The translations under genes and the position numbers were made by a program. From positions 1 to 64,000 of the forward strand of contig CALWTQ010000004.1 in NCBI GenBank assembly GCA_944384505.1: DNA of 64,000 nucleotides, written 5' to 3'. Below, piece after piece: positions 1 through 64,000 of the stretch. The notes beneath the pieces were generated by a model. That model did no database searches. It saw only the letters and a list, made by a program, of their open reading frames with translations, and had not been told where the DNA came from. Positions within the stretch are counted from its first letter, which is position 1. Every line of letters starts with the position of its first letter. The DNA comes from an uncultured Mediterraneibacter sp. Its GTDB lineage: Bacteria; Bacillota; Clostridia; Lachnospirales; Lachnospiraceae.

Positions 1-63
1 TTTTTTCAACCTGTATAAAATTTTCAAAATTAATTAATTTCTGCTTGACTTTTTATTTGCAGA

Positions 64-164
64 CTCCGAAGGCGCCCTGAGCCGTCCTCCATCCCCGCAG
101 AATTTTTCTCGAAACGGGGCTGTTTTCTGGGCTTTTCGAGCCGGAAGTTAGTGAATATATAGCT
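64..164 (-). repeat. Half palindromic repeat module (truncated copy)
   Basis: Read on the minus strand, this stretch starts with AGCTATATATTC and continues through the same order of blocks as the left half of the module at 43936-44272: TTCCGGCT, AAAAGCCCAGAAAACAG, then GGGATGGAGGACGGC and GGCGCCTTCGGA. Similarity stops near position 64, so the right half is missing. The flank at 1-63 is AT-rich and shows nothing recognisable. Short reading frames here are by-products of the repeat, because the copy near 44 kb gives a similar peptide. Confidence 0.8.
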
Positions 165-235
165 GTCGTAAAAACAGGCGCGGCCGGAAGACTTTCGCAG
201 CTGAAAGTCCACAAGCCGCGCCAGTTGCGCTTTAC
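165..235 (-). repeat. GC-rich hairpin spacer between repeat modules
   Basis: This spacer matches the one at 43864-43935 in reverse complement, with shared blocks AAAGCGCA, TGGCGCGGCTTG and GCGAAAGTCTTCCGGCC. It can fold on itself: GGCGCGGC and GGACTTTC on one side pair with GAAAGTC and GGCCGCGCC on the other. It joins two larger palindromes in both loci, in the same relative arrangement. Confidence 0.75.
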
Positions 236-584
236 AGCCTATTTAGGGCAATAATACTTCCGTCCGGAAATGCGCAGGAAGTGGAGGGGGTGCTTGAAGC
301 GTAAGTTCTTGGAGAGGGGACGTGTGGGGACTGTGACTTTGGAGGAATCTGATGGAAGATCTTAGAAGTCGGAGAGCTGTTGTTAAGCGACGCGCAGGGA
401 TTGTCTGAGCGTAGCGAGTTGCCCGGAGCGCCGCTTTGCACTTAAACAGCTCTTCGACTTCTTAGATCCTTCCCGGATTCCGGAACGGAACAGTACACAC
501 ACGCCCCCTCTCCAAGAACACGTTTCAAACATCCGCTCCGCTTCCGGACGTGAGTCACAGGAAATATTAGTGCGCTAAATAGTT
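236..584 (-). repeat. Long palindromic repeat module
   Basis: This is a gene-free imperfect palindrome of about 350 bp. AGTTCTTGGAGAGGGG near 303 pairs with CCCCTCTCCAAGAAC near 504. The block GATCTTAGAAGTC near 358 pairs with GACTTCTTAGATC near 457. The apex is TTGTCTGAGCGTAGCGAG near 399. In reverse complement it aligns end to end with the module at 43513-43863, sharing GTCCGGAAGCGGAGCG, GTTCCGTTCC and CTTCCTGCGCATT. The DNA from 585 to 676 holds only the upstream region of the kinase gene. Confidence 0.8.
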
Positions 585-593
585 GCTGCTATG

Positions 594-609
594 GTTTCAG
601 ATTGTACAG
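594..609 (+). promoter_or_regulatory. Motif shared with the binding-protein gene upstream region
   Basis: GTTTCAGATTGTACAG lies 107 bp before the chosen kinase start. The same 16-mer with one change occurs at 4002-4017, 116 bp before the binding-protein start. It is a candidate site for the locus response regulator. Assigning that protein is inference. Confidence 0.5.
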
Positions 610-700
610 AAAAGAAGTAAAAACATTCCATGTTCAAAAGGGAGAAAAGTGATTACAATAAAATAGAGTTATTAGAATGCAGCGGAAGTGGGAGTGGAAA

Positions 701-2440
701 ATGGAGAGAATAAAAAACAGTTTGTTCGTTAAATTGGCCCTTCTTTTAATTACTGTCATTATTATACCAAGTGTTGTTTCTAACGTAATAGGATACTGGC
801 ATAACTATGAGATGGTACACCAGCAGATTATTGACTGGAATAATAATATGATGGAGATCGGAATGAATCAGACTCTGTCATATTTGTCAGGGATCAGGCA
901 GGCACCGCAGCAGTTATTCGAAAATGCAGATGTGATACGCATTCTGGAAAAGCAGAATGCGTATACAGACATGGACAGATATGTCCTGCGCAATTTTGAA
1001 GAAACGGTAAGTGAGAGCCTGGCCGATATATATCGTGTCGATATGGAATGTAAAAATGGAGAGACTGTATCTAATGTACTGGCAGACGCGGAAAAGAGGA
1101 TAGAAATTTCTCGGTATTTATATCCAGAAAAAAGTGATGAGGAATATCAAATAGCTGTAGATGAAAACGGCAGTCCGGCTGCGTTTATATATAATATTGA
1201 TATTGAAAATATTCCGAGCTATGAAAAACTGGTGAATATAAGAATTTTTTCTACTCTGGAGGAACTGGAGAGTATGGCCAAGACGCTGTGTGGTCAATAT
1301 GAAGACAGTGCTGTTTTCGTCTATCTGGGGCAGGAGGAACCGGATCAAATGATCTTTTCATCCGAAGCGGCAGAGTCAGTCATCTTTCAAAAAGGGGGAG
1401 AATTTGAGAATGGTTACGAAGAGGGAGAATTTAATGGCTGCAAAGGGATGTTTTTCTGCCAGTCAGAAGTTTATGGGGGACTGACGGTTCATTTGGTGAA
1501 ATTCATCGATAATCATTATTTCGTTGATTCTTCTAACAGAGTAATCGCCAGTGCTTTTATCATTCAGATTTTGCTTCTGGCCGTATCAGTTGTTTTTCTT
1601 TTTTTTGCTTTCAATATTTTTATTTCTCCTGTCCGCAGAATGCTGAATAATATGAAATCAGTAGAAGAAACGCGTGATTTCGAATATAAATCAGGGACGG
1701 ACCGGAAGGATGAACTCGGGGTGCTGGAAAAACAGTATGAGGGTCTGATCGAGAGTCTTGATGAACTGGTAAATAAAAATTACCGGAGCCAGCTGGAGAG
1801 TACGAAATACCGCCTGAAAATGCTTCAGGCTCAGATAAATCCGCATTTTTTGTTTAATATTTTACAGTACATCAGTACGAATGCTCTGAAAAGCCATTGC
1901 CCGGAGGTTTCAGCCCAGCTTATAAAACTGGGAAGACTTTACCAATATGTGATGCATACGGAAGACCTGGTTCCGATAGAACGTGAGCTTGGGTACATAG
2001 AGGATTATGTTGCGCTACAAGGCGGACGATTCAATGGCAGGCTTCGTTTTAGTATTCGGTGCGATGAAGAATTAAAGGGAGTTGAGATACCGAAGATGAT
2101 ACTTCAGCCGCTGGTAGAAAACAGCATGAAGCATGGGATTGATAAAAATAATGGGAACGGAAATATTATGATTTCTATAATGAAACAGGAAGAGGAATGC
2201 AGGATCAGGGTTATGGACAACGGAGCAGGGATGAACCGGGAACAGATCCGCAGTCTGCAGGAGGCGTATGAGAATTATGAATTTACTTCCTACTCTGGCC
2301 ACGGGATTGGCCTGCTAAACGTATTATGGCGCTGCAAGATAAGCTATGGCAGTAAGTTCAGGTGGGACATAAGGAGTATTCCGAAAGTGGAAACAGCAGT
2401 AGAATTGACCTTTTTGCTCAAGGAACAGGAGGAGATATGA
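701..2440 (+). CDS. YesM-type sensor histidine kinase
   Basis: Membrane sensor kinase that probably reports sugar availability to the adjacent response regulator. From the start at 701 it has 579 residues. A membrane helix lies near residues 8-33, an extracytoplasmic sensor region follows, a second helix lies near 284-312, and a HAMP-like linker leads to the kinase core. The phospho-acceptor is His382 in QINPHFLFN. The ATP site shows QPLVENSMKHG, DNGAGM and GHGIGLLN. An ATG at 677 is also in frame, but 701 follows GGAAGTGGGAG, a better ribosome site. The gene overlaps its regulator by four bases (ATGA). The ligand cannot be read from sequence; the neighbours suggest an oligosaccharide. Confidence 0.9.
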   Translation: MERIKNSLFVKLALLLITVIIIPSVVSNVIGYWHNYEMVHQQIIDWNNNMMEIGMNQTLSYLSGIRQAPQQLFENADVIRILEKQNAYTDMDRYVLRNFEETVSESLADIYRVDMECKNGETVSNVLADAEKRIEISRYLYPEKSDEEYQIAVDENGSPAAFIYNIDIENIPSYEKLVNIRIFSTLEELESMAKTLCGQYEDSAVFVYLGQEEPDQMIFSSEAAESVIFQKGGEFENGYEEGEFNGCKGMFFCQSEVYGGLTVHLVKFIDNHYFVDSSNRVIASAFIIQILLLAVSVVFLFFAFNIFISPVRRMLNNMKSVEETRDFEYKSGTDRKDELGVLEKQYEGLIESLDELVNKNYRSQLESTKYRLKMLQAQINPHFLFNILQYISTNALKSHCPEVSAQLIKLGRLYQYVMHTEDLVPIERELGYIEDYVALQGGRFNGRLRFSIRCDEELKGVEIPKMILQPLVENSMKHGIDKNNGNGNIMISIMKQEEECRIRVMDNGAGMNREQIRSLQEAYENYEFTSYSGHGIGLLNVLWRCKISYGSKFRWDIRSIPKVETAVELTFLLKEQEEI

Positions 2441-3987
2441 TAAAAGCGTTAATCGTGGACGATGAACTGCATACCAAAGAGGCTATTGAACTGATGATAG
2501 ACTGGGATAAATATCAGGTGGAGGAGATACTTTACGCCAGGAATGGGAAAGAAGCCCAGAGCATTATTTTATCCAGCCATCCGGATATATTGTTCTGTGA
2601 TATGGAGATGCCGGTTATGGGAGGAAAGGCGCTTCTGGATTGGCTTGTGGATGAAGAAATACATATGCAGGTGATTGCCATCAGCGGCTATAACGATTTT
2701 GAATATGTGCATGCTACGCTTCTGGCAGGAGGAATCGATTATATATTAAAACCGTTTTCCCAGGAGGTTTTGATAAATGCTGTTGAAAAAGCTATACTGC
2801 GCATTCAGGGGGAAAAAGAAACAAAATACAGGTTACAGCAGCATGAGCGGCTTGGAATTGAGATGGCGGCTCAGATTATGCAGGACTTCTGTCAGGGTAA
2901 AACAACAGAAAATGAAAAAGTAGAACAAGCACTAAAAAGGCTGGGAGCAGGCGAAGGAGAGTTCCTTATGGTATCCATCTTGAATAGAAATCCGGATGAA
3001 ATTATAGAGGAACGATATGGAGGTGATACGGATCTTTTCTTTTTTACTACAGGAAACATCTTGAAAGATATATTTTCGAATATGTCTTTCTGTCAGGATA
3101 TATTCACAGATCCATTTCTCTGGATGGCGTTTATTCAAGGGGGAGGGGAGCCCGTTGATCCCATAAGCGTGTCAGGTAAACTGAAGATTTTTGAGAAAAA
3201 GGTTATGGAATATCTGGGACTGTCCGTGACATATGTGGTCAGCAGTCAAAGTATTTCTATGGAAAAGCTGGAAGAGGCTGTTTTTGAGCAGAAGAAATTG
3301 CTTGCACAGAGAAATGTGTGGGGCAATAACAATTTGAAACCATATTCTGACACTGTGGAAACTGTTCCATCAATACTGAGTATGGAGCTTATACTGGACA
3401 GAATAATGCAGAAACGTGATTCTCATGCGCTGAGGGAAATGCTTGATAATTATTGTGGAAAACTGCGTGAAACAGATGGGCTGAAAATAGGAACGCTGCA
3501 GAAATGTACAGCAGATATGAACCTTCTGCTGCGAAGAATAGGAGATAACAATCATATACCTTCGAGGGCGGCCAAGAATTACTTGTCTCTGTGGATTAAT
3601 GACATTGATGTATGGGAAAACCAGGTGTTAAGCAGGCTGGAACTGATACAGAAGTACTATGTGACGGAAAGCAGTCCGGCAGAAAAAATATATTCTTATA
3701 TATGCGAGCATTATAAAGAAGATATCACACTCTCATCGATTGCCCGGGATTTTTATCAGTCGCCTCAGTATATTGCCAGGATCTTTCGGAGTGGGTACGG
3801 AATAACCGTTACCATGGCAATTACAAATGTGAGGATTCAGCATGCATGCAGACTCTTGGAAAATGGGATGAGTACGGCACAGGCAGCAGAAATGGTGGGA
3901 TATGAGGATGAAAATTATTTTAGAAGGGTGTTTAAAAAGCAGACGGGGATGACACCGAAACAATTCAGGAACAGCAGGGAATCCTGA
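2437..3987 (+). CDS. YesN-type response regulator with AraC output domain
   Basis: Cytoplasmic transcription regulator partnered with the kinase just upstream. Of its 516 residues, about the first 120 form a receiver domain with acidic pocket DD at 8-9, phospho-acceptor Asp55 in LFCDMEMP and a conserved Lys in ILKPF. The long middle has no recognised motif. The last 100 or so form an AraC-type double helix-turn-helix (SPQYIARIF, then VGYEDENYFRRVFKKQTGMTPKQFR). The start at 2437 overlaps the kinase stop and follows AGGAGG. It most likely activates the transporter operon that begins at 4118. Confidence 0.92.
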   Translation: MIKALIVDDELHTKEAIELMIDWDKYQVEEILYARNGKEAQSIILSSHPDILFCDMEMPVMGGKALLDWLVDEEIHMQVIAISGYNDFEYVHATLLAGGIDYILKPFSQEVLINAVEKAILRIQGEKETKYRLQQHERLGIEMAAQIMQDFCQGKTTENEKVEQALKRLGAGEGEFLMVSILNRNPDEIIEERYGGDTDLFFFTTGNILKDIFSNMSFCQDIFTDPFLWMAFIQGGGEPVDPISVSGKLKIFEKKVMEYLGLSVTYVVSSQSISMEKLEEAVFEQKKLLAQRNVWGNNNLKPYSDTVETVPSILSMELILDRIMQKRDSHALREMLDNYCGKLRETDGLKIGTLQKCTADMNLLLRRIGDNNHIPSRAAKNYLSLWINDIDVWENQVLSRLELIQKYYVTESSPAEKIYSYICEHYKEDITLSSIARDFYQSPQYIARIFRSGYGITVTMAITNVRIQHACRLLENGMSTAQAAEMVGYEDENYFRRVFKKQTGMTPKQFRNSRES

Positions 3988-4001
3988 AATAAAACCGGTC
4001 A

Positions 4002-4017
4002 GTTTCAGATTGTGCAG
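4002..4017 (+). promoter_or_regulatory. Second copy of the shared 16-bp motif
   Basis: GTTTCAGATTGTGCAG differs by one base from 594-609. It lies between the regulator stop and the binding-protein start, with a possible -10 box GATAAT at 4030-4035 downstream and no good -35 box. That layout fits an activator-dependent promoter. Confidence 0.5.
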
Positions 4018-4117
4018 TGTATTGATTCAGATAATTTATAGAGACAAAAGCGTCTGAGCCATATAATTGAGTCATCAGATAAAACAAACAGAAGTACAAA
4101 AGAACGGAGGAAAAGTG

Positions 4118-5398
4118 ATGAAATCAAAAAGAGTAGTGGCTATGCTTGCAGCAGTGATGATGGTTATGTCTCTGACAGCAGGATGCTCCGGAGGCAGCGG
4201 AGATGGTTCGGCTCAGGGAGAAGAATCGGAAGGCGGAGAGAAGATTTTAACTGTGTATCAGGGAACCGCGCAGTATTCTGAGATGATCGAACAGATCTGT
4301 AAAGATTACAAGGAAGAAACGGGTGTAACTCTGGAATGGGAAATCCCTTCTGATGATCCGTATACAGTGCTGAAAGCAAGATTTGCTTCGGGGGAAGCAC
4401 CGGACATTATTGATCTGCAATGCGGAGATTATGATACCTGGTACGAGAGATGCGTAGATCTTTCAGATGAGTCCTGGACCGGACATGTTTATGAATCTTC
4501 TTTAAACGGAGGTTCTTATGACGGAAAAGTATATGGCCTTCCGTACGCAATGGAGGGAAGCGGTATTATTTACAATAAGGAGCTGTTTGCACAGGCGGGA
4601 ATTGAGTCAGTTCCAACAACTATCACAGAACTCAGGGAAGTGTGTGAAAAGCTCGAAGCCGCAGGAATTCAGGCATTTGGAGAGGCCTGGGGAGACTGGG
4701 GATTCTTAATGCATATTCTGGGGATACCGTTTACTTATGAAGGGGCGGCTGAAACTTCTGAAAGGCTTACAGCAGGAGAGGAAACATTCTCTGATATGGA
4801 ATATATGGATGATTTCTTTGATTTCTATGACCTTACCCTGGATTATGGCTGGGGTGCAGAGTCGATTGGACATCATTATGACGATCAGGCAAACTCATTT
4901 GCGCAGGGGGAGATTGCGATGATTAAACAGGGAACATGGCACACGGATACGATTGCAAGCATCAACCCGGATATGGATCTCGGATTGTTTGCTGTTCCGC
5001 TGACCGACGATCCCGGGCAGACAAAACTTCAGGTATCTACAACAAGGTTTTTAAGTATTTCCAATACGTCTGAAAATCAGGAAGAAGCAAAGAAGTTCCT
5101 GAACTGGTTTTATGAAAACGCCCAGACATATATGATTGAGCAGATGTCTATTATCGCGCCTTATGATAACCTTGATCTGTCGGAGACGGGAGCGCTGAAT
5201 ATGGATATGAACGCCTATGTAGAAGACGGGATGGTTTATGACAGTTTCGGAATCGAAGAGTGGCCTTCTGGCTTTAACACAGATCAGGCTGAACCGTTAC
5301 AGGCATATGCGTCCGGTGTTATGGACAGGGAAGAGGCATGCCAGACTTTGCAGGAACTGTGGAACAGCAGGGTGTCTTCTTCGAGCAGTGAGGAATAG
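4118..5398 (+). CDS. Sugar ABC transporter substrate-binding lipoprotein
   Basis: Extracellular solute-binding protein of the CUT1 type, 426 residues, that delivers a sugar to the two permeases downstream. The N-terminus has a basic start, a hydrophobic helix and lipobox LTAGC, so the mature protein should be lipid-anchored at Cys. The body has family features such as YGLPYAMEGSGIIYNKELF and GEIAMIKQGTW. Start 4118 follows GGAGG at 4106-4110; an in-frame codon at 4067 lacks such a site. The first gene behind the shared motif is this one, consistent with control by the two-component pair. No transporter ATPase is encoded nearby, so a shared MsmK-type ATPase elsewhere is likely. Confidence 0.93.
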   Translation: MKSKRVVAMLAAVMMVMSLTAGCSGGSGDGSAQGEESEGGEKILTVYQGTAQYSEMIEQICKDYKEETGVTLEWEIPSDDPYTVLKARFASGEAPDIIDLQCGDYDTWYERCVDLSDESWTGHVYESSLNGGSYDGKVYGLPYAMEGSGIIYNKELFAQAGIESVPTTITELREVCEKLEAAGIQAFGEAWGDWGFLMHILGIPFTYEGAAETSERLTAGEETFSDMEYMDDFFDFYDLTLDYGWGAESIGHHYDDQANSFAQGEIAMIKQGTWHTDTIASINPDMDLGLFAVPLTDDPGQTKLQVSTTRFLSISNTSENQEEAKKFLNWFYENAQTYMIEQMSIIAPYDNLDLSETGALNMDMNAYVEDGMVYDSFGIEEWPSGFNTDQAEPLQAYASGVMDREEACQTLQELWNSRVSSSSSEE

Positions 5399-5411
5399 GA
5401 ACAGCTCAGGC

Positions 5412-5444
5412 GGAGGGCGTAAAGGATACGTCCTCCTTTCCTTT
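5412..5444 (+). terminator. Stem-loop between binding-protein and permease genes
   Basis: GGAGGGCGTA pairs with TACGTCCTCC (10 bp, one G-U pair) around a five-base loop, followed by TTTCCTTT. It probably stops or pauses part of the transcription, or protects the binding-protein mRNA, so that the lipoprotein is made in excess over the permeases. Confidence 0.6.
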
Positions 5445-5529
5445 AAAGAAAAGCTTTTGAAAAAATTAAATTGCAGTGAATAAGCAGAAAGCAGGTACAG
5501 ACACGTTTTATGAAGGATGGAGAAAGATT

Positions 5530-6420
5530 ATGCTGAGAAACAAAGGTTCGCTGAAAACTAAAAACTGGCTGGTTTACGCGGTTTTTGTAGGGCCGGCGGT
5601 TCTTCTATGTATATTATTTATTTTTTTGCCGCTGGTGATCGGAGTTTATTATTCCCTCCGGGACTGGAATGGGATCAGTGTCAGTTCAAATTTTGTAGGG
5701 ATTCAGAACTATGTGAAAGCGCTTACGGATGATAAGTTTATTGGAACGATAGGATTTACTCTGAAATATGCAGTCGTTATGGTGATTGGCTATAATGTTT
5801 TCGGGCTGGCGCTGGCAATGATACTGAATATGAAACTGAAACTCAGGGGGATCCTGCGGGCGGTGTATTTTATGCCGATCGTGATCGGCACTTCTACTGT
5901 GGGATATCTGTGGAACTTTATTATTGGTACATTCCTTCCGTTTATAGGGAAAACTTTTGGAATCGGCTTTTTTGAAAGAAACTGGCTGGCATATCCGGAA
6001 ACTGCTTTTTTGTCGCTGGTAATTGTAAGTCTGTGGCAGGGGACAGGATATTATATGATTATTTATCTGGCGGGACTTCAGAGTGTGCCTTCCGATTTAC
6101 TAGAGGCTGCACAGATCGATGGAGCGGGACTAAAAGACAGATTTTTTAAGATTATTTTTCCGCTCATCCGGCCATCAGTCACGGTCTGCCTGTTTCTGAG
6201 CATTGTGAACAGTTTGAAGTCGTTTGACTTGAATTACTCATTGACAAGCGGAGGACCATATGGAACAACCCAGACGATTGCCTACAGGATTTTCCTGGAC
6301 GCCTTTGATGCCGATCAGTTGTCTTATGCATCAGCAGAAGCAGTTATATTTTCGCTGATAGTCGGCGTGATAGCGATTATCCAGGTAAAGGCAAGCAGGA
6401 AGAAAGAGGTGGAGATGTGA
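5530..6420 (+). CDS. Sugar ABC transporter permease, MalF type
   Basis: Inner-membrane subunit of the CUT1 transporter, 296 residues from ATG 5530. Six membrane helices are apparent, beginning with WLVYAVFVGPAVLLCILFIF. The ATPase-contact EAA loop is EAAQIDGAGLKDRFFKIIFP. An in-frame GTG at 5476 would add 18 polar residues. ATG 5530 sits after AAGGATGGAGA and gives the same length as the homologous permease of the second locus. The next permease follows almost directly. Confidence 0.9.
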   Translation: MLRNKGSLKTKNWLVYAVFVGPAVLLCILFIFLPLVIGVYYSLRDWNGISVSSNFVGIQNYVKALTDDKFIGTIGFTLKYAVVMVIGYNVFGLALAMILNMKLKLRGILRAVYFMPIVIGTSTVGYLWNFIIGTFLPFIGKTFGIGFFERNWLAYPETAFLSLVIVSLWQGTGYYMIIYLAGLQSVPSDLLEAAQIDGAGLKDRFFKIIFPLIRPSVTVCLFLSIVNSLKSFDLNYSLTSGGPYGTTQTIAYRIFLDAFDADQLSYASAEAVIFSLIVGVIAIIQVKASRKKEVEM

Positions 6421-6443
6421 TGAAAAGCAGGAGAGAGGGAAGA

Positions 6444-7274
6444 ATGAAAAAAGAGTATAATATTGCTATATTTTCTATAGAAGTAATACTGATTATACTC
6501 GCGTGCTTTGTTGTGTTTCCTATTGTTTTGATATTTATAAACAGTTTTAAAACAAATGGGGAGATTTTGACAAATATGGTTTCACTTCCGGAAAATATCA
6601 GTATAATAAATTATGTGGAAGCAGTGTCCAGAATGGATTTCCCCAGAAAATTTTTAAATACAGTTGCGATTTCTGTATTTTCAGTGGCGGGAATTATACT
6701 GTTCGCCTCGATGGCCGCATATAAAATTATCCGGGTAAAGAGCAAGGTGAGCAGTGTGATCTATTACGGGATTTTGTTCACAATGGCCATTCCTTTCCAG
6801 GTGCTTATGGTTCCGGTCGTAATAGTGGCAAGAGAGATGCACATTGTCAATACCATGCAGGGAATGATCTTTATGTACTGGGGATTCCTGCTCCCGATGG
6901 CTTTGTTTTTATACTGTGGATTCATCAAAGGAGTTCCGAGGGATCTTGAAGAAGCGGCAATGATAGACGGCTGCGGACAGTTCCGGGCTTTTTTCTATGT
7001 GGTATTTCCTATTTTGAAACCGATTACCGCAACAGTTGCCATTATAAATATTCTGGGTGTGTTCAATGACTTTATGCTTCCGCTTGTAATGATCAGCTCA
7101 GAAAAACTCAAAACGATACAGCTGTCAATGAGCGTATTTTATGGAACCTATGTAAACCGATGGGATCTCATAATGGCGGCACTCGTTCTGTCGATTCTGC
7201 CGGCACTGGTTTTCTTCCTTCTGTTCCAGAAACAGATTATTAAAGGTATGGCTGACGGCGCGGTGAAAGGATAG
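6444..7274 (+). CDS. Sugar ABC transporter permease, MalG type
   Basis: Second membrane subunit, 276 residues. The EAA loop is EEAAMIDGCGQFRAFFYVVFP and the C-terminus IIKGMADGAVKG is typical of MalG-type permeases. In-frame starts at 6417 (GTG) and 6420 (ATG) overlap or abut the previous gene. ATG 6444 has the clearest ribosome site (GGAGAGAGGAAGA) and gives nearly the same length as the partner in the second locus (275). Use of 6420 cannot be ruled out. Confidence 0.88.
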   Translation: MKKEYNIAIFSIEVILIILACFVVFPIVLIFINSFKTNGEILTNMVSLPENISIINYVEAVSRMDFPRKFLNTVAISVFSVAGIILFASMAAYKIIRVKSKVSSVIYYGILFTMAIPFQVLMVPVVIVAREMHIVNTMQGMIFMYWGFLLPMALFLYCGFIKGVPRDLEEAAMIDGCGQFRAFFYVVFPILKPITATVAIINILGVFNDFMLPLVMISSEKLKTIQLSMSVFYGTYVNRWDLIMAALVLSILPALVFFLLFQKQIIKGMADGAVKG

Positions 7275-7282
7275 GAAAAACT

Positions 7283-8095
7283 ATGGAGAAACGTAATGTA
7301 AAGAGAAAAGCGCTGATAACAAGAGCGGATGACTGCGGTTCTTCCCATGCCGCGAACACAGCGATATATAAAGCGTGCCAAGCCGGAATGATAAAAAATG
7401 TTTCTGTGCTTGCCTGCGGGCCAAAGCTGGAAGAAGCGGCGGAGATGCTGACGGGAGAAAAAGAGATCTGTTTTGGCCTTCACGGCTGTATTAATTCAGA
7501 GTGGGATAAGGTGACATGGGGGCCGGTGGCTCCGCCTTCCCGGGTAAGGAGCCTGATTGATACCCGAGGTGTGTTTTACCAGTCCCAGAGTGACTATATA
7601 ATCCATCCCCCCATTATATCGGAAATTGTGACAGAATATCAGTACCAGCTGGAAAAAGTGCGCAAGGTGGGATTTAATATTACATATATGGATTCCCATA
7701 TGTTTCCGGAAGCGTTCATACCGGGACTCGGTGAGGCAATGAGCCGCATGATGGAAAAAGAAGGGGTTATAGATCATGCATGGTTTAACCGGCTCATACC
7801 GGGAAATGACAAATTCATTTGTGAACCGGGACTGTTTGAAAGAACGATTGCCAAAATGGAAGGGCAGTATCTGATGGTTATGCATCCGGCACGTTATGGG
7901 GAAGAGATGCTTCGGACCGGAAATGATACAGTAACAGGGGAAGAGGTGGCGCGGGCAAGAGAAAGGGACTACCATTTCCTGACAGATCCGGGAAATCTGG
8001 AATTATGCAGGAAATATGATATAGAACTTCTTCGCTATGACCAGGCAGAAAAAGGAGCGGAAAGACAGTGGGATATTATAAAGTATTTCAAATAG
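7283..8095 (+). CDS. ChbG/HpnK (YdjC-like) carbohydrate deacetylase
   Basis: Predicted metal-dependent deacetylase of the YdjC fold, 270 residues, a family that removes acetyl groups from N-acetylated sugars such as chitobiose. Metal-site features are the N-terminal ITRADDCG (paired Asp), His in FGLHGC and His in YMDSHMFPEA. It begins eight bases after the MalG-type permease and overlaps the next gene by 28 bp, so it is part of the same operon. Beside a GH65 enzyme and an esterase, it suggests that the imported glycoside carries acyl or amino-sugar groups. The true substrate is unknown. Confidence 0.85.
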   Translation: MEKRNVKRKALITRADDCGSSHAANTAIYKACQAGMIKNVSVLACGPKLEEAAEMLTGEKEICFGLHGCINSEWDKVTWGPVAPPSRVRSLIDTRGVFYQSQSDYIIHPPIISEIVTEYQYQLEKVRKVGFNITYMDSHMFPEAFIPGLGEAMSRMMEKEGVIDHAWFNRLIPGNDKFICEPGLFERTIAKMEGQYLMVMHPARYGEEMLRTGNDTVTGEEVARARERDYHFLTDPGNLELCRKYDIELLRYDQAEKGAERQWDIIKYFK

Positions 8096-8880
8096 ACAAG
8101 CACACATGGAAGATCGAAGATCCTTTTCACAGCTTTATGTATCTTATGGAAGGAGAAAAGCAGGCCGCCCTTCTTGATACGGGTGATGGCTTCCCCGGCC
8201 TTTTGGGCTGTATAAGGGATTTGACTGCAATGCCTTTGTTTGTTATCAACACGCATGGACATCTCGATCATATAGGAGGGAACAGTCAGCTGCCTGATAC
8301 TGCTGTATATATGAAAAGAGAAGACCTCTCTACAGCAGAAGAACATATGAACTATAAATTTCGTAAAGCATTTATAGAAGGATTTGCCGAAGAATTTGGC
8401 CAGGACGTCCCATTGGAAATGCTGAATGAAATTTCCTGGGAACAGGAAAGGGGAAAAATGAGAAGTCTGGAAGAGGGACAGGTATTTGACCTGGGCGGCA
8501 GGTGCCTGGAAATAATCTGGACTCCGGGTCACACAGGGGGAAGTGTCTGCGTCCTGGACAGAGAGAAGAGGGCTCTTTTTTCTGCGGATACTGTATGTGC
8601 TCAGGGCGTGCTGCTCTTTTTTGAACATTCGGCTTCGGTATCCGATTATCTGCAAAGTATCCGAAAGCTAAAGAAAAAGGAAAAAGAGTATGAAAGGATA
8701 TGGCCTGGACATCATGAGTCCCCTCTGGATCTGAGCTGGATTGAAGAGTATGAAAGATGTGCTCTGGAGATCATCCATACGCCGGGAACCGGAAAAATGA
8801 TAAGGTCAAATCTGGGAAGCGGCAGAATACACAGATGTGGCAGAATCGCCATTTCGTACCGGGAGGAAAACATATCATGA
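8068..8880 (+). CDS. Metallo-beta-lactamase-fold hydrolase
   Basis: Predicted two-metal hydrolase of 270 residues. The signature is NTHGHLDHIGG (HxHxDH), with further metal ligands in WTPGHTGGSVC, SADTVC and the His of WPGHHESP. It starts with GTG at 8068 after AAAGGAGCGGAAA and overlaps the upstream deacetylase by 28 bp. Its stop overlaps the GH65 start by four bases, so translation is probably coupled. The family includes thioesterases, lactonases and phosphodiesterases. The operon suggests a role on an acylated or lactone sugar intermediate, but nothing in the sequence fixes the substrate. Confidence 0.85.
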   Translation: MGYYKVFQIDKHTWKIEDPFHSFMYLMEGEKQAALLDTGDGFPGLLGCIRDLTAMPLFVINTHGHLDHIGGNSQLPDTAVYMKREDLSTAEEHMNYKFRKAFIEGFAEEFGQDVPLEMLNEISWEQERGKMRSLEEGQVFDLGGRCLEIIWTPGHTGGSVCVLDREKRALFSADTVCAQGVLLFFEHSASVSDYLQSIRKLKKKEKEYERIWPGHHESPLDLSWIEEYERCALEIIHTPGTGKMIRSNLGSGRIHRCGRIAISYREENIS

Positions 8881-11198
8881 ATCAGGAGCTTTATTATACA
8901 AAAGAAATTTCGCTGGAAAACGGGGAACTGATGCTGGATGAGACTTTGTTCCATAATGCCAATGGTTATATTGGAGTGAGAGGAGCATTTGAGGAAGGCT
9001 ATCCGGAAGGTTTCGAAAGTATAAGAGGTCAGTATATTAACGGCTTTTACGATATTACGGATATGAAACAGGCAGAGTCGCTTTATGGACTGGTTGAAGA
9101 AAAGCAGACTATGCTGAATGTTGCGGATACTCAGGGAATCTGGGTTGATGTGGGCGGGACTACATTTTCTCTTTTTGACGGTGAGGTAAAGAAGGCTGTA
9201 AGATACGCGGACATGAAAAAAGGGATAACAGGGAGAATAATAGAATGGCTATCACCAGATGGTCATGAATTATGCCTGGAGTTTAAACGAATGACATCGT
9301 TTATCAGGCGGCCTCTGTTCCTTCAGGAAATTTCGGTTACATCTCACAATTATAACGGACATGTAACAATCCGCTCCGGCCATATAGGACAGGTGCAGAA
9401 TTACTGTGATCCATCTGATCCCAGGGTGGCAGATAAAAGTATGCAATACTTAAATATCTCAGAAATACACAGGCAGGGAGAGTGCAGTTTTATTCTTGCT
9501 AAGACGTCGAGATCAGGACTTGAAGTATGTACAGGAGTATGGCATCTCGTTCCTGATGGATATTCCCACAGGATCGAGGAGAAAGAAACGGAAATAATAC
9601 ATATAATATCCGGAGACATTAAAAGCGGCCAGAGGCTTACGTTTTATAAATACACTTGGACAGAAGACTCCCTGCGCAGCAAAAATCTAATCCAAACCTG
9701 CAGGGACAATCTGGAGGCGCTGGCGGATGACCCGGTGGATGTTTTATACAGAGAGCAGGAACAATATCTCAGGGAATTCTGGGAAAAAAGTAATCTGACA
9801 ATAAAAGGAGACGATGAGCTGAACCGTGCGGTTCACTTTAACCAGTATGCTCTGCTGCAATCAGCAGGAAGAGATCCATTTGGCAATATGGCGGCGAAGG
9901 GGCTGAGCGGCGAAGGGTATGAGGGACATTATTTCTGGGATACAGAGATATATGCTATACCATCTTTTGCGCTTATTTATCCGGAAATAGCAAAGAATTT
10001 GTTATATTTCCGCTATCAGACTCTTGAGAAGGCGAAGGAGAATGCGAGAAAGCTCGGACATAGGCAGGGGGCGTTATATCCCTGGCGGACTATCAATGGA
10101 GAAGAGTGCTCCGGATATTTCCCGTCAGGAACGGCGGCATATCATATAAGCGGAGATGTTGCTTACGCGGCAGTTTTCTATTATCTGGCTACGGATGACA
10201 TTGATTTTATGTGCAGCCAAGGAGCGGAAATCATAGTCGAAACAGCGCGGCTGTGGATAGATACAGGAAATTATTATGACGGCAGGTTTCAAATTCAGGA
10301 TGTGACGGGGCCGGATGAGTATACCTGTATGGTTAATAATAATTACTATACAAATGCTCTGGCAAAGTTTAACCTTGAGTGGGCCTGCAAATGCAGGGAG
10401 ATTCTGGAGAACCAAGGACAATGGAAAGAACTCTGTACACGGATCGGTTTGAAAGAAAGTGAACTTGACGAGTTTGAAAGGGCTGCTGAATGTATGCTGC
10501 TTCCGTATAGCAGGACGCTGGATATAAATCCCCAGGATGATTCGTTTCTTATGAAGAAGAAATGGGATTTTGAGACAACGCCGGAAGAAAACTATCCGCT
10601 GCTTCTGCACTATCATCCTCTTGCACTTTATCGCAGACAGGTATGCAAACAGGCAGACACGGTGCTGTCGCACTTCATGTTTGAGGAGTATCAAAAGACA
10701 ACGACGGTCAGAAATTCATTTTTGTACTACGAGCAGATAACAACTCATGATTCTTCGTTATCTACATGCATATTCAGTATAATGGCCGCCAGGCTTGGGA
10801 TGGTTAGAAAAGCATACCAGTATTTTGGCGATTCGGCCAAAATGGATTTATTTAATACGCATGGGAATACAAAAGATGGAATACATACAGCCAATATGGC
10901 AGGCACTTATATGGCCGTTATATACGGATTTGCCGGATTGCGAATCAGAAAAGAGGGGCTCTCGCTCTCGCCATGCATTCCGGGGGCATGGGAAGAATAT
11001 AGCTTCCGGTTCAGCTATGGGAAAACACGGATAGAAATAACGGTAAACAGAGAAAACTGCCGGGTTGCCAGAATCGACGGGCCAGCAGTTCAGCTTTTCT
11101 TAAACGGAAAGGAATATGTACTTGAAGATATTACCTTATCCAAAGTACGAGGTGAGGGTGAAATATGGGATATAAAGGACAGTATATCCGCTGGATAA
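8877..11198 (+). CDS. GH65 family glycoside phosphorylase or hydrolase
   Basis: Cytoplasmic enzyme of 773 residues in the maltose/kojibiose/trehalose phosphorylase family, which inverts alpha-glucosides with phosphate to give beta-glucose 1-phosphate. The N-terminal beta-sandwich starts at NANGYIGVRG. The (alpha/alpha)6 core contains GHYFWDTEIY, and general acid Glu481 lies in the TGPDEYT motif. HDSSLS near residue 622 resembles the phosphate-site segment of phosphorylases. No signal peptide is present, so the disaccharide must be imported, fitting the transporter upstream. The start at 8877 overlaps the previous stop (ATGA) after GGGAGG. A long in-frame extension back to 8757 lies inside the previous gene and is rejected. 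Linkage specificity cannot be assigned. Confidence 0.9.
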   Translation: MNQELYYTKEISLENGELMLDETLFHNANGYIGVRGAFEEGYPEGFESIRGQYINGFYDITDMKQAESLYGLVEEKQTMLNVADTQGIWVDVGGTTFSLFDGEVKKAVRYADMKKGITGRIIEWLSPDGHELCLEFKRMTSFIRRPLFLQEISVTSHNYNGHVTIRSGHIGQVQNYCDPSDPRVADKSMQYLNISEIHRQGECSFILAKTSRSGLEVCTGVWHLVPDGYSHRIEEKETEIIHIISGDIKSGQRLTFYKYTWTEDSLRSKNLIQTCRDNLEALADDPVDVLYREQEQYLREFWEKSNLTIKGDDELNRAVHFNQYALLQSAGRDPFGNMAAKGLSGEGYEGHYFWDTEIYAIPSFALIYPEIAKNLLYFRYQTLEKAKENARKLGHRQGALYPWRTINGEECSGYFPSGTAAYHISGDVAYAAVFYYLATDDIDFMCSQGAEIIVETARLWIDTGNYYDGRFQIQDVTGPDEYTCMVNNNYYTNALAKFNLEWACKCREILENQGQWKELCTRIGLKESELDEFERAAECMLLPYSRTLDINPQDDSFLMKKKWDFETTPEENYPLLLHYHPLALYRRQVCKQADTVLSHFMFEEYQKTTTVRNSFLYYEQITTHDSSLSTCIFSIMAARLGMVRKAYQYFGDSAKMDLFNTHGNTKDGIHTANMAGTYMAVIYGFAGLRIRKEGLSLSPCIPGAWEEYSFRFSYGKTRIEITVNRENCRVARIDGPAVQLFLNGKEYVLEDITLSKVRGEGEIWDIKDSISAG

Positions 11199-11237
11199 GT
11201 TCGAAGACATTCTGGAAATATTAGAGGAGGATTAAGT

Positions 11238-12002
11238 ATGGCACTGATAAGGATGGAATGGAAATCAGAGACATTGATGAGAGGCGTGACAACGACAATA
11301 ATTCTGCCGGATGCCATGATTTCAGGAAAAGAAACGGAACTTCCATACAGGACTTTATATTTTCTGCCCGGATATAGTGCATCGGCATCGGAGCTTCTTA
11401 CCTGCCTGAGCTTCCGCAGGAATGCCGGGGAAAAGGAGATCGCTGTGGTAATTCCGGATGGCGAGAATTCTTTTTATATTGACTGTCCAGAGAGAAATAC
11501 CTGTTTTAGCAGCTTTATCCCTGAGCTGGTGCAGCAGACGAGGAAACTTCTTCCGCTGTCGGAGAGGAGAGAGGACACCTATTTAGGAGGAATTTCTATG
11601 GGGGGATTCGGAGCTTTATATAATGGCCTGAGATATCGCTCGGTGTTTTCCAAAATCGCAGCAATGTCTCCGGTAGTGGACTGGAGACGTGTTATGAAAG
11701 AAGAACCAATGCCTGGTTTTTCTAAAGAAATGTTTGAGGCTGTCTTTGGCGGGGAAGAAAGGTTTTGCGCAATAGGAGCTGATGTAAAAAAGGAATATGC
11801 AGCTGTGGAATGGAATGAAATGCCGGAAGTACTTTTGTGCTGCGGCCGCCAGGATATGCCTATCTTTAAAGATGTGGACGCTCTTCATAGAATGCTGGAT
11901 GAAAAGAAACGTCCACATAGATTCCTTTCCGATGAAGGGGAGCACAGTAACGAGTTTTGGGAGCGTATGCTGGAGCCGGTATTTTGTTTCCTGAGCCAGT
12001 AG
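11238..12002 (+). CDS. Alpha/beta-hydrolase esterase, EstA/esterase D type
   Basis: Predicted carboxylesterase of 254 residues. The nucleophile is Ser120 in GISMGGFGAL. The oxyanion and lid pattern RTLYFLPGYSAS and the C-terminal GEHSNEFWER, which supplies the His, fit the tributyrin esterase/esterase D group. It begins 40 bp after the GH65 gene with AGAGGAGG before ATG and closes the operon. Removing acetyl or other acyl groups from the imported sugar is a reasonable role (inference). It ends five bases before the convergent pseudouridine synthase gene, leaving no room for a terminator. Confidence 0.85.
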   Translation: MALIRMEWKSETLMRGVTTTIILPDAMISGKETELPYRTLYFLPGYSASASELLTCLSFRRNAGEKEIAVVIPDGENSFYIDCPERNTCFSSFIPELVQQTRKLLPLSERREDTYLGGISMGGFGALYNGLRYRSVFSKIAAMSPVVDWRRVMKEEPMPGFSKEMFEAVFGGEERFCAIGADVKKEYAAVEWNEMPEVLLCCGRQDMPIFKDVDALHRMLDEKKRPHRFLSDEGEHSNEFWERMLEPVFCFLSQ

Positions 12003-12007
12003 TGAAG

Positions 12008-12724
12008 CTATATTAAGAGAATAAATCCAGACAGGTCAGATTCGGCCAGTTCAAATTTCAGCGTTCTTCCATCATCCGGATGCCTGAATTCCAGTCTGTA
12101 AGCACAGAGCCTAAGCGGCCCTGTGCTTTCTTTATCCCCATATTTCCTGTCGCCAGCAATCGGGCATCCTATATGGGCCATCTGCACCCGGATCTGGTGG
12201 TGGCGCCCGGTGTCAAGGCAGATCTCCACAAGGGAGGTGTGGCGGCCGGACTCTGAAACTTCGGTTTTCAGGACTTTGTAATGCAGCCGGGCCGGCTTTG
12301 ATCCGGGGGTGTCTTTGGAGCAGATCCGGGAAGTGTTTGTACGTGCGTCCTTTACCATATAGTTCTCCAGCGTCCCCTCCGCCGGGCCGGGGCATCCGGT
12401 GACCTGAGCAAGATAATATTTCCCAAAGCCGGATGAAGTGAGCTGGCGGTTCAAGTCCTTTGCCGCCTTCTGCGTTTTGGCAAATACGATCAGTCCCTCC
12501 ACAGGCTGGTCCAGGCGGTGAATCACGGCCAGATAGGGGGAGCGGGAATGCCCGCTTCCGGCGGAGCGGCCTTTTGAAATGTTTCCCGCAATATGGTTTT
12601 TCAGGAGACTCTCCAGATCCTGACTGCCGATTCTGGAATTCTGTACAGCCAGGCCGGCAGGCTTGTGGCAGACGATGATCTGGGGGTCTTCATATAAGAT
12701 AATAGTGTTAATATCAGGAATCAT
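12008..12724 (-). CDS. RluA-family pseudouridine synthase
   Basis: Predicted RNA pseudouridine synthase of 238 residues. The catalytic motif is HRLDQPVEGL, with Asp72 as nucleophile, and GRHHQIRVQMAHIGCPIAGDRKYG is a typical RluA C-terminal block. There is no S4 domain, so it is a short single-domain member. The minus-strand start at 12724 follows AAAAGGAGTG. A longer frame to 12961 runs into the promoter region of the opposite gene and is unlikely. The rRNA or tRNA target cannot be told from sequence. Confidence 0.88.
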   Translation of the reverse strand: MIPDINTIILYEDPQIIVCHKPAGLAVQNSRIGSQDLESLLKNHIAGNISKGRSAGSGHSRSPYLAVIHRLDQPVEGLIVFAKTQKAAKDLNRQLTSSGFGKYYLAQVTGCPGPAEGTLENYMVKDARTNTSRICSKDTPGSKPARLHYKVLKTEVSESGRHTSLVEICLDTGRHHQIRVQMAHIGCPIAGDRKYGDKESTGPLRLCAYRLEFRHPDDGRTLKFELAESDLSGFILLI

Positions 12725-12755
12725 ATTAAGCACTCCTTTTTCATTTGGTGAATTA

Positions 12756-12784
12756 TTGACTTTTCCATAGGTTGCGACTAAACT
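12756..12784 (+). promoter_or_regulatory. Probable sigma-A promoter of the XpaC/TelA genes
   Basis: TTGACT, a 17-base spacer and TAAACT lie 50 bp before the XpaC-like gene. An alternative -10 box TATAAA a little downstream is also possible. Confidence 0.5.
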
Positions 12785-12833
12785 GATTATCATATAAAAG
12801 ATTTTTAAGGTCAAGCATTTGAGGAGGATTTTC

Positions 12834-14126
12834 ATGATAAATAATGACTGGGAAAGATTTGGGGATGAGCTTAGGAGAACCATCCAGAACGCCGTGGATT
12901 CCCGGGATTTCAGCAGTCTGAGCCAGACAGTTTCAGATACGATCGGACAGGCAATGGACAATGTATCCAGGGGACTGAAAAACGGAGGATGGTACCGGGA
13001 TAACCCGATGAAAGGCGGCAGGGGGCCGAAACAGAACCGGCAGGGGGCTGGCCGGACTTGGGCGGAAGAACAGGGATATTCCGGGGCAGAGCAGCAGAGG
13101 ACGGGCTTTGGCAGCAGGACAGGCGCACAGAGCGGTTACGGCGGGAATACTCAGGTACAGAAAAAACCGCTCTATCTGAAGGGCACTTCCACAAAGGTCG
13201 GCGGAGTGTTTCTGGCGGCAACCGGATACGTTTTCGGCGCAGGTTCCCTGATTTTTCTTCTTCTTCTCTGCCTGGGTGCATTTGCCACGGGCTGGGAGCT
13301 TGTGCTGCAGATTGCCGCGGGAGTGTTCGGGATCGGCGTGATCGCGTTCGCAGTGATGGCAGGAGTCGGGACAAGTATGGTATGCGGAGTCGGGCGCTTC
13401 CGGAAATATGTTAAGCTTCTTGGAAACCGGGAATACTGTGACATCAAGGAGCTGGCGCAGAAGACTGGGCGCTCGGTGAAAAGCACAGTAAAAGATCTGA
13501 AAAAAATGATCAAAAAGGGATGGTTCCGCCAGGGACATCTGGACGAGCAGGGAACGTGCCTGATGGTCAGCGACGAGGCGTATCACCAGTATACCGGGCT
13601 GATGGACCGGATGCGCAGGGAGAAGGAAGAGCGTGAAGCCGCGGCAGAGAAACAGAGACAGGAATACTCAAAGCTCTCACCGGAAGTAAAGAAGATCGTG
13701 GAGGCAGGAGACGAATACGTGAAGAAGATCCGTAAGGCCAATGACGCAATCCCCGGAGAAGAGATATCAGCGAAGATATCAAGAATGGAGACTGTAGTGG
13801 ACCGCATCTTTGACAGGGTAGAGCAGAACCCGGAGTCTGTGGATGATATCCGAAGGCTGATGGAATATTATCTGCCGATGACGATCAAGCTTCTGGATGC
13901 GTACGAGGAGCTGGATTCTCAGCCGGTGCAGGGAGAGAATATCATTTCTTCCAAGCAGGAGATTGAGAAGACGCTGGATATGCTTAATACCGCGTTTGAA
14001 AAGCTTCTGGACGACCTGTTTCAGGATACGGCGTGGGATGTATCATCGGATATCTCCGTGCTTCATACCATGCTTGCGCAGGAAGGCCTGACTGAGGACG
14101 GGCTGAAAAGCGGCGGGAAAAAGTAA
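12834..14126 (+). CDS. XpaC-like membrane protein (5-bromo-4-chloroindolyl phosphate hydrolysis family)
   Basis: A 430-residue protein with a Gly/Arg/Gln-rich low-complexity segment at about 45-110, two membrane helices near 125-150 and 155-185, a compact segment resembling a winged helix (CDIKELAQKTGRSVKSTVKDLKKMI), and a long helical C-terminus typical of the XpaC family. XpaC and TelA genes are often neighbours, as here, and are linked to tellurite or cell-envelope stress, but the biochemistry is not established. ATG 12834 follows GAGGAGG; an upstream TTG at 12819 lies inside that ribosome site region and is rejected. Confidence 0.8.
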   Translation: MINNDWERFGDELRRTIQNAVDSRDFSSLSQTVSDTIGQAMDNVSRGLKNGGWYRDNPMKGGRGPKQNRQGAGRTWAEEQGYSGAEQQRTGFGSRTGAQSGYGGNTQVQKKPLYLKGTSTKVGGVFLAATGYVFGAGSLIFLLLLCLGAFATGWELVLQIAAGVFGIGVIAFAVMAGVGTSMVCGVGRFRKYVKLLGNREYCDIKELAQKTGRSVKSTVKDLKKMIKKGWFRQGHLDEQGTCLMVSDEAYHQYTGLMDRMRREKEEREAAAEKQRQEYSKLSPEVKKIVEAGDEYVKKIRKANDAIPGEEISAKISRMETVVDRIFDRVEQNPESVDDIRRLMEYYLPMTIKLLDAYEELDSQPVQGENIISSKQEIEKTLDMLNTAFEKLLDDLFQDTAWDVSSDISVLHTMLAQEGLTEDGLKSGGKK

Positions 14127-14179
14127 AAACATAGGGTTTAGTCTAAAAGAAACGAATAGGGAAAATGGAGGACAGAGAA

Positions 14180-15316
14180 ATGAGCAATGATTTTAAGGAT
14201 TTTGACACAACACCTACACTGACGCTTGATCCGTTTCAGGCGCAGGAAGAGAAGAAACCACCGGTTCCGGAGCCGGAACAGCCGGTGATGGATGAGAGCA
14301 TACTTTCTGACGAGGAGCGCAGAATGGTAGACTCATTCGCTGAACAGATTGACCTGACAAACTCAGCTCTTGTACTCCAGTATGGGGCCGGGACACAGAA
14401 GAAGATGGCAGATTTCTCCGAGTCCGCCCTGGAAAATGTAAGATCAAAGGATCTGGGAGAAGTGGGAGAGCTCTTAAGCAGCGTGGTAAAAGAGCTGAAA
14501 GACTTTGATGAGGAGGAAGAGAAAGGATTTCTCGGGATCTTCAAGAAGGCTTCCAATAAGATCGAATCCATGAAGGCAAAGTACGCCAAGGCAGAGACCA
14601 ATGTGAACGAGATCGTAAAAGTCCTGGAAAAGCATCAGGTACAGCTCATGAAGGATACTGCTCTTCTGGACAAGATGTACGAACTGAACCTGACGTATTT
14701 CAAAGAGCTTTCCATGTATATCCTTGCGGGAAAGAAGAAGCTGGCGGAGGTGAGGAATACGCAGCTCAAAGAACTGACGCAGAAGGCAAATATGTCAGGA
14801 CTGCCGGAAGACGCCCAGGCTGCCCGGGATCTGGAATCCATGTGCACCAGATTCGAGAAGAAGATCCACGACCTGGAGCTGACCAGGATGATCTCTATCC
14901 AGACAGCGCCGCAGATCCGTCTTGTGCAGAATAATGATACCCAGATGGTGGAAAAGATCCAGTCCACGATTGTAAATACGATCCCGCTGTGGAAGAGCCA
15001 GATGGTGCTTGCTCTCGGAGTGGAACACTCCGCCCAAGCCGCGGAGGCCCAGCGCCAGGTGACGGACATGACCAATGAGCTCTTGAAGAAAAATGCGGAG
15101 AAGCTGAAAATGGCGACTGTGGAGACGGCAAAGGCGTCCGAGCGTGGAATTGTGGATATTGAGACATTGAAACACACGAATGAGTCTCTGATCTCAACGC
15201 TGGATGAAGTGATGAATATCCAGAGAGAGGGAAGGGAGAAGAGACAGGCCGCGGAGATGGAGCTTCGGAATATGGAGCAGGAGCTCAAGACAAAGCTTCT
15301 GCAGATACAGGGATAG
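14180..15316 (+). CDS. TelA-like toxic anion resistance family protein
   Basis: Soluble, mostly helical protein of 378 residues. An acidic, Pro-rich N-terminus is followed by long coiled-coil stretches, with the family-typical QIRLVQNNDTQMVEKIQ and IPLWKSQMVLAL near residues 250-290. TelA proteins were named for tellurite resistance and are also found with envelope-stress genes. The gene follows the XpaC-like gene by 53 bp, and both probably share the promoter at 12756. ATG 14180 is chosen because GGAGG lies 8-13 bp before it. Confidence 0.87.
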   Translation: MSNDFKDFDTTPTLTLDPFQAQEEKKPPVPEPEQPVMDESILSDEERRMVDSFAEQIDLTNSALVLQYGAGTQKKMADFSESALENVRSKDLGEVGELLSSVVKELKDFDEEEEKGFLGIFKKASNKIESMKAKYAKAETNVNEIVKVLEKHQVQLMKDTALLDKMYELNLTYFKELSMYILAGKKKLAEVRNTQLKELTQKANMSGLPEDAQAARDLESMCTRFEKKIHDLELTRMISIQTAPQIRLVQNNDTQMVEKIQSTIVNTIPLWKSQMVLALGVEHSAQAAEAQRQVTDMTNELLKKNAEKLKMATVETAKASERGIVDIETLKHTNESLISTLDEVMNIQREGREKRQAAEMELRNMEQELKTKLLQIQG

Positions 15317-15343
15317 GAAGGGGATCACGGGAGGTGCGCAGTA

Positions 15344-15703
15344 ATGCATATACTCACATCAATAAACTCTGAAAGACACAGGAAAGCGTTGAACTATGCG
15401 TTGGCTGCGATTCGGAAGTCAGAACTGGCGCCGTATGTAAGCGATGTTCTCTTATATGGAAGCTGTTCAAGAGGAGAGGAAAAATACTCCAGTGATCTGG
15501 ATCTTTTTATAGTGCTTATCCCGGAATATTCTGAAAAAAAAGAATTGCGCAGAGCTATGCGTCTTTTAAAGTCCGAAGCGATGACGGATGATATCAATGA
15601 TCCGGAAGTAGATCTGAAAATTGTCGTTGGAAATGGATGGGAAAATAATAAGATGCTGTATTACAGAAATGTTAAGAAAGATGGGGTGTCGGTGTGGCGC
15701 TAG
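15344..15703 (+). CDS. Minimal nucleotidyltransferase (MNT) domain protein
   Basis: A 119-residue protein of the polymerase-beta-like nucleotidyltransferase fold. GSCSRGEEKYSSDLDL carries the conserved GS and the metal-binding DxD, and a third acidic residue is in PEVDLKIVV. It overlaps the following HEPN gene by 10 bp. MNT/HEPN pairs are a known toxin-antitoxin layout in which MNT proteins can AMPylate and silence the HEPN partner. That role here is inference from the arrangement. Confidence 0.85.
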   Translation: MHILTSINSERHRKALNYALAAIRKSELAPYVSDVLLYGSCSRGEEKYSSDLDLFIVLIPEYSEKKELRRAMRLLKSEAMTDDINDPEVDLKIVVGNGWENNKMLYYRNVKKDGVSVWR

Positions 15704-16128
15704 AAAGTTATTTTGATTTTGCTGAAAATGATTATGATTATTTTATGAAATCCTATAAGGCCGGGTTTGTGGCAAATATGATGGGAGCGATGGCTCAGGG
15801 AATCTGCGAAAAGTATATGAAGTTTCTGGTTGAACAATATGTGAATCCGGAAAATTCACTGGAAGAGGCAGAATATGGCAGAGTTCTTCATACACATAGT
15901 CTGAACCGTCTGATGAAATATCTGGATCGTAAGGGGATTTCTTTTTCGAAGGAAGCGTACAGGCAGATGAGGATAATTGACGGATATTATTTTTCTGCCC
16001 GATATCCGGGAGAAGACAGTATTGAGCTGGATCAGTCAGATATTCAAGAGTGTGCATGTGCGGTGGAACTTTGCAGAGCTGAGGTGATTGAGTTTATACG
16101 CCGGCAGAAATCCGAAAAGGATAAATAA
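15694..16128 (+). CDS. HEPN domain protein, partner of the MNT gene
   Basis: A helical 144-residue protein starting at GTG 15694 inside the end of the MNT gene. It fits the HEPN fold: helices around MGAMAQGICEKYMKFLVEQ, an HTHSLNRL segment, and SARYPGE near the C-terminus. The canonical RNase motif R-x4-6-H is not seen in its usual C-terminal position. The only match, RVLHTH near residue 63, lies in the family HxL segment and may be fortuitous. It could therefore be a non-RNase HEPN or substrate-binding partner rather than a toxin. Confidence 0.8.
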   Translation: MALESYFDFAENDYDYFMKSYKAGFVANMMGAMAQGICEKYMKFLVEQYVNPENSLEEAEYGRVLHTHSLNRLMKYLDRKGISFSKEAYRQMRIIDGYYFSARYPGEDSIELDQSDIQECACAVELCRAEVIEFIRRQKSEKDK

Positions 16129-16132
16129 AGTA

Positions 16133-16203
16133 AAAAGAGGATTTTTCCTGATATCAGGGACATGTGAAGAATGTACTGTATCAAGCGAAAGATCCTCTTT
16201 TTT
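16133..16203 (+). terminator. Intrinsic terminator after the MNT/HEPN pair
   Basis: AAAAGAGGATTTTTC pairs with GAAAGATCCTCTTTT and ends in a T-run. The 40-odd-base loop contains a small hairpin of its own (CCTGATATCAGG). The AT-rich DNA from here to 16347 holds the unmarked promoter region of the next locus. Confidence 0.75.
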
Positions 16204-16347
16204 GTTTGCCGGCGGCTGAATCAGGCAGATTTAAATATATTTTTTTAAAAAAGTGACATATTGGTTTTGAATTTATGGTATGTACGAGAAAGGGAGAAGC
16301 TGATAATCTGATTCTAACAAATAAATCTTAAAAGGAGGAGTAAGTGA

Positions 16348-17670
16348 ATGAAAAGAAAAAGATTACTGGCGGCTTTCATGGCGGCAGCAATGACAGCTTC
16401 TCTTGCAGCGTGTGGCTCGGGCGGATCTGGGAACGCTTCAGGCGAAGGCACATCGGGAAGCACAGAGACGCAGACGATTACTATGCTGGTGCAGCAATCC
16501 AGAAACTTTGACGGCCTGCAGGAGATGATCAAAAAACTGGAAGAAGAGGAGAACATTAAAATTGATGTCCAGGTTGTTCCGGATGATGAGTCTCTGAACA
16601 TGATCAAAATGAAACTGAATTCAGGAGAATGCCCGGATTTAATCGATTATAATGTACCGGCGATCTATGACATTGTTGACCCGGCTGAAAATTTTGCTGA
16701 TATGTCGGATGAAGAATGGGTAAGCAAGCTGAAAATTCCTGAGAATGTTACAGCCGGCGACGGCAAAATTTACGGATTCCCATTCCTTTCCGTTCCCGGA
16801 GTGCATGGCTTTATTTATAACAAGGACGTGTTTGAACAGTGCGGAATTACAGAGGAGCCAGCTACATGGGAAGAATTCCTTGACGTCTGCCAGACGATTA
16901 AGGATCAGGGGATAACTCCGATTCATATGCCAAAAGATTCATGGGTTCCCCAGGTTCTTATGACTGATAACTTTGCAAAAGCGCTTGGGAAAGATGCCAC
17001 AGAAGAATTCAGCGAGAAGATTATGGCCAATGAGACGAAATGGACGGATGTACCGGAGTTCGCAGAGGTAATTGATCAGTATCTCGAGTTGTATGAGAAA
17101 GGATACATTAATGATAATTTTGCTTCGGCAACCTATGACGATTCAATTCTCGCTGTAGCGGAGGGAACAGCCGCTATGCACTTTAATGGAGACTTTTTTG
17201 CGGCATCAGTATTAGAAGCCAATCTGGATGCAAATATCGGCATGTTTGCGATGTCGATGACAGATGGAGTGGACGTCATGACAGAAAATATGTCTTCGGC
17301 AGGGTTTGTGGCATATAAGAATTCTGAGAATCTTGATACGGTGAAAAAGGTTCTGAATTTGTGGGCTACACCTGAGTATGCTAATCTGTACTTTGCAGAC
17401 AGGCCGGCATTTCCGGCTTTTGAGGATGTTGACGGCGGCCCGGTACCGGAATATCTGCAGGAAGTAAACGAGAAGTTCATTGAGTCGGGGAAAGTGATTC
17501 CTGAGTTTAACTATTACGTGATGGATCTGAATGCGCTGTTTGAAAGCACGTTATATGTGTATTATGTAGATGCTCCTGCCAAAGGAAATATGGACGGAGC
17601 TCAGATAATGGAAAAATTCCAGGGTGATTTTGAGCAGTATATGAAAGATCAGGGAGCAGAAGGATTCTGA
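16348..17670 (+). CDS. Sugar ABC transporter substrate-binding lipoprotein (second locus)
   Basis: CUT1-type solute-binding protein of 440 residues with lipobox SLAAC after a basic, hydrophobic signal. Conserved segments include DLIDYNVPAIYD, KIYGFPFLSVPGVHGFIYNKDVFEQ and AEGTAAMHFNGDFF. GGAGGAG lies just before ATG 16348. It is followed by two permeases, a two-component system and a GH20 hexosaminidase, which points to an N-acetylhexosamine-containing oligosaccharide (inference). As in the first locus, no ATPase gene is present. Confidence 0.93.
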   Translation: MKRKRLLAAFMAAAMTASLAACGSGGSGNASGEGTSGSTETQTITMLVQQSRNFDGLQEMIKKLEEEENIKIDVQVVPDDESLNMIKMKLNSGECPDLIDYNVPAIYDIVDPAENFADMSDEEWVSKLKIPENVTAGDGKIYGFPFLSVPGVHGFIYNKDVFEQCGITEEPATWEEFLDVCQTIKDQGITPIHMPKDSWVPQVLMTDNFAKALGKDATEEFSEKIMANETKWTDVPEFAEVIDQYLELYEKGYINDNFASATYDDSILAVAEGTAAMHFNGDFFAASVLEANLDANIGMFAMSMTDGVDVMTENMSSAGFVAYKNSENLDTVKKVLNLWATPEYANLYFADRPAFPAFEDVDGGPVPEYLQEVNEKFIESGKVIPEFNYYVMDLNALFESTLYVYYVDAPAKGNMDGAQIMEKFQGDFEQYMKDQGAEGF

Positions 17671-17685
17671 CTTTCTATAATACAG

Positions 17686-17710
17686 AGGGCTGTCATCTGA
17701 CGGCCCTTTT
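17686..17710 (+). terminator. Stem-loop between binding-protein and permease genes
   Basis: GGGCTGT pairs with ACGGCCC (one G-U pair) around a six-base loop, followed by TTTTATTG. Same position and presumed role as the stem-loop at 5412-5444. Confidence 0.65.
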
Positions 17711-17744
17711 ATTGTACCGCAGAGTGAGCGGATAAAAGAAAGAG

Positions 17745-18635
17745 GTGGTTATTATTAATAAGAAACAGCTTGCCAAAATATACCCCATGTGGCTGGGACT
17801 TCCGGCAGGACTGGTATACACGGTCTTTTTCATTGTTCCAATTGTAACGGCGCTGTTCTATTCCTTTACGGATTGGAATATGGATCGTTTTGACAGCCCC
17901 AAATTTGTAGGAATGGCAAATATTGTTAATCTTTTTCAAGATGAGATATTCCTCAGGTCTTTGTGGAATACGGTTTTGTTTGCCTTTAGTACAACTATAT
18001 TAAAAACGGCAGCCGGGCTTCTCCTCGCGCTGCTTGTTGTTAAGAAATTTCGTGGAAACAGTATATTCCGTACACTATTTTACCTTCCGTGCGTATTAAG
18101 CTGTATGATAGTAGGACTGCTCTTTACAGGTATACTTAAGCAGGATGGTTTGATCAATAACTTTTTAACAGCAATCGGCCAGGCAGATCTGGCCAGAGAC
18201 TGGCTGGGAAGTTACGGAACGGCGATGCTCTGGATTATTATTATCGAAGTATGGATGTGGGCCGGTTTTACAATGTTTCTGTTTATATCAGGGCTGCAGG
18301 CAATTTCGCGGGAATATTATGAAAGCGCTGAGATAGACGGGGCTTCATCCTGGAAAAAGTTTACAAAAATTACCCTTCCGCTTTTAGCGCCTTCCTTTAC
18401 TGTGGTTATAACATTTAATATTACCGGAGGGCTGAAAGTGTTTGATCTTGTATATTCCTTAACAGGCGGCGGCCCCGGATTTGACACGCAGGTGCTGAGT
18501 ACATATACTTATCGGGCATTTGGAATGGGCCTGCTCGGAAAATCCAGTGCAAGCGCGCTGATACTGTCCGTATTTATTGTCGGGGTAACATTTCTGTTAA
18601 ATAAATTTCTCCGGTCAAGGGAGGTAGATGTCTGA
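17745..18635 (+). CDS. Sugar ABC transporter permease, MalF type
   Basis: Membrane subunit of 296 residues with six apparent helices and EAA loop ESAEIDGASSWKKFTKITLP. The start is unclear. No ATG exists near the N-terminus. GTG 17745 is the usual call, but it lies inside the only good ribosome site (AGAGGTGG at 17741-17748). Translation might instead begin at an ATT codon at 17751 or 17754, which sits at the proper distance. Homologous permeases start close to the KKQLAKIYP segment, so either choice changes only two or three residues. Confidence 0.88.
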   Translation: MVIINKKQLAKIYPMWLGLPAGLVYTVFFIVPIVTALFYSFTDWNMDRFDSPKFVGMANIVNLFQDEIFLRSLWNTVLFAFSTTILKTAAGLLLALLVVKKFRGNSIFRTLFYLPCVLSCMIVGLLFTGILKQDGLINNFLTAIGQADLARDWLGSYGTAMLWIIIIEVWMWAGFTMFLFISGLQAISREYYESAEIDGASSWKKFTKITLPLLAPSFTVVITFNITGGLKVFDLVYSLTGGGPGFDTQVLSTYTYRAFGMGLLGKSSASALILSVFIVGVTFLLNKFLRSREVDV

Positions 18636-19462
18636 TGAAAATAACACGTAAGAAAGCTGGAACGGTCATAACAGTACTGATTCTGCTGGTGATTTCAAGT
18701 GTGTATATTGTACCTATTCTGATGATGGTACTGGGCTCGTTTAAAACTCAGGGCGAGGCGCTTCATATGGATCTTACACTGCCGTCCAGTCTCCAGATTG
18801 AAAACTATCAGCATGTAATTGAGACGGGAGGTATTCTCAGGGGGTACACGAACAGCCTTATTATCACAGTTTCGGCCGTTGCGATAATTATTATTTCCGG
18901 CTCCATGACAGGAATCATTATTTCCAGGAGAGGAGACAGAAAGGGCAGGGGATTATACTACTATTTCGTCTTCGGACTTACAGCTACAATGCAGATAGTA
19001 ACGACATATGCGTTAATCCTGAAATTAAATCTATATGGAACATATATCAGTGTGATTTTCGTGCTGGCGGCAATCAATCTGCCTTTTGCAGTGATAACTT
19101 TTTCCAGCTATGTAAAAGGGATACCAAGAGAAATTGACGAAGCTGCAATTATGGACGGATGCAACTGCTTCCAGCTTATCTTCAGGGTACTGCTTCCGAT
19201 TATGAAGCCTATTACGATTACAAATCTGATTATTGCGGCTATTGGCATCTGGAATAATTTCCAGGTTCCCCTTTATCTTATGAGCAGTTCCGCGAGGACG
19301 ACAATACCGATGATGATTTTCAACTTTTACGGGCTGTATTCGAGAGACTGGAATTATGTGTTTGCGGCTCTTGTAATCACTGTGCTGCCGGTGGTAATCC
19401 TCTATCTGTGCCTGCAGAAATATATTGTGGAGGGAATGACGTCAGGAGCGGTAAAAGGATAG
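18635..19462 (+). CDS. Sugar ABC transporter permease, MalG type
   Basis: Second membrane subunit, 275 residues, with EAA loop DEAAIMDGCNCFQLIFRVLLP and C-terminus YIVEGMTSGAVKG. Its ATG shares one base with the MalF-type stop, and GGGAGG precedes it. The two subunits should be made together. Confidence 0.92.
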   Translation: MKITRKKAGTVITVLILLVISSVYIVPILMMVLGSFKTQGEALHMDLTLPSSLQIENYQHVIETGGILRGYTNSLIITVSAVAIIIISGSMTGIIISRRGDRKGRGLYYYFVFGLTATMQIVTTYALILKLNLYGTYISVIFVLAAINLPFAVITFSSYVKGIPREIDEAAIMDGCNCFQLIFRVLLPIMKPITITNLIIAAIGIWNNFQVPLYLMSSSARTTIPMMIFNFYGLYSRDWNYVFAALVITVLPVVILYLCLQKYIVEGMTSGAVKG

Positions 19463-19516
19463 AAAAACTTTTTATTTTTATGGTGATAAGGTATGATATA
19501 AAAGGAGGAACAATGC

Positions 19517-21283
19517 ATGAGAAAGATGAAATATCAGACAAAATTCCTTTTATATCATACAGGAATTATGGTGCTCCTTATCATCGGGATTGTAGGCTGG
19601 TTCTACGGAGTTGTAGTTGATGAGATGCACAGCAGAGAAAGCAGCGATTTCAGAATCATAACAGAGAAAACAGCAACTCAGCTCGACACACTTTATTATG
19701 AGATGGACAGAACGGCTCTTCAGATTGCGGCAAACCCGGAAGTTGTAGAAGCCTTTCAGGCACTGCCGGTAAAGGAAGACGGGAACTATTTTACCAGTCA
19801 TCCGATAGAGCAGAACCGGCTGAAAAAACTTCTGGAGTCTTACAATTTCAAAAGTGACGGACATGCAAGGATCTGTCTGTATAACATGTACGATGATTTT
19901 GTATGCACCGCGAACCGCGCGATTACTGACGCCGGAATTGCTTATTTTTTTCAAAGTGAGGATTATACGGAAGTAGAGAGATACTTTTCGGGAGAGAATA
20001 CGTTCATATATCACAGGCAGCCGGTGACAGATATTCTGGCATATGGCGAACGCCGGGAATCAAAATATTTTTCGATTGTGCGGGAGATAAAAGATTATTT
20101 CTCCACCAGCTCCAGCTGGGGATACATAGAAGTGCAGGAATCAACGGAAAAGATCGATGAGATCTTCAGTGATCTGGGAGATGAAGTGAAGATCGAGCTT
20201 TTAGACCAGACCGGACAAACGTTTTATGAGCTGAATTCCGGGAAGAGTGATTGGAATGATTCGGACGTTAATATAGTAAGCATATCCCTTGAAAATGCGC
20301 CATATCAGATTGTATTTTATAAAAATCCTGCGGAATTCCAAAAATCGGTAAGCCAGTTTTATTTTGCACTTGCGATTGTGGTGGCGGTTGTATTTGCAAT
20401 GGCTGTTTTTCTGGAGAGGATTCTTGCAAGGCACCTGTCAAAACCGCTTATTGATCTTGACCGTTCTCTGAAGTCAGTTACAGTGGATAATCTGCATGTA
20501 GATATAGCAGAGGAAGATTCAGAAGACATAGTGATACGCCTGGAAGATTCATTTAACTCTATGCTAAAGCAGTTGAATGACAGTATAAATAAGCAGGCCA
20601 TGGCAAAAATGAACGAGATTAAATCGCAGTTTTTTGCTCTTCAGTCTCAGATGAATCCACATTTTCTGCACAATATTCTTGCGATTGTTTCTATGGAATC
20701 ACAGCTGGGAAGAACTGATAAAATCCCGGATATCTGCAGAAGGTTAGGAAAAATTCTGAGATATAACGCTGAGATGGGAGACGGGCACAGTACGATAGCA
20801 ATGGAGTGCGAGGTCGCTTCTGATTATATGGAGCTGATGAAGATCCGGTATGAGGAAGCATTTGAATATCACGTTCATATGGAGAAGGGTGCAGAGCGTG
20901 TAATAATTCCTAAATTGATTATACAGCCGTTGTGTGAAAATTGTTTCCAGCACGGCCTGAGGTATGTTGACCATGTCTGGAAAATAGAGATCCGTGCCTG
21001 GACTGAAAAAGAGAAATGGTTTGTCTCAGTCAGGGATAATGGAAACGGCTTTTCTGATGAATTTCTTCAGGAATTTGAGAAGAACAAAATATCCTGGTGT
21101 GACGGAGAGGTCAGGGATGTGCTGGAAAACCTGACCATAGGCGGATTATGCATACCTAACATCTATACGAGGATGAAGATAGATTATGGAGAAGACTTCT
21201 GTTTTAAATTATTTAACGATAATGGCGCTGTAATAGTACTTGGGGGCAGAATAGATGATAAAAGTTCTGGTGGCGGAGGATGA
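19517..21283 (+). CDS. YesM-type sensor histidine kinase (second locus)
   Basis: Membrane kinase of 588 residues: helix near 8-30, extracytoplasmic sensor to about 278, second helix near 280-300, HAMP linker, then the kinase core with His382 in QMNPHFLHNIL. ATP-site blocks are QPLCENCFQHG and VRDNGNGFSDE. ATG 19517 follows AAAAGGAGG. Unlike the first locus, the kinase and regulator lie after the permeases and before the hydrolase gene. It overlaps the regulator by 29 bp. Confidence 0.9.
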   Translation: MRKMKYQTKFLLYHTGIMVLLIIGIVGWFYGVVVDEMHSRESSDFRIITEKTATQLDTLYYEMDRTALQIAANPEVVEAFQALPVKEDGNYFTSHPIEQNRLKKLLESYNFKSDGHARICLYNMYDDFVCTANRAITDAGIAYFFQSEDYTEVERYFSGENTFIYHRQPVTDILAYGERRESKYFSIVREIKDYFSTSSSWGYIEVQESTEKIDEIFSDLGDEVKIELLDQTGQTFYELNSGKSDWNDSDVNIVSISLENAPYQIVFYKNPAEFQKSVSQFYFALAIVVAVVFAMAVFLERILARHLSKPLIDLDRSLKSVTVDNLHVDIAEEDSEDIVIRLEDSFNSMLKQLNDSINKQAMAKMNEIKSQFFALQSQMNPHFLHNILAIVSMESQLGRTDKIPDICRRLGKILRYNAEMGDGHSTIAMECEVASDYMELMKIRYEEAFEYHVHMEKGAERVIIPKLIIQPLCENCFQHGLRYVDHVWKIEIRAWTEKEKWFVSVRDNGNGFSDEFLQEFEKNKISWCDGEVRDVLENLTIGGLCIPNIYTRMKIDYGEDFCFKLFNDNGAVIVLGGRIDDKSSGGGG

Positions 21284-22754
21284 AAAGCCTCTGTTAAGAG
21301 GAATAAAAAAATTAGTCGAAGAAATAGATCCAAGGTTTACTGTAACAAAATGTGCTGTAAACGGGAAAGAAGCGATAGAGTACCTGTCGGCCAATCCGGT
21401 GGATGTTGTATTTACAGATATCAATATGCCGCTTGTGGATGGCCTGTCTCTTATGGAATATCTGGCCGGTGAACACCCGGAAACAGTGATCGTCGTGATC
21501 AGCGGGTATAATGACTTTGAATATGCCCAGAAAGCGATCCGGTCTGGCGCAAAAGAATATCTGCTAAAGCCAATTGTAAAAGACGAGCTGGCAGCTATCT
21601 TGAAGCGCATTTCAGAATCTTTTGAAAGCAGTAAACTTGATATGGAGAAAAACCGGCTGCAGAATGCAGTTTATCTTGGAAAACAGGAAAATCTGCAGGA
21701 AGAAAAGGTTCAGATTGCGTACGCCTGTGCAGGGCCGTTTATTAAGGAGGGCCTTGAGGAGAGCGTTGCAGAGTGTGATTTCTGGAAAGGCATCGATGTT
21801 GAACGGGCGGTTTCCGACATGATTCCCGGTGATCTGCATATATACTGCTTTGAAAAATATCAGGCCAATGAACGTATCATTTTGCTTGTTATGAATGAAG
21901 AAATTAACATGCAGGATTTTTCGGAGCGATTCGTCGCGGCTATGGAACAGAGAAATATTCCCGTAACAGCTGCGTATCATCAGCCGAGGATTGGCCTTAG
22001 AGAGATTTCATCTGTAAGCAGATCGCTCAGAAGATGCATACAGAAGAATATTATCATTGGAAGGGGAAGCGTTTGGTGTGTTCAGGAAGATGAAGAGAGA
22101 GACAGGCGGCGAAGAGAGGTAAGAAGCCTGAATCTGTCAACTCAGGGAACGGCGGGAAAAAGTCCTGAACTCGCGCTAAAACAATTTGATTCGTTTATCG
22201 GGGATGGAACTGTCAGACAGGAAGACTGCCGAAGATGGTTAGTTACATTGCTTCGCCGCTTTATGCCGGAATACAGCGATGATAATAGCGGAGAGATAGA
22301 AGAAATGACAGCAAACCTGTTTCTTTATTCAGCGGATACAGGGAAGCTGAGCCAAAATCTCAGGCGGATGCTGGACGAAAAACAGCTTTATAAAAAAGAA
22401 AACACAACTGCGGATATTATGGGGGAAATGGAGGATTATATCAGAAACCATATGACAGAGACTGTCACGGCAACGGATTTGGCGGAAAAATTCGGGCTTG
22501 TTGCGCCGTATCTCAGTAAACTGTTTAAAGAATACAGCGGATATACACCTGCGCAGTATCTCCAGAAGATACGGCTTGACCAGGCGAAAAAACTGCTGGA
22601 GTCCGGACAGAACTTCCTTGCCAAAGATGTGGCGGAAATGGTCGGTTATCCTAACCCGCTGTATTTCTCAAAGGTATTTAAGAAAAATGTTGGCGTCTAT
22701 CCTTCAGAATATCGGAAAAAATGCAGGAAGGGGGAGAAGGAGAATGAAGTTTGA
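21255..22754 (+). CDS. YesN-type response regulator with AraC output domain (second locus)
   Basis: Transcription regulator of 499 residues. The receiver domain has acidic residues at 8-9, phospho-acceptor Asp55 in VFTDINMP and LLKPI. The C-terminal AraC-type domain reads LAEKFGLVAPYLSKLFKEYSG and later VGYPNPLYFSKVFKKNVGVYP. The start lies 29 bp inside the kinase gene, and its end overlaps the GH20 gene by 11 bp, so the three are probably translationally coupled. Likely target: the operon starting at 16348. Confidence 0.92.
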   Translation: MIKVLVAEDEKPLLRGIKKLVEEIDPRFTVTKCAVNGKEAIEYLSANPVDVVFTDINMPLVDGLSLMEYLAGEHPETVIVVISGYNDFEYAQKAIRSGAKEYLLKPIVKDELAAILKRISESFESSKLDMEKNRLQNAVYLGKQENLQEEKVQIAYACAGPFIKEGLEESVAECDFWKGIDVERAVSDMIPGDLHIYCFEKYQANERIILLVMNEEINMQDFSERFVAAMEQRNIPVTAAYHQPRIGLREISSVSRSLRRCIQKNIIIGRGSVWCVQEDEERDRRRREVRSLNLSTQGTAGKSPELALKQFDSFIGDGTVRQEDCRRWLVTLLRRFMPEYSDDNSGEIEEMTANLFLYSADTGKLSQNLRRMLDEKQLYKKENTTADIMGEMEDYIRNHMTETVTATDLAEKFGLVAPYLSKLFKEYSGYTPAQYLQKIRLDQAKKLLESGQNFLAKDVAEMVGYPNPLYFSKVFKKNVGVYPSEYRKKCRKGEKENEV

Positions 22755-24651
22755 TTTAAGTGGAATTGACCGGGCGATGGCGGAATCTGCATCTGAGTTG
22801 CTGGTCATGACGGGAAATCCGGACAGGGAGGACGGCGTTCATATTGAATGTCGGTGCAATGCTGCGGCAGAGCGTCTGACAGTTGAATATAACGCCGGCA
22901 GCCTGGTGATCAGGGGAAGAGAAAAAGTGCATTTTTACAGGGGGCTGACATTATTCCTGGCAGAACTTATGGAGCAGGGGGATAATTGTACAGGATTTTC
23001 GAAAGAAGAACAGCTCTCTTTTGGAGAGACGGGGCTTATGCTGGACTGTTCAAGAAATGGCACCGCCAATATTCCGTTCTTAAAGAAAATGATCCGGTTC
23101 TGCGCGTCCTGCGGATTAAACCAGCTGTACCTGTATATGGAAGATACATATGAGATGCCTGAAAATCCATATTTTGGAGCTTACCGTGGGAGATACGGGC
23201 GCAGTGAGCTTGAAGAAATTGACAGGTATGGGCAGAACTTTGGCGTAGAAATTATACCGGCGATACAGACTCTTGCGCATATGCATACCTTCCTCCGCTG
23301 GCCCGCGGCGCAGAAGTTAAAGGACACCGATGATATCCTGATGACCGGCAGTCCGGACACAGAAGCCTTTGTAAAGTCCATGATCAGGAACGCCACGATG
23401 CCTTTTTCTACCAGAAAGATTCACGTGGGAATGGATGAAGCGGATATGCTTGGACTGGGAAGGTATTTAAGGGTTCATGGATATGAAGACCGCTATCAGA
23501 TTATGACAAAGCATTTAAAATCAGTATGCAGGATCTGTAAAGAGCTTGGGCTTCAGCCAATGCTGTGGAGCGATATGTTTTTCCGGCTGAAATCACCGGC
23601 AGGGGACTATTATGACCTGCCGGAAGATACGGCCTTTGACGAGATCCTTCCGCTGCCGGAAGAGGTGGAACTTGTATATTGGGATTACTATCACCATGAT
23701 CAGAACCTGTATGAGAAAAATATACGTCTGCATCATAAAATTACAAAGCAGGTCAGATTCGCGGCAGGCGGATGGACCTGGAACGGAATCGCTCCAAATT
23801 ACAGTAAGGCTGAAAAGACAATCGCAGAGGGCATCAGTGCGTGCCGGAAGCAGGGGATTGATAAGGTATTCTGTACATTCTGGTTTGACAACGGGACAGA
23901 GACTCCGGTGCAGACCGCGTTTTATTCCGCTGCTTATTTCGCACAGCAGTGCTACGGAGGGACGGGGGCAGAGACGGATAGAATACTGCGGGCGCTGACG
24001 GGAGCAGGAACAGCGCAGTATCAGTTATTAGATCTGTTTGACAATGTGGAGGGAACCTCGCCGGAGAACGAAAATGCCGATAACCCGTCAAAATACGTCC
24101 TGTATCAGGATGCTTTGCTGGGATTATTCGATGCGCAGATCGCAGATTCACATCTTCCGCAGCATTACAGCAAGCTGGCCGGGAAGCTGCAAAGCCAGGG
24201 GGACGCAATAGAAAATGAAGACACGCGGAGGCTTTTTGCCTACTACCATACTTTAGCAGAGGTTTTGTCCGTGAAGGCAGAGCTGGGCCTGGAGATCAGC
24301 CGGGCTTACAAGAACAATGATAAGGAAAATATGCGGCTTCTCTGTGAGAAAGTGAGTGCATGTGCAGAAAAAGCAGAAATGCTCCGTGAACTGCGTGAGC
24401 AAATATGGTTTTATGAATGCAGGCCTTTCGGCTATGAAGTGCTGGACATCAGGCTGGGGGCAATATCAGTCCGGCTGCGCAGTGCAAGAAAACGCATGGA
24501 ATCCTGGATCGCCGGACGTGCCGGGCGTCTGGAAGAACTGGAAGAACCCCGGCTTTTATATTCAGAGGATAAAGATAATCCTGCGCACAGCCAATGCGCC
24601 GCGGGCTTTTGGGAGAATATCGTGAGTGCGGGCAATGTGTCGGGGATATAG
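22744..24651 (+). CDS. GH20 family beta-N-acetylhexosaminidase
   Basis: Predicted cytoplasmic exo-hexosaminidase of 635 residues. An N-terminal small domain is followed by the TIM barrel starting near ETGLMLDCSRNG. The catalytic pair is Asp231-Glu232 in HVGMDEAD, matching the GH20 HxGxDE signature. The C-terminal half is helical. No signal peptide or anchor is present, so it should act on imported oligosaccharides. ATG 22744 follows GGGGGAGAAGGAG and overlaps the regulator stop. A longer frame from 22498 lies in the regulator gene and is rejected. GlcNAc or GalNAc specificity is not readable. Confidence 0.88.
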   Translation: MKFDLSGIDRAMAESASELLVMTGNPDREDGVHIECRCNAAAERLTVEYNAGSLVIRGREKVHFYRGLTLFLAELMEQGDNCTGFSKEEQLSFGETGLMLDCSRNGTANIPFLKKMIRFCASCGLNQLYLYMEDTYEMPENPYFGAYRGRYGRSELEEIDRYGQNFGVEIIPAIQTLAHMHTFLRWPAAQKLKDTDDILMTGSPDTEAFVKSMIRNATMPFSTRKIHVGMDEADMLGLGRYLRVHGYEDRYQIMTKHLKSVCRICKELGLQPMLWSDMFFRLKSPAGDYYDLPEDTAFDEILPLPEEVELVYWDYYHHDQNLYEKNIRLHHKITKQVRFAAGGWTWNGIAPNYSKAEKTIAEGISACRKQGIDKVFCTFWFDNGTETPVQTAFYSAAYFAQQCYGGTGAETDRILRALTGAGTAQYQLLDLFDNVEGTSPENENADNPSKYVLYQDALLGLFDAQIADSHLPQHYSKLAGKLQSQGDAIENEDTRRLFAYYHTLAEVLSVKAELGLEISRAYKNNDKENMRLLCEKVSACAEKAEMLRELREQIWFYECRPFGYEVLDIRLGAISVRLRSARKRMESWIAGRAGRLEELEEPRLLYSEDKDNPAHSQCAAGFWENIVSAGNVSGI

Positions 24652-24686
24652 CTGCCGGTTCTCTTGAAAGACAGGCGGGTTTATAG

Positions 24687-24935
24687 TATAAAACTAAGTC
24701 TGAAATCCCGGCAGCCGGAACGCCTGACGAGCCGGAAGAACCGTCAGAACCGATTGAACCGGGCAGACCGGCGGAAACACCGTCCGCATCAGAAGGCGCC
24801 AAGACGGACGGCACGGGCGCTCCGGGGACCGGCGGCAGTGCAGATGCTGCATGCTGGCTCGTATTACTGCTGATATCCGGCGCGGTTCTGGCAGGAGGTG
24901 TTCTTTACAGAAAAAAGAAAAAAGGTATCCAATAA
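24687..24935 (+). pseudogene. Orphan C-terminal tail of a lost surface protein
   Basis: An 82-codon open stretch begins right after a TAG (24684) and has no ATG, GTG or TTG. It encodes a Pro/Glu-rich linker (TPDEPEEPSEPIEPGRP), a Lys-Thr-Asp-Gly and Pro-Gly-Thr-Gly region, a hydrophobic helix (CWLVLLLISGAVLAGGVLY) and a basic end RKKKKGIQ. This is the layout of a wall-sorting or membrane anchor tail like those at the ends of the proteins at 38915 and 54558. It is in a different frame from the GH20 gene, which is cytoplasmic, so it is more likely the scar of a deleted surface-protein gene. The terminator of that gene is still in place. Confidence 0.7.
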
Positions 24936-24945
24936 AAAGAAAGAG

Positions 24946-24994
24946 AAAGAGACAGCCACTGACTTCCCTCCGGGGAATCGGTGGCTGTCTCTTT
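24946..24994 (+). terminator. Intrinsic terminator
   Basis: AAAGAGACAGCCAC at 24946-24959 pairs perfectly (14 bp) with GTGGCTGTCTCTTT at 24981-24994. It ends the GH20 operon or the lost surface gene and isolates murE from it. Confidence 0.85.
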
Positions 24995-25003
24995 CGGTTT
25001 GGG

Positions 25004-25060
25004 ACAAATCCCCCCTGTTTTCGGACGTTTTGCAAAAGAACGTTAGTGAACTTTATAGCC
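25004..25060 (+). repeat. Terminal fragment of the palindromic repeat family
   Basis: AAATCCCCCCTGTTTTCGG, GACGTTTTGCA and TTAGTGAACTTTATAG match the right end of the module at 43936-44272 in order and spacing. Only this end is present. A -10-like TATAAT at 25097-25102 follows and may serve murE, though no good -35 box was found. Confidence 0.75.
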
Positions 25061-25192
25061 GATAGTTTTTGCATCATAACCTCTCTTGTGTTATCCTATA
25101 ATGGTATGAGAAGATATGCCCGCAGGCGGTTTGGAAATGGATCTGCCGGCGGGCGTCAGAGGGAAAGGCAATATAGGCGAGGAGGAATCACC

Positions 25193-26659
25193 GTGAAATT
25201 AGAGAAACTGCTGGAGCGTCTGAAATATGACGTGGTTCAGGGGAGTGCTGATATCGAGGCCACGACCCTGATTAATGATTCGAGGAAAGTGGAGGAGGGC
25301 AGTGTCTTTGTCTGCATCAGCGGGGCAGTGTCCGATGGGCACAAATATATCCCGGACGTGGCGGAAAAGGGCGCGGCGGCTGTGATTGTGGAGCGCGATG
25401 TGGAAGCGCCGGAGGATCTGACTGTGATCCGCGTGGAGGATACCAGGTACGCGCTTGCGCTGATGTCGGCGGCGTATTTCGGTTATCCGGCGGAGAAGCT
25501 GAAAATTATCGGAATCACCGGGACAAAGGGGAAGACGACGACCACTTATATGATCCGCTCGATCCTGGAAGGAGTAGGACATAAGGTGGGGCTGATCGGA
25601 ACCATAGAGGCTATCATCGGAGATGAGAAGATCCCGGCTGCGAATACGACGCCGGAGTCGTTTACGATTCACCAGTATTTCGCAAAGATGGTGGAGGCGG
25701 GATGCGACAGTGTAGTGATGGAGGTGTCGTCCCAGGGACTGATGCTGCACCGCACTGCCGGGATTCCGTTTGAGATCGGGATATTTACTAATCTGGGGCG
25801 GGATCACATCGGCCCTAATGAGCACAAGGATTTTGACGACTATAAGCGGTGCAAGGCGATGCTGTTCAAGCAGTGCGGGCTTGGCATAGGAAATGTGGAT
25901 GACCAGTATTTTGATGATATTTTCCGCGACGCCTCCTGCCGGATCGAGACATTTGGCTTCTCAGAGAAAGCGGATCTGAGAGCAGAGAATGTAAAATTGG
26001 TGTCAAAGCCGGGATATTTGGGCGTGGCATACCATGTAGCCGGACTGATGGATTTTGACGTGGAGATTGATATACCGGGGAAATTCAGTGTATATAATTC
26101 TCTGACGGCGATTGCGGTATGCCGTCATTTTGGAGTGCCGGTGGAGAAGATCAAAGAGGCTTTGAAAAGGGCCAAGGTCAAAGGCCGTATCGAGATGGTC
26201 AAGGTATCGGATGAGTTTACTTTGATGATTGATTACGCGCATAATGCCATGAGTCTGGAGAGCCTGCTGACAACGCTGAAAGAGTACCATCCGAAACGCC
26301 TCGTATGTCTCTTCGGGTGCGGGGGAAACCGCTCAAAGGAGAGACGGTATGAGATGGGAGAGGTATCCGGACGTCTTGCGGATCTGACGATTATCACATC
26401 AGATAACCCCAGGTTTGAGGAGCCTCAGGATATCATCGATGATATTAAGACCGGGATCGGGAAAACAGACGGGAAATACGTGGAGATCTGCGATCGGAAA
26501 GAGGCGATTAAATACGCGATTGAGCACGGGCAGCCCGGAGATGTGATTGTCCTGGCAGGGAAAGGCCACGAGGACTATCAGGAGATCCGGGGCGTAAAGC
26601 ATCCCATGGACGAGAGAGTTCTGATTGCGGAAGTGCTTGAAGAGCTGAAAAGAGGGTAA
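25193..26659 (+). CDS. murE: UDP-N-acetylmuramoyl-tripeptide ligase MurE
   Basis: Cytoplasmic Mur ligase of 488 residues that adds the third amino acid to UDP-MurNAc-L-Ala-D-Glu during peptidoglycan precursor synthesis. The N-terminal UDP-binding domain is followed by the ATP loop GITGTKGKTTTTYM, the central domain with NTTPESF, and the C-terminal domain with SDNPRFEEP. The DNPR motif is the known signature for meso-diaminopimelate as substrate. GTG 25193 follows GAGGAGGAATC. An open extension back to 24851 crosses the terminator and repeat and is rejected. Confidence 0.95.
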   Translation: MKLEKLLERLKYDVVQGSADIEATTLINDSRKVEEGSVFVCISGAVSDGHKYIPDVAEKGAAAVIVERDVEAPEDLTVIRVEDTRYALALMSAAYFGYPAEKLKIIGITGTKGKTTTTYMIRSILEGVGHKVGLIGTIEAIIGDEKIPAANTTPESFTIHQYFAKMVEAGCDSVVMEVSSQGLMLHRTAGIPFEIGIFTNLGRDHIGPNEHKDFDDYKRCKAMLFKQCGLGIGNVDDQYFDDIFRDASCRIETFGFSEKADLRAENVKLVSKPGYLGVAYHVAGLMDFDVEIDIPGKFSVYNSLTAIAVCRHFGVPVEKIKEALKRAKVKGRIEMVKVSDEFTLMIDYAHNAMSLESLLTTLKEYHPKRLVCLFGCGGNRSKERRYEMGEVSGRLADLTIITSDNPRFEEPQDIIDDIKTGIGKTDGKYVEICDRKEAIKYAIEHGQPGDVIVLAGKGHEDYQEIRGVKHPMDERVLIAEVLEELKRG

Positions 26660-26671
26660 AAAGAAGATAAA

Positions 26672-28891
26672 GTGTTTGCGGATATTATTATAGATATTCA
26701 ACATGAAAAACTGGATAAGATCTTTCAGTACCGGATTCCGGAACGGCTTGAAGCCGAGCTGGAGCCGGGGATGGAGGTGCTGGTGCCTTTCGGAAACGGG
26801 AACCGTCAGAGGAAAGGGTATGTAACCGGCATCTCGGAAACCTGTGATTATGATCTGTCGAAGGTAAAGGAGATCAGTGATATCTCCCGGACCGGAGTGG
26901 AGATCGAGGCAAAGCTGATCGCCCTTGCGGCCTGGATGAAGTCAAATTACGGCGGCACTATGATCCAGGCGTTAAAGACAGTCCTTCCGATCCGGCAGAA
27001 GGAGAACGCGAAGGTGAAAAAGCATCTCCGGCTTCTGCTGGATAAGGATACGGGAGTGCGTCAGCTGCATTATTATCTGGAGAAGAACCAGAAGGCAAGG
27101 GCGCGGCTCATGGCGGCGCTTCTGGATGATCCTCTCCTGGAATATGAGCTGGTGAGGAAGAAGCTGAATATTACTCCGACAGTGATCCGGGCGCTGGAAG
27201 AACAGGGCGTGCTTGCAGTGGAGTCTGAACAGGTCTGGAGGAATCCGGTCAGCGGGACAGACAGCTCTGCTCAGACTGTGACTTACACAGAAGAGCAGGA
27301 GCGGATCATCCGCACATTCTGCGGGGATTATGAGGCGGGGATCAGGCAGACCTATCTCATCCACGGAGTGACCGGGAGCGGGAAGACGGAAGTGTATATG
27401 GAGATGATCCGCCAGGTTGTGGATATGGGAAAGCAGGCCATTGTCCTGATTCCCGAGATTGCCCTGACTTATCAGACGGTCATGCGGTTTTACCGAAGAT
27501 TCGGGAACCGGGTGTCGATTATGAATTCCCGTCTTTCGGCGGGGGAGCGGTATGATCAGATGATGCGGGCAAAAGCCGGCGAGGTGGACGTGATGATCGG
27601 CCCCAGGTCCGCTCTTTTTACGCCGTTTCCGGATCTGGGCCTGATCGTGATTGATGAGGAACATGAGCCCACATACAAGAGCGAGCAGACTCCCAGGTAT
27701 CACGCCCGGGAGACTGCGGTAAAACGGGCCCAGATGGAAGGAGCCGGCGTGGTGCTCGGAAGCGCAACCCCTTCCCTGGAAGCAATGTACCGGGCAAGGA
27801 ACGGAGAGTACGTGCTCTTTGAGATGAAGAACCGTTCCAGGATGCAGAGAATGGCGGACGTATATACCGTGGATCTGCGGGAAGAATTAAAGAGTGGAAA
27901 CCGTTCGATCTTAAGCCGGAAGCTGGTGGATCTGATGGAAGACCGGCTTGCGAAGCGGGAACAGATCATGCTCTTCTTAAACCGCAGGGGATATTCGGGA
28001 TTTGTTTCCTGCAGGGAGTGCGGGCATGTGATCAAATGTCCTCACTGCGATATCTCCCTGTCGGTTCACAGGGACGGGCGGATGCGGTGTCATTACTGCG
28101 GCTACTCTCAGCCGCGGATTACAAAGTGCCCGGAGTGCGGATCTGTGCACATCGGAGAATTCCGGGCGGGGACTCAGCAGATAGAAGATATGGTAAAGAC
28201 GATGTTCCCCAAATCAAGAGTGCTGCGGATGGATATGGACACGACCCGCCACAAGGACGGACATGAGAAGATTCTCTCTACATTTGCGGACGGGGATGCG
28301 GATATCCTGGTGGGCACGCAGATGATTGTGAAAGGGCACGACTTCCCCAATGTCACCCTGGTGGGGGTGCTGGCGGCGGATATGTCTCTGTACACGGATG
28401 ATTACCGCTCCGGGGAGCGCACCTTTCAGCTTCTGACCCAGGCGGAAGGCCGGGCGGGCCGGGGAGAGAAGGCGGGTGCTGCGGTGATCCAGACCTACAG
28501 TCCGGATCACTACGCGGTGCAGACTGCGGCGGCCCAGGATTACGAGGCGTTCTATGAGGAGGAGATCCGTTACCGTACATTGATGGGATATCCCCCTGTG
28601 GAAAACCTGCTGGCACTCTTTGTCTCCTGCGAAGATGAGGCGCTGCTGGAGAAGGGATGCCATTATTTGAAGGAATATGTCCTCAGAGTGAGCGGCCGCG
28701 CGGAGGCTTCCGTGATCGGTCCGGCAAGCCCGGGGATTGAGAAGATCCGGGACATTTACCGGAGAGTGATCTATGTTAAGACAGAACGGTATGAGGACCT
28801 TGTGGAGATCAAGGATAAGACGGAGAAATATATAGAGATAAATTCCGGTTTTGACCGGATGAGAATACAGTTTGACTTCAATCCGATGTAG
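26672..28891 (+). CDS. priA: Primosomal replication restart helicase PriA
   Basis: Superfamily 2 DNA helicase of 739 residues that reloads the replisome at stalled forks. It shows an N-terminal 3'-OH binding domain (FADIIIDIQHEKLDKIFQY), Walker A GVTGSGKTEVY, DEEH box, and the paired zinc clusters CRECGHVIKCPHC and CHYCG...CPECG. The start is GTG 26672, 12 bp after murE, with only a weak ribosome site. Starts of family members fit this position. Confidence 0.95.
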   Translation: MFADIIIDIQHEKLDKIFQYRIPERLEAELEPGMEVLVPFGNGNRQRKGYVTGISETCDYDLSKVKEISDISRTGVEIEAKLIALAAWMKSNYGGTMIQALKTVLPIRQKENAKVKKHLRLLLDKDTGVRQLHYYLEKNQKARARLMAALLDDPLLEYELVRKKLNITPTVIRALEEQGVLAVESEQVWRNPVSGTDSSAQTVTYTEEQERIIRTFCGDYEAGIRQTYLIHGVTGSGKTEVYMEMIRQVVDMGKQAIVLIPEIALTYQTVMRFYRRFGNRVSIMNSRLSAGERYDQMMRAKAGEVDVMIGPRSALFTPFPDLGLIVIDEEHEPTYKSEQTPRYHARETAVKRAQMEGAGVVLGSATPSLEAMYRARNGEYVLFEMKNRSRMQRMADVYTVDLREELKSGNRSILSRKLVDLMEDRLAKREQIMLFLNRRGYSGFVSCRECGHVIKCPHCDISLSVHRDGRMRCHYCGYSQPRITKCPECGSVHIGEFRAGTQQIEDMVKTMFPKSRVLRMDMDTTRHKDGHEKILSTFADGDADILVGTQMIVKGHDFPNVTLVGVLAADMSLYTDDYRSGERTFQLLTQAEGRAGRGEKAGAAVIQTYSPDHYAVQTAAAQDYEAFYEEEIRYRTLMGYPPVENLLALFVSCEDEALLEKGCHYLKEYVLRVSGRAEASVIGPASPGIEKIRDIYRRVIYVKTERYEDLVEIKDKTEKYIEINSGFDRMRIQFDFNPM

Positions 28892-28943
28892 TACAGCGGA
28901 TGAACTGTTATCAAAAACAATGTGATGAAAAGAGGAGAATATT

Positions 28944-29462
28944 ATGGCGATCAGACAGGTAAGAGAGATTGGCGATGAGATACTGACAAAACAGTGCAAG
29001 GAAGTGCCTAAGATGACGCTGCGCACGAAGATCCTGATCGGGGATATGCTGGAGACGATGTATGACAAGAACGGCGTGGGGCTGGCGGCTCCCCAGGTGG
29101 GCGTACTAAAACGGATCGTAGTCATTGATGTGGGCGAGGGGCCGATCGTGCTTATTAACCCGGAGATCATCGAGACGTCCGGGGAGCAGACCGGAGAAGA
29201 AGGATGCTTAAGCGTGCCCGGGAAATGGGGCAATGTGACCCGTCCGAACTATGTGAAGGTGCGGGCGTACAATCAGGACATGGAACTCTGTGAGCTTGAG
29301 GGGGAAGGCCTGCTGGCACGGGCGTTCTGCCATGAGATCGACCACCTGAAAGGCGAGCTCTATGTGGATAAGACACTGGACGGACTTCATGACGTGACAT
29401 ATGATGAAACAGAGGAAGATGATGAAGGGGAAGGCACGGAAACGGAGGAGCGGACAGTATGA
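28944..29462 (+). CDS. def: Peptide deformylase
   Basis: Metal-dependent enzyme of 172 residues that removes the formyl group from nascent proteins. The three family motifs are clear: [19 protein letters not shown] (Cys metal ligand) and HEIDHLKG. An acidic tail ([16 protein letters not shown]) extends the C-terminus. It overlaps fmt by four bases, the classic def-fmt pairing. Confidence 0.97.
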
Positions 29463-30427
29463 GGATCATTTTTATGGGAACCCCGGATTTTTCGGTGGGA
29501 ACGCTGGAGGCGCTTGTCGGGGCGGGACACGACGTCTGCCTTGCGGTGACTCAGCCGGATAAGCCAAGGGGCAGAGGAAAGGAGATGCAGTTCTCACCAG
29601 TCAAGGAGGCTGCACTCAGACTTGGAATTCCGGTGTATCAGCCGAAACGGATCCGCAATCCGGAATGCGCGGAGGAACTGAGAAAATATGGCGCGGACGT
29701 TATGGTGGTGATCGCTTTCGGGCAGATCCTGCCGAAGTCCATTCTGGAGATGACGCCTTACGGCTGTATTAATGTACACGCTTCGCTCCTTCCCAAATAC
29801 AGGGGCGCGGCGCCGATCCAGTGGGCGGTCATCGAGGGGGAGAAAGTGACGGGAGTCACCATGATGCAGATGGACGAGGGCCTTGATACCGGAGATATGA
29901 TCATGAAGCAGGAAGTGCCGATTGCGGAGGACGAGACCGGGGAGAGCCTGCATGACAAGCTTTCTGAGGCGGGGGCGAAGCTCTGCGTGGAGACGCTTAA
30001 AGCGCTGGAAGATAAAACCGCACATTTTGAGAAGCAGGGAGAGAGCCCGACCGCTTACGCGAAGATGCTGACAAAGGAGATGGGGAATATTGACTGGAGT
30101 GACCCGGCAGTCCGCATCGAGCGTCTGATCCGCGGTTTAAATTCCTGGCCCAGTGCATATACTCACTGGAAAGGGAAAGTGATGAAGATCTGGCGGGCGA
30201 AAGCAGAACCGGCAGATACGGAACCTGCAAAGGCGGAACCGGCAGAAGCGGGAACGGCAGTTCCGGGAACTGTGCTCTGTGTGGGAAAAGATGACTTTAC
30301 AGTACAGACCGGGGATGGAATCCTGAGAATTCTGGAAGTGCAGATTCCGGGGAAGAAGAGGATGGAAACAGGCGCTTTCCTGAGGGGGTATCCAATAGAG
30401 CCCGGCACAGTATTTACGCGCGGATAG
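29459..30427 (+). CDS. fmt: Methionyl-tRNA formyltransferase
   Basis: Transfers a formyl group from 10-formyl-tetrahydrofolate to initiator Met-tRNA; 322 residues. The N-terminus [18 protein letters not shown], the catalytic [17 protein letters not shown] and the [10 protein letters not shown] block are typical. Odd: between the core and the C-terminal OB fold (about residues 244-264) lies an Ala/Glu/Pro low-complexity repeat ([17 protein letters not shown]) not usual for the family. Confidence 0.96.
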
Positions 30428-30470
30428 CGGAAAAGGGCGCCGGCTTATGTGAGATCAGGAGGTTGACAGG

Positions 30471-31175
30471 ATGTTTTACTATTACTATGACTGGACGTAT
30501 ATGCTTGTTATCATTGGCGTTGTTATCTGTATGGCAGCGTCCGCCCGGGTGAACGGAGTTTTTTCAAGATATTCCACTGTCCGCAGCCGTGTGGGGCTGA
30601 CCGGGAAGGAGGCGGCGGAAGAAATCCTGAGAAGAAACGGAATCTACGATGTGAGAGTGATCCATATTCCGGGAAACCTGACAGACCACTATAATCCGGG
30701 GAAAAAGACGCTGGGGCTGTCGGACACAGTGTATAATTCCGCTTCTGTTGCGGCGGTGGGCGTAGCGGCCCACGAGTGTGGCCACGCAGTACAGCACGCC
30801 ACAGGATATGCGCCGCTGTCCCTGAGAGGAGCTCTTGTGCCGGTGGCGAATATTGGTTCCGCGCTGTCATGGCCGCTGATTATTCTGGGGCTGCTTCTGA
30901 CGGGGCAGACGTCAGCTTTGTTTATCAATCTGGGTATCCTGCTGTTTTCGGCGGCGGTGTTGTTCCAGATTGTAACTCTGCCTGTAGAATTCAATGCTTC
31001 CGGCCGGGCGGTGAGAGCGCTCGAGACGTCAGGGATGCTGTACCCGGATGAGGTGGGCGAAGTAAAGCAGGTGCTCAGCGCTGCGGCTCTGACCTATGTG
31101 GCCAGCGCGGCGGCCATGATCCTGCAGCTTCTTCGTCTTTTGATTATTACAGGAGGAAGAAGGCGGAATGAATAA
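30471..31175 (+). CDS. YugP-type membrane zinc metallopeptidase
   Basis: Integral membrane protein of 234 residues with the neutral zinc metallopeptidase signature AAHECGHAVQHATGY (HExxH-like HECGH) and hydrophobic helices near 5-22, 120-155 and 200-225. The role of YugP proteins is not established. It overlaps rsmB by eight bases and is part of the housekeeping operon. Confidence 0.9.
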   Translation: MFYYYYDWTYMLVIIGVVICMAASARVNGVFSRYSTVRSRVGLTGKEAAEEILRRNGIYDVRVIHIPGNLTDHYNPGKKTLGLSDTVYNSASVAAVGVAAHECGHAVQHATGYAPLSLRGALVPVANIGSALSWPLIILGLLLTGQTSALFINLGILLFSAAVLFQIVTLPVEFNASGRAVRALETSGMLYPDEVGEVKQVLSAAALTYVASAAAMILQLLRLLIITGGRRRNE

Positions 31176-32604
31176 ACAGATAAACGAGAGGGAGATCGTG
31201 CTGGAGGTTCTTATGGAAATCACAGAGAACGGCCAGTACAGCCATATCATCCTCCGGGATGTGCTTGCAAAGTACCAGTATCTTGCGAAGCGGGAGCGGG
31301 CGTTTATATCCAGAGTGACCGAGGGAACTCTGGAGCATATGATCGAGATTGATTATATATTAGACCAGTTCTCAAAAGTGAAAGTGGAGAAGATGAAGCC
31401 GGTGATCCGCAATCTGCTGCGCAGCGCGGTATATCAGCTGAAATATATGGACAGCGTACCGGACCGGGCTGTGTGCAGCGAGTCAGTAAAGCTGGCTGTA
31501 AAAAAAGGATTTTCTGGTCTGAAAGGCTACGTAAACGGCGTGCTGAGAAATATCGCCAGGGGACTTGAGGATGTGAAATATCCAGAGGAAGGCTCACGCG
31601 CGCTGTCCGTGAGGTATTCCTGCCCGGAATGGATCATCCGGCTGTGGCAGAACTACTATGAAGACGATGTGATTGAAGCAATGCTTGCTGATTTCCTGAC
31701 AGAGAAACCGCTGTCTATCCGCTGCTGTTTACACAGGATAAGCCCGGAAGAGTTAAAGGGACGCCTGGAAAAAGAGGGCGTGAAAGTGGAGGCGCATCCC
31801 TATCTGCCCTACGCTTTCCTGATCTCGGGGTATGACCATCTGGAGGGGCTGGAAAGCTTCCGGGAAGGACTCTTTACCGTGCAGGATGTAAGTTCCATGC
31901 TCGTGGGAGAGCTCCTGGGAGTGAAGGCAGGAGATTTTATTATTGATGTGTGCGCCGCTCCGGGAGGAAAGGCGATGCACGCCGCGGAGAAGCTTCTGCT
32001 GGCGGAAGGCAGTGCAGAGTCGGAAAACACACGCTATTCGGAGGACCGGAAGGAAGCCGCCTCGGATCCAGAGAACTTGTGCGGCCGGGTGGAGGCGCGG
32101 GATCTGACAGAGCATAAGGTGGATCTGATCCGGACCAATATTGCCCGCATGGGTCTTGAGAATATTTCCGCTGTCTGCATGGACGCCTCTGTTTTGGACG
32201 AAGAGTCACGGGAAAAGGCAGACGCGGTGATCGCGGATCTGCCCTGTTCGGGGCTGGGAGTGCTGGGGCGAAAGCTGGATTTGAGATACAGGGCTGATCC
32301 GGATGGGATAAAAAGCCTCGTTAAGCTTCAGCGGAAGATATTAAGCTGCGCAAAAGAATATGTAAAACCCGGCGGTGCATTGATTTACAGCACATGTACT
32401 GTGAATCCGGAGGAAAATACAGAGAATGTCTATCGGTTCCTGGAGGAAAATCCGGAGTTTGAGCTGGATGATATTTCAGATGGGCTCTGTCCAGAGCTTA
32501 GGGAGAGTGTGACGGAGAAGGGATGTATACAGCTCCTTCCGGGAATCCACAGCTGTGATGGATTCTTTATCGCAAGACTTGTGAAGAAGGAACGGGAGAG
32601 CTGA
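31168..32604 (+). CDS. rsmB: 16S rRNA m5C967 methyltransferase RsmB
   Basis: SAM-dependent rRNA cytosine-5 methyltransferase of 478 residues. The N-terminal NusB-like RNA-binding domain (NEREIVLEVLMEI...AFISRVTEGTLEH) precedes the catalytic domain with VCAAPGGKAMHAAEKL, DLPCSGLGVLGRKLDLRY and STCTVNPEEN (the two Cys). About 30 extra residues (AESENTRYSEDRKEAASDPEN) interrupt the region after motif I. Confidence 0.95.
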   Translation: MNKQINEREIVLEVLMEITENGQYSHIILRDVLAKYQYLAKRERAFISRVTEGTLEHMIEIDYILDQFSKVKVEKMKPVIRNLLRSAVYQLKYMDSVPDRAVCSESVKLAVKKGFSGLKGYVNGVLRNIARGLEDVKYPEEGSRALSVRYSCPEWIIRLWQNYYEDDVIEAMLADFLTEKPLSIRCCLHRISPEELKGRLEKEGVKVEAHPYLPYAFLISGYDHLEGLESFREGLFTVQDVSSMLVGELLGVKAGDFIIDVCAAPGGKAMHAAEKLLLAEGSAESENTRYSEDRKEAASDPENLCGRVEARDLTEHKVDLIRTNIARMGLENISAVCMDASVLDEESREKADAVIADLPCSGLGVLGRKLDLRYRADPDGIKSLVKLQRKILSCAKEYVKPGGALIYSTCTVNPEENTENVYRFLEENPEFELDDISDGLCPELRESVTEKGCIQLLPGIHSCDGFFIARLVKKERES

Positions 32605-32673
32605 GGCGCTTTCCCTGCGGTGAATGGCTGCGTTAAAAGAAGCCGGGAAAAACAGAAAAGGAAATGGATCTAC

Positions 32674-33774
32674 ATGAAAAAGGACATCCGTGCGTATGGA
32701 TATGAGGAATTAAATACGGAGATTATCAATCTGGGCGAGAAGGCCTTCCGGGCAAAGCAGATCTACGACTGGCTGCATGTGAAGCTGGCGGGGAGCTTTG
32801 ATGAGATGACAAACCTCTCTAAAGCGCTCAGAGAGAAGCTGGACCAGGAGTATGTGATCCTTCCGGTGGAACTGGAAGAGCGGCAGGTGTCAAAGCAGGA
32901 CGGGACGAACAAGTTTCTCTTCCGGCTGTATGACGGGAATATGGTGGAAAGTGTACTTATGAGGTATAAGCACGGGAATTCCGTATGTATTTCCTCCCAG
33001 GCAGGGTGCCGGATGGGCTGCGTGTTCTGCGCTTCCACAATCGGGGGATTAAAGAGGAATCTCTCTGCATCGGAGATGCTGGGGCAGGTCTACCAGATCC
33101 AGAAGATCATCGGTGAGAGGGTACATAACGTAGTTGTTATGGGAACCGGGGAACCTCTGGACAACTATGACAACTTTGTCCGCTTCGTGCGTATTCTCAC
33201 AGAGGAACACGGGCTTCACATCAGCCAGAGAAATGTGACCGTCTCTACATGCGGCATTGTCCCGAACATGCTTAAGCTTGCGGATGAAAATCTTCAGATC
33301 ACACTGGCTCTCTCCCTGCATGGTTCTACACAGGAGAAGCGGAGGAAACTTATGCCTGTGGCGAACAAATATGAACTTGGGGAAGTGCTGGCGGCCTGTG
33401 ATACATATTTTGAAAAAACAGGACGCAGGGTGACGTTTGAGTACAGTCTGGTGCACGGAGTGAACGACCGGGATGAAGACGCGGGAGAGCTGGCGGCAAT
33501 CTTAAAGCCCAGGAACTGCCATCTGAACCTGATCCCGGTCAATCCGGTGAGGGAGCGTGATTTTATACGCCCGACCCGCGAAAATGCGCTCAATTTCAAA
33601 AATAAACTTGAAAAAAGTGGAATAAATGTTACTATAAGAAGGGAAATGGGCTCTGATATCGACGGAGCCTGTGGACAGCTCCGCCGGCGGTACGCGTCAA
33701 AAAACGCGCCGGCAGACAGAAAAATGATGACAGACAGCAGCGCGGCAGCAGAAGAAAGAGCAGGCGGGGCGTGA
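32674..33774 (+). CDS. rlmN: 23S rRNA A2503 / tRNA A37 C2-methyltransferase RlmN
   Basis: Radical SAM enzyme of 366 residues. The iron-sulfur motif is CRMGCVFCAST, with GTGEPLDNYDN and SLHGSTQEKRRKLMP, and the second reactive Cys is in GACGQLRRRY near the C-terminus. ATG 32674 follows AAAAGGAAATGG. Frames upstream to 32620 cover only the intergenic gap. Confidence 0.96.
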   Translation: MKKDIRAYGYEELNTEIINLGEKAFRAKQIYDWLHVKLAGSFDEMTNLSKALREKLDQEYVILPVELEERQVSKQDGTNKFLFRLYDGNMVESVLMRYKHGNSVCISSQAGCRMGCVFCASTIGGLKRNLSASEMLGQVYQIQKIIGERVHNVVVMGTGEPLDNYDNFVRFVRILTEEHGLHISQRNVTVSTCGIVPNMLKLADENLQITLALSLHGSTQEKRRKLMPVANKYELGEVLAACDTYFEKTGRRVTFEYSLVHGVNDRDEDAGELAAILKPRNCHLNLIPVNPVRERDFIRPTRENALNFKNKLEKSGINVTIRREMGSDIDGACGQLRRRYASKNAPADRKMMTDSSAAAEERAGGA

Positions 33775-33812
33775 TCTGCGGCATCAAAGCGGACAGAGAA
33801 AAGGAGACAGAT

Positions 33813-34556
33813 ATGAGGACGTTTTCAATTACAGACGTAGGAATGGTACGGCAGGTGAATCAGGATTATGTCTACGCGACAGATCAGCCTCTGGGTATCC
33901 TTCAGAATCTCTTTGTAGTCGCGGACGGAATGGGAGGCCACCAGGCCGGCGATTACGCTTCTAAGTATACGGTTGAAGTGCTGAAAAGAGAGCTCAGCAG
34001 AAGTGAAGGCGAGGACGTTGAAAAGTGTCTTGTATCGGCAATCAAGACGGCGAATAGGGAGATCATCAGAGAAGCCGGCGGGGACGAACATCTCAAGGGG
34101 ATGGGAACCACGGTCGTAGCGGCTACGATCATGAATCAGATGATGTACTTCGCCAATGTAGGAGACAGCCGTCTGTACCTGATTAATCAGGGAATCCAGC
34201 AGCTTACCAAGGATCACTCCCTTGTGGAGGAGATGGTCCGGCTGGGCGGCATTAAGCCGGAAGAGGCGAAACACCATCCGGATAAGAATATTATTACAAG
34301 GGCGATCGGCGCGAAAGCCGATGTGGATGTTGATTTCTATGAACACCGTCTGAAACGGGGAGACATCATACTGATGTGTACGGACGGTCTGAGCAATATG
34401 GTGGAGGATGAAGAACTCTTCCATATCGTCCAGGGGGGAAGGGACATTGTGGAGGCAGGCCAGGCCCTTGTGGATACAGCAAAGGAAAACGGCGGGACAG
34501 ACAATATAGGGGTTGTCCTGATTGAGCCGTTCTCAGATGAGGTGAGTGTATTATGA
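33813..34556 (+). CDS. prpC: PP2C-type Ser/Thr protein phosphatase
   Basis: Metal-dependent phosphatase of 247 residues that reverses phosphorylation by the adjacent PASTA kinase. PP2C motifs: TDVGMVRQVNQD, FVVADGMGGHQAGDYAS, GMGTTVVAA, NVGDSRLYL, TRAIGA and CTDGLSN, with DNIGVVLIEP at the end. ATG 33813 follows AAAAGGAGA. It overlaps the kinase gene by four bases. Confidence 0.95.
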   Translation: MRTFSITDVGMVRQVNQDYVYATDQPLGILQNLFVVADGMGGHQAGDYASKYTVEVLKRELSRSEGEDVEKCLVSAIKTANREIIREAGGDEHLKGMGTTVVAATIMNQMMYFANVGDSRLYLINQGIQQLTKDHSLVEEMVRLGGIKPEEAKHHPDKNIITRAIGAKADVDVDFYEHRLKRGDIILMCTDGLSNMVEDEELFHIVQGGRDIVEAGQALVDTAKENGGTDNIGVVLIEPFSDEVSVL

Positions 34557-36637
34557 TTAAAGAAGGAGTAGTATTAGGGAAACGGTATGAGATACTGGGC
34601 CGCATCGGTTCCGGAGGAATGGCCGATGTTTATAAGAGCAAGGACCATAAGCTGAACCGGTATGTGGCGGTAAAAGTGCTGAAGAGTGATTATCGTCAGG
34701 ATGAAGTCTTTATTAAGAAGTTCGTAAGCGAGGCGCAGGCGGCCGCAGGGCTGATGCATCCGAACGTGGTAAACGTCTATGACGTGGGCCAGGACAGGGG
34801 CCTTTATTATATGGTCATGGAACTGGTGGAAGGGATCACGCTGAAAGATTACATTGAGAAAAAGGGAAGGCTTTCAGCAAAGGAGACAATCAGCATCTCA
34901 ATTCAGATGGTGACGGGACTCCAGGCAGCTCATAACCAGCATATCATACACCGGGATATTAAACCTCAGAATATTATCATTTCAAAAGACGGAAAAGTAA
35001 AAGTAACAGACTTCGGCATTGCACGCGCCACAACGTCTACCCAGACGATCAGCACGAGTGTTATGGGGTCTGTTCACTATACGTCGCCTGAGCAGGCAAA
35101 GGGCGGGCTGGTGGATCAGAAAAGTGATATTTATTCCATCGGTATCACGATGTATGAGATGATTACCGGGCATGTCCCCTTTGACGGCGACTCCACTGTG
35201 ACAGTGGCGCTGAAGCATCTCCAGGAGGAGCTCAGGTCTCCGGCGGAGGAAGTGCCGGACATCCCCTACAGCCTGGAATGCATTATTATGAAATGTACTC
35301 AGAAGAATCCGAACCTGCGTTATCCGGACTGCGCGTCTCTTCTGCAGGATCTGAAGCACTCTCTGGTGGATCCGGACGGGGACTTTGTCGTTCTCGGAGC
35401 AGGAGCGCCGTCCAGGGATACGGATCAGACTGTGGTAATGTCAACAGAAGAGCTGGAGCGGGTTCAGGCGCGTGGTTATGACAATAACTATGATGAAGAT
35501 GATGAGGATGATGAGGAATACGATGACGATGAAGACGATGAGGACGATGAAGAGGACGATCGCCGCAGAGGCGACGGCAGACGCCGGAAGAAAAACAATG
35601 TAAATCCAGATACAAAGCGGATCATGCGCATCCTTATGATCGTGGCAGGCGTTGTGATCGCGCTTCTCGTTCTTTTCCTGGTGGCAAACGCGACAGGCTT
35701 CTTCTCAGGGCCGGGGCTGGCGTCCTCGTCAGAGAAAGAGATGGTGGAAGTGCCTGACGTAAAAGGAAGGACCTATGAAGAGGCAAAGGAAATCCTGAAT
35801 AAAAAGAACCTCGGAATCCGGAAGGCCAACGAGGAGGAGCCATCCAACGAGTATGCGGCCGGAGAGATCAAGAGCCAGGATCCCGGCGCCGGAGAAGAGG
35901 TGGAGATCAACTCTACGATCACTGTTGTGATCAGCAGCGGTGAGGAGGCGGAGAAGGTTTCCGTGCCGAATGTGGTGAACAGCAGCGAGGCCGATGCGGA
36001 GAAGGCGCTGCAGGCGGCGAACCTGAAAGTGACAAAAGGCACTCCGCAGTACAGCGACACTATAGCGGAAGGCAATGTAATCTCAAGTGATCCCGCTGCC
36101 GGGACAGAGGTTGACGAGGGAACTTCAGTGACCATTGTGGTAAGCCTTGGCGTTGAGCAGGCGACTGTGCCGGATCTCAGGAATAAGAGCGCGGCTGACG
36201 CGGAATCAGCTCTGGCATCCGCCGGGCTTGTGGGAAGCGCAGGTGAGGAATACAGCGACAGCGTGGCGGAGGGACTTGTAATATCGCAGAGCCCGTCGTC
36301 CGGAGAGCATGTGAACAAGGGCAGCACTGTAAGCTATGTGGTAAGCCTTGGGCCGAGAACTACGGTCGTAACCGTGCCGGAGGTGCGGGGAATGGATCAG
36401 AACACTGCGTTTACGCGGCTGACAGAAGAGGGACTGACTCCTTCCTATCAGGGAGAGACAGAGTATAACAGCAACTATGGTCCCGGGCAGGTATGCAGGA
36501 TGTCAGTCAGTCCGGGAACGGGAGTGGCTAAGGGAACTACGGTGCAGTTCTGGACGAATCCTATGACAGATCCCAGTGAATCTGAGGATTCAGAAAATGG
36601 AGGCGGGTCTTCTTCAGGATCAGAGACGACAGAATAG
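34553..36637 (+). CDS. prkC: PASTA-domain Ser/Thr protein kinase
   Basis: Membrane kinase of 694 residues that senses wall fragments or lipid II and controls growth and division. Kinase domain about 10-270: GSGGMADVYKSKD, AVKVL, catalytic HRDIKPQNI, DFGIARA. A striking Asp/Glu run near 315-345 and a basic stretch precede the membrane helix (about 362-385). Outside are four PASTA repeats, starting at VEVPDVKG, VSVPNVVN, ATVPDLRN and VTVPEVRG. A Ser/Gly/Glu-rich tail ends the protein. Confidence 0.96.
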   Translation: MIKEGVVLGKRYEILGRIGSGGMADVYKSKDHKLNRYVAVKVLKSDYRQDEVFIKKFVSEAQAAAGLMHPNVVNVYDVGQDRGLYYMVMELVEGITLKDYIEKKGRLSAKETISISIQMVTGLQAAHNQHIIHRDIKPQNIIISKDGKVKVTDFGIARATTSTQTISTSVMGSVHYTSPEQAKGGLVDQKSDIYSIGITMYEMITGHVPFDGDSTVTVALKHLQEELRSPAEEVPDIPYSLECIIMKCTQKNPNLRYPDCASLLQDLKHSLVDPDGDFVVLGAGAPSRDTDQTVVMSTEELERVQARGYDNNYDEDDEDDEEYDDDEDDEDDEEDDRRRGDGRRRKKNNVNPDTKRIMRILMIVAGVVIALLVLFLVANATGFFSGPGLASSSEKEMVEVPDVKGRTYEEAKEILNKKNLGIRKANEEEPSNEYAAGEIKSQDPGAGEEVEINSTITVVISSGEEAEKVSVPNVVNSSEADAEKALQAANLKVTKGTPQYSDTIAEGNVISSDPAAGTEVDEGTSVTIVVSLGVEQATVPDLRNKSAADAESALASAGLVGSAGEEYSDSVAEGLVISQSPSSGEHVNKGSTVSYVVSLGPRTTVVTVPEVRGMDQNTAFTRLTEEGLTPSYQGETEYNSNYGPGQVCRMSVSPGTGVAKGTTVQFWTNPMTDPSESEDSENGGGSSSGSETTE

Positions 36638-36693
36638 CAGAGACCGTCCGGAAGACCGGACATTCTCTGAAGTAAAAACAGCAGCAGGAGAAT

Positions 36694-37572
36694 ATGCAGG
36701 GAAAAATTATAAAAGGAATTGCCGGATTCTATTACGTTCACGTGGTAGAATCCGGTGTTTATGAATGTAAGGCAAAAGGCATCTTCCGCAGGGAAGGCGT
36801 AAAGCCGCTGGTGGGAGATGATGTTGAGATTGAGATTACGCATGAGAAAGATATGGAAGGGAATATTATGAAGATCCTTCCAAGGAAAAATGAGCTGGTC
36901 CGCCCGGCTGTGGCGAATATAGATCAGGCTCTGGTGGTGTTTGCGGTGGCGAAGCCGCAGCCCCACTTTAATTTACTGGACAGGTTCCTTGTCACAATGG
37001 AAAGCCGGGAAATCCCGGCAGTGCTCTGCTTTAACAAGACGGACGCTGCGGGAGAGGACTCCCCTTCACAGCTGGAGGAGATCTATGGGGGATGCGGATA
37101 TCCGCTCCTTTTTACCAGCGCGAAGGAAGAGAAAAACATCGGCGAACTCAAAAAACTTCTCCGGGGGAAAACAACGGCGATTGCAGGGCCTTCGGGAGTC
37201 GGCAAGTCTTCACTGATCAATCTCCTTCAGTCCGGAGTGCGGATGGAGACCGGGAGTATCAGCCGGAAGATTGAACGCGGCAGACATACGACAAGGCACT
37301 CAGAATTAATCGTTATCGGAGATGATTCTTATATTATGGATACTCCGGGGTTCAGCTCTCTCTACATCAGTGGAATGGAAAAGGAAGACCTGAAATACTG
37401 CTTTCCGGAATTTTCGCCATATGAAGGACATTGCCGCTTTCACGGCTGTGATCATGTCCACGAACCGGACTGCGCGGTCAGGCAGGCTGTTGAGGAAGGC
37501 CGGATACACCGGGTAAGGTATGAGGACTATACCGCGATGTACCAGGAACTGCAGGAAAGGAGAAAGTACTAG
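36694..37572 (+). CDS. rsgA: Ribosome small-subunit-dependent GTPase A
   Basis: Late 30S assembly GTPase of 292 residues with circularly permuted G motifs: NKTD (G4) comes before GPSGVGKSSLIN (G1) and DTPGFSS (G3). The N-terminal OB fold and the C-terminal zinc cluster (CRFHGCDHVHEPDC) are present. It lies between the kinase and rpe, as in many Firmicutes. Confidence 0.96.
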   Translation: MQGKIIKGIAGFYYVHVVESGVYECKAKGIFRREGVKPLVGDDVEIEITHEKDMEGNIMKILPRKNELVRPAVANIDQALVVFAVAKPQPHFNLLDRFLVTMESREIPAVLCFNKTDAAGEDSPSQLEEIYGGCGYPLLFTSAKEEKNIGELKKLLRGKTTAIAGPSGVGKSSLINLLQSGVRMETGSISRKIERGRHTTRHSELIVIGDDSYIMDTPGFSSLYISGMEKEDLKYCFPEFSPYEGHCRFHGCDHVHEPDCAVRQAVEEGRIHRVRYEDYTAMYQELQERRKY

Positions 37573-37573
37573 T

Positions 37574-38236
37574 ATGAAAAATATTCTGGCGCCGTCGATT
37601 CTGTCGGCAGATTTTAAGACACTGGGTGAGCAGATCAGACAGACGGAGGAAGCGGGGGCGCAGTATATTCATTTTGACGTGATGGACGGGATATTTGTCC
37701 CGAGCATTTCATTCGGCATGCCGGTGCTCGCGTCGCTGCAGGGCTGTACTGCCCAGGCGCTGGACGTGCATCTTATGGTGACGGAGCCGGTCCGCTATGT
37801 AAAGGAGTTTGCGAAATGCGGCGCGGATATCATCACAGTACACCTGGAGGCGTGCGAGGATGTACAGGGGACGCTCAGCGCCATACATGAGTGCGGCGTG
37901 AAGGCCGGGCTGTCAATTAAGCCGGAGACCCCAGTGGATATGCTGACTCCGTATCTGAATCAGGCGGAAATGTTTCTCGTTATGAGTGTGGAGCCGGGGT
38001 TCGGAGGGCAGGCGTTTATCCCGGAATCTCTCGGGAGAATCCGGACATTGAGAGCGATGCTGAATGAACGGGATTTGCATCCGGACATAGAAGTGGATGG
38101 AGGCATTTACCAGTCGAATGCAGCGGAAGTGCTGGCGGCGGGAGCGAATGTGATTGTATCCGGCTCAGGAGTATATAAGGGAGACATCAGAAAAAATACA
38201 GCAGGATTTATGGAGATATTAAGAGAATATGAGTAA
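37574..38236 (+). CDS. rpe: Ribulose-phosphate 3-epimerase
   Basis: Pentose-phosphate enzyme of 220 residues (TIM barrel). Motifs: LAPSILSADF, FDVMDGIFVPSISFG, LDVHLMV, MSVEPGFGGQAFI and VDGGIYQSNA, with the metal and proton-transfer Asp and His residues in place. ATG 37574 is two bases past the rsgA stop, and AAAGGAGAAAG lies in the end of rsgA. Confidence 0.96.
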   Translation: MKNILAPSILSADFKTLGEQIRQTEEAGAQYIHFDVMDGIFVPSISFGMPVLASLQGCTAQALDVHLMVTEPVRYVKEFAKCGADIITVHLEACEDVQGTLSAIHECGVKAGLSIKPETPVDMLTPYLNQAEMFLVMSVEPGFGGQAFIPESLGRIRTLRAMLNERDLHPDIEVDGGIYQSNAAEVLAAGANVIVSGSGVYKGDIRKNTAGFMEILREYE

Positions 38237-38882
38237 GAAAACCGTTATTGTGAGCGGGGGTATGCTGGAAGAGGATTTTGTGCTCCCGATTCTGAAAAGT
38301 GAAGAGACAGAATTCATTATCGGCGTGGACAAAGGGCTTGAATTTCTCCACGGCCATCAGATTAAACCTGATTATATTGTGGGAGATTTTGACAGTGTTT
38401 CCCATGAACTGGTCAGCTATTACAGAGAAGAACTTAATGTTCCGATTCGGGAGTTTAACCCCGTGAAGGACGCCTCCGATACGGAGATCGCGCTGCGGCT
38501 CTGCCTTGGCCTGAACCGCAGGCAGATCTGGATCCTGGGGGGCACAGGCACCCGGATTGACCATCTGTGGGCGAATGTCCAGTGCCTTCAGATCGCCCTT
38601 GCGTCGGGGGCGGATGCCCGGATCCTGGACAGCCATAATCAGGTCCGTCTGCTCAATCATGATATTACCCTGAAAAGGGACGAGGCTTTCGGACCATATT
38701 TCTCTCTGTTCCCGCTGGAACTTCCGGTGGACGATTTCAATATAAAAGGGGCAAAATATCCTCTTAAGAATCATTTCTTAAAGCCCAGCGACAGTCTGTG
38801 CGTCAGCAATGAGTTTGAAGAGGACGAGGTGACAATCTCATTTGCCTATGGAACGGTAATCCTGATGGAGACAAGGGACTGA
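38229..38882 (+). CDS. thiN: Thiamine pyrophosphokinase
   Basis: Makes thiamine diphosphate from thiamine; 217 residues. Typical segments: GVDKGLEFL, PDYIVGDFDSVS, DASDTEIALRL and GGTGTRIDHLWANVQCL. It overlaps rpe by eight bases and closes the housekeeping run. Confidence 0.93.
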   Translation: MSKKTVIVSGGMLEEDFVLPILKSEETEFIIGVDKGLEFLHGHQIKPDYIVGDFDSVSHELVSYYREELNVPIREFNPVKDASDTEIALRLCLGLNRRQIWILGGTGTRIDHLWANVQCLQIALASGADARILDSHNQVRLLNHDITLKRDEAFGPYFSLFPLELPVDDFNIKGAKYPLKNHFLKPSDSLCVSNEFEEDEVTISFAYGTVILMETRD

Positions 38883-38914
38883 ATCGACAAAATGCAGAAA
38901 GAAAGGAAGGGGTT

Positions 38915-40729
38915 ATGAACTGGAGAAAAGTCAGTAAAATGTTCCTGGCTGCCGCGGTGATTTTTCTCGTGTGCCCCGGCGGAGCGTCCAACGTACTGGC
39001 TGCGGGCGGAGCGGGAGACGAGATAACAGACGATGCGCCGGCGGATTCGCCCGGCGTGGAAATCAGTGAAACAAATTTCCCGGATGAAGTGTTTCGCACC
39101 TATGTACGGCAGTTTGACACAGACGGCGACGGCGTTTTGTCAGAGGCGGAAATATCGGCTGTAAGCGAGATAAATGTATTCCAGGGTGATATTTCTGACC
39201 TGACCGGAATTGAATATTTTACAGTGCTGGAGGTGCTGGACTGCGGCGGCAATAAACTGACGGAACTGGATGTGAGCGCGAATACGAAGCTGAGAGAGCT
39301 GTGGTGCAATAATACCTATATACAAGAACTTGACCTGAGCGCAAATACAGAATTGACAGCAGTGTACTGCCAGTACAGTGACGTAAGGGAGATGAATGTA
39401 AGCGCATGCCCGGAGCTTAAGGAGATAAATTGCGCTGTCGCAGATATGATCGGGCTGGACGTGAGCAAAAATCCTAAGTTGGAATGGATGCGCTGCGAAT
39501 CAAATAATCTGACGGAACTGGACGTGAGTGCCAATCCGGAATTATACTATCTGGATTGCAGTTTTAATCAAATCGGAGGACTGGACGTCAGCCGGAATTC
39601 AAAGCTGCGGGAGCTGTACTGCTCAGGAAATCCTCTGGGGCAGCTGGACTTAAGTGCAAATCCTGATATAGAAATTCTAAACTGCGCTGACAATAATCTG
39701 ACAGAATTGGATGTGAGCAATAAGCCGGCTTTGAGCGATCTGGATGTGGACGGGAACCCGCTGGGAGAATTAGATGTGAGCGCCAATCCGGAGCTGCAAT
39801 ATCTTATTTGCTCCGAAACCGGCCTGACAGAGCTGGATATAAGCGGAAATCCTAAACTGGGAATGCTGTGGTGTGACGGCAATGGGCTGACAGAGCTGGA
39901 TGTAAGCACAGCACCGCTCCTGTATGATTTGCGGGTCAGCGGGAATTCGCTGGGAGAACTGGACGTGAGTGCTAATCCGGAGCTGGAGTGTCTGGCGGGT
40001 TCTAATACTGGCCTGACAGAGCTGGATGTGAGTGACAATCCAAAGCTGCTATGGCTGTACTGTGACGGCAATGAGCTGACAGAGCTGAACGTAAGCCAAA
40101 ACGTGTCTCTCCTGGAGCTCTTCTGTTCAGATAATGAACTGACAGAATTGGATGTGAGCGCCAATCCAAAGCTGCGTGCTCTGGAATGCGCCGGTAACCA
40201 TCTGACCGCGCTGAACCTGGGGACGGCTGTGAAGGCGGACAGGTTTGCAGGCGGCGGACAGACGGCATCCCTGGAGGGGATTCCTGCGGACAGCTATGAT
40301 CTGGCAAAATTGAATTCTGCTATCAGCGGAGATGCTGTTATAAACTTAAGCGGAGCGCAGATCAGCGGTACCGTGATCAGCGGATATGCCGACGGCGGTA
40401 CAATTACATATGATTATGACTGTGGAAACGGCTGCGTGATGGATGTGACGCTGAATGTAACTGTGGCGGACGAGACTGACGTACCCGGGACGTCCGGAGA
40501 CGATACGGATAATCCGGCAGACGATAATCCGGGGACTATACCGGAAAAGGATACAGACAGCACATCCGGACAGAAACCGTCCAAAACTTCCGGCGGAAAT
40601 GCAGGTAATCAGCAGCAGGCGGTGAAGACCGGAGATGAGGAGGGAATGCTTCCGCTTCTGGCAGCTGCCGGGATTTCTGCTCTGACTGTTTATTTTGCCC
40701 TTGTTTTAAAGAAGAAAAGAGTATACTGA
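38915..40729 (+). CDS. Secreted leucine-rich repeat surface protein with anchor-like tail
   Basis: A 604-residue exported protein. A signal peptide (about 1-31, ending VLAAG) is followed by an EF-hand-like calcium loop (FDTDGDGVLSEAE, near 70) and then about 15 repeats of 21 residues with the pattern TELDVSANPKLxxLxC. After the repeats come a small beta region, a Pro/Asp/Ser-rich linker (about 510-565), AVKTGD, a hydrophobic helix and KKKRVY. The end resembles sorting or membrane-anchoring tails of Clostridia surface proteins. The repeats suggest protein or glycan binding; the ligand is unknown. AGGAAGGGG precedes ATG. A hairpin terminator follows. Confidence 0.88.
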   Translation: MNWRKVSKMFLAAAVIFLVCPGGASNVLAAGGAGDEITDDAPADSPGVEISETNFPDEVFRTYVRQFDTDGDGVLSEAEISAVSEINVFQGDISDLTGIEYFTVLEVLDCGGNKLTELDVSANTKLRELWCNNTYIQELDLSANTELTAVYCQYSDVREMNVSACPELKEINCAVADMIGLDVSKNPKLEWMRCESNNLTELDVSANPELYYLDCSFNQIGGLDVSRNSKLRELYCSGNPLGQLDLSANPDIEILNCADNNLTELDVSNKPALSDLDVDGNPLGELDVSANPELQYLICSETGLTELDISGNPKLGMLWCDGNGLTELDVSTAPLLYDLRVSGNSLGELDVSANPELECLAGSNTGLTELDVSDNPKLLWLYCDGNELTELNVSQNVSLLELFCSDNELTELDVSANPKLRALECAGNHLTALNLGTAVKADRFAGGGQTASLEGIPADSYDLAKLNSAISGDAVINLSGAQISGTVISGYADGGTITYDYDCGNGCVMDVTLNVTVADETDVPGTSGDDTDNPADDNPGTIPEKDTDSTSGQKPSKTSGGNAGNQQQAVKTGDEEGMLPLLAAAGISALTVYFALVLKKKRVY

Positions 40730-40749
40730 AATTAAGCGTATTTTTTGAT

Positions 40750-40784
40750 GAGTGAGTAATGAAACCGTTGCTCACTCGTTTTTT
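40750..40784 (+). terminator. Intrinsic terminator of the LRR gene
   Basis: GAGTGAGTAA pairs with TTGCTCACTC (one G-U) around an eight-base loop, followed by GTTTTTT. Confidence 0.85.
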
Positions 40785-40787
40785 AAA

Positions 40788-40816
40788 TTGAAAAAGCAGT
40801 GCCTTTATGCTATACT
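40788..40816 (+). promoter_or_regulatory. Sigma-A promoter of ychF
   Basis: TTGAAA, 17-base spacer, TATACT, placed directly after the terminator and 56 bp before ychF. Confidence 0.8.
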
Positions 40817-40871
40817 CTATAGTTGCTGAAATGGCCGAAATCACTGATAAATAAAGGAGATGTGAAGATAT

Positions 40872-41969
40872 ATGAAATTAGGAATCGTAGGTCTGCCGAA
40901 CGTGGGAAAGAGTACGCTGTTCAATTCGCTGACAAAGGCGGGAGCTGAGTCGGCAAACTATCCGTTCTGTACGATTGATCCGAACGTGGGCGTAGTCTCA
41001 GTGCCTGATAAGAGACTGGACGTGCTCGGGGAGATGTACCATACAAAGAAGATCGTACCGGCTGTGATTGAGTTTGTGGATATCGCGGGACTTGTAAAGG
41101 GCGCGTCCAAGGGAGAAGGCCTGGGGAACCAGTTCCTCGCGAACATCCGGGAAGTAGACGCAATTGTACATGTTGTGCGCTGCTTTGAAAACAGCAATAT
41201 TGTTCATGTGGACGGCAGCATAGATCCGCTGAGAGACATTGAGACGATTAATCTGGAGCTGATCTTTTCAGATCTGGAGATTCTGGAGAGAAGGATTGCC
41301 AAGACGGTCAAGCTGTCGCGCAACGACAAGACAGCGGCAAAGGAGCTTGATTTCCTCAACCGTGTGAAAGCGCATCTGGAGGAAAACAAGCTGGCAAAGA
41401 CATTTACAACTGACGATGAGGATGAGCAGGCATGGCTGGCAGGCTATAATCTTCTGACAGCAAAACCGGTTATCTTCGCGGCTAACGTATCGGAAGATGA
41501 TCTGGCGGATGACGGAGCTTCCAATGCCGGGGTACAGGCAGTCCGTGAATATGCCGCAAAGGAAGACTGCGAAGTATTTGTTGTCTGTGCGGAGATCGAG
41601 GAAGAAATCTCCCAGCTGGACGACGATGAGAAGAAAATGTTCCTTGATGATCTGGGACTTGAGGAGTCCGGCCTTGAAAAACTGATCCGGGCAAGCTACC
41701 ATCTCCTTGGACTGATCAGTTACCTGACAGCCGGGGAACCGGAAGTACGCGCGTGGACCATTAAGAAGGGAACAAAGGCGCCTCAGGCAGCAGGAAAGAT
41801 CCATTCAGATTTCGAGCGTGGATTTATTCGCGCAGAAGTGGTAAGCTATGACGATCTGATGGCGTGCGGCTCCCACACTGCCGCGAGAGAAAAAGGTCTC
41901 ATCCGTCTGGAAGGCAAAGACTACGTCGTACAGGACGGCGACATCATAGTGTTCAGGTTCAATGTATAG
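40872..41969 (+). CDS. ychF: YchF/Obg-family ribosome-binding ATPase
   Basis: P-loop NTPase of 365 residues, the full family length. G1 is [13 protein letters not shown]3 [10 protein letters not shown], and the G4-equivalent is FAANVSEDD instead of NKxD, as expected for ATP preference. The C-terminal TGS-like domain has [23 protein letters not shown]. It has its own promoter and terminator. Confidence 0.96.
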
Positions 41970-41976
41970 CACCAGT

Positions 41977-42048
41977 TCAGCCATGATGACGTCTGTGAGA
42001 GAAAAACATGCTTGCATGTTTTTTCACATGGACGTCATCATGAGCTGA
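41977..42048 (+). terminator. Terminator nested in a long hairpin after ychF
   Basis: The inner hairpin AAAAACATG-CTTG-CATGTTTTTT (42002-42024) is a good intrinsic terminator. It is extended by outer arms: CAGCCATGATGACGTC on the left pairs with GACGTCATCATGAGCTG on the right, giving a stem of about 35 bp with few breaks. The outer arms are longer than termination needs. Confidence 0.75.
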
Positions 42049-42086
42049 GCGCCAGAATACGAGCAAAGAAGCGGCGGAAGCCGCGG

Positions 42087-42119
42087 TAAGCACGAAGTGC
42101 GGCTTTGCGAGTGGCGCGG
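42087..42119 (+). repeat. 33-bp GC-rich repeat, copy 1
   Basis: This 33-bp stretch matches 60774-60806 at 28 of 33 bases. It contains the mini-hairpin GCAC-GAA-GTGC and ends in TGGCGCGG. It lies between ychF and lgt, next to a second small hairpin (GCGGC-GGAA-GCCGC). Confidence 0.6.
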
Positions 42120-42146
42120 GCTGAACGGACGAAGAGAGGTATAGAT

Positions 42147-43103
42147 ATGCATTATGACATCAGTTTTCCCAACCTGGGAATTTATCTTAGTCATGTGGGA
42201 AAGAGCATTGACGTATTTGGTTTTGAGATTGCATATTACGGGATTATTATCGGCTGCGCGATCCTGATAGGTTTCCTGATCGCTGCGCACGAGGCGAAAC
42301 GGACGAGGCAGAATCCGGACGATTATCTCGATATGGGAATCGTTGGCGTGGTAGCAGGAATTGTCGGCGCGCGGATTTATTTTGTGATCTTCTCGTGGGA
42401 TATGTATAAGGATAACCTGCTTGAGATTTTTAACACCCGCCATGGCGGGCTTGCAATCTATGGAGGCGTGATCGGAGCTGTAGCCGCGGTATTTATTATG
42501 GCGCGGGTAAAGCGCCTGTCTGCATTTCAAATTCTTGACACTGTTGCGCTGGCAATTTTGAATGGACAGATGCTCGGACGCTGGGGTAACTTTTTTAACA
42601 GGGAGGCGTTCGGCGGTTATACGGACGGCCTTTTTGCTATGCGCCTGCCATTGGACGCGGTGCGTTCCGGAGACGTTACAGAGCAGATGCGGGAACACCT
42701 GGAAGTAATTGACGGAGTCAGCTATATTCAGGTGCATCCGACATTTTTATACGAATCGCTCTGGTGCGCGGTCCTTCTTATTCTTCTCGTACTATACAGG
42801 AAGCATAAGAAATACGAAGGAGAATTATTCCTTATGTATATTTTCGGGTATGCTCTGGGAAGAGTGTGGATTGAGGGATTGAGGACGGATCAGCTTATCC
42901 TTCCGGGAATCGGACTCCCGGTGTCTCAGCTGCTCGCCGGATGTATTGTAGTGTTTGCCGGGATTGCACTTCTTTATCTTCGGAAAAACCATAAAGGAAT
43001 TCCGCTTCTGAAGAGCGAGAAGGTATATGAGCCTATGCCGGACAAAATAGAGGGAAGCAGACCGCCGAAGAAAAAAGACCGCATTTTCAAATCCAGGAAA
43101 TAA
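42147..43103 (+). CDS. lgt: Prolipoprotein diacylglyceryl transferase
   Basis: Membrane enzyme of 318 residues that attaches diacylglycerol to the lipobox Cys of prolipoproteins, such as the binding proteins and the TPR lipoprotein in this window. Signature segments: TRHGGLAIYGGVIGA and the Lgt motif region GRWGNFFNREAFGG, with seven predicted helices. ATG 42147 follows AGAGG. The C-terminal tail is strongly basic. Confidence 0.95.
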   Translation: MHYDISFPNLGIYLSHVGKSIDVFGFEIAYYGIIIGCAILIGFLIAAHEAKRTRQNPDDYLDMGIVGVVAGIVGARIYFVIFSWDMYKDNLLEIFNTRHGGLAIYGGVIGAVAAVFIMARVKRLSAFQILDTVALAILNGQMLGRWGNFFNREAFGGYTDGLFAMRLPLDAVRSGDVTEQMREHLEVIDGVSYIQVHPTFLYESLWCAVLLILLVLYRKHKKYEGELFLMYIFGYALGRVWIEGLRTDQLILPGIGLPVSQLLAGCIVVFAGIALLYLRKNHKGIPLLKSEKVYEPMPDKIEGSRPPKKKDRIFKSRK

Positions 43104-43129
43104 AAGATTTACGGATTATTTTAAAATCC

Positions 43130-43393
43130 CTATTCTTCTATAACCTGGATTTCCAGAAAATCGAAGTCAATGGAATCAACAAAACTGTCCTGATAAAACC
43201 TGGCTTTGGCGTGACGTTTGAATTCATTAATTGTTGCATCCAGCCAGATCGGCCTGCTTAAATCAAATTCATAACAGATTTGTTCAAGCGCATTGAAGAT
43301 CTTGTGGGTGCGGGTGTCGTCCGTGTCATCACAGATGACGATATCTTTAAGCATATGGTTGTCTTTGAATTCCTTACCCCATAAACGAAACAT
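43130..43393 (-). CDS. Small conserved-looking protein of unknown function
   Basis: An 87-residue acidic, soluble protein without recognised domain. It reads like a real gene: GAAAGGGG-type ribosome site, extended -10 promoter and a structured leader. The segment CDDTDDTRTHKIFNALEQICYEFD and a C-terminal IDFDFLEIQVIEE stand out. It is convergent with lgt, which ends 26 bp away. No function is proposed. Confidence 0.75.
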   Translation of the reverse strand: MFRLWGKEFKDNHMLKDIVICDDTDDTRTHKIFNALEQICYEFDLSRPIWLDATINEFKRHAKARFYQDSFVDSIDFDFLEIQVIEE

Positions 43394-43417
43394 ATTAAAA
43401 GGCCCCTTTCTTTTTAG

Positions 43418-43463
43418 AGCGCTCCTGAGGATTACTGGAAACAGCCAGAGTCCCGGGAGCGTT
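43418..43463 (-). promoter_or_regulatory. Structured 5' leader of the 87-residue protein gene
   Basis: On the minus strand AACGCTCC pairs with GGAGCGCT, and inside it CTGG-CTGTTT-CCAG forms a second stem. The structure lies between promoter and ribosome site, so it may control expression. Confidence 0.5.
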
Positions 43464-43473
43464 TCATGATGCT

Positions 43474-43502
43474 ATTCTAGCACAAGGCGGATGGAAAGTC
43501 AT
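43474..43502 (-). promoter_or_regulatory. Extended -10 promoter
   Basis: On the minus strand, ATGACT, 17 bases, TAGAAT preceded by TGC (extended -10). It drives the 87-residue protein gene. Confidence 0.6.
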
Positions 43503-43512
43503 TCAAAAGTTC

Positions 43513-43863
43513 AGCTATAAAGTTCAATAACACTTTCCGGCAAAATATGTCCGGAAGCGGAGCGAATGTTTTGCAGTGCGTATTCTGTGAAAAGGAGACA
43601 GCCGTGCGATGTTCCGTTCCAGAATCTGGAAAATCTAACAGGCCGAAGAGCTGTTTAAGGACAAAGCAGCACGGGGAGCAACTCGCTTCGCTCAGACAAG
43701 TCTCCCCGCACTGCTTAACAACATCTCTTCGCCCTCAAGATTTTCAGCAGATTCTTCCAAAGTCACATCTCCCGGCTGTCTCCTTCCCCCAGAAAGCATA
43801 CTCAAATCGTCCGCTCCGCTTCCTGCGCATTCCCAGACGGAAGTGTTATTGACTTAATAAGCT
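43513..43863 (+). repeat. Long palindromic repeat module 1
   Basis: A gene-free imperfect palindrome of 351 bp. The ends are AGCTATAAAGTTCAATAACA and GTTATTGACTTAATAAGCT. Inside, GGAAGCGGAGCGAATG faces ATCGTCCGCTCCGCTTCC; GACAGCCG faces CGGCTGTC; GAAAATCT faces AGATTTTC; CGAAGAG faces CTCTTCG. The apex stem GCACGGGGAG / CTCCCCGCACTGC carries the loop CAACTCGCTTCGCTCAGACA. It is homologous, in reverse orientation, to 236-584. Odd short reading frames across it are not gene-like. Confidence 0.85.
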
Positions 43864-43935
43864 GCAAAGCGCAGTTGGCGCGGCTTGAGGGCTTTTCGCT
43901 GCGAAAGTCTTCCGGCCACGCCTGCTTCTTTTGAC
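43864..43935 (+). repeat. GC-rich hairpin spacer between modules
   Basis: Contains AAGCGCAGTTGGCGCGGCTTG and GCGAAAGTCTTCCGGCC and can fold into a hairpin. It is the same spacer as 165-235 in reverse orientation. Confidence 0.75.
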
Positions 43936-44272
43936 AGCTATAAATTCATTAACTTCCGGCTTGAAAAGCCCAGAAAACAGCCCTATTTCGAGAAAGATTC
44001 TGCAGGGATGGAGGACGGCGATGGGCGCCTTCGGAAGGGGATTAGTGAAACTCGAAGTTCCGGTTACGGATGTTGGGACAGACGGAGAGATTTGTCTGAG
44101 CGAAGCGAGTTGCTCTCCGTCTGTCCCTGCTTTTAATCCGTGGCGGGGACTTCCTAGTTTCCCTTATCCTCTGGAGCGAAGCCCGGAGCCGTCCTCCATC
44201 CCCGCAGAATACGTCTCAGAAATCCCCTGTTTTCGGACGTTTTGCATCCAGACATTAGTGAACTTTATAGCT
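43936..44272 (+). repeat. Long palindromic repeat module 2
   Basis: A 337-bp imperfect palindrome with ends AGCTATAAATTCATTAAC and TTAGTGAACTTTATAGCT. GCAGGGATGGAGGACGGC faces GCCGTCCTCCATCCCCGC; CCAGAAAACAG faces CTGTTTTCGG. The apex GACAGACGGAGAG / CTCTCCGTCTGTC is a perfect 13-bp stem holding TTTGTCTGAGCGAAGCGAG. The apex orientation is opposite to module 1. The flank from 44273 to 44370 holds nothing recognised before the next gene. Confidence 0.85.
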
Positions 44273-44370
44273 GCCAGGCAGAATCTTTCATTGCCTGAAA
44301 TCCGGGTTTTTGATATAGTATTAAAGGACAGATGAAAGGCAGAGAGAATCTTGCTAAGGAGGATTACGAT

Positions 44371-44808
44371 ATGCTCAGGATATGTAAAGAATCAGACAGG
44401 GAGGCCCTGGCGGAATATTTGAAGGAAGAGGCTTACGGAAGGGCAGTTTTAAGCCTGTTGGAGGAGTTTGGGTTTGACCGTCCGTTTCAGATAGTGTATG
44501 TGGATGAGCAGCCGCCTGCTGAAGGAGGCGGGATCAGGGGCGTGTACCTCTGGTTTCACAGGAACCTGCTCCTTTATGTGAAGGATAATCATGTTGCCGT
44601 TGACTTCCTGGAGGAGATGATGGGAATTGAGGCTCCTCAGTGGGTAGCGGGACGAAAGGACAATGTTAATATCGTGAGCTGGCTTCTCACGGACTATAAC
44701 ATGGAGAACGGCAGAGAACTGCCTGAGATTACCGGGGAGGGGGACGAACCGGTGAAGTGTATCAACCGTACCGAGCATACGGGGGAATGGAGCATGCTCA
44801 CAAGATAG
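44371..44808 (+). CDS. Uncharacterised protein, possible truncated GNAT N-terminus
   Basis: A 145-residue soluble protein with a good ribosome site (AAGGAGG) before ATG 44371. The region ALAEYLKEEAYGRAVLSLLEEFGFDRPFQIVYVDEQ and GVYLWFHRNLLLYV is reminiscent of the N-terminal half of two-domain GNAT acetyltransferases of Clostridia, but the acetyl-CoA loop (Q/RxxGxG/A) and the C-terminal half are absent. It may be a degenerate remnant or an independent small protein. A longer frame from 44332 lacks a ribosome site. Confidence 0.6.
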   Translation: MLRICKESDREALAEYLKEEAYGRAVLSLLEEFGFDRPFQIVYVDEQPPAEGGGIRGVYLWFHRNLLLYVKDNHVAVDFLEEMMGIEAPQWVAGRKDNVNIVSWLLTDYNMENGRELPEITGEGDEPVKCINRTEHTGEWSMLTR

Positions 44809-44856
44809 TATTTGCAACAGTCAGGCTATACGTTCTAAAACAGGGGAATGCAGATC

Positions 44857-45912
44857 ATGAAGAGAATATTGGACAGGATTTTTGTTGACGGGCTCAGCGG
44901 TATGGCCCAGGGGCTTTTTGCCACATTGATTATCGGGACGATCATTCAGCAGATCGGAACCTACACAGGCGGGCAGATCGGCAGTCTCATCTATACGCTT
45001 GGGAAAGTGGCTGCGGCGCTGACCGGAGCCGGTATCGGAGCCGGTGTGGCGCGCAAGCTGGATGCGGGCCATCTTGTTGTTGTGTCTGCCGCGGTGACAG
45101 GCATGGTCGGCGCCTTTGCGGAGAATCTGCTGGCCGGCCGGCTGATTGCAGATGGGAATATGGTTCTGTCAGGGCCTGGGGAGCCTCTGGGAGCTTTTGT
45201 AGCGGCTTACCTTGCGATTGCAGTGGGCAGCCTGATCTCGGGAAAGACAAAGCTGGATATTATCCTGACGCCGCTTCTGTGCATTGGCGTGGGCTCAGCG
45301 GCCGGCCTTTTTGCAGGGCCGCCGATCTCTAGATTCATGGCATGGCTTGGATCCCTTGTAAACTGGGGGACTGAGCAGCAGCCGCTCCTCATGGGAATTG
45401 TAGTGTCCGTGCTGATGGGGATGATCTTGACGCTTCCGATCAGTTCCGCCGCACTGGGAGTTATCCTGAATCTGTCAGGACTGGCCGCGGGAGCTGCGAC
45501 GGTGGGATGCTGCTGTAATATGATAGGATTCGCCGTGGCAGGCTGGCGTGAGAATAAGTTTAGCGGATTCCTGGCTCAGGGACTGGGAACATCTATGCTG
45601 CAGGTGCCGAACATTGTACGCCATCCTCAGATATGGATCCCGGCGATTGTGTCAAGCGCGGTTCTGGGGCCGGTCTCAACGATGGTATTCCATATGACGA
45701 ATAATGCTACAGGATCCGGTATGGGGACAGCCGGACTTGTGGGGCCGCTGATGACATGGCAGGTCATGAGCCCGTCAGAGGATCCGGCGATTCTGATGCT
45801 GAAGATCATTTTGATCCAGTTCGTTCTGCCCGCAGCGCTGACTCTGCTGATTTCAGAATTCATGAGAAAGCAGAGGTGGATTCATCCGGGGGATATGAAG
45901 CTTGAACTGTAA
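44857..45912 (+). CDS. PTS EIIC-like membrane protein (EIIC_2 type)
   Basis: Integral membrane protein of 351 residues with about nine hydrophobic segments, many Gly/Ala. The N-terminus ILDRIFVDGLSGMAQGLFATLIIGTI and the middle GAATVGCCCNMIGFAVAG fit the family annotated as PTS sugar transporter subunit IIC (EIIC_2). No EIIA or EIIB gene accompanies it, so phosphotransferase coupling is doubtful and the substrate is unknown. ATG 44857 is preferred over 44848 because AGGGGAA lies at the right distance. Confidence 0.8.
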   Translation: MKRILDRIFVDGLSGMAQGLFATLIIGTIIQQIGTYTGGQIGSLIYTLGKVAAALTGAGIGAGVARKLDAGHLVVVSAAVTGMVGAFAENLLAGRLIADGNMVLSGPGEPLGAFVAAYLAIAVGSLISGKTKLDIILTPLLCIGVGSAAGLFAGPPISRFMAWLGSLVNWGTEQQPLLMGIVVSVLMGMILTLPISSAALGVILNLSGLAAGAATVGCCCNMIGFAVAGWRENKFSGFLAQGLGTSMLQVPNIVRHPQIWIPAIVSSAVLGPVSTMVFHMTNNATGSGMGTAGLVGPLMTWQVMSPSEDPAILMLKIILIQFVLPAALTLLISEFMRKQRWIHPGDMKLEL

Positions 45913-46010
45913 CTAAAAAATGCAGCAGTTCAGCCGGCAAGGCCTTTGTCAGCGGGGCCGCCAATAGTAACGAACTGTTACAAAAAGACTATAAAAAAAG
46001 AGTGAACTCT

Positions 46011-46039
46011 GTGACAGCGCATACGGAATATGATATACT
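46011..46039 (+). promoter_or_regulatory. Sigma-A promoter of the alarmone synthetase gene
   Basis: GTGACA, 17 bases, TATACT, 38 bp before the start codon. The preceding DNA (45913-46010) contains CAGTTC and GAACTGT arms of a possible hairpin after the EIIC-like gene. Confidence 0.75.
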
Positions 46040-46076
46040 ATAATAAGATAAAAACAACCAATGGGGGATATCCGCG

Positions 46077-46835
46077 ATGAAAAGTGAGCAACAGGTCGAA
46101 GCTGCGCTTAAGAGTTACGAAGATGTCGACAGTTGGAAGACGGTTATCTTTCTCTATAATGCAGCTTTGAAAGAAGTAGGCACGAAGCTGGAGATATTAA
46201 ACGATGAGTTCCAGCATGTACATAAGTACAACCCGATTGAGCATATCAAGACAAGGATAAAGACGCCGGAAAGTATCGTGAAAAAGTTAAAGCGGTACGG
46301 ATATGAGACTTCCATTGAGAACATGGTACGATATATTAATGATATCGCCGGGGTAAGGCTGATTTGTTCTTTCACGTCAGACATTTACCGGCTGGCAGAG
46401 ATGATCGGGAATCAGAGCGATCTGAAAGTACTCTCTATCAAGGACTATATCAGATATCCTAAGGAGAGCGGCTATAAGAGCTATCACATGCTTGTTTCGG
46501 TTCCGATCTTTTTGTCGGACAGTGTGGTGGATACCAAGGTGGAGATACAGATCCGGACGATAGCCATGGATTTCTGGGCGAGTCTGGAGCATAAGATCTA
46601 TTATAAGTTCGAGGGAAATGCTCCGGAGTATATCAGCCGGGACTTAAGAGAATGTGCGAGGATGGTATCCGAGCTGGATGAGAAGATGCTTTCGCTCAAT
46701 GAAGCAATTCAGGAGTGCATTCTCCAGGACGGGGACGATGCGAAGGAAAAGGATAATATGGACGATGTGCTTGACCATGTGATCGGGAACAGGAAAGAAC
46801 AGAAAACAATTCACCTCCGCGCCAGAGAAGCGTGA
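46077..46835 (+). CDS. Small alarmone synthetase (RelQ-like GTP pyrophosphokinase)
   Basis: A 252-residue RelA/SpoT synthetase-domain protein without hydrolase, TGS or ACT domains. It should transfer pyrophosphate from ATP to GTP or GDP, giving (p)ppGpp. Family segments: RIKTPESIVKKLKRYGYE, YINDIAGVRLICSFTSDIY, DYIRYPKESGYKSYHMLV, VEIQIRTIAMDFWASLEHKIYYK. It has its own promoter, so it is regulated separately. A hydrolase-like gene lies at 53382. Confidence 0.92.
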   Translation: MKSEQQVEAALKSYEDVDSWKTVIFLYNAALKEVGTKLEILNDEFQHVHKYNPIEHIKTRIKTPESIVKKLKRYGYETSIENMVRYINDIAGVRLICSFTSDIYRLAEMIGNQSDLKVLSIKDYIRYPKESGYKSYHMLVSVPIFLSDSVVDTKVEIQIRTIAMDFWASLEHKIYYKFEGNAPEYISRDLRECARMVSELDEKMLSLNEAIQECILQDGDDAKEKDNMDDVLDHVIGNRKEQKTIHLRAREA

Positions 46836-46857
46836 GAGGAGAAAAAGCAGTGCCGGA

Positions 46858-46901
46858 GGGCCGGGGACAGCCAGAACAGGCTGTGCCCGGTCCTTACTTT
46901 T
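46858..46901 (+). terminator. Intrinsic terminator of the alarmone synthetase gene
   Basis: GGGCCGGGGACAGCC pairs with GGCTGTGCCCGGTCC (one mismatch, one G-U) around AGAACA, followed by TTACTTTTG. Confidence 0.8.
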
Positions 46902-46926
46902 GTATCTGTTTCGTCAGCAAAATGTA

Positions 46927-46955
46927 TTGATGCTTTCCTATCTTTTCGCTATACT
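46927..46955 (+). promoter_or_regulatory. Sigma-A promoter of the P-type ATPase gene
   Basis: TTGATG, 17 bases, TATACT, directly after the terminator. Confidence 0.75.
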
Positions 46956-47006
46956 GTATATCTGAGGAATTCCAAGATGGAATTTGTAAAGCCGGAGGGA
47001 AAAGTG

Positions 47007-48872
47007 ATGACGAGAGAGGCGAGGAAGAAGGGGCTTGAGATCGGGGCCGGACTGGCACTTTATGTGGCTGCGCTGGCCGTGACAGTATACCGGAGTGTTC
47101 CCGGAACAGTGGAAACGGTGCTGTTTCTGCTGGCATATGCCGCGCTGGCGGCGACTACATATTGGGAACAGATCCGCAGGATTGTGAGGAGGCAGTTTCT
47201 GGATGAAAATCTGCTGATGATTATTGCGACAGCCGGGGCTTTTGCAGTTGAGAGGCACAGGGAAGCTGTAGCGGCGATGCTGTTCTATCAGATCGGAAAA
47301 TTCGTGGAGGAGATCTCATTAAGCAAAACAAAGAAGTCGATTGCAGAGTTTATTGACATCCGGCCGGAATATGCCAATCTAAAAGTGGGCAGTACTGAGA
47401 AAATTGTACCGCCTCAGGAGCTTTTGTGCGGTCAGATCATCGTTCTGCGCCCGGGGGAAAAGATCCCGGTGGATGCGGTTGTTACTTCCGGAAGCGGAAC
47501 CGTTGATATGAAGGCGCTAACCGGAGAGTCAGAACCCTGGGCGGTGGGAACCGGGGACCGGATCTACAGCGGCAGCATTAATCTGAACGGAGTGCTGGAA
47601 GCAAGGGTCAGAAAGGTTTATAATGACTCTACAGCGGCAAAGATAGTCCGCCTGATTGAGAATGCCAATGAGAAGAAATCAGATAGTGTACATTTTGCGG
47701 ATAAGTTTACAAAGTACTATACGCCGCTTGTGATCCTGGCAGCGCTTCTGACAGTGATCCTTCCGCCTATGATTTTCGTGGAAGATAAGTTTGAGTGGAT
47801 CTACAGAGGACTGATCCTGCTCGTGGCCGCATGCCCCTGCGGTCTGATGGTGTCGATTCCCATGGCCTTCCTGGGCGGGATCGGAGCTGCGTCCAAACAG
47901 GGAGTTCTCATTAAGGGGAGCTCGTTTTTGGAGGCTCTGACCAGTGTGGATACATTTGTGTTTGACAAGACAGGGACGCTGACAGAAGGGGTATTCCACG
48001 TTGTGGATATCGTCCCTGAGAAAATGGAGAAAGAAGAGCTCCTTGAGCTGGCTGCCATGGCGGAAGCCTATTCCCGGCACCCGGTGGCGGTATCTCTGCT
48101 GGAAGCGTATGGCCGGAGGATTGACCGGAACCGGGTGAAAGATATTGAAGAGCAGCCGGGATATGGAGTCAGGGCGATGGTAGATGGAAGAGAGGTCTAT
48201 TCAGGCAACACAAGGCTTATGAACCGGCAGGGGATATTCTACAGACGTCCGGCAGGAACCGGCACCGCGGTTCACGTGGCGGTTGACGGCACATATGCAG
48301 GTTACATCCTGATTTCAGACGTCATAAGAAAAGATGCGGGAAAGCTGATGAAGTGGCTGCGTAAGAGGAATATGTCCACGGTGATGCTGACCGGTGACAA
48401 TGAGCGTGTTGCGGAAGAAGTGGCTGCAAAGCTGAAAATTGAGAGTGTGTACGCGGAACTTATGCCGGAGGAAAAAGTAGAGCTGCTCACAGAATTCCAG
48501 GAAAGTCAGATGGAAGGGGAAAAGCTGGCTTTTATCGGTGACGGAATCAATGACGCGCCGGTACTTGCCAGGGCGGATATCGGGATCGCCATGGGCGGGC
48601 TGGGAGCGGACGCCGCCCTGGAAGCCGCGGATATTATTCTGATGGAGGATGAGCCGTCCAGGATCATAAATGCGGTGCGGATCGCAAAGGCAACACTCCG
48701 TTCAGTGAAACAGAACATGGTGTTTGCGATCGGGATGAAGATAATTCTGATTGTACTGGCGCTTTTTGGCTATGTGACGATGCAAAATGCGATTATAGCA
48801 GATATGGCGGTAATGGTGATTAACATATTGAACTCGTTCTGGATGATGCAGTACCCGGAACATAGAGTATAA
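47007..48872 (+). CDS. P1B-type heavy-metal translocating ATPase
   Basis: Membrane cation pump of 621 residues. The transmembrane metal motif is ACPCGL; phosphorylation site DKTGTLTEG; SRHPVAVSLLE; nucleotide site MLTGDN and GDGINDAPVLARADIGIAMG. There is no N-terminal heavy-metal-associated domain. CPC plus an Asp in the last helices (IIADMAVMVINILNS) is closest to the Zn/Cd/Pb (ZntA/CadA) subgroup, which is inference. ATG 47007 follows CCGGAGGG; ATG 46977 lies too near the promoter. Confidence 0.93.
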   Translation: MTREARKKGLEIGAGLALYVAALAVTVYRSVPGTVETVLFLLAYAALAATTYWEQIRRIVRRQFLDENLLMIIATAGAFAVERHREAVAAMLFYQIGKFVEEISLSKTKKSIAEFIDIRPEYANLKVGSTEKIVPPQELLCGQIIVLRPGEKIPVDAVVTSGSGTVDMKALTGESEPWAVGTGDRIYSGSINLNGVLEARVRKVYNDSTAAKIVRLIENANEKKSDSVHFADKFTKYYTPLVILAALLTVILPPMIFVEDKFEWIYRGLILLVAACPCGLMVSIPMAFLGGIGAASKQGVLIKGSSFLEALTSVDTFVFDKTGTLTEGVFHVVDIVPEKMEKEELLELAAMAEAYSRHPVAVSLLEAYGRRIDRNRVKDIEEQPGYGVRAMVDGREVYSGNTRLMNRQGIFYRRPAGTGTAVHVAVDGTYAGYILISDVIRKDAGKLMKWLRKRNMSTVMLTGDNERVAEEVAAKLKIESVYAELMPEEKVELLTEFQESQMEGEKLAFIGDGINDAPVLARADIGIAMGGLGADAALEAADIILMEDEPSRIINAVRIAKATLRSVKQNMVFAIGMKIILIVLALFGYVTMQNAIIADMAVMVINILNSFWMMQYPEHRV

Positions 48873-48890
48873 TCATGGAGGGGATACAGA

Positions 48891-49472
48891 ATGAAAATGT
48901 ATGAGAAGAAAATGAAGAGACGGTTATTGTATGTGGTCCTGTCCGGAACACTGGCAGCAGGAGCGCTGGGAGGCTGTGCGAATCCTCAGAAAAGTGGAAC
49001 AGAAGCTTTGGAAGCGGAAAACTATGAGGAGGCAGAAGCACAGTTTCAGGCCGCGGCTGATAGCCAGGACAGGGACGAAGCCGCTGCAGGTTACCGGGGA
49101 CTGGGCATGACATATTATGAAACCGGAGACTATACATCGGCTCTGGATGCATTTCAGCAGGCGGTAGATAACGGCGCGGAGCAGACGGCCAGGCTCTATA
49201 ACCTGATGGGAATCTGCGCCATGCAGTGCGGGGACTATGCCGCTGCTCTCGAGTATATTCAGGCGGGACTGGCCCTGGCGGATTCTTCCGGAAGCGGAGA
49301 CAGTGAAGAGGCAGACGTCGGGATGATCCAGGAAATGAGATATAATGAGGTCGTGTGCTATGAGCAGCAGGCAGATTGGGAAAATGCAAAGCAGAAGGCG
49401 TCAGAGTATCTGGCGGACTATCCGGATGATGCACAAATGCAGAGAGAAGCCGGGTTTCTGTCAACCAGATAG
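48891..49472 (+). CDS. TPR-repeat lipoprotein
   Basis: A 193-residue exported protein with lipobox GALGGC. The mature part has tetratricopeptide-like helices: EAEAQFQAAADSQDRDEAAAGYRGLGMTYYETGDYTSALDAFQQAVDNG, then MGICAMQCGDYAAALEYIQAGLALAD. Probably a scaffold on the outer face of the membrane. GGAGGGG lies before ATG 48891, 18 bp after the ATPase gene, so they may be cotranscribed. Confidence 0.88.
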   Translation: MKMYEKKMKRRLLYVVLSGTLAAGALGGCANPQKSGTEALEAENYEEAEAQFQAAADSQDRDEAAAGYRGLGMTYYETGDYTSALDAFQQAVDNGAEQTARLYNLMGICAMQCGDYAAALEYIQAGLALADSSGSGDSEEADVGMIQEMRYNEVVCYEQQADWENAKQKASEYLADYPDDAQMQREAGFLSTR

Positions 49473-49514
49473 CAGCAGCGGTTTGAAACGCCTGGATTAT
49501 ATTATAACAAGATA

Positions 49515-50129
49515 ATGAAAAAAGACAGGAAATATTATCAGATTACAGAATTCTGCCATCGGTTTGTGGCAGACTATATAAACGAAGGAGACTGCTGTGT
49601 GGACGCGACCTGCGGCAACGGGCATGATACGGAGTTCTTATGCCGTCTGGCCGGGGCGTCCGGGAAGGTGTACGCATTTGATATCCAGGAGCAGGCTGTG
49701 GAAAATACGGCAAAACGTCTTGACGCAGCAGGATATTCGGATCGTGCCAGGCTGTACTGCCGCGGGCATGAGCACATGGCGGAATACGTGCAGGAGAAAG
49801 CGGCCGCGATTATGTTTAACTTCGGATATCTTCCGGGAGGAAGCCATGAGGCGGCTACCCGGCCGGAGACAAGCCTCTGTGCGGTAAAACAGGGGCTGGG
49901 ACTCCTGAAGAAGGACGGAGTGATGAGCATGTGTATCTACAGTGGGGGAGACACGGGCTATGAGGAGCGCAATGTGCTGCTTGAATGGGCGAAAACACTG
50001 GATCCGGCAAAATGGCTGGTGATTATGTGCGATTACTATAACCGGAAGAACGACCCGCCGCTTCCGGTATTTATCATCAGGCTTGCAGGGGAAGACGGCG
50101 AAAAGGAGAGGGGATTTGGGAACAAATAA
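49515..50129 (+). CDS. mnmM: MnmM-like (YtqB) tRNA wobble-uridine methyltransferase
   Basis: Class I SAM-dependent methyltransferase of 204 residues. The SAM site is CVDATCGNGHDTEFL with acidic FDIQEQA, followed by IMFNFGYLPGGSHEAATRPETS, the typical YtqB/MnmM block, and CDYYNRKNDPPLPVFIIRL at the end. MnmM proteins finish mnm5s2U at position 34 of tRNAs in Gram-positives. Assigned by family resemblance. Confidence 0.87.
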   Translation: MKKDRKYYQITEFCHRFVADYINEGDCCVDATCGNGHDTEFLCRLAGASGKVYAFDIQEQAVENTAKRLDAAGYSDRARLYCRGHEHMAEYVQEKAAAIMFNFGYLPGGSHEAATRPETSLCAVKQGLGLLKKDGVMSMCIYSGGDTGYEERNVLLEWAKTLDPAKWLVIMCDYYNRKNDPPLPVFIIRLAGEDGEKERGFGNK

Positions 50130-50151
50130 GAACGGACGGAGTGACAGGACA

Positions 50152-51393
50152 ATGTATGAGATGGATCAGATGAAAGAGAAAGTGATCCTTGTAGGCGTCA
50201 ATGTTGGAAGTGAAGAAGAGACAGAAGGTTCTCTTGATGAGCTGGCGGAACTGGCGCGCACTGCCGGCGCGGAGGTGGCGGGCCGGCTGATTCAGGCGCG
50301 GGACAGTATCCATCCGGGAACTTATATCGGCAGCGGGAAGCTGCTGGAATTGAAAGAGCTTCTCTGGGAAACCGACGCCACAGGAATCATATGTGATGAT
50401 GAACTGACCAGCGCGCAGCTGGGCAATCTGGAGTCTGAGCTTTCTTGTAAAGTGATTGACCGGACACTTTTGATTCTGGATATTTTTGCCGCCAGAGCAG
50501 CCAGCGGTGAAGGCAAGATACAGGTAGAGCTGGCGCAGCTCAGATACAGAGCTTCCAGACTGAGCGGTCTGGGAAAGTCGTTATCCAGGCTTGGCGGCGG
50601 GATCGGTACAAGAGGGCCGGGAGAGAAGAAACTGGAGATGGATCGCAGACTGATCCGGGAGCGGATCAGCCGGTTAAAAAAGGATTTGAAAGATGTGGAG
50701 AAGCACCGTGAACTCATTCGGACCCAGCGAAAGCAGTCCGGATTGAAAGTGGCCGCGCTGGTCGGCTATACCTCCGCGGGAAAGAGCAGTATTGAGAATG
50801 CCTTGACAGATGCGGGAGTCCTGGAGGATGCTATGCTCTTTTCTACACTGGATACAACGACCCGCTCACTGGTGCTGGACGGCACCCAGGAGATCCTGAT
50901 TACGGATACGGTTGGATTTATCCGCAAGCTTCCCCACCATCTTGTAGAAGCTTTTAAGAGTACGCTGGAAGAGGCAAAATATGCTGATATTATTATTCAT
51001 GTAGTAGACGCCTCGAATCCCCGGATGGACGAGCAGATGCATGTGGTATATGACACGCTGCGCCAGCTGGGGGCGGAAGGAAAGCCGGTGATTACGCTTT
51101 TTAATAAGCAGGATAAAATGGATCATGAAGTGAGGGTAAGAGACTTTCAAGCGGAGTATACGATCCCCTGCTCTGCGAAAACGGGACAAGGGCTGGAAGA
51201 ATTGCGGCAGGCCCTGCTTGAGATCATACGGAGGGATCAGGTATATATTGAGAGACTGTATGATTTCGCGGAAGCCGGGAATATCCAGCTGATCCGAAGC
51301 AGGGGACAGCTGATCTCAGAAGAGTATGTTCCTGATGGGATCGAGGTAAAGGCTTATGTGCCGATGGAGATTTATCCCCTTTTAAATAAATGA
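50152..51393 (+). CDS. hflX: Ribosome-associated GTPase HflX
   Basis: A 413-residue GTPase that splits or rescues stalled ribosomes. The N-terminal HflX domain has PGTYIGSGKLLELKELL and IQVELAQLRYRASRLSGLG. The G domain shows GYTSAGKSS, DTVGFIRKLPHHLVEAFKSTLEEA and FNKQDK. ATG 50152 follows GGAG by ten bases. A longer frame begins inside the end of mnmM and has no clear advantage. Confidence 0.94.
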   Translation: MYEMDQMKEKVILVGVNVGSEEETEGSLDELAELARTAGAEVAGRLIQARDSIHPGTYIGSGKLLELKELLWETDATGIICDDELTSAQLGNLESELSCKVIDRTLLILDIFAARAASGEGKIQVELAQLRYRASRLSGLGKSLSRLGGGIGTRGPGEKKLEMDRRLIRERISRLKKDLKDVEKHRELIRTQRKQSGLKVAALVGYTSAGKSSIENALTDAGVLEDAMLFSTLDTTTRSLVLDGTQEILITDTVGFIRKLPHHLVEAFKSTLEEAKYADIIIHVVDASNPRMDEQMHVVYDTLRQLGAEGKPVITLFNKQDKMDHEVRVRDFQAEYTIPCSAKTGQGLEELRQALLEIIRRDQVYIERLYDFAEAGNIQLIRSRGQLISEEYVPDGIEVKAYVPMEIYPLLNK

Positions 51394-51461
51394 CATTACA
51401 AGAAACAGGGAGAAAAATGACTGACAGACGTTGTGCAAAAGCGGGGAGAGGAAGGATGAAT

Positions 51462-52253
51462 ATGGTAACAATCAGTCGGGAAAAATGTATCGGATGCGGG
51501 CTCTGCGTGAAGGACTGCCCGGCAGGGAAATTGAAACTGGAGGATAAGAAAGCAGTGTATACTCCGTCCTGCATTCTGTGCGGACACTGTGTAGCAGTCT
51601 GTCCAAAGGGAGCGGTATCTATACCGGAATATGATATGGCGTCGGTGGAGGAATATGAACCGGGACGTTTCTCTCTGGATCCGGAGCAGTTCCTGCGCGC
51701 GGTAAAGTTCAGAAGAAGCGTCAGAAATTATAAAGACATCCCGGTGGAACACGAAAAGCTGGAGCGGATACTGGAAGCAGGCAGATATACCCCTACGGCG
51801 AAAAACCGGCAGGCATGTAGATTTATCGTCCTTCAAAAAGAATTGACTGAGTTCAAAAAGCTGCTCTGGGAAGAAATTCCGCAGCTGGCGGAAAAAATGA
51901 AGGCGGAGATGCCTCATTACGCCATGCTGTTTAAGTTTATGTACCGGAACTGGAAGAAAGATCCGGCGGATGACGCCCTGTTTTTTAATGCGCCGGCCTG
52001 CCTTTTTATCGCCTCGGAAGATCCTCTGGACGGCGGCCTTGCCGCGGCGAATATTGAGAACATGGCCGTGGCTGAGGGGGCGGGAGTCCTGTACAGCGGC
52101 TATCTGAAACGGATTATCAGCGCGTCGCCCGCTCTGCTTGAGTGGCTTGGAACTGACAATATCCCGCTGACGTGCTGTATGCTTCTGGGGTATCCGGCTG
52201 TTACATACAAAAGGACCGCTCCGAGAAAACCGGCGGATATACATTGGAGATAG
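51462..52253 (+). CDS. Nitroreductase with N-terminal ferredoxin domain
   Basis: A 263-residue oxidoreductase. Two 4Fe-4S clusters (CIGCGLCVKDCPAGK and CILCGHCVAVCPKG) precede an FMN-dependent nitroreductase domain starting at KFRRSVRNYKD, with RYTPTAKNRQACRF and a C-terminal LLGYPAVTYKRTAPRKP. Substrate unknown; probably an anaerobic flavin reductase. In-frame ATGs at 51417, 51456 and 51462 all have purine-rich leaders; 51462 puts the cluster motif at the usual distance. Confidence 0.9.
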   Translation: MVTISREKCIGCGLCVKDCPAGKLKLEDKKAVYTPSCILCGHCVAVCPKGAVSIPEYDMASVEEYEPGRFSLDPEQFLRAVKFRRSVRNYKDIPVEHEKLERILEAGRYTPTAKNRQACRFIVLQKELTEFKKLLWEEIPQLAEKMKAEMPHYAMLFKFMYRNWKKDPADDALFFNAPACLFIASEDPLDGGLAAANIENMAVAEGAGVLYSGYLKRIISASPALLEWLGTDNIPLTCCMLLGYPAVTYKRTAPRKPADIHWR

Positions 52254-52263
52254 AAAGTCGGTT

Positions 52264-52995
52264 TTACAGATACCCGCCGTCAATTCCGATGATCTGTCCG
52301 GTGAGATAGGAGGGGCTTTCCGCCAGAGAGAGCACCAGCGCTGCTGTCTCCTCCGGCGTGCCGAAACGACCGGCGGGAATCTCATCCTCAAGCGCCCGTC
52401 GTTCCTCTGCGTCAAGCCGTTCGTTCATCACCGTGTCAATGGCGCCGCAGGCCACGGCGTTCACCTGGATATTGCTGGGAGCCAGTTCCTTGGCCAGCGC
52501 TTTCGTAAGTCCGTGAACTCCGGCCTTGGCGGCGGAGTAGGCCGCCTCACAGGATGCGCCCGTTGTGCCCCACATGGAGGATATGTTGATGATCTTTCCC
52601 TGCTTTTGGGATACCATATGAGGGATAGCTGCGCGGCAGCAGTAGAAGACAGAGGACAGATCTGTGTTTAGGATGTGGTTCCAGTCCTCGTCTGTCATAT
52701 CTGTCAGAAGGCCGAAATATGCCGTCCCTGCATTATTTACAAGAATATTAGGCTCTGCCTGCTGCGAGGCGATCTCCCGGAACATGCTCCTGACTGCGTC
52801 TGGATCGCTTACGTCAGCGGGCAGTTTTGTACATGTGCCGCCAAGCGAAAGGATCTCCTGCTCTGTTTCATTAAGCTGAGCAAGAGAAGCACGGCAGTTG
52901 ATGAGTACATGGTATCCGGCTTTTGCAAAGGCAAGGGCACACGCACGTCCAATACCGCGGGAAGAACCGGTTATGAGAACATTTTTCTTTTTCAT
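52264..52995 (-). CDS. SDR-family reductase (FabG/YmfI-like)
   Basis: NAD(P)-dependent short-chain dehydrogenase of 243 residues. Cofactor site GSSRGIGRACA, NNAG, catalytic Ser in ISSMWG, YSAAK, and C-terminal IIGIDGGYL. The segment ALAKELAPSNIQVNAVACGAIDT and the EIPAGRFGTPEE block recall proteins annotated as elongation factor P 5-aminopentanone reductase (YmfI) as well as FabG. With no lipid-synthesis neighbours the YmfI-like role is the better guess. It is convergent with the nitroreductase gene. Confidence 0.87.
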   Translation of the reverse strand: MKKKNVLITGSSRGIGRACALAFAKAGYHVLINCRASLAQLNETEQEILSLGGTCTKLPADVSDPDAVRSMFREIASQQAEPNILVNNAGTAYFGLLTDMTDEDWNHILNTDLSSVFYCCRAAIPHMVSQKQGKIINISSMWGTTGASCEAAYSAAKAGVHGLTKALAKELAPSNIQVNAVACGAIDTVMNERLDAEERRALEDEIPAGRFGTPEETAALVLSLAESPSYLTGQIIGIDGGYL

Positions 52996-53063
52996 CAGTC
53001 ATCCTTTCCTTTCCAGAAGATAGTAACAATTGTAGCAGGTTGGGGGACTGGCGTCAAACTGTA

Positions 53064-53090
53064 TAGCTATTTAGTGCACGACCACTTTCC
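53064..53090 (+). repeat. Short end fragment of a palindromic module
   Basis: AGCTATTTAGTGC and ACTTTCCG resemble the left end of the module at 43513. It abuts the small complete copy that follows. Confidence 0.5.
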
Positions 53091-53093
53091 GCC

Positions 53094-53219
53094 AGCTATA
53101 TATTCGTTAACTTCCGGCATGAAAAAACCAGAAAACAGCCCCATCCCCGCAGAATATGATTTTGAAATAGTCTCTGTTTTCGGATGTTTTGCATTCGGAT
53201 GTTAATGATCTAAATAGCT
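53094..53219 (+). repeat. Internally deleted, MITE-like palindromic element
   Basis: A 126-bp element whose left part (AGCTATATATTCGTTAACTT, CCAGAAAACAGCCC) is joined directly to a right part (CATCCCCGCAGAATA, CTGTTTTCGGATGTTTTGCA, TTAATGATCTAAATAGCT). Both ends match module 43936-44272, but about 210 internal bases including the apex are missing. The rest of the gene-free region 52996-53381 is AT-rich with no feature seen. Confidence 0.8.
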
Positions 53220-53381
53220 GGTGTATTTTAAGAATACATTGTGCTCCCCGCATTCCTGTGCTAATATTTATTTATAGTCAGAAACAGCAGAATATTTATA
53301 TATGTGTGTAATTTATTATAACAGGAAATGTGCCGAAGTTATGGCACAGGGAGTGATTCCGATATTTGCGGAGGGTATGCC

Positions 53382-53969
53382 ATGATTGATGACGCGATAG
53401 AATTTGCAGCGAAAGCGCACGAGGGACAGTTCAGGAAAGGAACGAGGCGGCCCTATATTGTCCACCCCATTGAGGTGGCGGATATTGTGGCTACCATGAC
53501 TAAGGATGAGGAAGTCATCTGCGCGGCGGTGCTGCATGATACGATTGAGGACTGCAGGGGAATCACCCAGGACATTCTGAAGCTCAGATTCGGAGCCAGA
53601 GTTGCCGATATGGTCTTTCAGGAGAGTGAGGACAAGAGCAGGACATGGGAGGAGAGGAAAGGCGCGACCATCAGCCGTCTGAGAGACGCGTCTTATGAGG
53701 TACAGATGATCGGACTGGCGGATAAGCTTTCGAATATGCGGGATATAGACAGGGACTATCCGGTGCTCGGAGAGAAGCTGTGGACCCGTTTCCGGATGCA
53801 GAGCAAAGCTGCTATGGCGTGGTACTATAAAGGAATCCGGGATGTGCTGAAAGACCGGTTTGAAGGGGTGGAAGCCTACGAGGAGTACTGCCGGCTGATT
53901 GAGAAGAACTTCGGACCGGGGCCGGCTCATACTGAATGGATGAAGGAAACGGACGGAAATAGACTTTAG
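53382..53969 (+). CDS. HD-domain protein, small alarmone hydrolase-like
   Basis: A 195-residue metal-dependent phosphohydrolase resembling the hydrolase half of RelA/SpoT and the MESH1/SAH group. KAHEGQFRKGTRRPYIVHPIEVA supplies His residues, VLHDTIED is the HD motif, and LADKLSNMRDI follows. It probably removes pyrophosphate from (p)ppGpp, balancing the synthetase at 46077 (inference). ATG 53382 follows GCGGAGGG; a frame from 53328 lacks such a site. Confidence 0.85.
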   Translation: MIDDAIEFAAKAHEGQFRKGTRRPYIVHPIEVADIVATMTKDEEVICAAVLHDTIEDCRGITQDILKLRFGARVADMVFQESEDKSRTWEERKGATISRLRDASYEVQMIGLADKLSNMRDIDRDYPVLGEKLWTRFRMQSKAAMAWYYKGIRDVLKDRFEGVEAYEEYCRLIEKNFGPGPAHTEWMKETDGNRL

Positions 53970-54010
53970 AAGCGATCAGATATAAAAGATGAAATGAAAA
54001 AAGACATGAA

Positions 54011-54063
54011 AAAAAGACCTTTAAAGGGACGGGAAAATACCGTGCTTTTAAAGGTCTTCTTTC
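54011..54063. terminator. Bidirectional terminator
   Basis: AAGACCTTTAAA pairs with TTTAAAGGTCTT, with an inner GACGG / CCGTG stem. A-tract on the left, T-rich on the right. It separates the HD gene from the convergent XRE gene. Confidence 0.85.
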
Positions 54064-54399
54064 TTATCCGGCGCTTTTTACAGCCTGAATGTAATGTGAA
54101 ATGATTTCTTCCAGATGTTCCAGTTTCGAAGGAGGGCATGTGGACACAAGACCGATTACTGAGGCGTACTGATCATCAGGAGTATGGGATCCGAACAGCA
54201 GATAGTCAACAGAAACATGAAGAGCGTCGGACAATTTCAGAAGCGTATTCACAGACATGTTTTTCAGACCAAGCTCCAGGTCATAGCAGAAACGGGGGGT
54301 TATGCCGACAAGTTCCGCCAGCTTTTCACGCGAATAGCCGTTCAGTTGCCTTTGCTTTTTGATGCGCTCACCTATCAGGACATTGTCTGTTATTACCAT
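54064..54399 (-). CDS. XRE-family helix-turn-helix regulator
   Basis: A 111-residue DNA-binding protein. The helix-turn-helix lies at about 8-62: IGERIKKQRQLNGYSREKLAELVGITPRFCYDLELGLKNMSVNTLLKLSDALHVS. The C-terminal 45 residues have no recognised domain. It is divergent from the cohesin gene, and the 158-bp gap holds an inverted repeat across that gene's promoter. It is therefore a candidate regulator of the surface pair. Confidence 0.9.
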   Translation of the reverse strand: MVITDNVLIGERIKKQRQLNGYSREKLAELVGITPRFCYDLELGLKNMSVNTLLKLSDALHVSVDYLLFGSHTPDDQYASVIGLVSTCPPSKLEHLEEIISHYIQAVKSAG

Positions 54400-54464
54400 A
54401 TATAAGTCTCCTTTTCTATATTCTTTTTAATTGAATGTTAAGAGTAAGGTTTACAAATAAATAT

Positions 54465-54499
54465 GAACTATTAGGGGATAAAATATTGACAAATAGTTC
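54465..54499. promoter_or_regulatory. Inverted repeat, candidate operator
   Basis: GAACTATT at 54465-54472 and AATAGTTC at 54492-54499 are perfect 8-bp inverted arms that bracket the -35 box of the cohesin gene promoter. A likely partner is the divergent XRE protein (inference). Confidence 0.55.
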
Positions 54500-54514
54500 C
54501 TAAAAACGTATAAT
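54486..54514 (+). promoter_or_regulatory. Consensus sigma-A promoter of the cohesin gene
   Basis: TTGACA, exactly 17 bases, TATAAT, a perfect match to the housekeeping consensus. Transcription would begin near 54521, which excludes an upstream ATG at 54516 as the start. Confidence 0.9.
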
Positions 54515-54557
54515 TATGACGATTTACAAAAAAGTATTTGAGGAGGTTATACCAGGG

Positions 54558-56372
54558 ATGAAAACAAGAAACGTAAAAAGACTGGCCGCGTTTCTCCTCT
54601 CCTTTGTAATGGCGTTTGGCATGTGTACTATATCCGCGCCGGACAAAGCTGAGGCGGCAGAGAACATTGTGTTTACTGCTGCGGCGGATCAGAAGGATCT
54701 GAGTCCGGGTGACACAGTGAATCTGACAGTGTCTATGTCTGGAAACAGCGGAAATGTTTATGGCATGATTTTCAGAATTTACTATGACAGCACGGTTGTA
54801 GAGCCTGTGATCGGAGCAAATAACCTTCCCGCGATTACAACGGGCGGGGCCGTGCCGGCGAATGGAACTTTTGTGCAGGTCGGCCCCACGGCGGATCAGC
54901 TCGCAGGGAGGGTGAATCTGGTGGTCGTAGGGAACGTGAATGCATTTACAGACGGGACGCTGCTGACAGCCAGCTTTAAGGTAAAAGAGGATGCAGGCGC
55001 AGGGGAGTTCGCATTTGGATTCCGTGATATTGAGCTTTCGCAGGCCGATGCGACTCCGATTACAGATTTTACGGTGAATGACCAGACGGCAGGGCTGAAT
55101 GTTTCTGTTCCGGTGACGGGCGTTACTCTGGATCAGACATCCATGACCCTGGTAAAGGGTACATCCGGACAGCTTACAGCAGCAGTAGAGCCGGCTGACG
55201 CAGCAGGATCTGTCCAATGGACAAGCAGCAATCCGGAAATCGCTTCTGTGGATGCGAACGGCCTCGTGACAGCCAATGCGGCAGGAGAAGCAGTGATTAC
55301 TGCGCAGGCCGGAGGAAAGAGCGCGTCCTGCAGCGTAACAGTGACAAGCCCTCTTGCCGGAATCGCGATTGTAGGGGCGGATGGAAGAGACACTCTGAAT
55401 AAAGGACAGACTCTTCAGCTCTCTGTACAGTATGATCCGGAAGACACCACAGAAGACCGAACTGTGGCATGGACAAGTTCAGACCCGTCGGTCGCTTCTG
55501 TGGACAGCGCGACGGGAGCGGTCACAGCCCTGAAGGAAGGAACAACAACCATTACCGCGACAACGACACAGACAGCAGAGGCGTTTACAGATTCTATGGA
55601 AATCACTGTGAAAGAGAACCATTTAGATCAGGCGGCAGCATCAGGTCTTGTATTTGCGGGACTGAAAGATCCGGTTTTCAAGGGACAGCAAGTATACATG
55701 AACGATTACCTCACGCTGGATGCAGTGGTAGAGAGCAATCAGATCACAGATGATATTACAGTAGACTGGTCTGTAGAAGATGAGTCGGTTGCTTCGATTG
55801 ATCAGAGCGGACGCCTGACAGGATTAAAAGAAGGCGCGACAGCTGTAAAAGCAGTGATTCGCGCAGTGGACGGAAGCGGAGAGGAAGTCGGAGTTTATGA
55901 AGTAGAAACGACGGTGGAAGTGCGGGAGATCCCGCTGGATTCTATTGTATTTGACAAAGTGATTACAGAGATGAAAGTCGGCGAGACCGCGTCTCTTGGA
56001 ATCCTCTATAATCCGGAGAATACAACGGACGACAGAACCGCTGTATGGGAGAGCTCAGATCCGTCTGTGATTTCCGTGGACAACGGAACACTGACTGCGC
56101 AGAAAGTGGGAACCGCTGTGATTACAGCAAGAGTAGGAGAAAAATCTGTCAGCTGTGAGATCACGGTAAAAGAGAGCCTGCCTGACAGCGGAAGCCAGAC
56201 AGGAAACGGAACCCAGTCCGGAAATAATGGATCCGGCAGCGCGGGCAGCAATGCGGAAGGCGGTAATATCCAGACCGGTGATATGGCGCCAGTTGGAGCC
56301 TGGGCGGTAGCGCTGGTGTTCGCGGCAGCAGCAGTGACGGCAGTTCTGGTTCTGAAAAGGAAGATGAGATAG
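54558..56372 (+). CDS. Cohesin and Ig-like (BIG2) surface protein with anchor-like tail
   Basis: Exported protein of 604 residues. Signal peptide about 1-34. A cohesin-like beta domain at about 36-180 has SPGDTVNLTVSMSG, FRIYYDSTVVEP and LLTASFKVKEDAGAGEF. Four Ig-like domains of the BIG2 type follow, with the recurring WTSSNPEIASVD or WESSDPSVISVD core. A Ser/Gly/Asn linker leads to IQTGD, a hydrophobic helix and LKRKMR. The tail suggests wall or membrane anchoring. The neighbouring gene encodes a dockerin, the natural partner of cohesins. Confidence 0.88.
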   Translation: MKTRNVKRLAAFLLSFVMAFGMCTISAPDKAEAAENIVFTAAADQKDLSPGDTVNLTVSMSGNSGNVYGMIFRIYYDSTVVEPVIGANNLPAITTGGAVPANGTFVQVGPTADQLAGRVNLVVVGNVNAFTDGTLLTASFKVKEDAGAGEFAFGFRDIELSQADATPITDFTVNDQTAGLNVSVPVTGVTLDQTSMTLVKGTSGQLTAAVEPADAAGSVQWTSSNPEIASVDANGLVTANAAGEAVITAQAGGKSASCSVTVTSPLAGIAIVGADGRDTLNKGQTLQLSVQYDPEDTTEDRTVAWTSSDPSVASVDSATGAVTALKEGTTTITATTTQTAEAFTDSMEITVKENHLDQAAASGLVFAGLKDPVFKGQQVYMNDYLTLDAVVESNQITDDITVDWSVEDESVASIDQSGRLTGLKEGATAVKAVIRAVDGSGEEVGVYEVETTVEVREIPLDSIVFDKVITEMKVGETASLGILYNPENTTDDRTAVWESSDPSVISVDNGTLTAQKVGTAVITARVGEKSVSCEITVKESLPDSGSQTGNGTQSGNNGSGSAGSNAEGGNIQTGDMAPVGAWAVALVFAAAAVTAVLVLKRKMR

Positions 56373-56379
56373 TGATTTA

Positions 56380-56411
56380 CAGCGCGGTACGGCAATGTGC
56401 CGCGCTGTTTT
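56380..56411 (+). terminator. Terminator between cohesin and dockerin genes
   Basis: CAGCGCGGTAC pairs with GTGCCGCGCTG around GGCAAT, followed by TTTT. Read-through would supply the dockerin gene at a lower level, as no separate promoter was found. Confidence 0.75.
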
Positions 56412-56443
56412 AAAAATATGCCATTGATATGGAGGAAAAGGAA

Positions 56444-57859
56444 ATGAGGAAGAATCAAGAAAGACAACACAGATTAAAGAGAGTCAAAGCAGCGGGACTG
56501 ATGACTGCCCTTTGCCTTTCGATGATGTCAGTCCCGGTTTTCGCGGAGGATACGGAAGCGGCAGCAGAAGCAGGGACAGAAACAGGAACGGAAGCAGGAA
56601 CAGACGCCGCTGTGGAGACCTATGCGGAAGAGGAGTATTCAATAGACGGACTGCTGATCGCAAAGCACTGGGTGATTATGGATGGAAAACCACTGACAGA
56701 CTATCAGCACCCGGGAGTGACATATGACGATTCGACAAGAACTTTGACACTGAATAACGCGAATATCGAGGTTGACAACAATGAGTTCGGATCGAGCCTT
56801 ATCCCTGCGATTCAGGTAAACGGCAAAAGCTCAGCAGATGAATTCACGGTGCGTCTGATCGGGGAAAGCACGATTTCTTACAAGCAGCCTATGATAGAGA
56901 AAGACTGTGAAGCAGGAATTATGAGATTTCAGAATTTTTCGGAAGTAACGTTTACCGGGGACGGTACGCTGAATCTTGACTGTGACGGAAATGTCTACGC
57001 CGGAATCCAGTTTATCCCGGGAAGCTATGACTACTGCGGCGCGAATAACCTGGTGATCGACGGATGTACGATTAATATTGACGCTTCAAACTGTCAGGGC
57101 GGAACCAGGGAAGCATCGCTTGGAAAATTTCATGGAATTGAGGAGGCGGAAAGCATTACTCTGAACTCCGCAGAACTTAATATTACTGCTCAGGAGAACG
57201 CTGATCTGGCGGAATTTGACGGAGTTGTGCTGAGATCTTACCAGGTGACAGAGCCGCAGACAGTCACGGTTCAGAACAGTAAGCTCAATATTGTTGGCCC
57301 GCCCAATGGCACAGACAGTATGGCGAACGGGATGTGGCTGTGGAACGGGAACCTGAACGCAGATCATTCCGAGATCAATATCGATCTGCGGGGGAATACA
57401 GCTGCAACAGCGATTGCCTGCTATGATTCGGGCAGCAGCCATATAACGGGATCAGGAAAAATAACGGTTAACAGCTCAGACATAACGCTTCAGACGTCAA
57501 ACAGCGACAGCGCAAGTGTGATATGGGCAGAGGAGGGACTCACAGATATGGGAAACTCCACATACATGGCAGGAGATACGATGGATACGTTGAAAGAAAT
57601 AAGCAGATCAGATCTGTTCAGTAAGTATACCCCGCAGCTGTGCTCATATGATGCGCTCAAAATCACGCCGGGCAGTGCTGTGTTAAAGGGTGATGTGAAT
57701 CAGGACGGAGCGGTCAACCTGCAGGATCTGATGCTCTGCCTGAATCACGCGACAGAGGTTAAGCTTCTGACTGGAGATCAGTTCACGGCTGCGGATATGG
57801 ATGGGAACGGCGCGGTGACAGTGACGGATCTGATGCAGCTGTTGAATCTGGTGATGTAG
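56444..57859 (+). CDS. Secreted dockerin-bearing repeat protein
   Basis: Exported protein of 471 residues. Signal peptide about 1-35 (ending VPVFAED), then a Glu/Ala/Gly/Thr low-complexity stretch and a central region of beta-strand repeats (TLTLNNANIEVDNN, EVTFTGDGTLNLDCDG) that looks like a right-handed beta-helix or carbohydrate-binding domain. The last 60 residues form a type I dockerin with two calcium loops (GDVNQDGAVNLQDLML and ADMDGNGAVTVTDLMQ). ATG 56444 follows GGAGG. It should dock onto the cohesin protein upstream. No catalytic residues were recognised. Confidence 0.87.
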   Translation: MRKNQERQHRLKRVKAAGLMTALCLSMMSVPVFAEDTEAAAEAGTETGTEAGTDAAVETYAEEEYSIDGLLIAKHWVIMDGKPLTDYQHPGVTYDDSTRTLTLNNANIEVDNNEFGSSLIPAIQVNGKSSADEFTVRLIGESTISYKQPMIEKDCEAGIMRFQNFSEVTFTGDGTLNLDCDGNVYAGIQFIPGSYDYCGANNLVIDGCTINIDASNCQGGTREASLGKFHGIEEAESITLNSAELNITAQENADLAEFDGVVLRSYQVTEPQTVTVQNSKLNIVGPPNGTDSMANGMWLWNGNLNADHSEINIDLRGNTAATAIACYDSGSSHITGSGKITVNSSDITLQTSNSDSASVIWAEEGLTDMGNSTYMAGDTMDTLKEISRSDLFSKYTPQLCSYDALKITPGSAVLKGDVNQDGAVNLQDLMLCLNHATEVKLLTGDQFTAADMDGNGAVTVTDLMQLLNLVM

Positions 57860-57907
57860 ATATCTGGTGCACTGTCCCATTTACATTTCACGTAACAGGA
57901 TGGTGTA

Positions 57908-58873
57908 CTAGGAATTAAACTGTGCGTATTTCTTCGGCGAGATTCCTACCGCCTTTGTAAATGCTTTGAGGTAATTACTGTAGTCATTGAACCCACATGC
58001 CTCACATGCCTCGTTTACGGAGTAGCCCTGGCTTAGCAGAGACTTGGACAGGGTGATCCGCTTGGCGGTGATGTATTTGTTGATTGTAGTTCCTGTAGCT
58101 GCCTTGAAAATCCGGCAGATATAAGAGCTGCTTAAGTAAAAGTGGGAGGACAGCTCATCCAGGGAGAGATCATCCTGCATATGGGTGTTGATATAGGACA
58201 GGATAGCGTCCACCTGGGCGTTGTGGCTGCCCGAAGTCTGGGAACGGCCGGAAGCAGATCTGCCTGCTGTCCGGCGTTCTTTCGATTTCGAGGAAGATGC
58301 GGACGCAGAGGAAGTCCGGGAATCGGAGGAGACGCCTGCAATGGCTTCCGTATCTGATTCCACGCAGCGGTCGTCAAAAGCGCGGTTTAAGAATACCATC
58401 ATTTCAAGGAAGACAGCCTGGTCCAGAATATCTTCTCCCAGCCCCTCGTTAGAGGAAAGCTTGTGGATATAATAGAGGAACCGGCTCTGCTCCTCAGAAG
58501 TCAGATGCATCCGGTGAGGCATCTGCGTCCCGCGGAAATGAAAGCAGCGGTCCAGGTCAGTGGAGTCGGTGGACAGGCTCTTTGTGTATTCCGGATCAAT
58601 AGACATGATGATACGCTCGTGAGTCTGGCTGTCGATCTGGGACAGGTAATGACTCTCAAACTGATTGATCAGGAAGATGTCTCCCGGCTGGATATCGTAG
58701 AAACAGTTGTCGATCAGGAACTGTTTCCCTCCGGAAATAGAATAGTAGATTTCATAACAGTCATGGATGTGCATATCCATGGCTTTTTCATCGTTATACA
58801 GGTGCGCAAAGGCAAAAGTGTGAGTTTCCATGCACTGGCGCATGGATTCTTTGCATGATGAACAGGCTTTCAT
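57908..58873 (-). CDS. AraC-family regulator with cupin sensor domain
   Basis: A 321-residue regulator divergent from kduI-kduD. The N-terminal cupin-like domain (MHIHDCYEIYYSISGGKQF, DIQPGDIFLINQFESH) probably binds a uronate-derived sugar. A Ser/Arg-rich linker (about 205-235) leads to an AraC double helix-turn-helix (LSSSYICRIFKAATGTTINKYI, CGFNDYSNYLKAFTKAVGISPKKY). The start at 58873 follows AGGAGG. An unusual Cys-rich N-terminus (MKACSSCKESMRQC) precedes the cupin. Confidence 0.9.
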   Translation of the reverse strand: MKACSSCKESMRQCMETHTFAFAHLYNDEKAMDMHIHDCYEIYYSISGGKQFLIDNCFYDIQPGDIFLINQFESHYLSQIDSQTHERIIMSIDPEYTKSLSTDSTDLDRCFHFRGTQMPHRMHLTSEEQSRFLYYIHKLSSNEGLGEDILDQAVFLEMMVFLNRAFDDRCVESDTEAIAGVSSDSRTSSASASSSKSKERRTAGRSASGRSQTSGSHNAQVDAILSYINTHMQDDLSLDELSSHFYLSSSYICRIFKAATGTTINKYITAKRITLSKSLLSQGYSVNEACEACGFNDYSNYLKAFTKAVGISPKKYAQFNS

Positions 58874-58948
58874 GACACAATACCTCCTTGTTGTGTTCAA
58901 TTATATAAGGGGCGTTCAGAATTTTCAATATTTATATCAAAAAAACAC

Positions 58949-58977
58949 GAGACACGGAATAAAATGAATGCTATACT
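58949..58977 (+). promoter_or_regulatory. Possible promoter of kduI-kduD
   Basis: GAGACA, 17 bases, TATACT. The weak -35 box fits activation by the divergent AraC protein. A GGCC...GGCC hairpin lies between it and the ribosome site. Confidence 0.45.
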
Positions 58978-59038
58978 ATAAACATAAAGGCCAGAAGGGG
59001 GAAAAAACGGCCAGTTTTCTTTTTAAGGAGGATTTATC

Positions 59039-59902
59039 ATGGAAGTAAGGACGGCGGCTTCACCGAAGGATGTGAAGCACTACACAACGGACAGATTAAG
59101 AGAGGAATTCCTTGTTCAGAATCTGTTCCAGGCTGACAAGATTAACCTTGTATACAGCCATATTGATCGTATCATCACAGGCGCGGCGGTTCCGGTGAAT
59201 GAGAAGCTGGATCTGACAGCAGGGGACGAGCTCCGCGCAGAGTATTTCCTTCAGAGAAGAGAGATGGGACTGATCAATATCGGCGGAGACGGAGTTGTAA
59301 CAGTTGACGGAAAAGTGTACGAAATCAAAGCAAGAGACGGAATGTACATCGGAAGAGGATCAAAGGAAATTTCCTTCGAGAGCAAAGACGCTGCCAATCC
59401 GGCTAAGTTCTATCTGAACAGCGCTCCGGCTCATGTGGCTTATCCGACAGTACATATCAAACCGGAGGGAGAGCCGGAAGAAGGCGTTGTCATCATCAAG
59501 GATGAGAATAAAGTAGAATGCGGAACTCTTGAGGATGCAAACCACAGAGTGATCAATAAATACATTGTTACAAACCAGGTTCAGAGCTGTCAGCTCGCAA
59601 TGGGAATGACAAGGCTGATGCCGGGAAGCGTGTGGAATACAATGCCGAGCCATACACATGACAGACGTATGGAAGTTTATCTGTATTTCGATATGGATGA
59701 CGATGCATTTGTGGTACACTATATGGGAGAACCTCAGGAGACAAGACACATTATTATGCATAATGAGGAGGCTGTAATCTCACCGAGCTGGTCCATCCAT
59801 TCAGGATGCGGCTCCAGAGCATATACATTTATCTGGGGAATGTGCGGAGAGAATCAGGACTATGACGATATGGACAATATCGCGAATAAAGACCTGAGAT
59901 AA
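59039..59902 (+). CDS. kduI: 5-dehydro-4-deoxy-D-glucuronate isomerase
   Basis: Converts 5-keto-4-deoxyuronate (from pectin or glycosaminoglycan unsaturated uronates) to 3-deoxy-D-glycero-2,5-hexodiulosonate. 287 residues. The cupin metal site is SHTHDRRMEVYLYF (His, His, Glu), with a later His in SWSIHSGCG. AAGGAGG lies before ATG. It precedes kduD in an operon divergent from the AraC regulator. Confidence 0.96.
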   Translation: MEVRTAASPKDVKHYTTDRLREEFLVQNLFQADKINLVYSHIDRIITGAAVPVNEKLDLTAGDELRAEYFLQRREMGLINIGGDGVVTVDGKVYEIKARDGMYIGRGSKEISFESKDAANPAKFYLNSAPAHVAYPTVHIKPEGEPEEGVVIIKDENKVECGTLEDANHRVINKYIVTNQVQSCQLAMGMTRLMPGSVWNTMPSHTHDRRMEVYLYFDMDDDAFVVHYMGEPQETRHIIMHNEEAVISPSWSIHSGCGSRAYTFIWGMCGENQDYDDMDNIANKDLR

Positions 59903-59981
59903 CAGCTCAGCCATCAGGATGGCGCGTGTTGGAATGCTGCAGCTGAGAGAAAATCTTATTCAAAAAAAGGAGAGAATGAAA

Positions 59982-60776
59982 ATGGTAAATTTTTCACTGG
60001 AAGGTAAAATTGCACTTGTAACAGGAGCTTCCTACGGAATCGGATTCGCTATTGCATCAGCTTACGCTGAAGCCGGCGCAACAATCTGTTTTAACGATAT
60101 CAACCAGGAGAAGGTTGATATGGGAATGGCTTCCTACAAAGAAAAAGGCATTGACGCTCACGGATATGTGTGCGATGTAACAGACGAGGAGCAGGTAAAA
60201 GCTCTTGTCGCTAAGATCAACGAGGAAGTCGGTGTGATCGATATCCTTGTAAACAACGCAGGAATTATCTTAAGAAAGCCTATGCTTGAGACAGAGGCGT
60301 CTGAGTTCCGCAAAGTGATCGACGTTGACCTGAACGCTCCGTTCATTGTTTCCAAGGCAGTAATCCCGGGAATGATCGAAAAAGGACACGGAAAGATCAT
60401 CAACATCTGCTCCATGATGAGCGAGCTGGGACGTGAGACAGTTTCCTCATACGCGGCTGCAAAAGGCGGACTGAAAATGCTCACAAGAAACATCTGCTCC
60501 GAGTACGGCGAGTACAACATCCAGTGCAACGGTATCGGACCTGGATACATCGCTACACCGCAGACAGCTCCGCTTCGTGAGAAACAGCCGGACGGAAGCA
60601 GACACCCGTTCGATCAGTTCATCGTTTCCAAGACACCGGCGGCAAGATGGGGCAATCCGGAAGACCTGCAGGGACCGGCAGTGTTCCTCGCTTCCGACGC
60701 TTCTGATTTCGTAAACGGCCATATCCTGTATGTGGACGGCGGAATCCTCGCTTACATTGGAAAACAGCCACAGTAA
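59982..60776 (+). CDS. kduD: KduD / gluconate 5-dehydrogenase-like SDR
   Basis: Short-chain dehydrogenase of 264 residues. Motifs TGASYGIGFAIA, NNAG, ICSMMSELGRETVSSYAAAKGG, and the family-specific GPGYIATPQTAPLRE and GHILYVDGGILAYIGKQP. It strongly resembles streptococcal gluconate 5-dehydrogenase-type enzymes. Next to kduI, the likely reaction is reduction of 3-deoxy-D-glycero-2,5-hexodiulosonate to 2-keto-3-deoxygluconate. ATG 59982 is at the right distance from AAGGAGA; ATG 59976 is too close. Confidence 0.9.
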   Translation: MVNFSLEGKIALVTGASYGIGFAIASAYAEAGATICFNDINQEKVDMGMASYKEKGIDAHGYVCDVTDEEQVKALVAKINEEVGVIDILVNNAGIILRKPMLETEASEFRKVIDVDLNAPFIVSKAVIPGMIEKGHGKIINICSMMSELGRETVSSYAAAKGGLKMLTRNICSEYGEYNIQCNGIGPGYIATPQTAPLREKQPDGSRHPFDQFIVSKTPAARWGNPEDLQGPAVFLASDASDFVNGHILYVDGGILAYIGKQPQ

Positions 60777-60806
60777 GCACGGAGTGCGGTTTTACGGATG
60801 GCGCGG
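60774..60806 (+). repeat. 33-bp GC-rich repeat, copy 2
   Basis: Matches 42087-42119 at 28 of 33 bases. It begins exactly at the kduD stop codon and contains GCAC-GGA-GTGC, then GATGGC-GCG-GCCATC as a second hairpin. Confidence 0.6.
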
Positions 60807-60828
60807 CCATCAGTAGAGTATAAAAAGG

Positions 60829-60867
60829 GCGTATCACATGAGATGTTGATTTCCTCATGTGATACGC
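60829..60867. terminator. Perfect 14-bp stem-loop between convergent genes
   Basis: GCGTATCACATGAG pairs perfectly with CTCATGTGATACGC around an 11-base loop, A-rich on the left and TTATTTGG on the right. It probably ends both kduD and the Rpn nuclease transcripts. Confidence 0.85.
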
Positions 60868-60882
60868 TTATTTGGTTGTGGA

Positions 60883-61770
60883 TCAATTCTGATTCCGATA
60901 CTGTTCCAGATACTGTACTGCCTGTTCTCGGCTCAATCCATACTGTTCCATAAGCTGTGAGGCAATCTTCTCCGGGGAGATGTCGAAACTCCGGCAGGCG
61001 TTTATGAGAGCGCGTATTCCTTCTTGACGTTCTTCGTTCCGTCCCTCATTGTGTCCATTATTCCGCGCATCTTCCAGTTCATCTTTCATCAGTTCCATTA
61101 AAGCGTCACACATTTCTGAATGCACCTCCTCGAATGTTTTTTTATTTGCCCTCACGATAATATCCATGACTGTGCGGTAGAGAGGGTCTGTTTTATGCGT
61201 TTCGTAGTCTGTCAGTAAGTTCCCGATCGTTTCTGTAGTTCTGATCCTGTTGCTTAAGCTTCTGAGCCATAGATTTTCTTCCATTGGAAGCTCATGCGTT
61301 ATCAGAATCTGGATCGGAATAAAATCGCCGATAATCTCGTATATCCCCGGAATCTCAGTCTGTATTTTGTAATCCCGGATTTCCTTTAAGTGACGGATCA
61401 GCTTTCGTGGGTAATGGGAACATACAAGAGTAAGTGTCACTTCGCTGATTTTTACTGTGTCCGAATTCCCGGTCAGAGCTTTGTAGAAATTGACATATCC
61501 ATATGCTTTATAAAATGCGTCAATGGATAACGTGTCATCCGGACTCTTGTATTCGATGATGTTGTATGTCCGGAAAATTCTGCCGATATTTTTGCGAAGC
61601 GTCTGTTTGCCGGCCTTTTTGATTATCAGCATATCTGTACGGACGGGTTCTGATCCAAGCGTATGCTCCTGGATAAACTCCAGCTGATCCGCATCTTCCT
61701 GGAATTCGATCTGAATTCCGGCATAAAACGCGGGATGCCATCGCAGCGTCTTTTTCTTTTGTTTTGCCAT
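60883..61770 (-). CDS. Rpn-family (PD-(D/E)XK) recombination-promoting nuclease
   Basis: A 295-residue protein of the Rpn/transposase-31-like group. Nuclease residues: Asp in RTDMLIIKK and the ExK in IIEYKSPDD. NIGRIFRTYN, FYKAYGYVNFYKAL and SHYPRKLIRHLKEI are typical of the Clostridia branch. The C-terminus has an Asn/Glu-rich helical tail (NNGHNEGRNEERQEG). The start at 61770 follows AAAAGGAGG. A longer frame to 61902 covers the leader hairpin and is rejected. Confidence 0.88.
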   Translation of the reverse strand: MAKQKKKTLRWHPAFYAGIQIEFQEDADQLEFIQEHTLGSEPVRTDMLIIKKAGKQTLRKNIGRIFRTYNIIEYKSPDDTLSIDAFYKAYGYVNFYKALTGNSDTVKISEVTLTLVCSHYPRKLIRHLKEIRDYKIQTEIPGIYEIIGDFIPIQILITHELPMEENLWLRSLSNRIRTTETIGNLLTDYETHKTDPLYRTVMDIIVRANKKTFEEVHSEMCDALMELMKDELEDARNNGHNEGRNEERQEGIRALINACRSFDISPEKIASQLMEQYGLSREQAVQYLEQYRNQN

Positions 61771-61796
61771 GAAAACCTCCTTTTCGTATTGAATAT

Positions 61797-61832
61797 GCAG
61801 GAAGTTTTCATGCCTTTCTGGAAAACTCCTGC
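61797..61832 (-). other. Hairpin in the leader of the Rpn nuclease gene
   Basis: GCAGGAGTTTTC and GAAAACTTCCTGC on the minus strand form a 12-bp stem with one bulged base, 14 bases before the ribosome site. The rest of 61833-62116 is AT-rich; a small ACCGGC-AAA-GCCGGT hairpin near 61919 is the only other structure seen. Confidence 0.5.
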
Positions 61833-62116
61833 TGAATGTGGGAACAACAAAAGCATGAATTTTCCGAAAGGAGCAGCCTTTAAAGCAAAGTAAAAGCTGC
61901 ATAGAATCATCTGAAAGACCGGCAAAGCCGGTTCATTTGAACTAAAGAAAATATGCTTTGAGAGAAGTTTAACATGAACAGAAGAGGAATTCAATGATAT
62001 TATGTTATTGGAAAAACCGATAGGGGGCTGCGGAAATAGATATTTGAACATAGGTCTGTGCGAGGATATATTAGAGGTGTAAAAGTTAATTATAGCTTCA
62101 ATGAGGAGGAATCAAT

Positions 62117-62284
62117 ATGAGTAACGCGCTGCCTACAGCTAATATGCAGCCCTTCTGGGGAAAATATGTTCTCAGATCTTTGCAGGAAGGTCCACAGAAA
62201 AATGATCAAAAGGCAGAGAAGAGCAGAAAAGAACGTTTGAGGAAACTATTTCAAATGGTGGATGATTATGTGGAGCAGGCCTGA
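62117..62284 (+). CDS. 55-residue small protein of unknown function
   Basis: A short frame with a very strong ribosome site (GAGGAGG, seven bases before ATG). The product begins MSNALPTANMQPFWGKYV and ends in a charged helix (KSRKERLRKLFQMVDDYVEQA). It lies 19 bp before the RNase Z-like gene, probably in the same transcript. No family recognised. Confidence 0.65.
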   Translation: MSNALPTANMQPFWGKYVLRSLQEGPQKNDQKAEKSRKERLRKLFQMVDDYVEQA

Positions 62285-62303
62285 ATGATGAAAGGAAAAT
62301 GAT

Positions 62304-63122
62304 ATGGAACAGCTGTATGTATTAGGTACGGGAAACGCGACAGCATCGCAGTCTTACAATACGTGTTTTGCAATCAGAAATGAGAATGAACTATTCCTCA
62401 CGGACAGTGGAGGAGGAAACGGAATATTGAAACGGCTGTCAGATATGGGAATTGATATTAAACGTGTGCAGCATGTATTTATCAGCCATCGGCATATGGA
62501 TCATTGTCTGGGAATTCTGTGGCTTATCCGTGTGAATGCAGTGAAGATGGAAAAGGGGAAGTATGATGGCAGCCTGAATATCTACGGGCCGGCGGAAGTC
62601 CTCGAGATGCTGGACAGATTCTGTCATGAGATGCTCAGAGAGAAATTCTATAGGATGATAGGGAAATATATCTTTTTTATACCTGTGCAGCCAGGCGAAA
62701 AAAGAAAGATTTATTCCTGGGAGATTGAATTTTTTGACATTGACTCGAAAAAGACACTCCAATACGGATATAAAATGAAATTAAAAAATGGGAAAATACT
62801 GGTATTTACCGGAGATGAGCCATTAAGCGGAAGAACGAAAGAAAATGGAAAAGACGCTGACTGGCTGCTTCGGGAAGTATTGTGCTGCTATGAGGATGAA
62901 AAAATATTTCATGCTTATGGGAAAAAGCATGCAACTATGAAAGAGGCTTGTGAAGAGTCCGTAAAAATGAAAGTAAAAAATGTAGTCCTCTGGCATCTGG
63001 AAGACAAAACGGACAAATCTGTACGGAAGAGCAAATATCTCTCAGAGAGCAGAATCTGGCTGGGAGCAAATGCCGGACCGAATGTTTATGTCCCGGACGA
63101 CGGAGATATTATTGATTTATAG
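62304..63122 (+). CDS. RNase Z-like metallo-beta-lactamase-fold protein
   Basis: A 272-residue predicted metal hydrolase. The N-terminus LYVLGTGNATASQSYNTC and metal motif SHRHMDHCLG (HxHxDH) resemble the RNase Z/arylsulfatase-like branch; FTGDEP supplies the bridging Asp and LWHLED a further His. A flexible arm of tRNase Z was not recognised, so a tRNA role is not claimed. AAAGGAAAATG gives a modest ribosome site. Confidence 0.85.
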   Translation: MEQLYVLGTGNATASQSYNTCFAIRNENELFLTDSGGGNGILKRLSDMGIDIKRVQHVFISHRHMDHCLGILWLIRVNAVKMEKGKYDGSLNIYGPAEVLEMLDRFCHEMLREKFYRMIGKYIFFIPVQPGEKRKIYSWEIEFFDIDSKKTLQYGYKMKLKNGKILVFTGDEPLSGRTKENGKDADWLLREVLCCYEDEKIFHAYGKKHATMKEACEESVKMKVKNVVLWHLEDKTDKSVRKSKYLSESRIWLGANAGPNVYVPDDGDIIDL

Positions 63123-63155
63123 ATTGCGGACAGGGGTGCAACAGCACCAGCAGTG

Positions 63156-63228
63156 CTGCAGAGCGTTTTAAGAGTTGAAACAGCCGATGCGTTTCTAATG
63201 TTATAAAACGCTCTGCAGTATTTTTTCG
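63156..63228. terminator. Bidirectional terminator sharing codons with citX
   Basis: CTGCAGAGCGTTTTA at 63156-63170 pairs perfectly (15 bp) with TAAAACGCTCTGCAG at 63204-63218, followed by TATTTTTT. The right arm is the last five codons of citX on the other strand. Confidence 0.85.
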
Positions 63229-63704
63229 ATTTCATTCTGGAGTTCTTCAACGGAATGTGTGCGCGAACGGGCACATTCATATGCATCTCTGCCGCAGATT
63301 ATGCACTTTCTGCGGATGCTCCTTGAAAGCTTTCTTCCTGTTTCATCAAGAATATCAATATCATACAGACGGCCCAGCGGCGGCGTTTCTTCGATGAACA
63401 CCGCTATTTCTTTCAGTCTCTCTGCGGGGCATTCAGCTGCCATGATCAGTTCGTCTCCGGTGTCCCCATGGAATTCTGCGCAGTCCAATATATGGACTTG
63501 TTCTGTGCCAAGACGGGCATTCAGCTCATACTTTCCGGCGTCAAAGGCTTTTCGCACTGCCGGATTTGTTTTTACCGGTCCGGGGATATTCATACAGAAA
63601 GAGATAACCGGACAATGATACTTTTTGATATAGTCTGCCTGAATATATGCGCGGCGCTCGCGGCAGGATAAGATATCTTTCAGTTGAATTTTATTTCCTT
63701 CCAT
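63201..63704 (-). CDS. citX: Citrate lyase apo-ACP phosphoribosyl-dephospho-CoA transferase
   Basis: A 167-residue enzyme that attaches the prosthetic group to the citrate lyase acyl-carrier subunit. CitX segments: SFCMNIPGPVKTN, GRLYDIDILDETGRKLSR and RKCIICGRDAYECARSRTHS. The start at 63704 follows AAGGAGG. The citrate lyase subunits are not in the window. The gene upstream (partial) encodes a transporter, consistent with a citrate-use cluster continuing beyond 64000. Confidence 0.92.
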   Translation of the reverse strand: MEGNKIQLKDILSCRERRAYIQADYIKKYHCPVISFCMNIPGPVKTNPAVRKAFDAGKYELNARLGTEQVHILDCAEFHGDTGDELIMAAECPAERLKEIAVFIEETPPLGRLYDIDILDETGRKLSRSIRRKCIICGRDAYECARSRTHSVEELQNEIEKILQSVL

Positions 63705-63749
63705 TTGTCTTTGCCTCCTTTTTACGGACAGCCGGCATTTCTTACGGGC

Positions 63750-63780
63750 TCCGGGACCGGCAGTAAAAACCGGCCCCGGA
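63750..63780 (-). other. GC-rich stem-loop between transporter and citX
   Basis: TCCGGGGCCGG and CCGGTCCCGGA on the minus strand form an 11-bp stem with one G-U pair around TTTTTACTG. No T-run follows, so it is more likely an mRNA processing or stability element than a terminator. Confidence 0.5.
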
Positions 63781-63811
63781 TGAGCTGCCTGTGCTGCTGT
63801 GATGCCTTCAG

Positions 63812-64000
63812 TTACAGGATGAATGAAAGCACAAAATTGAATACTGTTGCTGAGATTACACTGACCGGGACTGCGCGGAACAGGAGCTTTGGAAACATCT
63901 CGCTGCGGTCTTCTTCTGTTGAGCAAGAGCCCATAACCAGACTTCCGCCGGATGAAAACGGAGAGATGGCGGAGCTCTGAGCGCCGATCACAATACATGC
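63812..64000 (-). CDS. C-terminus of an ion or carboxylate transporter (partial)
   Basis: The last 62 residues of a membrane protein that continues past the window end. It reads GAQSSAISPFSSGGSLVMG, then a charged loop (STEEDRSEMFPKLL) and a final hydrophobic helix ending FVLSFIL. The small-residue loop followed by a last helix is typical of dicarboxylate/citrate or ion-transporter superfamily carriers. Placement before citX favours citrate or a related acid (inference). Confidence 0.65.
   Translation of the reverse strand, partial: ACIVIGAQSSAISPFSSGGSLVMGSCSTEEDRSEMFPKLLFRAVPVSVISATVFNFVLSFIL

Follow-up and report, generated by a model that had tools for sequence, protein, structure and literature searches.

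What is a 760-bp composite of two long palindromes at positions 43513–44272 of a Mediterraneibacter genome, and does it behave as a mobile element or as an RNA? In an earlier note on the window (by which we mean the whole 64-kb stretch of DNA analysed) it was described as two modules of about 340–350 bp, each pairing with itself, around a 72-bp hairpin and with no transposase or gene-like frame, and a non-autonomous mobile element, a long hairpin RNA and a chromosome-structure site were offered as explanations.

Anatomy of the element

The borders given previously are correct to within one base and the division into modules and linker holds (351, 72 and 337 bp), as does the expectation of more pairing than in shuffled sequence, which is present on both strands (folding energy z −14.7 for the plus and −17.1 for the minus strand, 20 shuffles per strand). 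The features are listed here; the model scores of modules A and B come from a covariance model that has the window's own modules among its 14 sequences, and 'entries' are the 58 paired-end copies described in the next section.

43512–44273, no strand: whole composite element (AGCTATA...TATAGCT plus outer C/G, the C/G being present at each end in 56 of 58 entries)
43513–43863, minus: module A, 351-bp imperfect palindrome (model match 43618–43758, minus, 90.8 bits)
43680–43697, minus: apical loop of module A, GTCTGAGCGAAGCGAGTT
43864–43935, no strand: 72-bp GC-rich hairpin linker joining the 5' ends of modules A and B
43936–44272, plus: module B, 337-bp imperfect palindrome (model match 44034–44172, plus, 88.2 bits)
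44094–44111, plus: apical loop of module B, GTCTGAGCGAAGCGAGTT
43513–43531, plus: left terminal inverted repeat, AGCTATAAAGTTCAATAAC
44254–44272, minus: right terminal inverted repeat, one mismatch to the end pattern
64–584, minus: second copy, inverted, module B cut to about 100 bp (model match 342–483, plus)
25012–25059, plus: solo right end, a remnant
53065–53219, plus: 155-bp internal-deletion derivative with both ends kept

As the loop-sense strand is minus in module A and plus in module B, the sense 3' ends of the two modules are the left and right ends of the element respectively. The base just outside the left end is C, and that outside the right end is G, in 56 of the 58 entries in each case. 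The recurrence of the arrangement at 64–235–584 that had been noticed before is genuine, being an inverted copy with a truncated module B, and the solo end at 25012–25059 and the derivative at 53065–53219 are further traces in the same window. On one side the element is flanked by lgt and an 87-aa minus-strand frame, the DNA of which is conserved in relatives, and on the other by a gene that has no Pfam match and, beyond it, a PTS EIIC gene. The two longest ORFs within the element (101 and 134 aa) have no Pfam match, in keeping with the absence of a transposase or gene-like frame reported before; the Pfam scan covered these two only, the third ORF being 83 aa.

Copies in the genome and sites without the element

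The genome is a 3.95-Mb draft in 141 contigs, of which the stretches that were read make up 6.9%. The 19-base end motif occurs exactly 280 times in it (139 forward and 141 reverse; the reversed control gave 0), so that the intact ends equal about 140 copies' worth and, at 760 bp each, an estimated 2.7% or so of the assembly. All 40 candidates scored, out of 339, match the element at 81–100% identity (81–94% for the 39 besides the window's own), which disposes of the possibility, left open at the outset, that there are no genomic copies beyond this window. Pairing of ends yielded 46 full-length entries (spacing 740–780 bp) and 12 variants of 155–1431 bp, giving 58 entries in which loci L006 and L115 each figure twice. 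Several of the shorter variants retain both ends and lack inner parts, hairpin tips included. The median pairwise identity of copies is 83.9% (median difference 16%) among 45 aligned full-length entries from 44 loci (L006_1486 was taken out and L115 is still present twice), and the closest distinct pair, 98.3% identical, lies on different contigs (L109 and L110). The element also bears on assembly: among the matches listed, an element end lies within 800 bp of the contig start in 18 of the 34 first contigs, with the rest of the copy toward the contig edge. An extra, slightly decayed end motif was seen about 14–17 bp outside six copies (L006, L109, L111, L115, L124 and L054:14789), which would fit insertion of a new copy into an old end.

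The exact end motif was found in three of 58 genomes of the genus (the window's own, G005 and G021), a DNA search with the element found relatives in 13 of 61 genomes, all 13 belonging to the window's genus, and among 397 genomes of the family five had matches, three of these in other genera and weak. The stretches that match the window's two flanks are 79 bp apart in the relatives G010 and G068 compared with 870 bp in the window, and at a convergent gap occupied by a copy elsewhere (L055:837) G010 has 17 bp and G068 has 23 bp; these comparisons rest on matching sites in relatives and are not base-exact. The dispersed copies with fixed ends, the element-free matching sites and the lack of recognised coding content support the earlier suggestion of a non-autonomous mobile element. 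Our preferred reading, to which we would give a probability of about 0.6, is that the element is a non-autonomous mobile repeat of giant size, resembling a REPIN, and that it works as a folded single strand.

The hairpin family and its conserved fold

Of 299 family genomes searched, 14 (one per genus, the window's genome included) contain the loop of both modules, RYCTGAGCGAAGCGARTY, and none contains the reversed control. When loci from the 13 other genomes were folded, 21 of 22 formed a hairpin around the loop, the remaining one being cut by a contig end, and by self-alignment of 20 loci the palindromes in other genera are 184–535 bp long. A recurrent plan could be read from the listed helices of 18 loci and the two window modules: proceeding outward, the loop is followed by a short stem with a two-base 3' bulge, a stem of about 16 bp, an asymmetric internal loop that is longer on its 3' side (often GCTTTTA), a stem of about 12 bp, a small internal loop and stems with CTTAG. 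Stem letters differ between loci that share the plan, and some loci deviate from it. Loci found through the loop share it by construction, so its invariance among them is no evidence; stems and bulges did not enter into that search.

A covariance model, as had been proposed in the earlier note, was built from 14 sequences. At E 0.05 it matched 93 times in 68 sources, the majority of which had been picked for holding the hairpin family; the 608 kb surrounding the EIIC gene at 80 loci gave only two matches, both in Mediterraneibacter records. Locus L151 gave no match. In the wider order at least 11 of 146 genomes have matches, in five families (f1, f2, f4, f21 and f24), which is probably a lower bound because no more than 22 candidates were scored per genome and the filters were strict. 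By eye, each of the 15 loci read from the other four families has some variant of the loop, which in three of them is interrupted by an inserted stem. Two observations were made in passing. Genomes G573 and G339, of different genera, share 2717 bp at 99.3% identity around the hairpin (L287 and L289), reflecting either a recent transfer or a mixed bin. In G083 (family f2, a single contig of 4.7 Mb) 18 of 22 scored candidates, out of 925, match the model, and this complete genome may hold many copies.

The stems show compensating changes. In an alignment of 14 sequences, made without a structure model, kept from 20 for their similar helix lengths and read against the structure of one of them, double-sided changes are present in 42 of 47 pairs, and the double-changed cells number 137 compared with 58.1 (sd 5.9) in shuffles and 54–115 when partners are slid. 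The alignment of the 93 matches fitted to the model, which leans to the structure, contains 1267 such cells versus 365. Within the window's genome 50 of 208 pairs covary compared with 4–8 when slid. RNAalifold on all 20 aligned sequences recovered only eight pairs, seven of them with double-sided changes.

A strand-specific signal was obtained from wobble pairs, counted after the hairpin arms had been aligned by a wobble-blind scheme. On the loop-sense strand of 61 modules, taken from the 93 model matches, there are 137 G-U compared with 32 C-A (48 modules lean to G-U, four to C-A and nine tie), and without the window's genome the figures are 101 and 28 in 46 modules (35 modules versus four). 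The bias is weak in modules from the order search (25 versus 12; eight modules versus five), a set of 20 that remained from 23 loci after three without a readable loop were dropped and of which 18 come from other families and two from the window's own. A pooled count that ignored module orientation (68 G-U and 75 C-A) gave no bias and was replaced by the oriented one. The two modules of the composite lie on opposite strands and each has its G-U excess on its own sense strand (49 versus 25 for A and 37 versus 20 for B, these figures coming from related copies in one genome that are not independent). This pattern would not arise from a mutation bias that follows a single direction of replication or transcription. 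We take it that one strand folds under constraint, as RNA or as single-stranded DNA; folded single-stranded DNA could leave the same trace of covariation and G-U bias.

The orientation of modules is also regular. Among distinct pairs of neighbouring model matches no more than 1.3 kb apart, 22 of 23 are head to head; one of these has a weak second match (L285) and one lies in another genus (L300). The exception (L297) has two same-strand copies in tandem, 1.1 kb apart. For relatives with a single module, 19 rows versus five have the sense 3' end toward the abutting stop codon (one-sided p 0.003 if rows are independent), from 46 modules examined (L148 was skipped) of which 21 loci had a stop within 40 bp and supplied 24 rows, three loci yielding one row of each kind; with frames of at least 200 aa the count is 14 versus three.

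Transcription signals and known RNAs

The covariation and strand-specific wobble bias are what would be expected if the modules were genes of a genuine non-coding RNA family, with transcription from the 5' side of each giving a hairpin RNA of about 300 nt that has a cellular role, and had multiplied because this RNA is useful or selfish, and the loop common to several genera and the convergent orientation with abutting genes, as for separate transcription units, point the same way. Against this, sigma-70-like promoters are not in excess: their mean best score upstream of single modules (27 of them) is 7.9, compared with 8.2, 8.0 and 7.9 in three controls. T-runs downstream are not in excess either (five versus eight); a 28th module had been dropped because its loop was unreadable. 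A home-made scan for canonical intrinsic terminators found none in 41 of 46 full entries on the plus strand and 42 of 46 on the minus strand, and no hairpin with a U-tract lies within the window's element. Well over 100 copies in a single genome are also unlike a regulatory RNA. The long hairpin RNA of the earlier note is therefore supported in part, by the covariation and G-U bias but with neither a promoter signal above control nor a canonical terminator, and we consider an RNA gene family unlikely.

Searches with the 4227 families of Rfam 15 found none at gathering score in the window's element, which had two sub-threshold microRNA matches (E 0.08 and 0.77), nor any at the hairpins of 16 further loci, where a sub-threshold microRNA match fell on the L149 hairpin and two other known RNAs lay close to two of the loci. 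One of the neighbours seen was a TwoAYGGAY RNA (RF01731, 103 bits) at L290:1643–1808 in genome G199, about 125 bp from the loop hairpin. The 'skipping-rope' RNA, considered as a candidate, was absent from the Rfam matches and no relevant paper was found, so it was dropped.

Placement at gene ends

For 41 entries with a gene (frame of at least 110 aa) reading toward the element and both sides known, the stop codon lies within 17 bp of the element in 33, compared with 9.3 expected for uniform position in the same residual intergenic space (32 of 40 when counted by loci with L115 taken once); eight of the 41 are not near a stop. Nine of the 90 side rows have a frame that continues past the border and meets its stop codon in the end of the element itself. 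The window's own copy scored 409 bp from the lgt stop, and if the 87-aa frame is a gene that copy likewise has divergent neighbours, as 10 of 54 entries do. A similar placement was seen in Clostridium sp. Marseille-P3244, which has five composites of 655–740 bp with different ends (AAATCTGAGTTTG): on nine of their ten sides a frame of at least 90 aa enters the element or stops no more than 1 bp away. The covariance model matches one half of each, and the one that was read, L183, carries a different tip on its other half.

Such placement raises the question of whether the long hairpins are a transcription-end device that replaces terminators or stabilizes mRNA 3' ends and has spread mainly by selection and recombination. 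The orthologous gap L055:837 contains, by eye, terminator-like hairpins in some relatives (L161, L162), the 17- or 23-bp gaps already mentioned in others and another long palindrome (L148, which has no covariance-model match) in a further case, and at a second gene end G068 carries the palindrome L149, a model match of 43.6 bits; together with the 33 of 41 entries near a stop, these substitutions at the same gene ends are consistent with such a device. However, most copies have no U-tract, the relative G017 has no terminator to replace at the second L055 site, and 10 of 54 entries are found between divergent genes; we regard such a device as an improbable explanation.

Search for a mobiliser and a target

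No target-site duplication of 5 bp or more was present outside the ends of any of the 58 entries. There is a weak and roughly symmetric flank preference (ARCAGTTC before and GAACTGYT after the element), but a palindromic target derived from it was rejected, as per-copy flank complementarity is at chance and the genome has no occurrence of AGTTCAGCTGAACT, even when one mismatch is allowed. The idea of reading frames running across the joined flanks was dropped when models disagreed.

No transposase with the element's ends was found among the 58 paired entries, which lie in stretches amounting to about 7% of the genome. The 1431-bp variant (L054), considered as an autonomous partner, proved to be a copy with an IS200-like element (L054:15200–15880; Y1_Tnp, Pfam E 7.5e-40) inserted beside the linker, and this insertion is the sole Y1 transposase seen in the stretches read. 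The unpaired ends L120 and L121, considered in the same way, are short remnants.

Bacterial MITEs are short, non-coding, present in many copies and bounded by terminal inverted repeats, and the element is like them in being non-coding and multicopy with terminal inverted repeats; it differs in that no target-site duplication of 5 bp or more was seen and in that each half is a long structured palindrome with covariation across genera. If the element were an ordinary MITE derived from a cut-and-paste insertion sequence, with unusually long palindromic ends whose conserved structure is a by-product of arm-to-arm correction, the terminal inverted repeats, fixed ends and internal-deletion derivatives would be explained, and a 4-bp duplication might be concealed by the terminal AGCT, which is itself palindromic, but such correction should yield perfect, strand-symmetric palindromes, and as the bulges recur while stem letters differ between genera and the wobbles are strand-biased we think this the least probable of the explanations considered.

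Relation to known repeats

Among the known systems closest to the element are REP sequences of the GTAG and CGTC superfamilies and their inverted dimers. As characterized in PMC3733652, REPs are hairpins of 20–40 bp, found predominantly in Proteobacteria, with a GTAG or CGTC motif at one end; convergent ones lie less than 20 bp from the 3' ends of the flanking ORFs, REP ends can supply stop codons, inverted dimers have spacers mostly of 20–100 bp that are sometimes structured, and RAYT transposases are hypothesised to mobilise REPs. Judged by PMC3733652, REPs, REPINs and BIMEs are like the element in being dispersed extragenic palindromes that form inverted dimers, often with a structured spacer, and in having convergent and unidirectional copies less than 20 bp from gene 3' ends, for which they can supply the stop codon. 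The element is an inverted dimer with a spacer, as the 22 of 23 divergent module pairs show, and its placement at gene 3' ends (33 of 41 entries) agrees with that of REPs. Its size does not: the two modules, at 351 and 337 bp, and the 184–535-bp palindromes at 20 loci of other genera are far outside the 20–40-bp range, the modules (about 340 bp) and the 760-bp unit making it about ten times longer than the REPs of that account (PMC3733652). It also lacks the GTAG or CGTC foot; its own foot, read from the listed ends, is (C)AGCTAT. A further difference is that the part shared throughout its family is the apical loop plus bulges, and the hairpin family spans the window's family and four others of the same order. 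We therefore say that the element works like a REPIN but do not file it as one, because REPs are 20–40 bp long and carry GTAG or CGTC.

The element resembles the structured RNAs of Rfam in its covarying stems, shared loop and strand specificity and differs in that no Rfam 15 model reached gathering score in the window or at the 16 further loci. With the attC sites of integrons the likeness is confined to placement behind stop codons and conservation of structure over sequence. Searches of openly licensed full-text papers brought up nothing that was recognised as the element. It would seem to be an undescribed and much enlarged relative of the small REP repeats. The family to which it belongs is about ten times their size, and in it the plan of loop and bulges recurs across families of Clostridia while the stem letters turn over.

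Proposed mode of spread

In the scheme that we favour, the mobile unit would be two long hairpin modules set head to head around a structured spacer. Its working form would be a folded single strand, RNA or DNA, carrying the loop TGTCTGAGCGAAGCGAGTT, as the covariation and strand-specific G-U bias suggest, with the loop and bulges as the probable recognition features for a protein. An enzyme reading this fold would copy the unit in trans, in the way hypothesised for RAYT transposases and REPs (PMC3733652), and new copies would settle mostly just behind the stop codons of genes. The sense 3' ends point outward in the composite, and in single-module relatives the sense 3' end tends to lie toward the neighbouring stop, which is a statistical bias. 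After insertion the transcript of the neighbouring gene would end at, or run into, a hairpin of about 350 nt, which may then take over 3'-end formation for that gene.

More tentatively, the modules may belong to an undescribed, order-wide class of structure-defined elements in Clostridia, each a hairpin of 200–400 nt with a fixed apical loop. Machinery dedicated to them would recognise the fold, in RNA or in single-stranded DNA, and place copies at gene 3' ends, and in some species the hairpins would have become locked head to head and present in more than 100 copies (the window's species above all those examined); we regard this extension as quite possible, if short of an even chance. The hairpin family offers a clean system for studying which factor reads the fold, by what route copies are made and why they end up behind stop codons.

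Loops and modules in viral records

The whole element had no match at E 1e-5 in phage and plasmid records, and among viral contigs there was one match to an end without the rest of the element. The loop itself occurs in a shared short context in three viral contigs of one metagenome in IMG/VR (L277:271–290, L278:1176–1195 and L279:211–230), in one of them 27 bp behind a phage integrase gene, and might there serve for attachment or binding. No match to the covariance model at E 0.05 was obtained in these three contigs. Of seven further loop matches in viral contigs only L306 and L308 have model matches, both weak (28.6 and 29 bits). A phage-deposited record from human faeces (Bacteriophage sp., MT837089.1; L312:1444–1581) carries a full module, which scores 92.5 bits.
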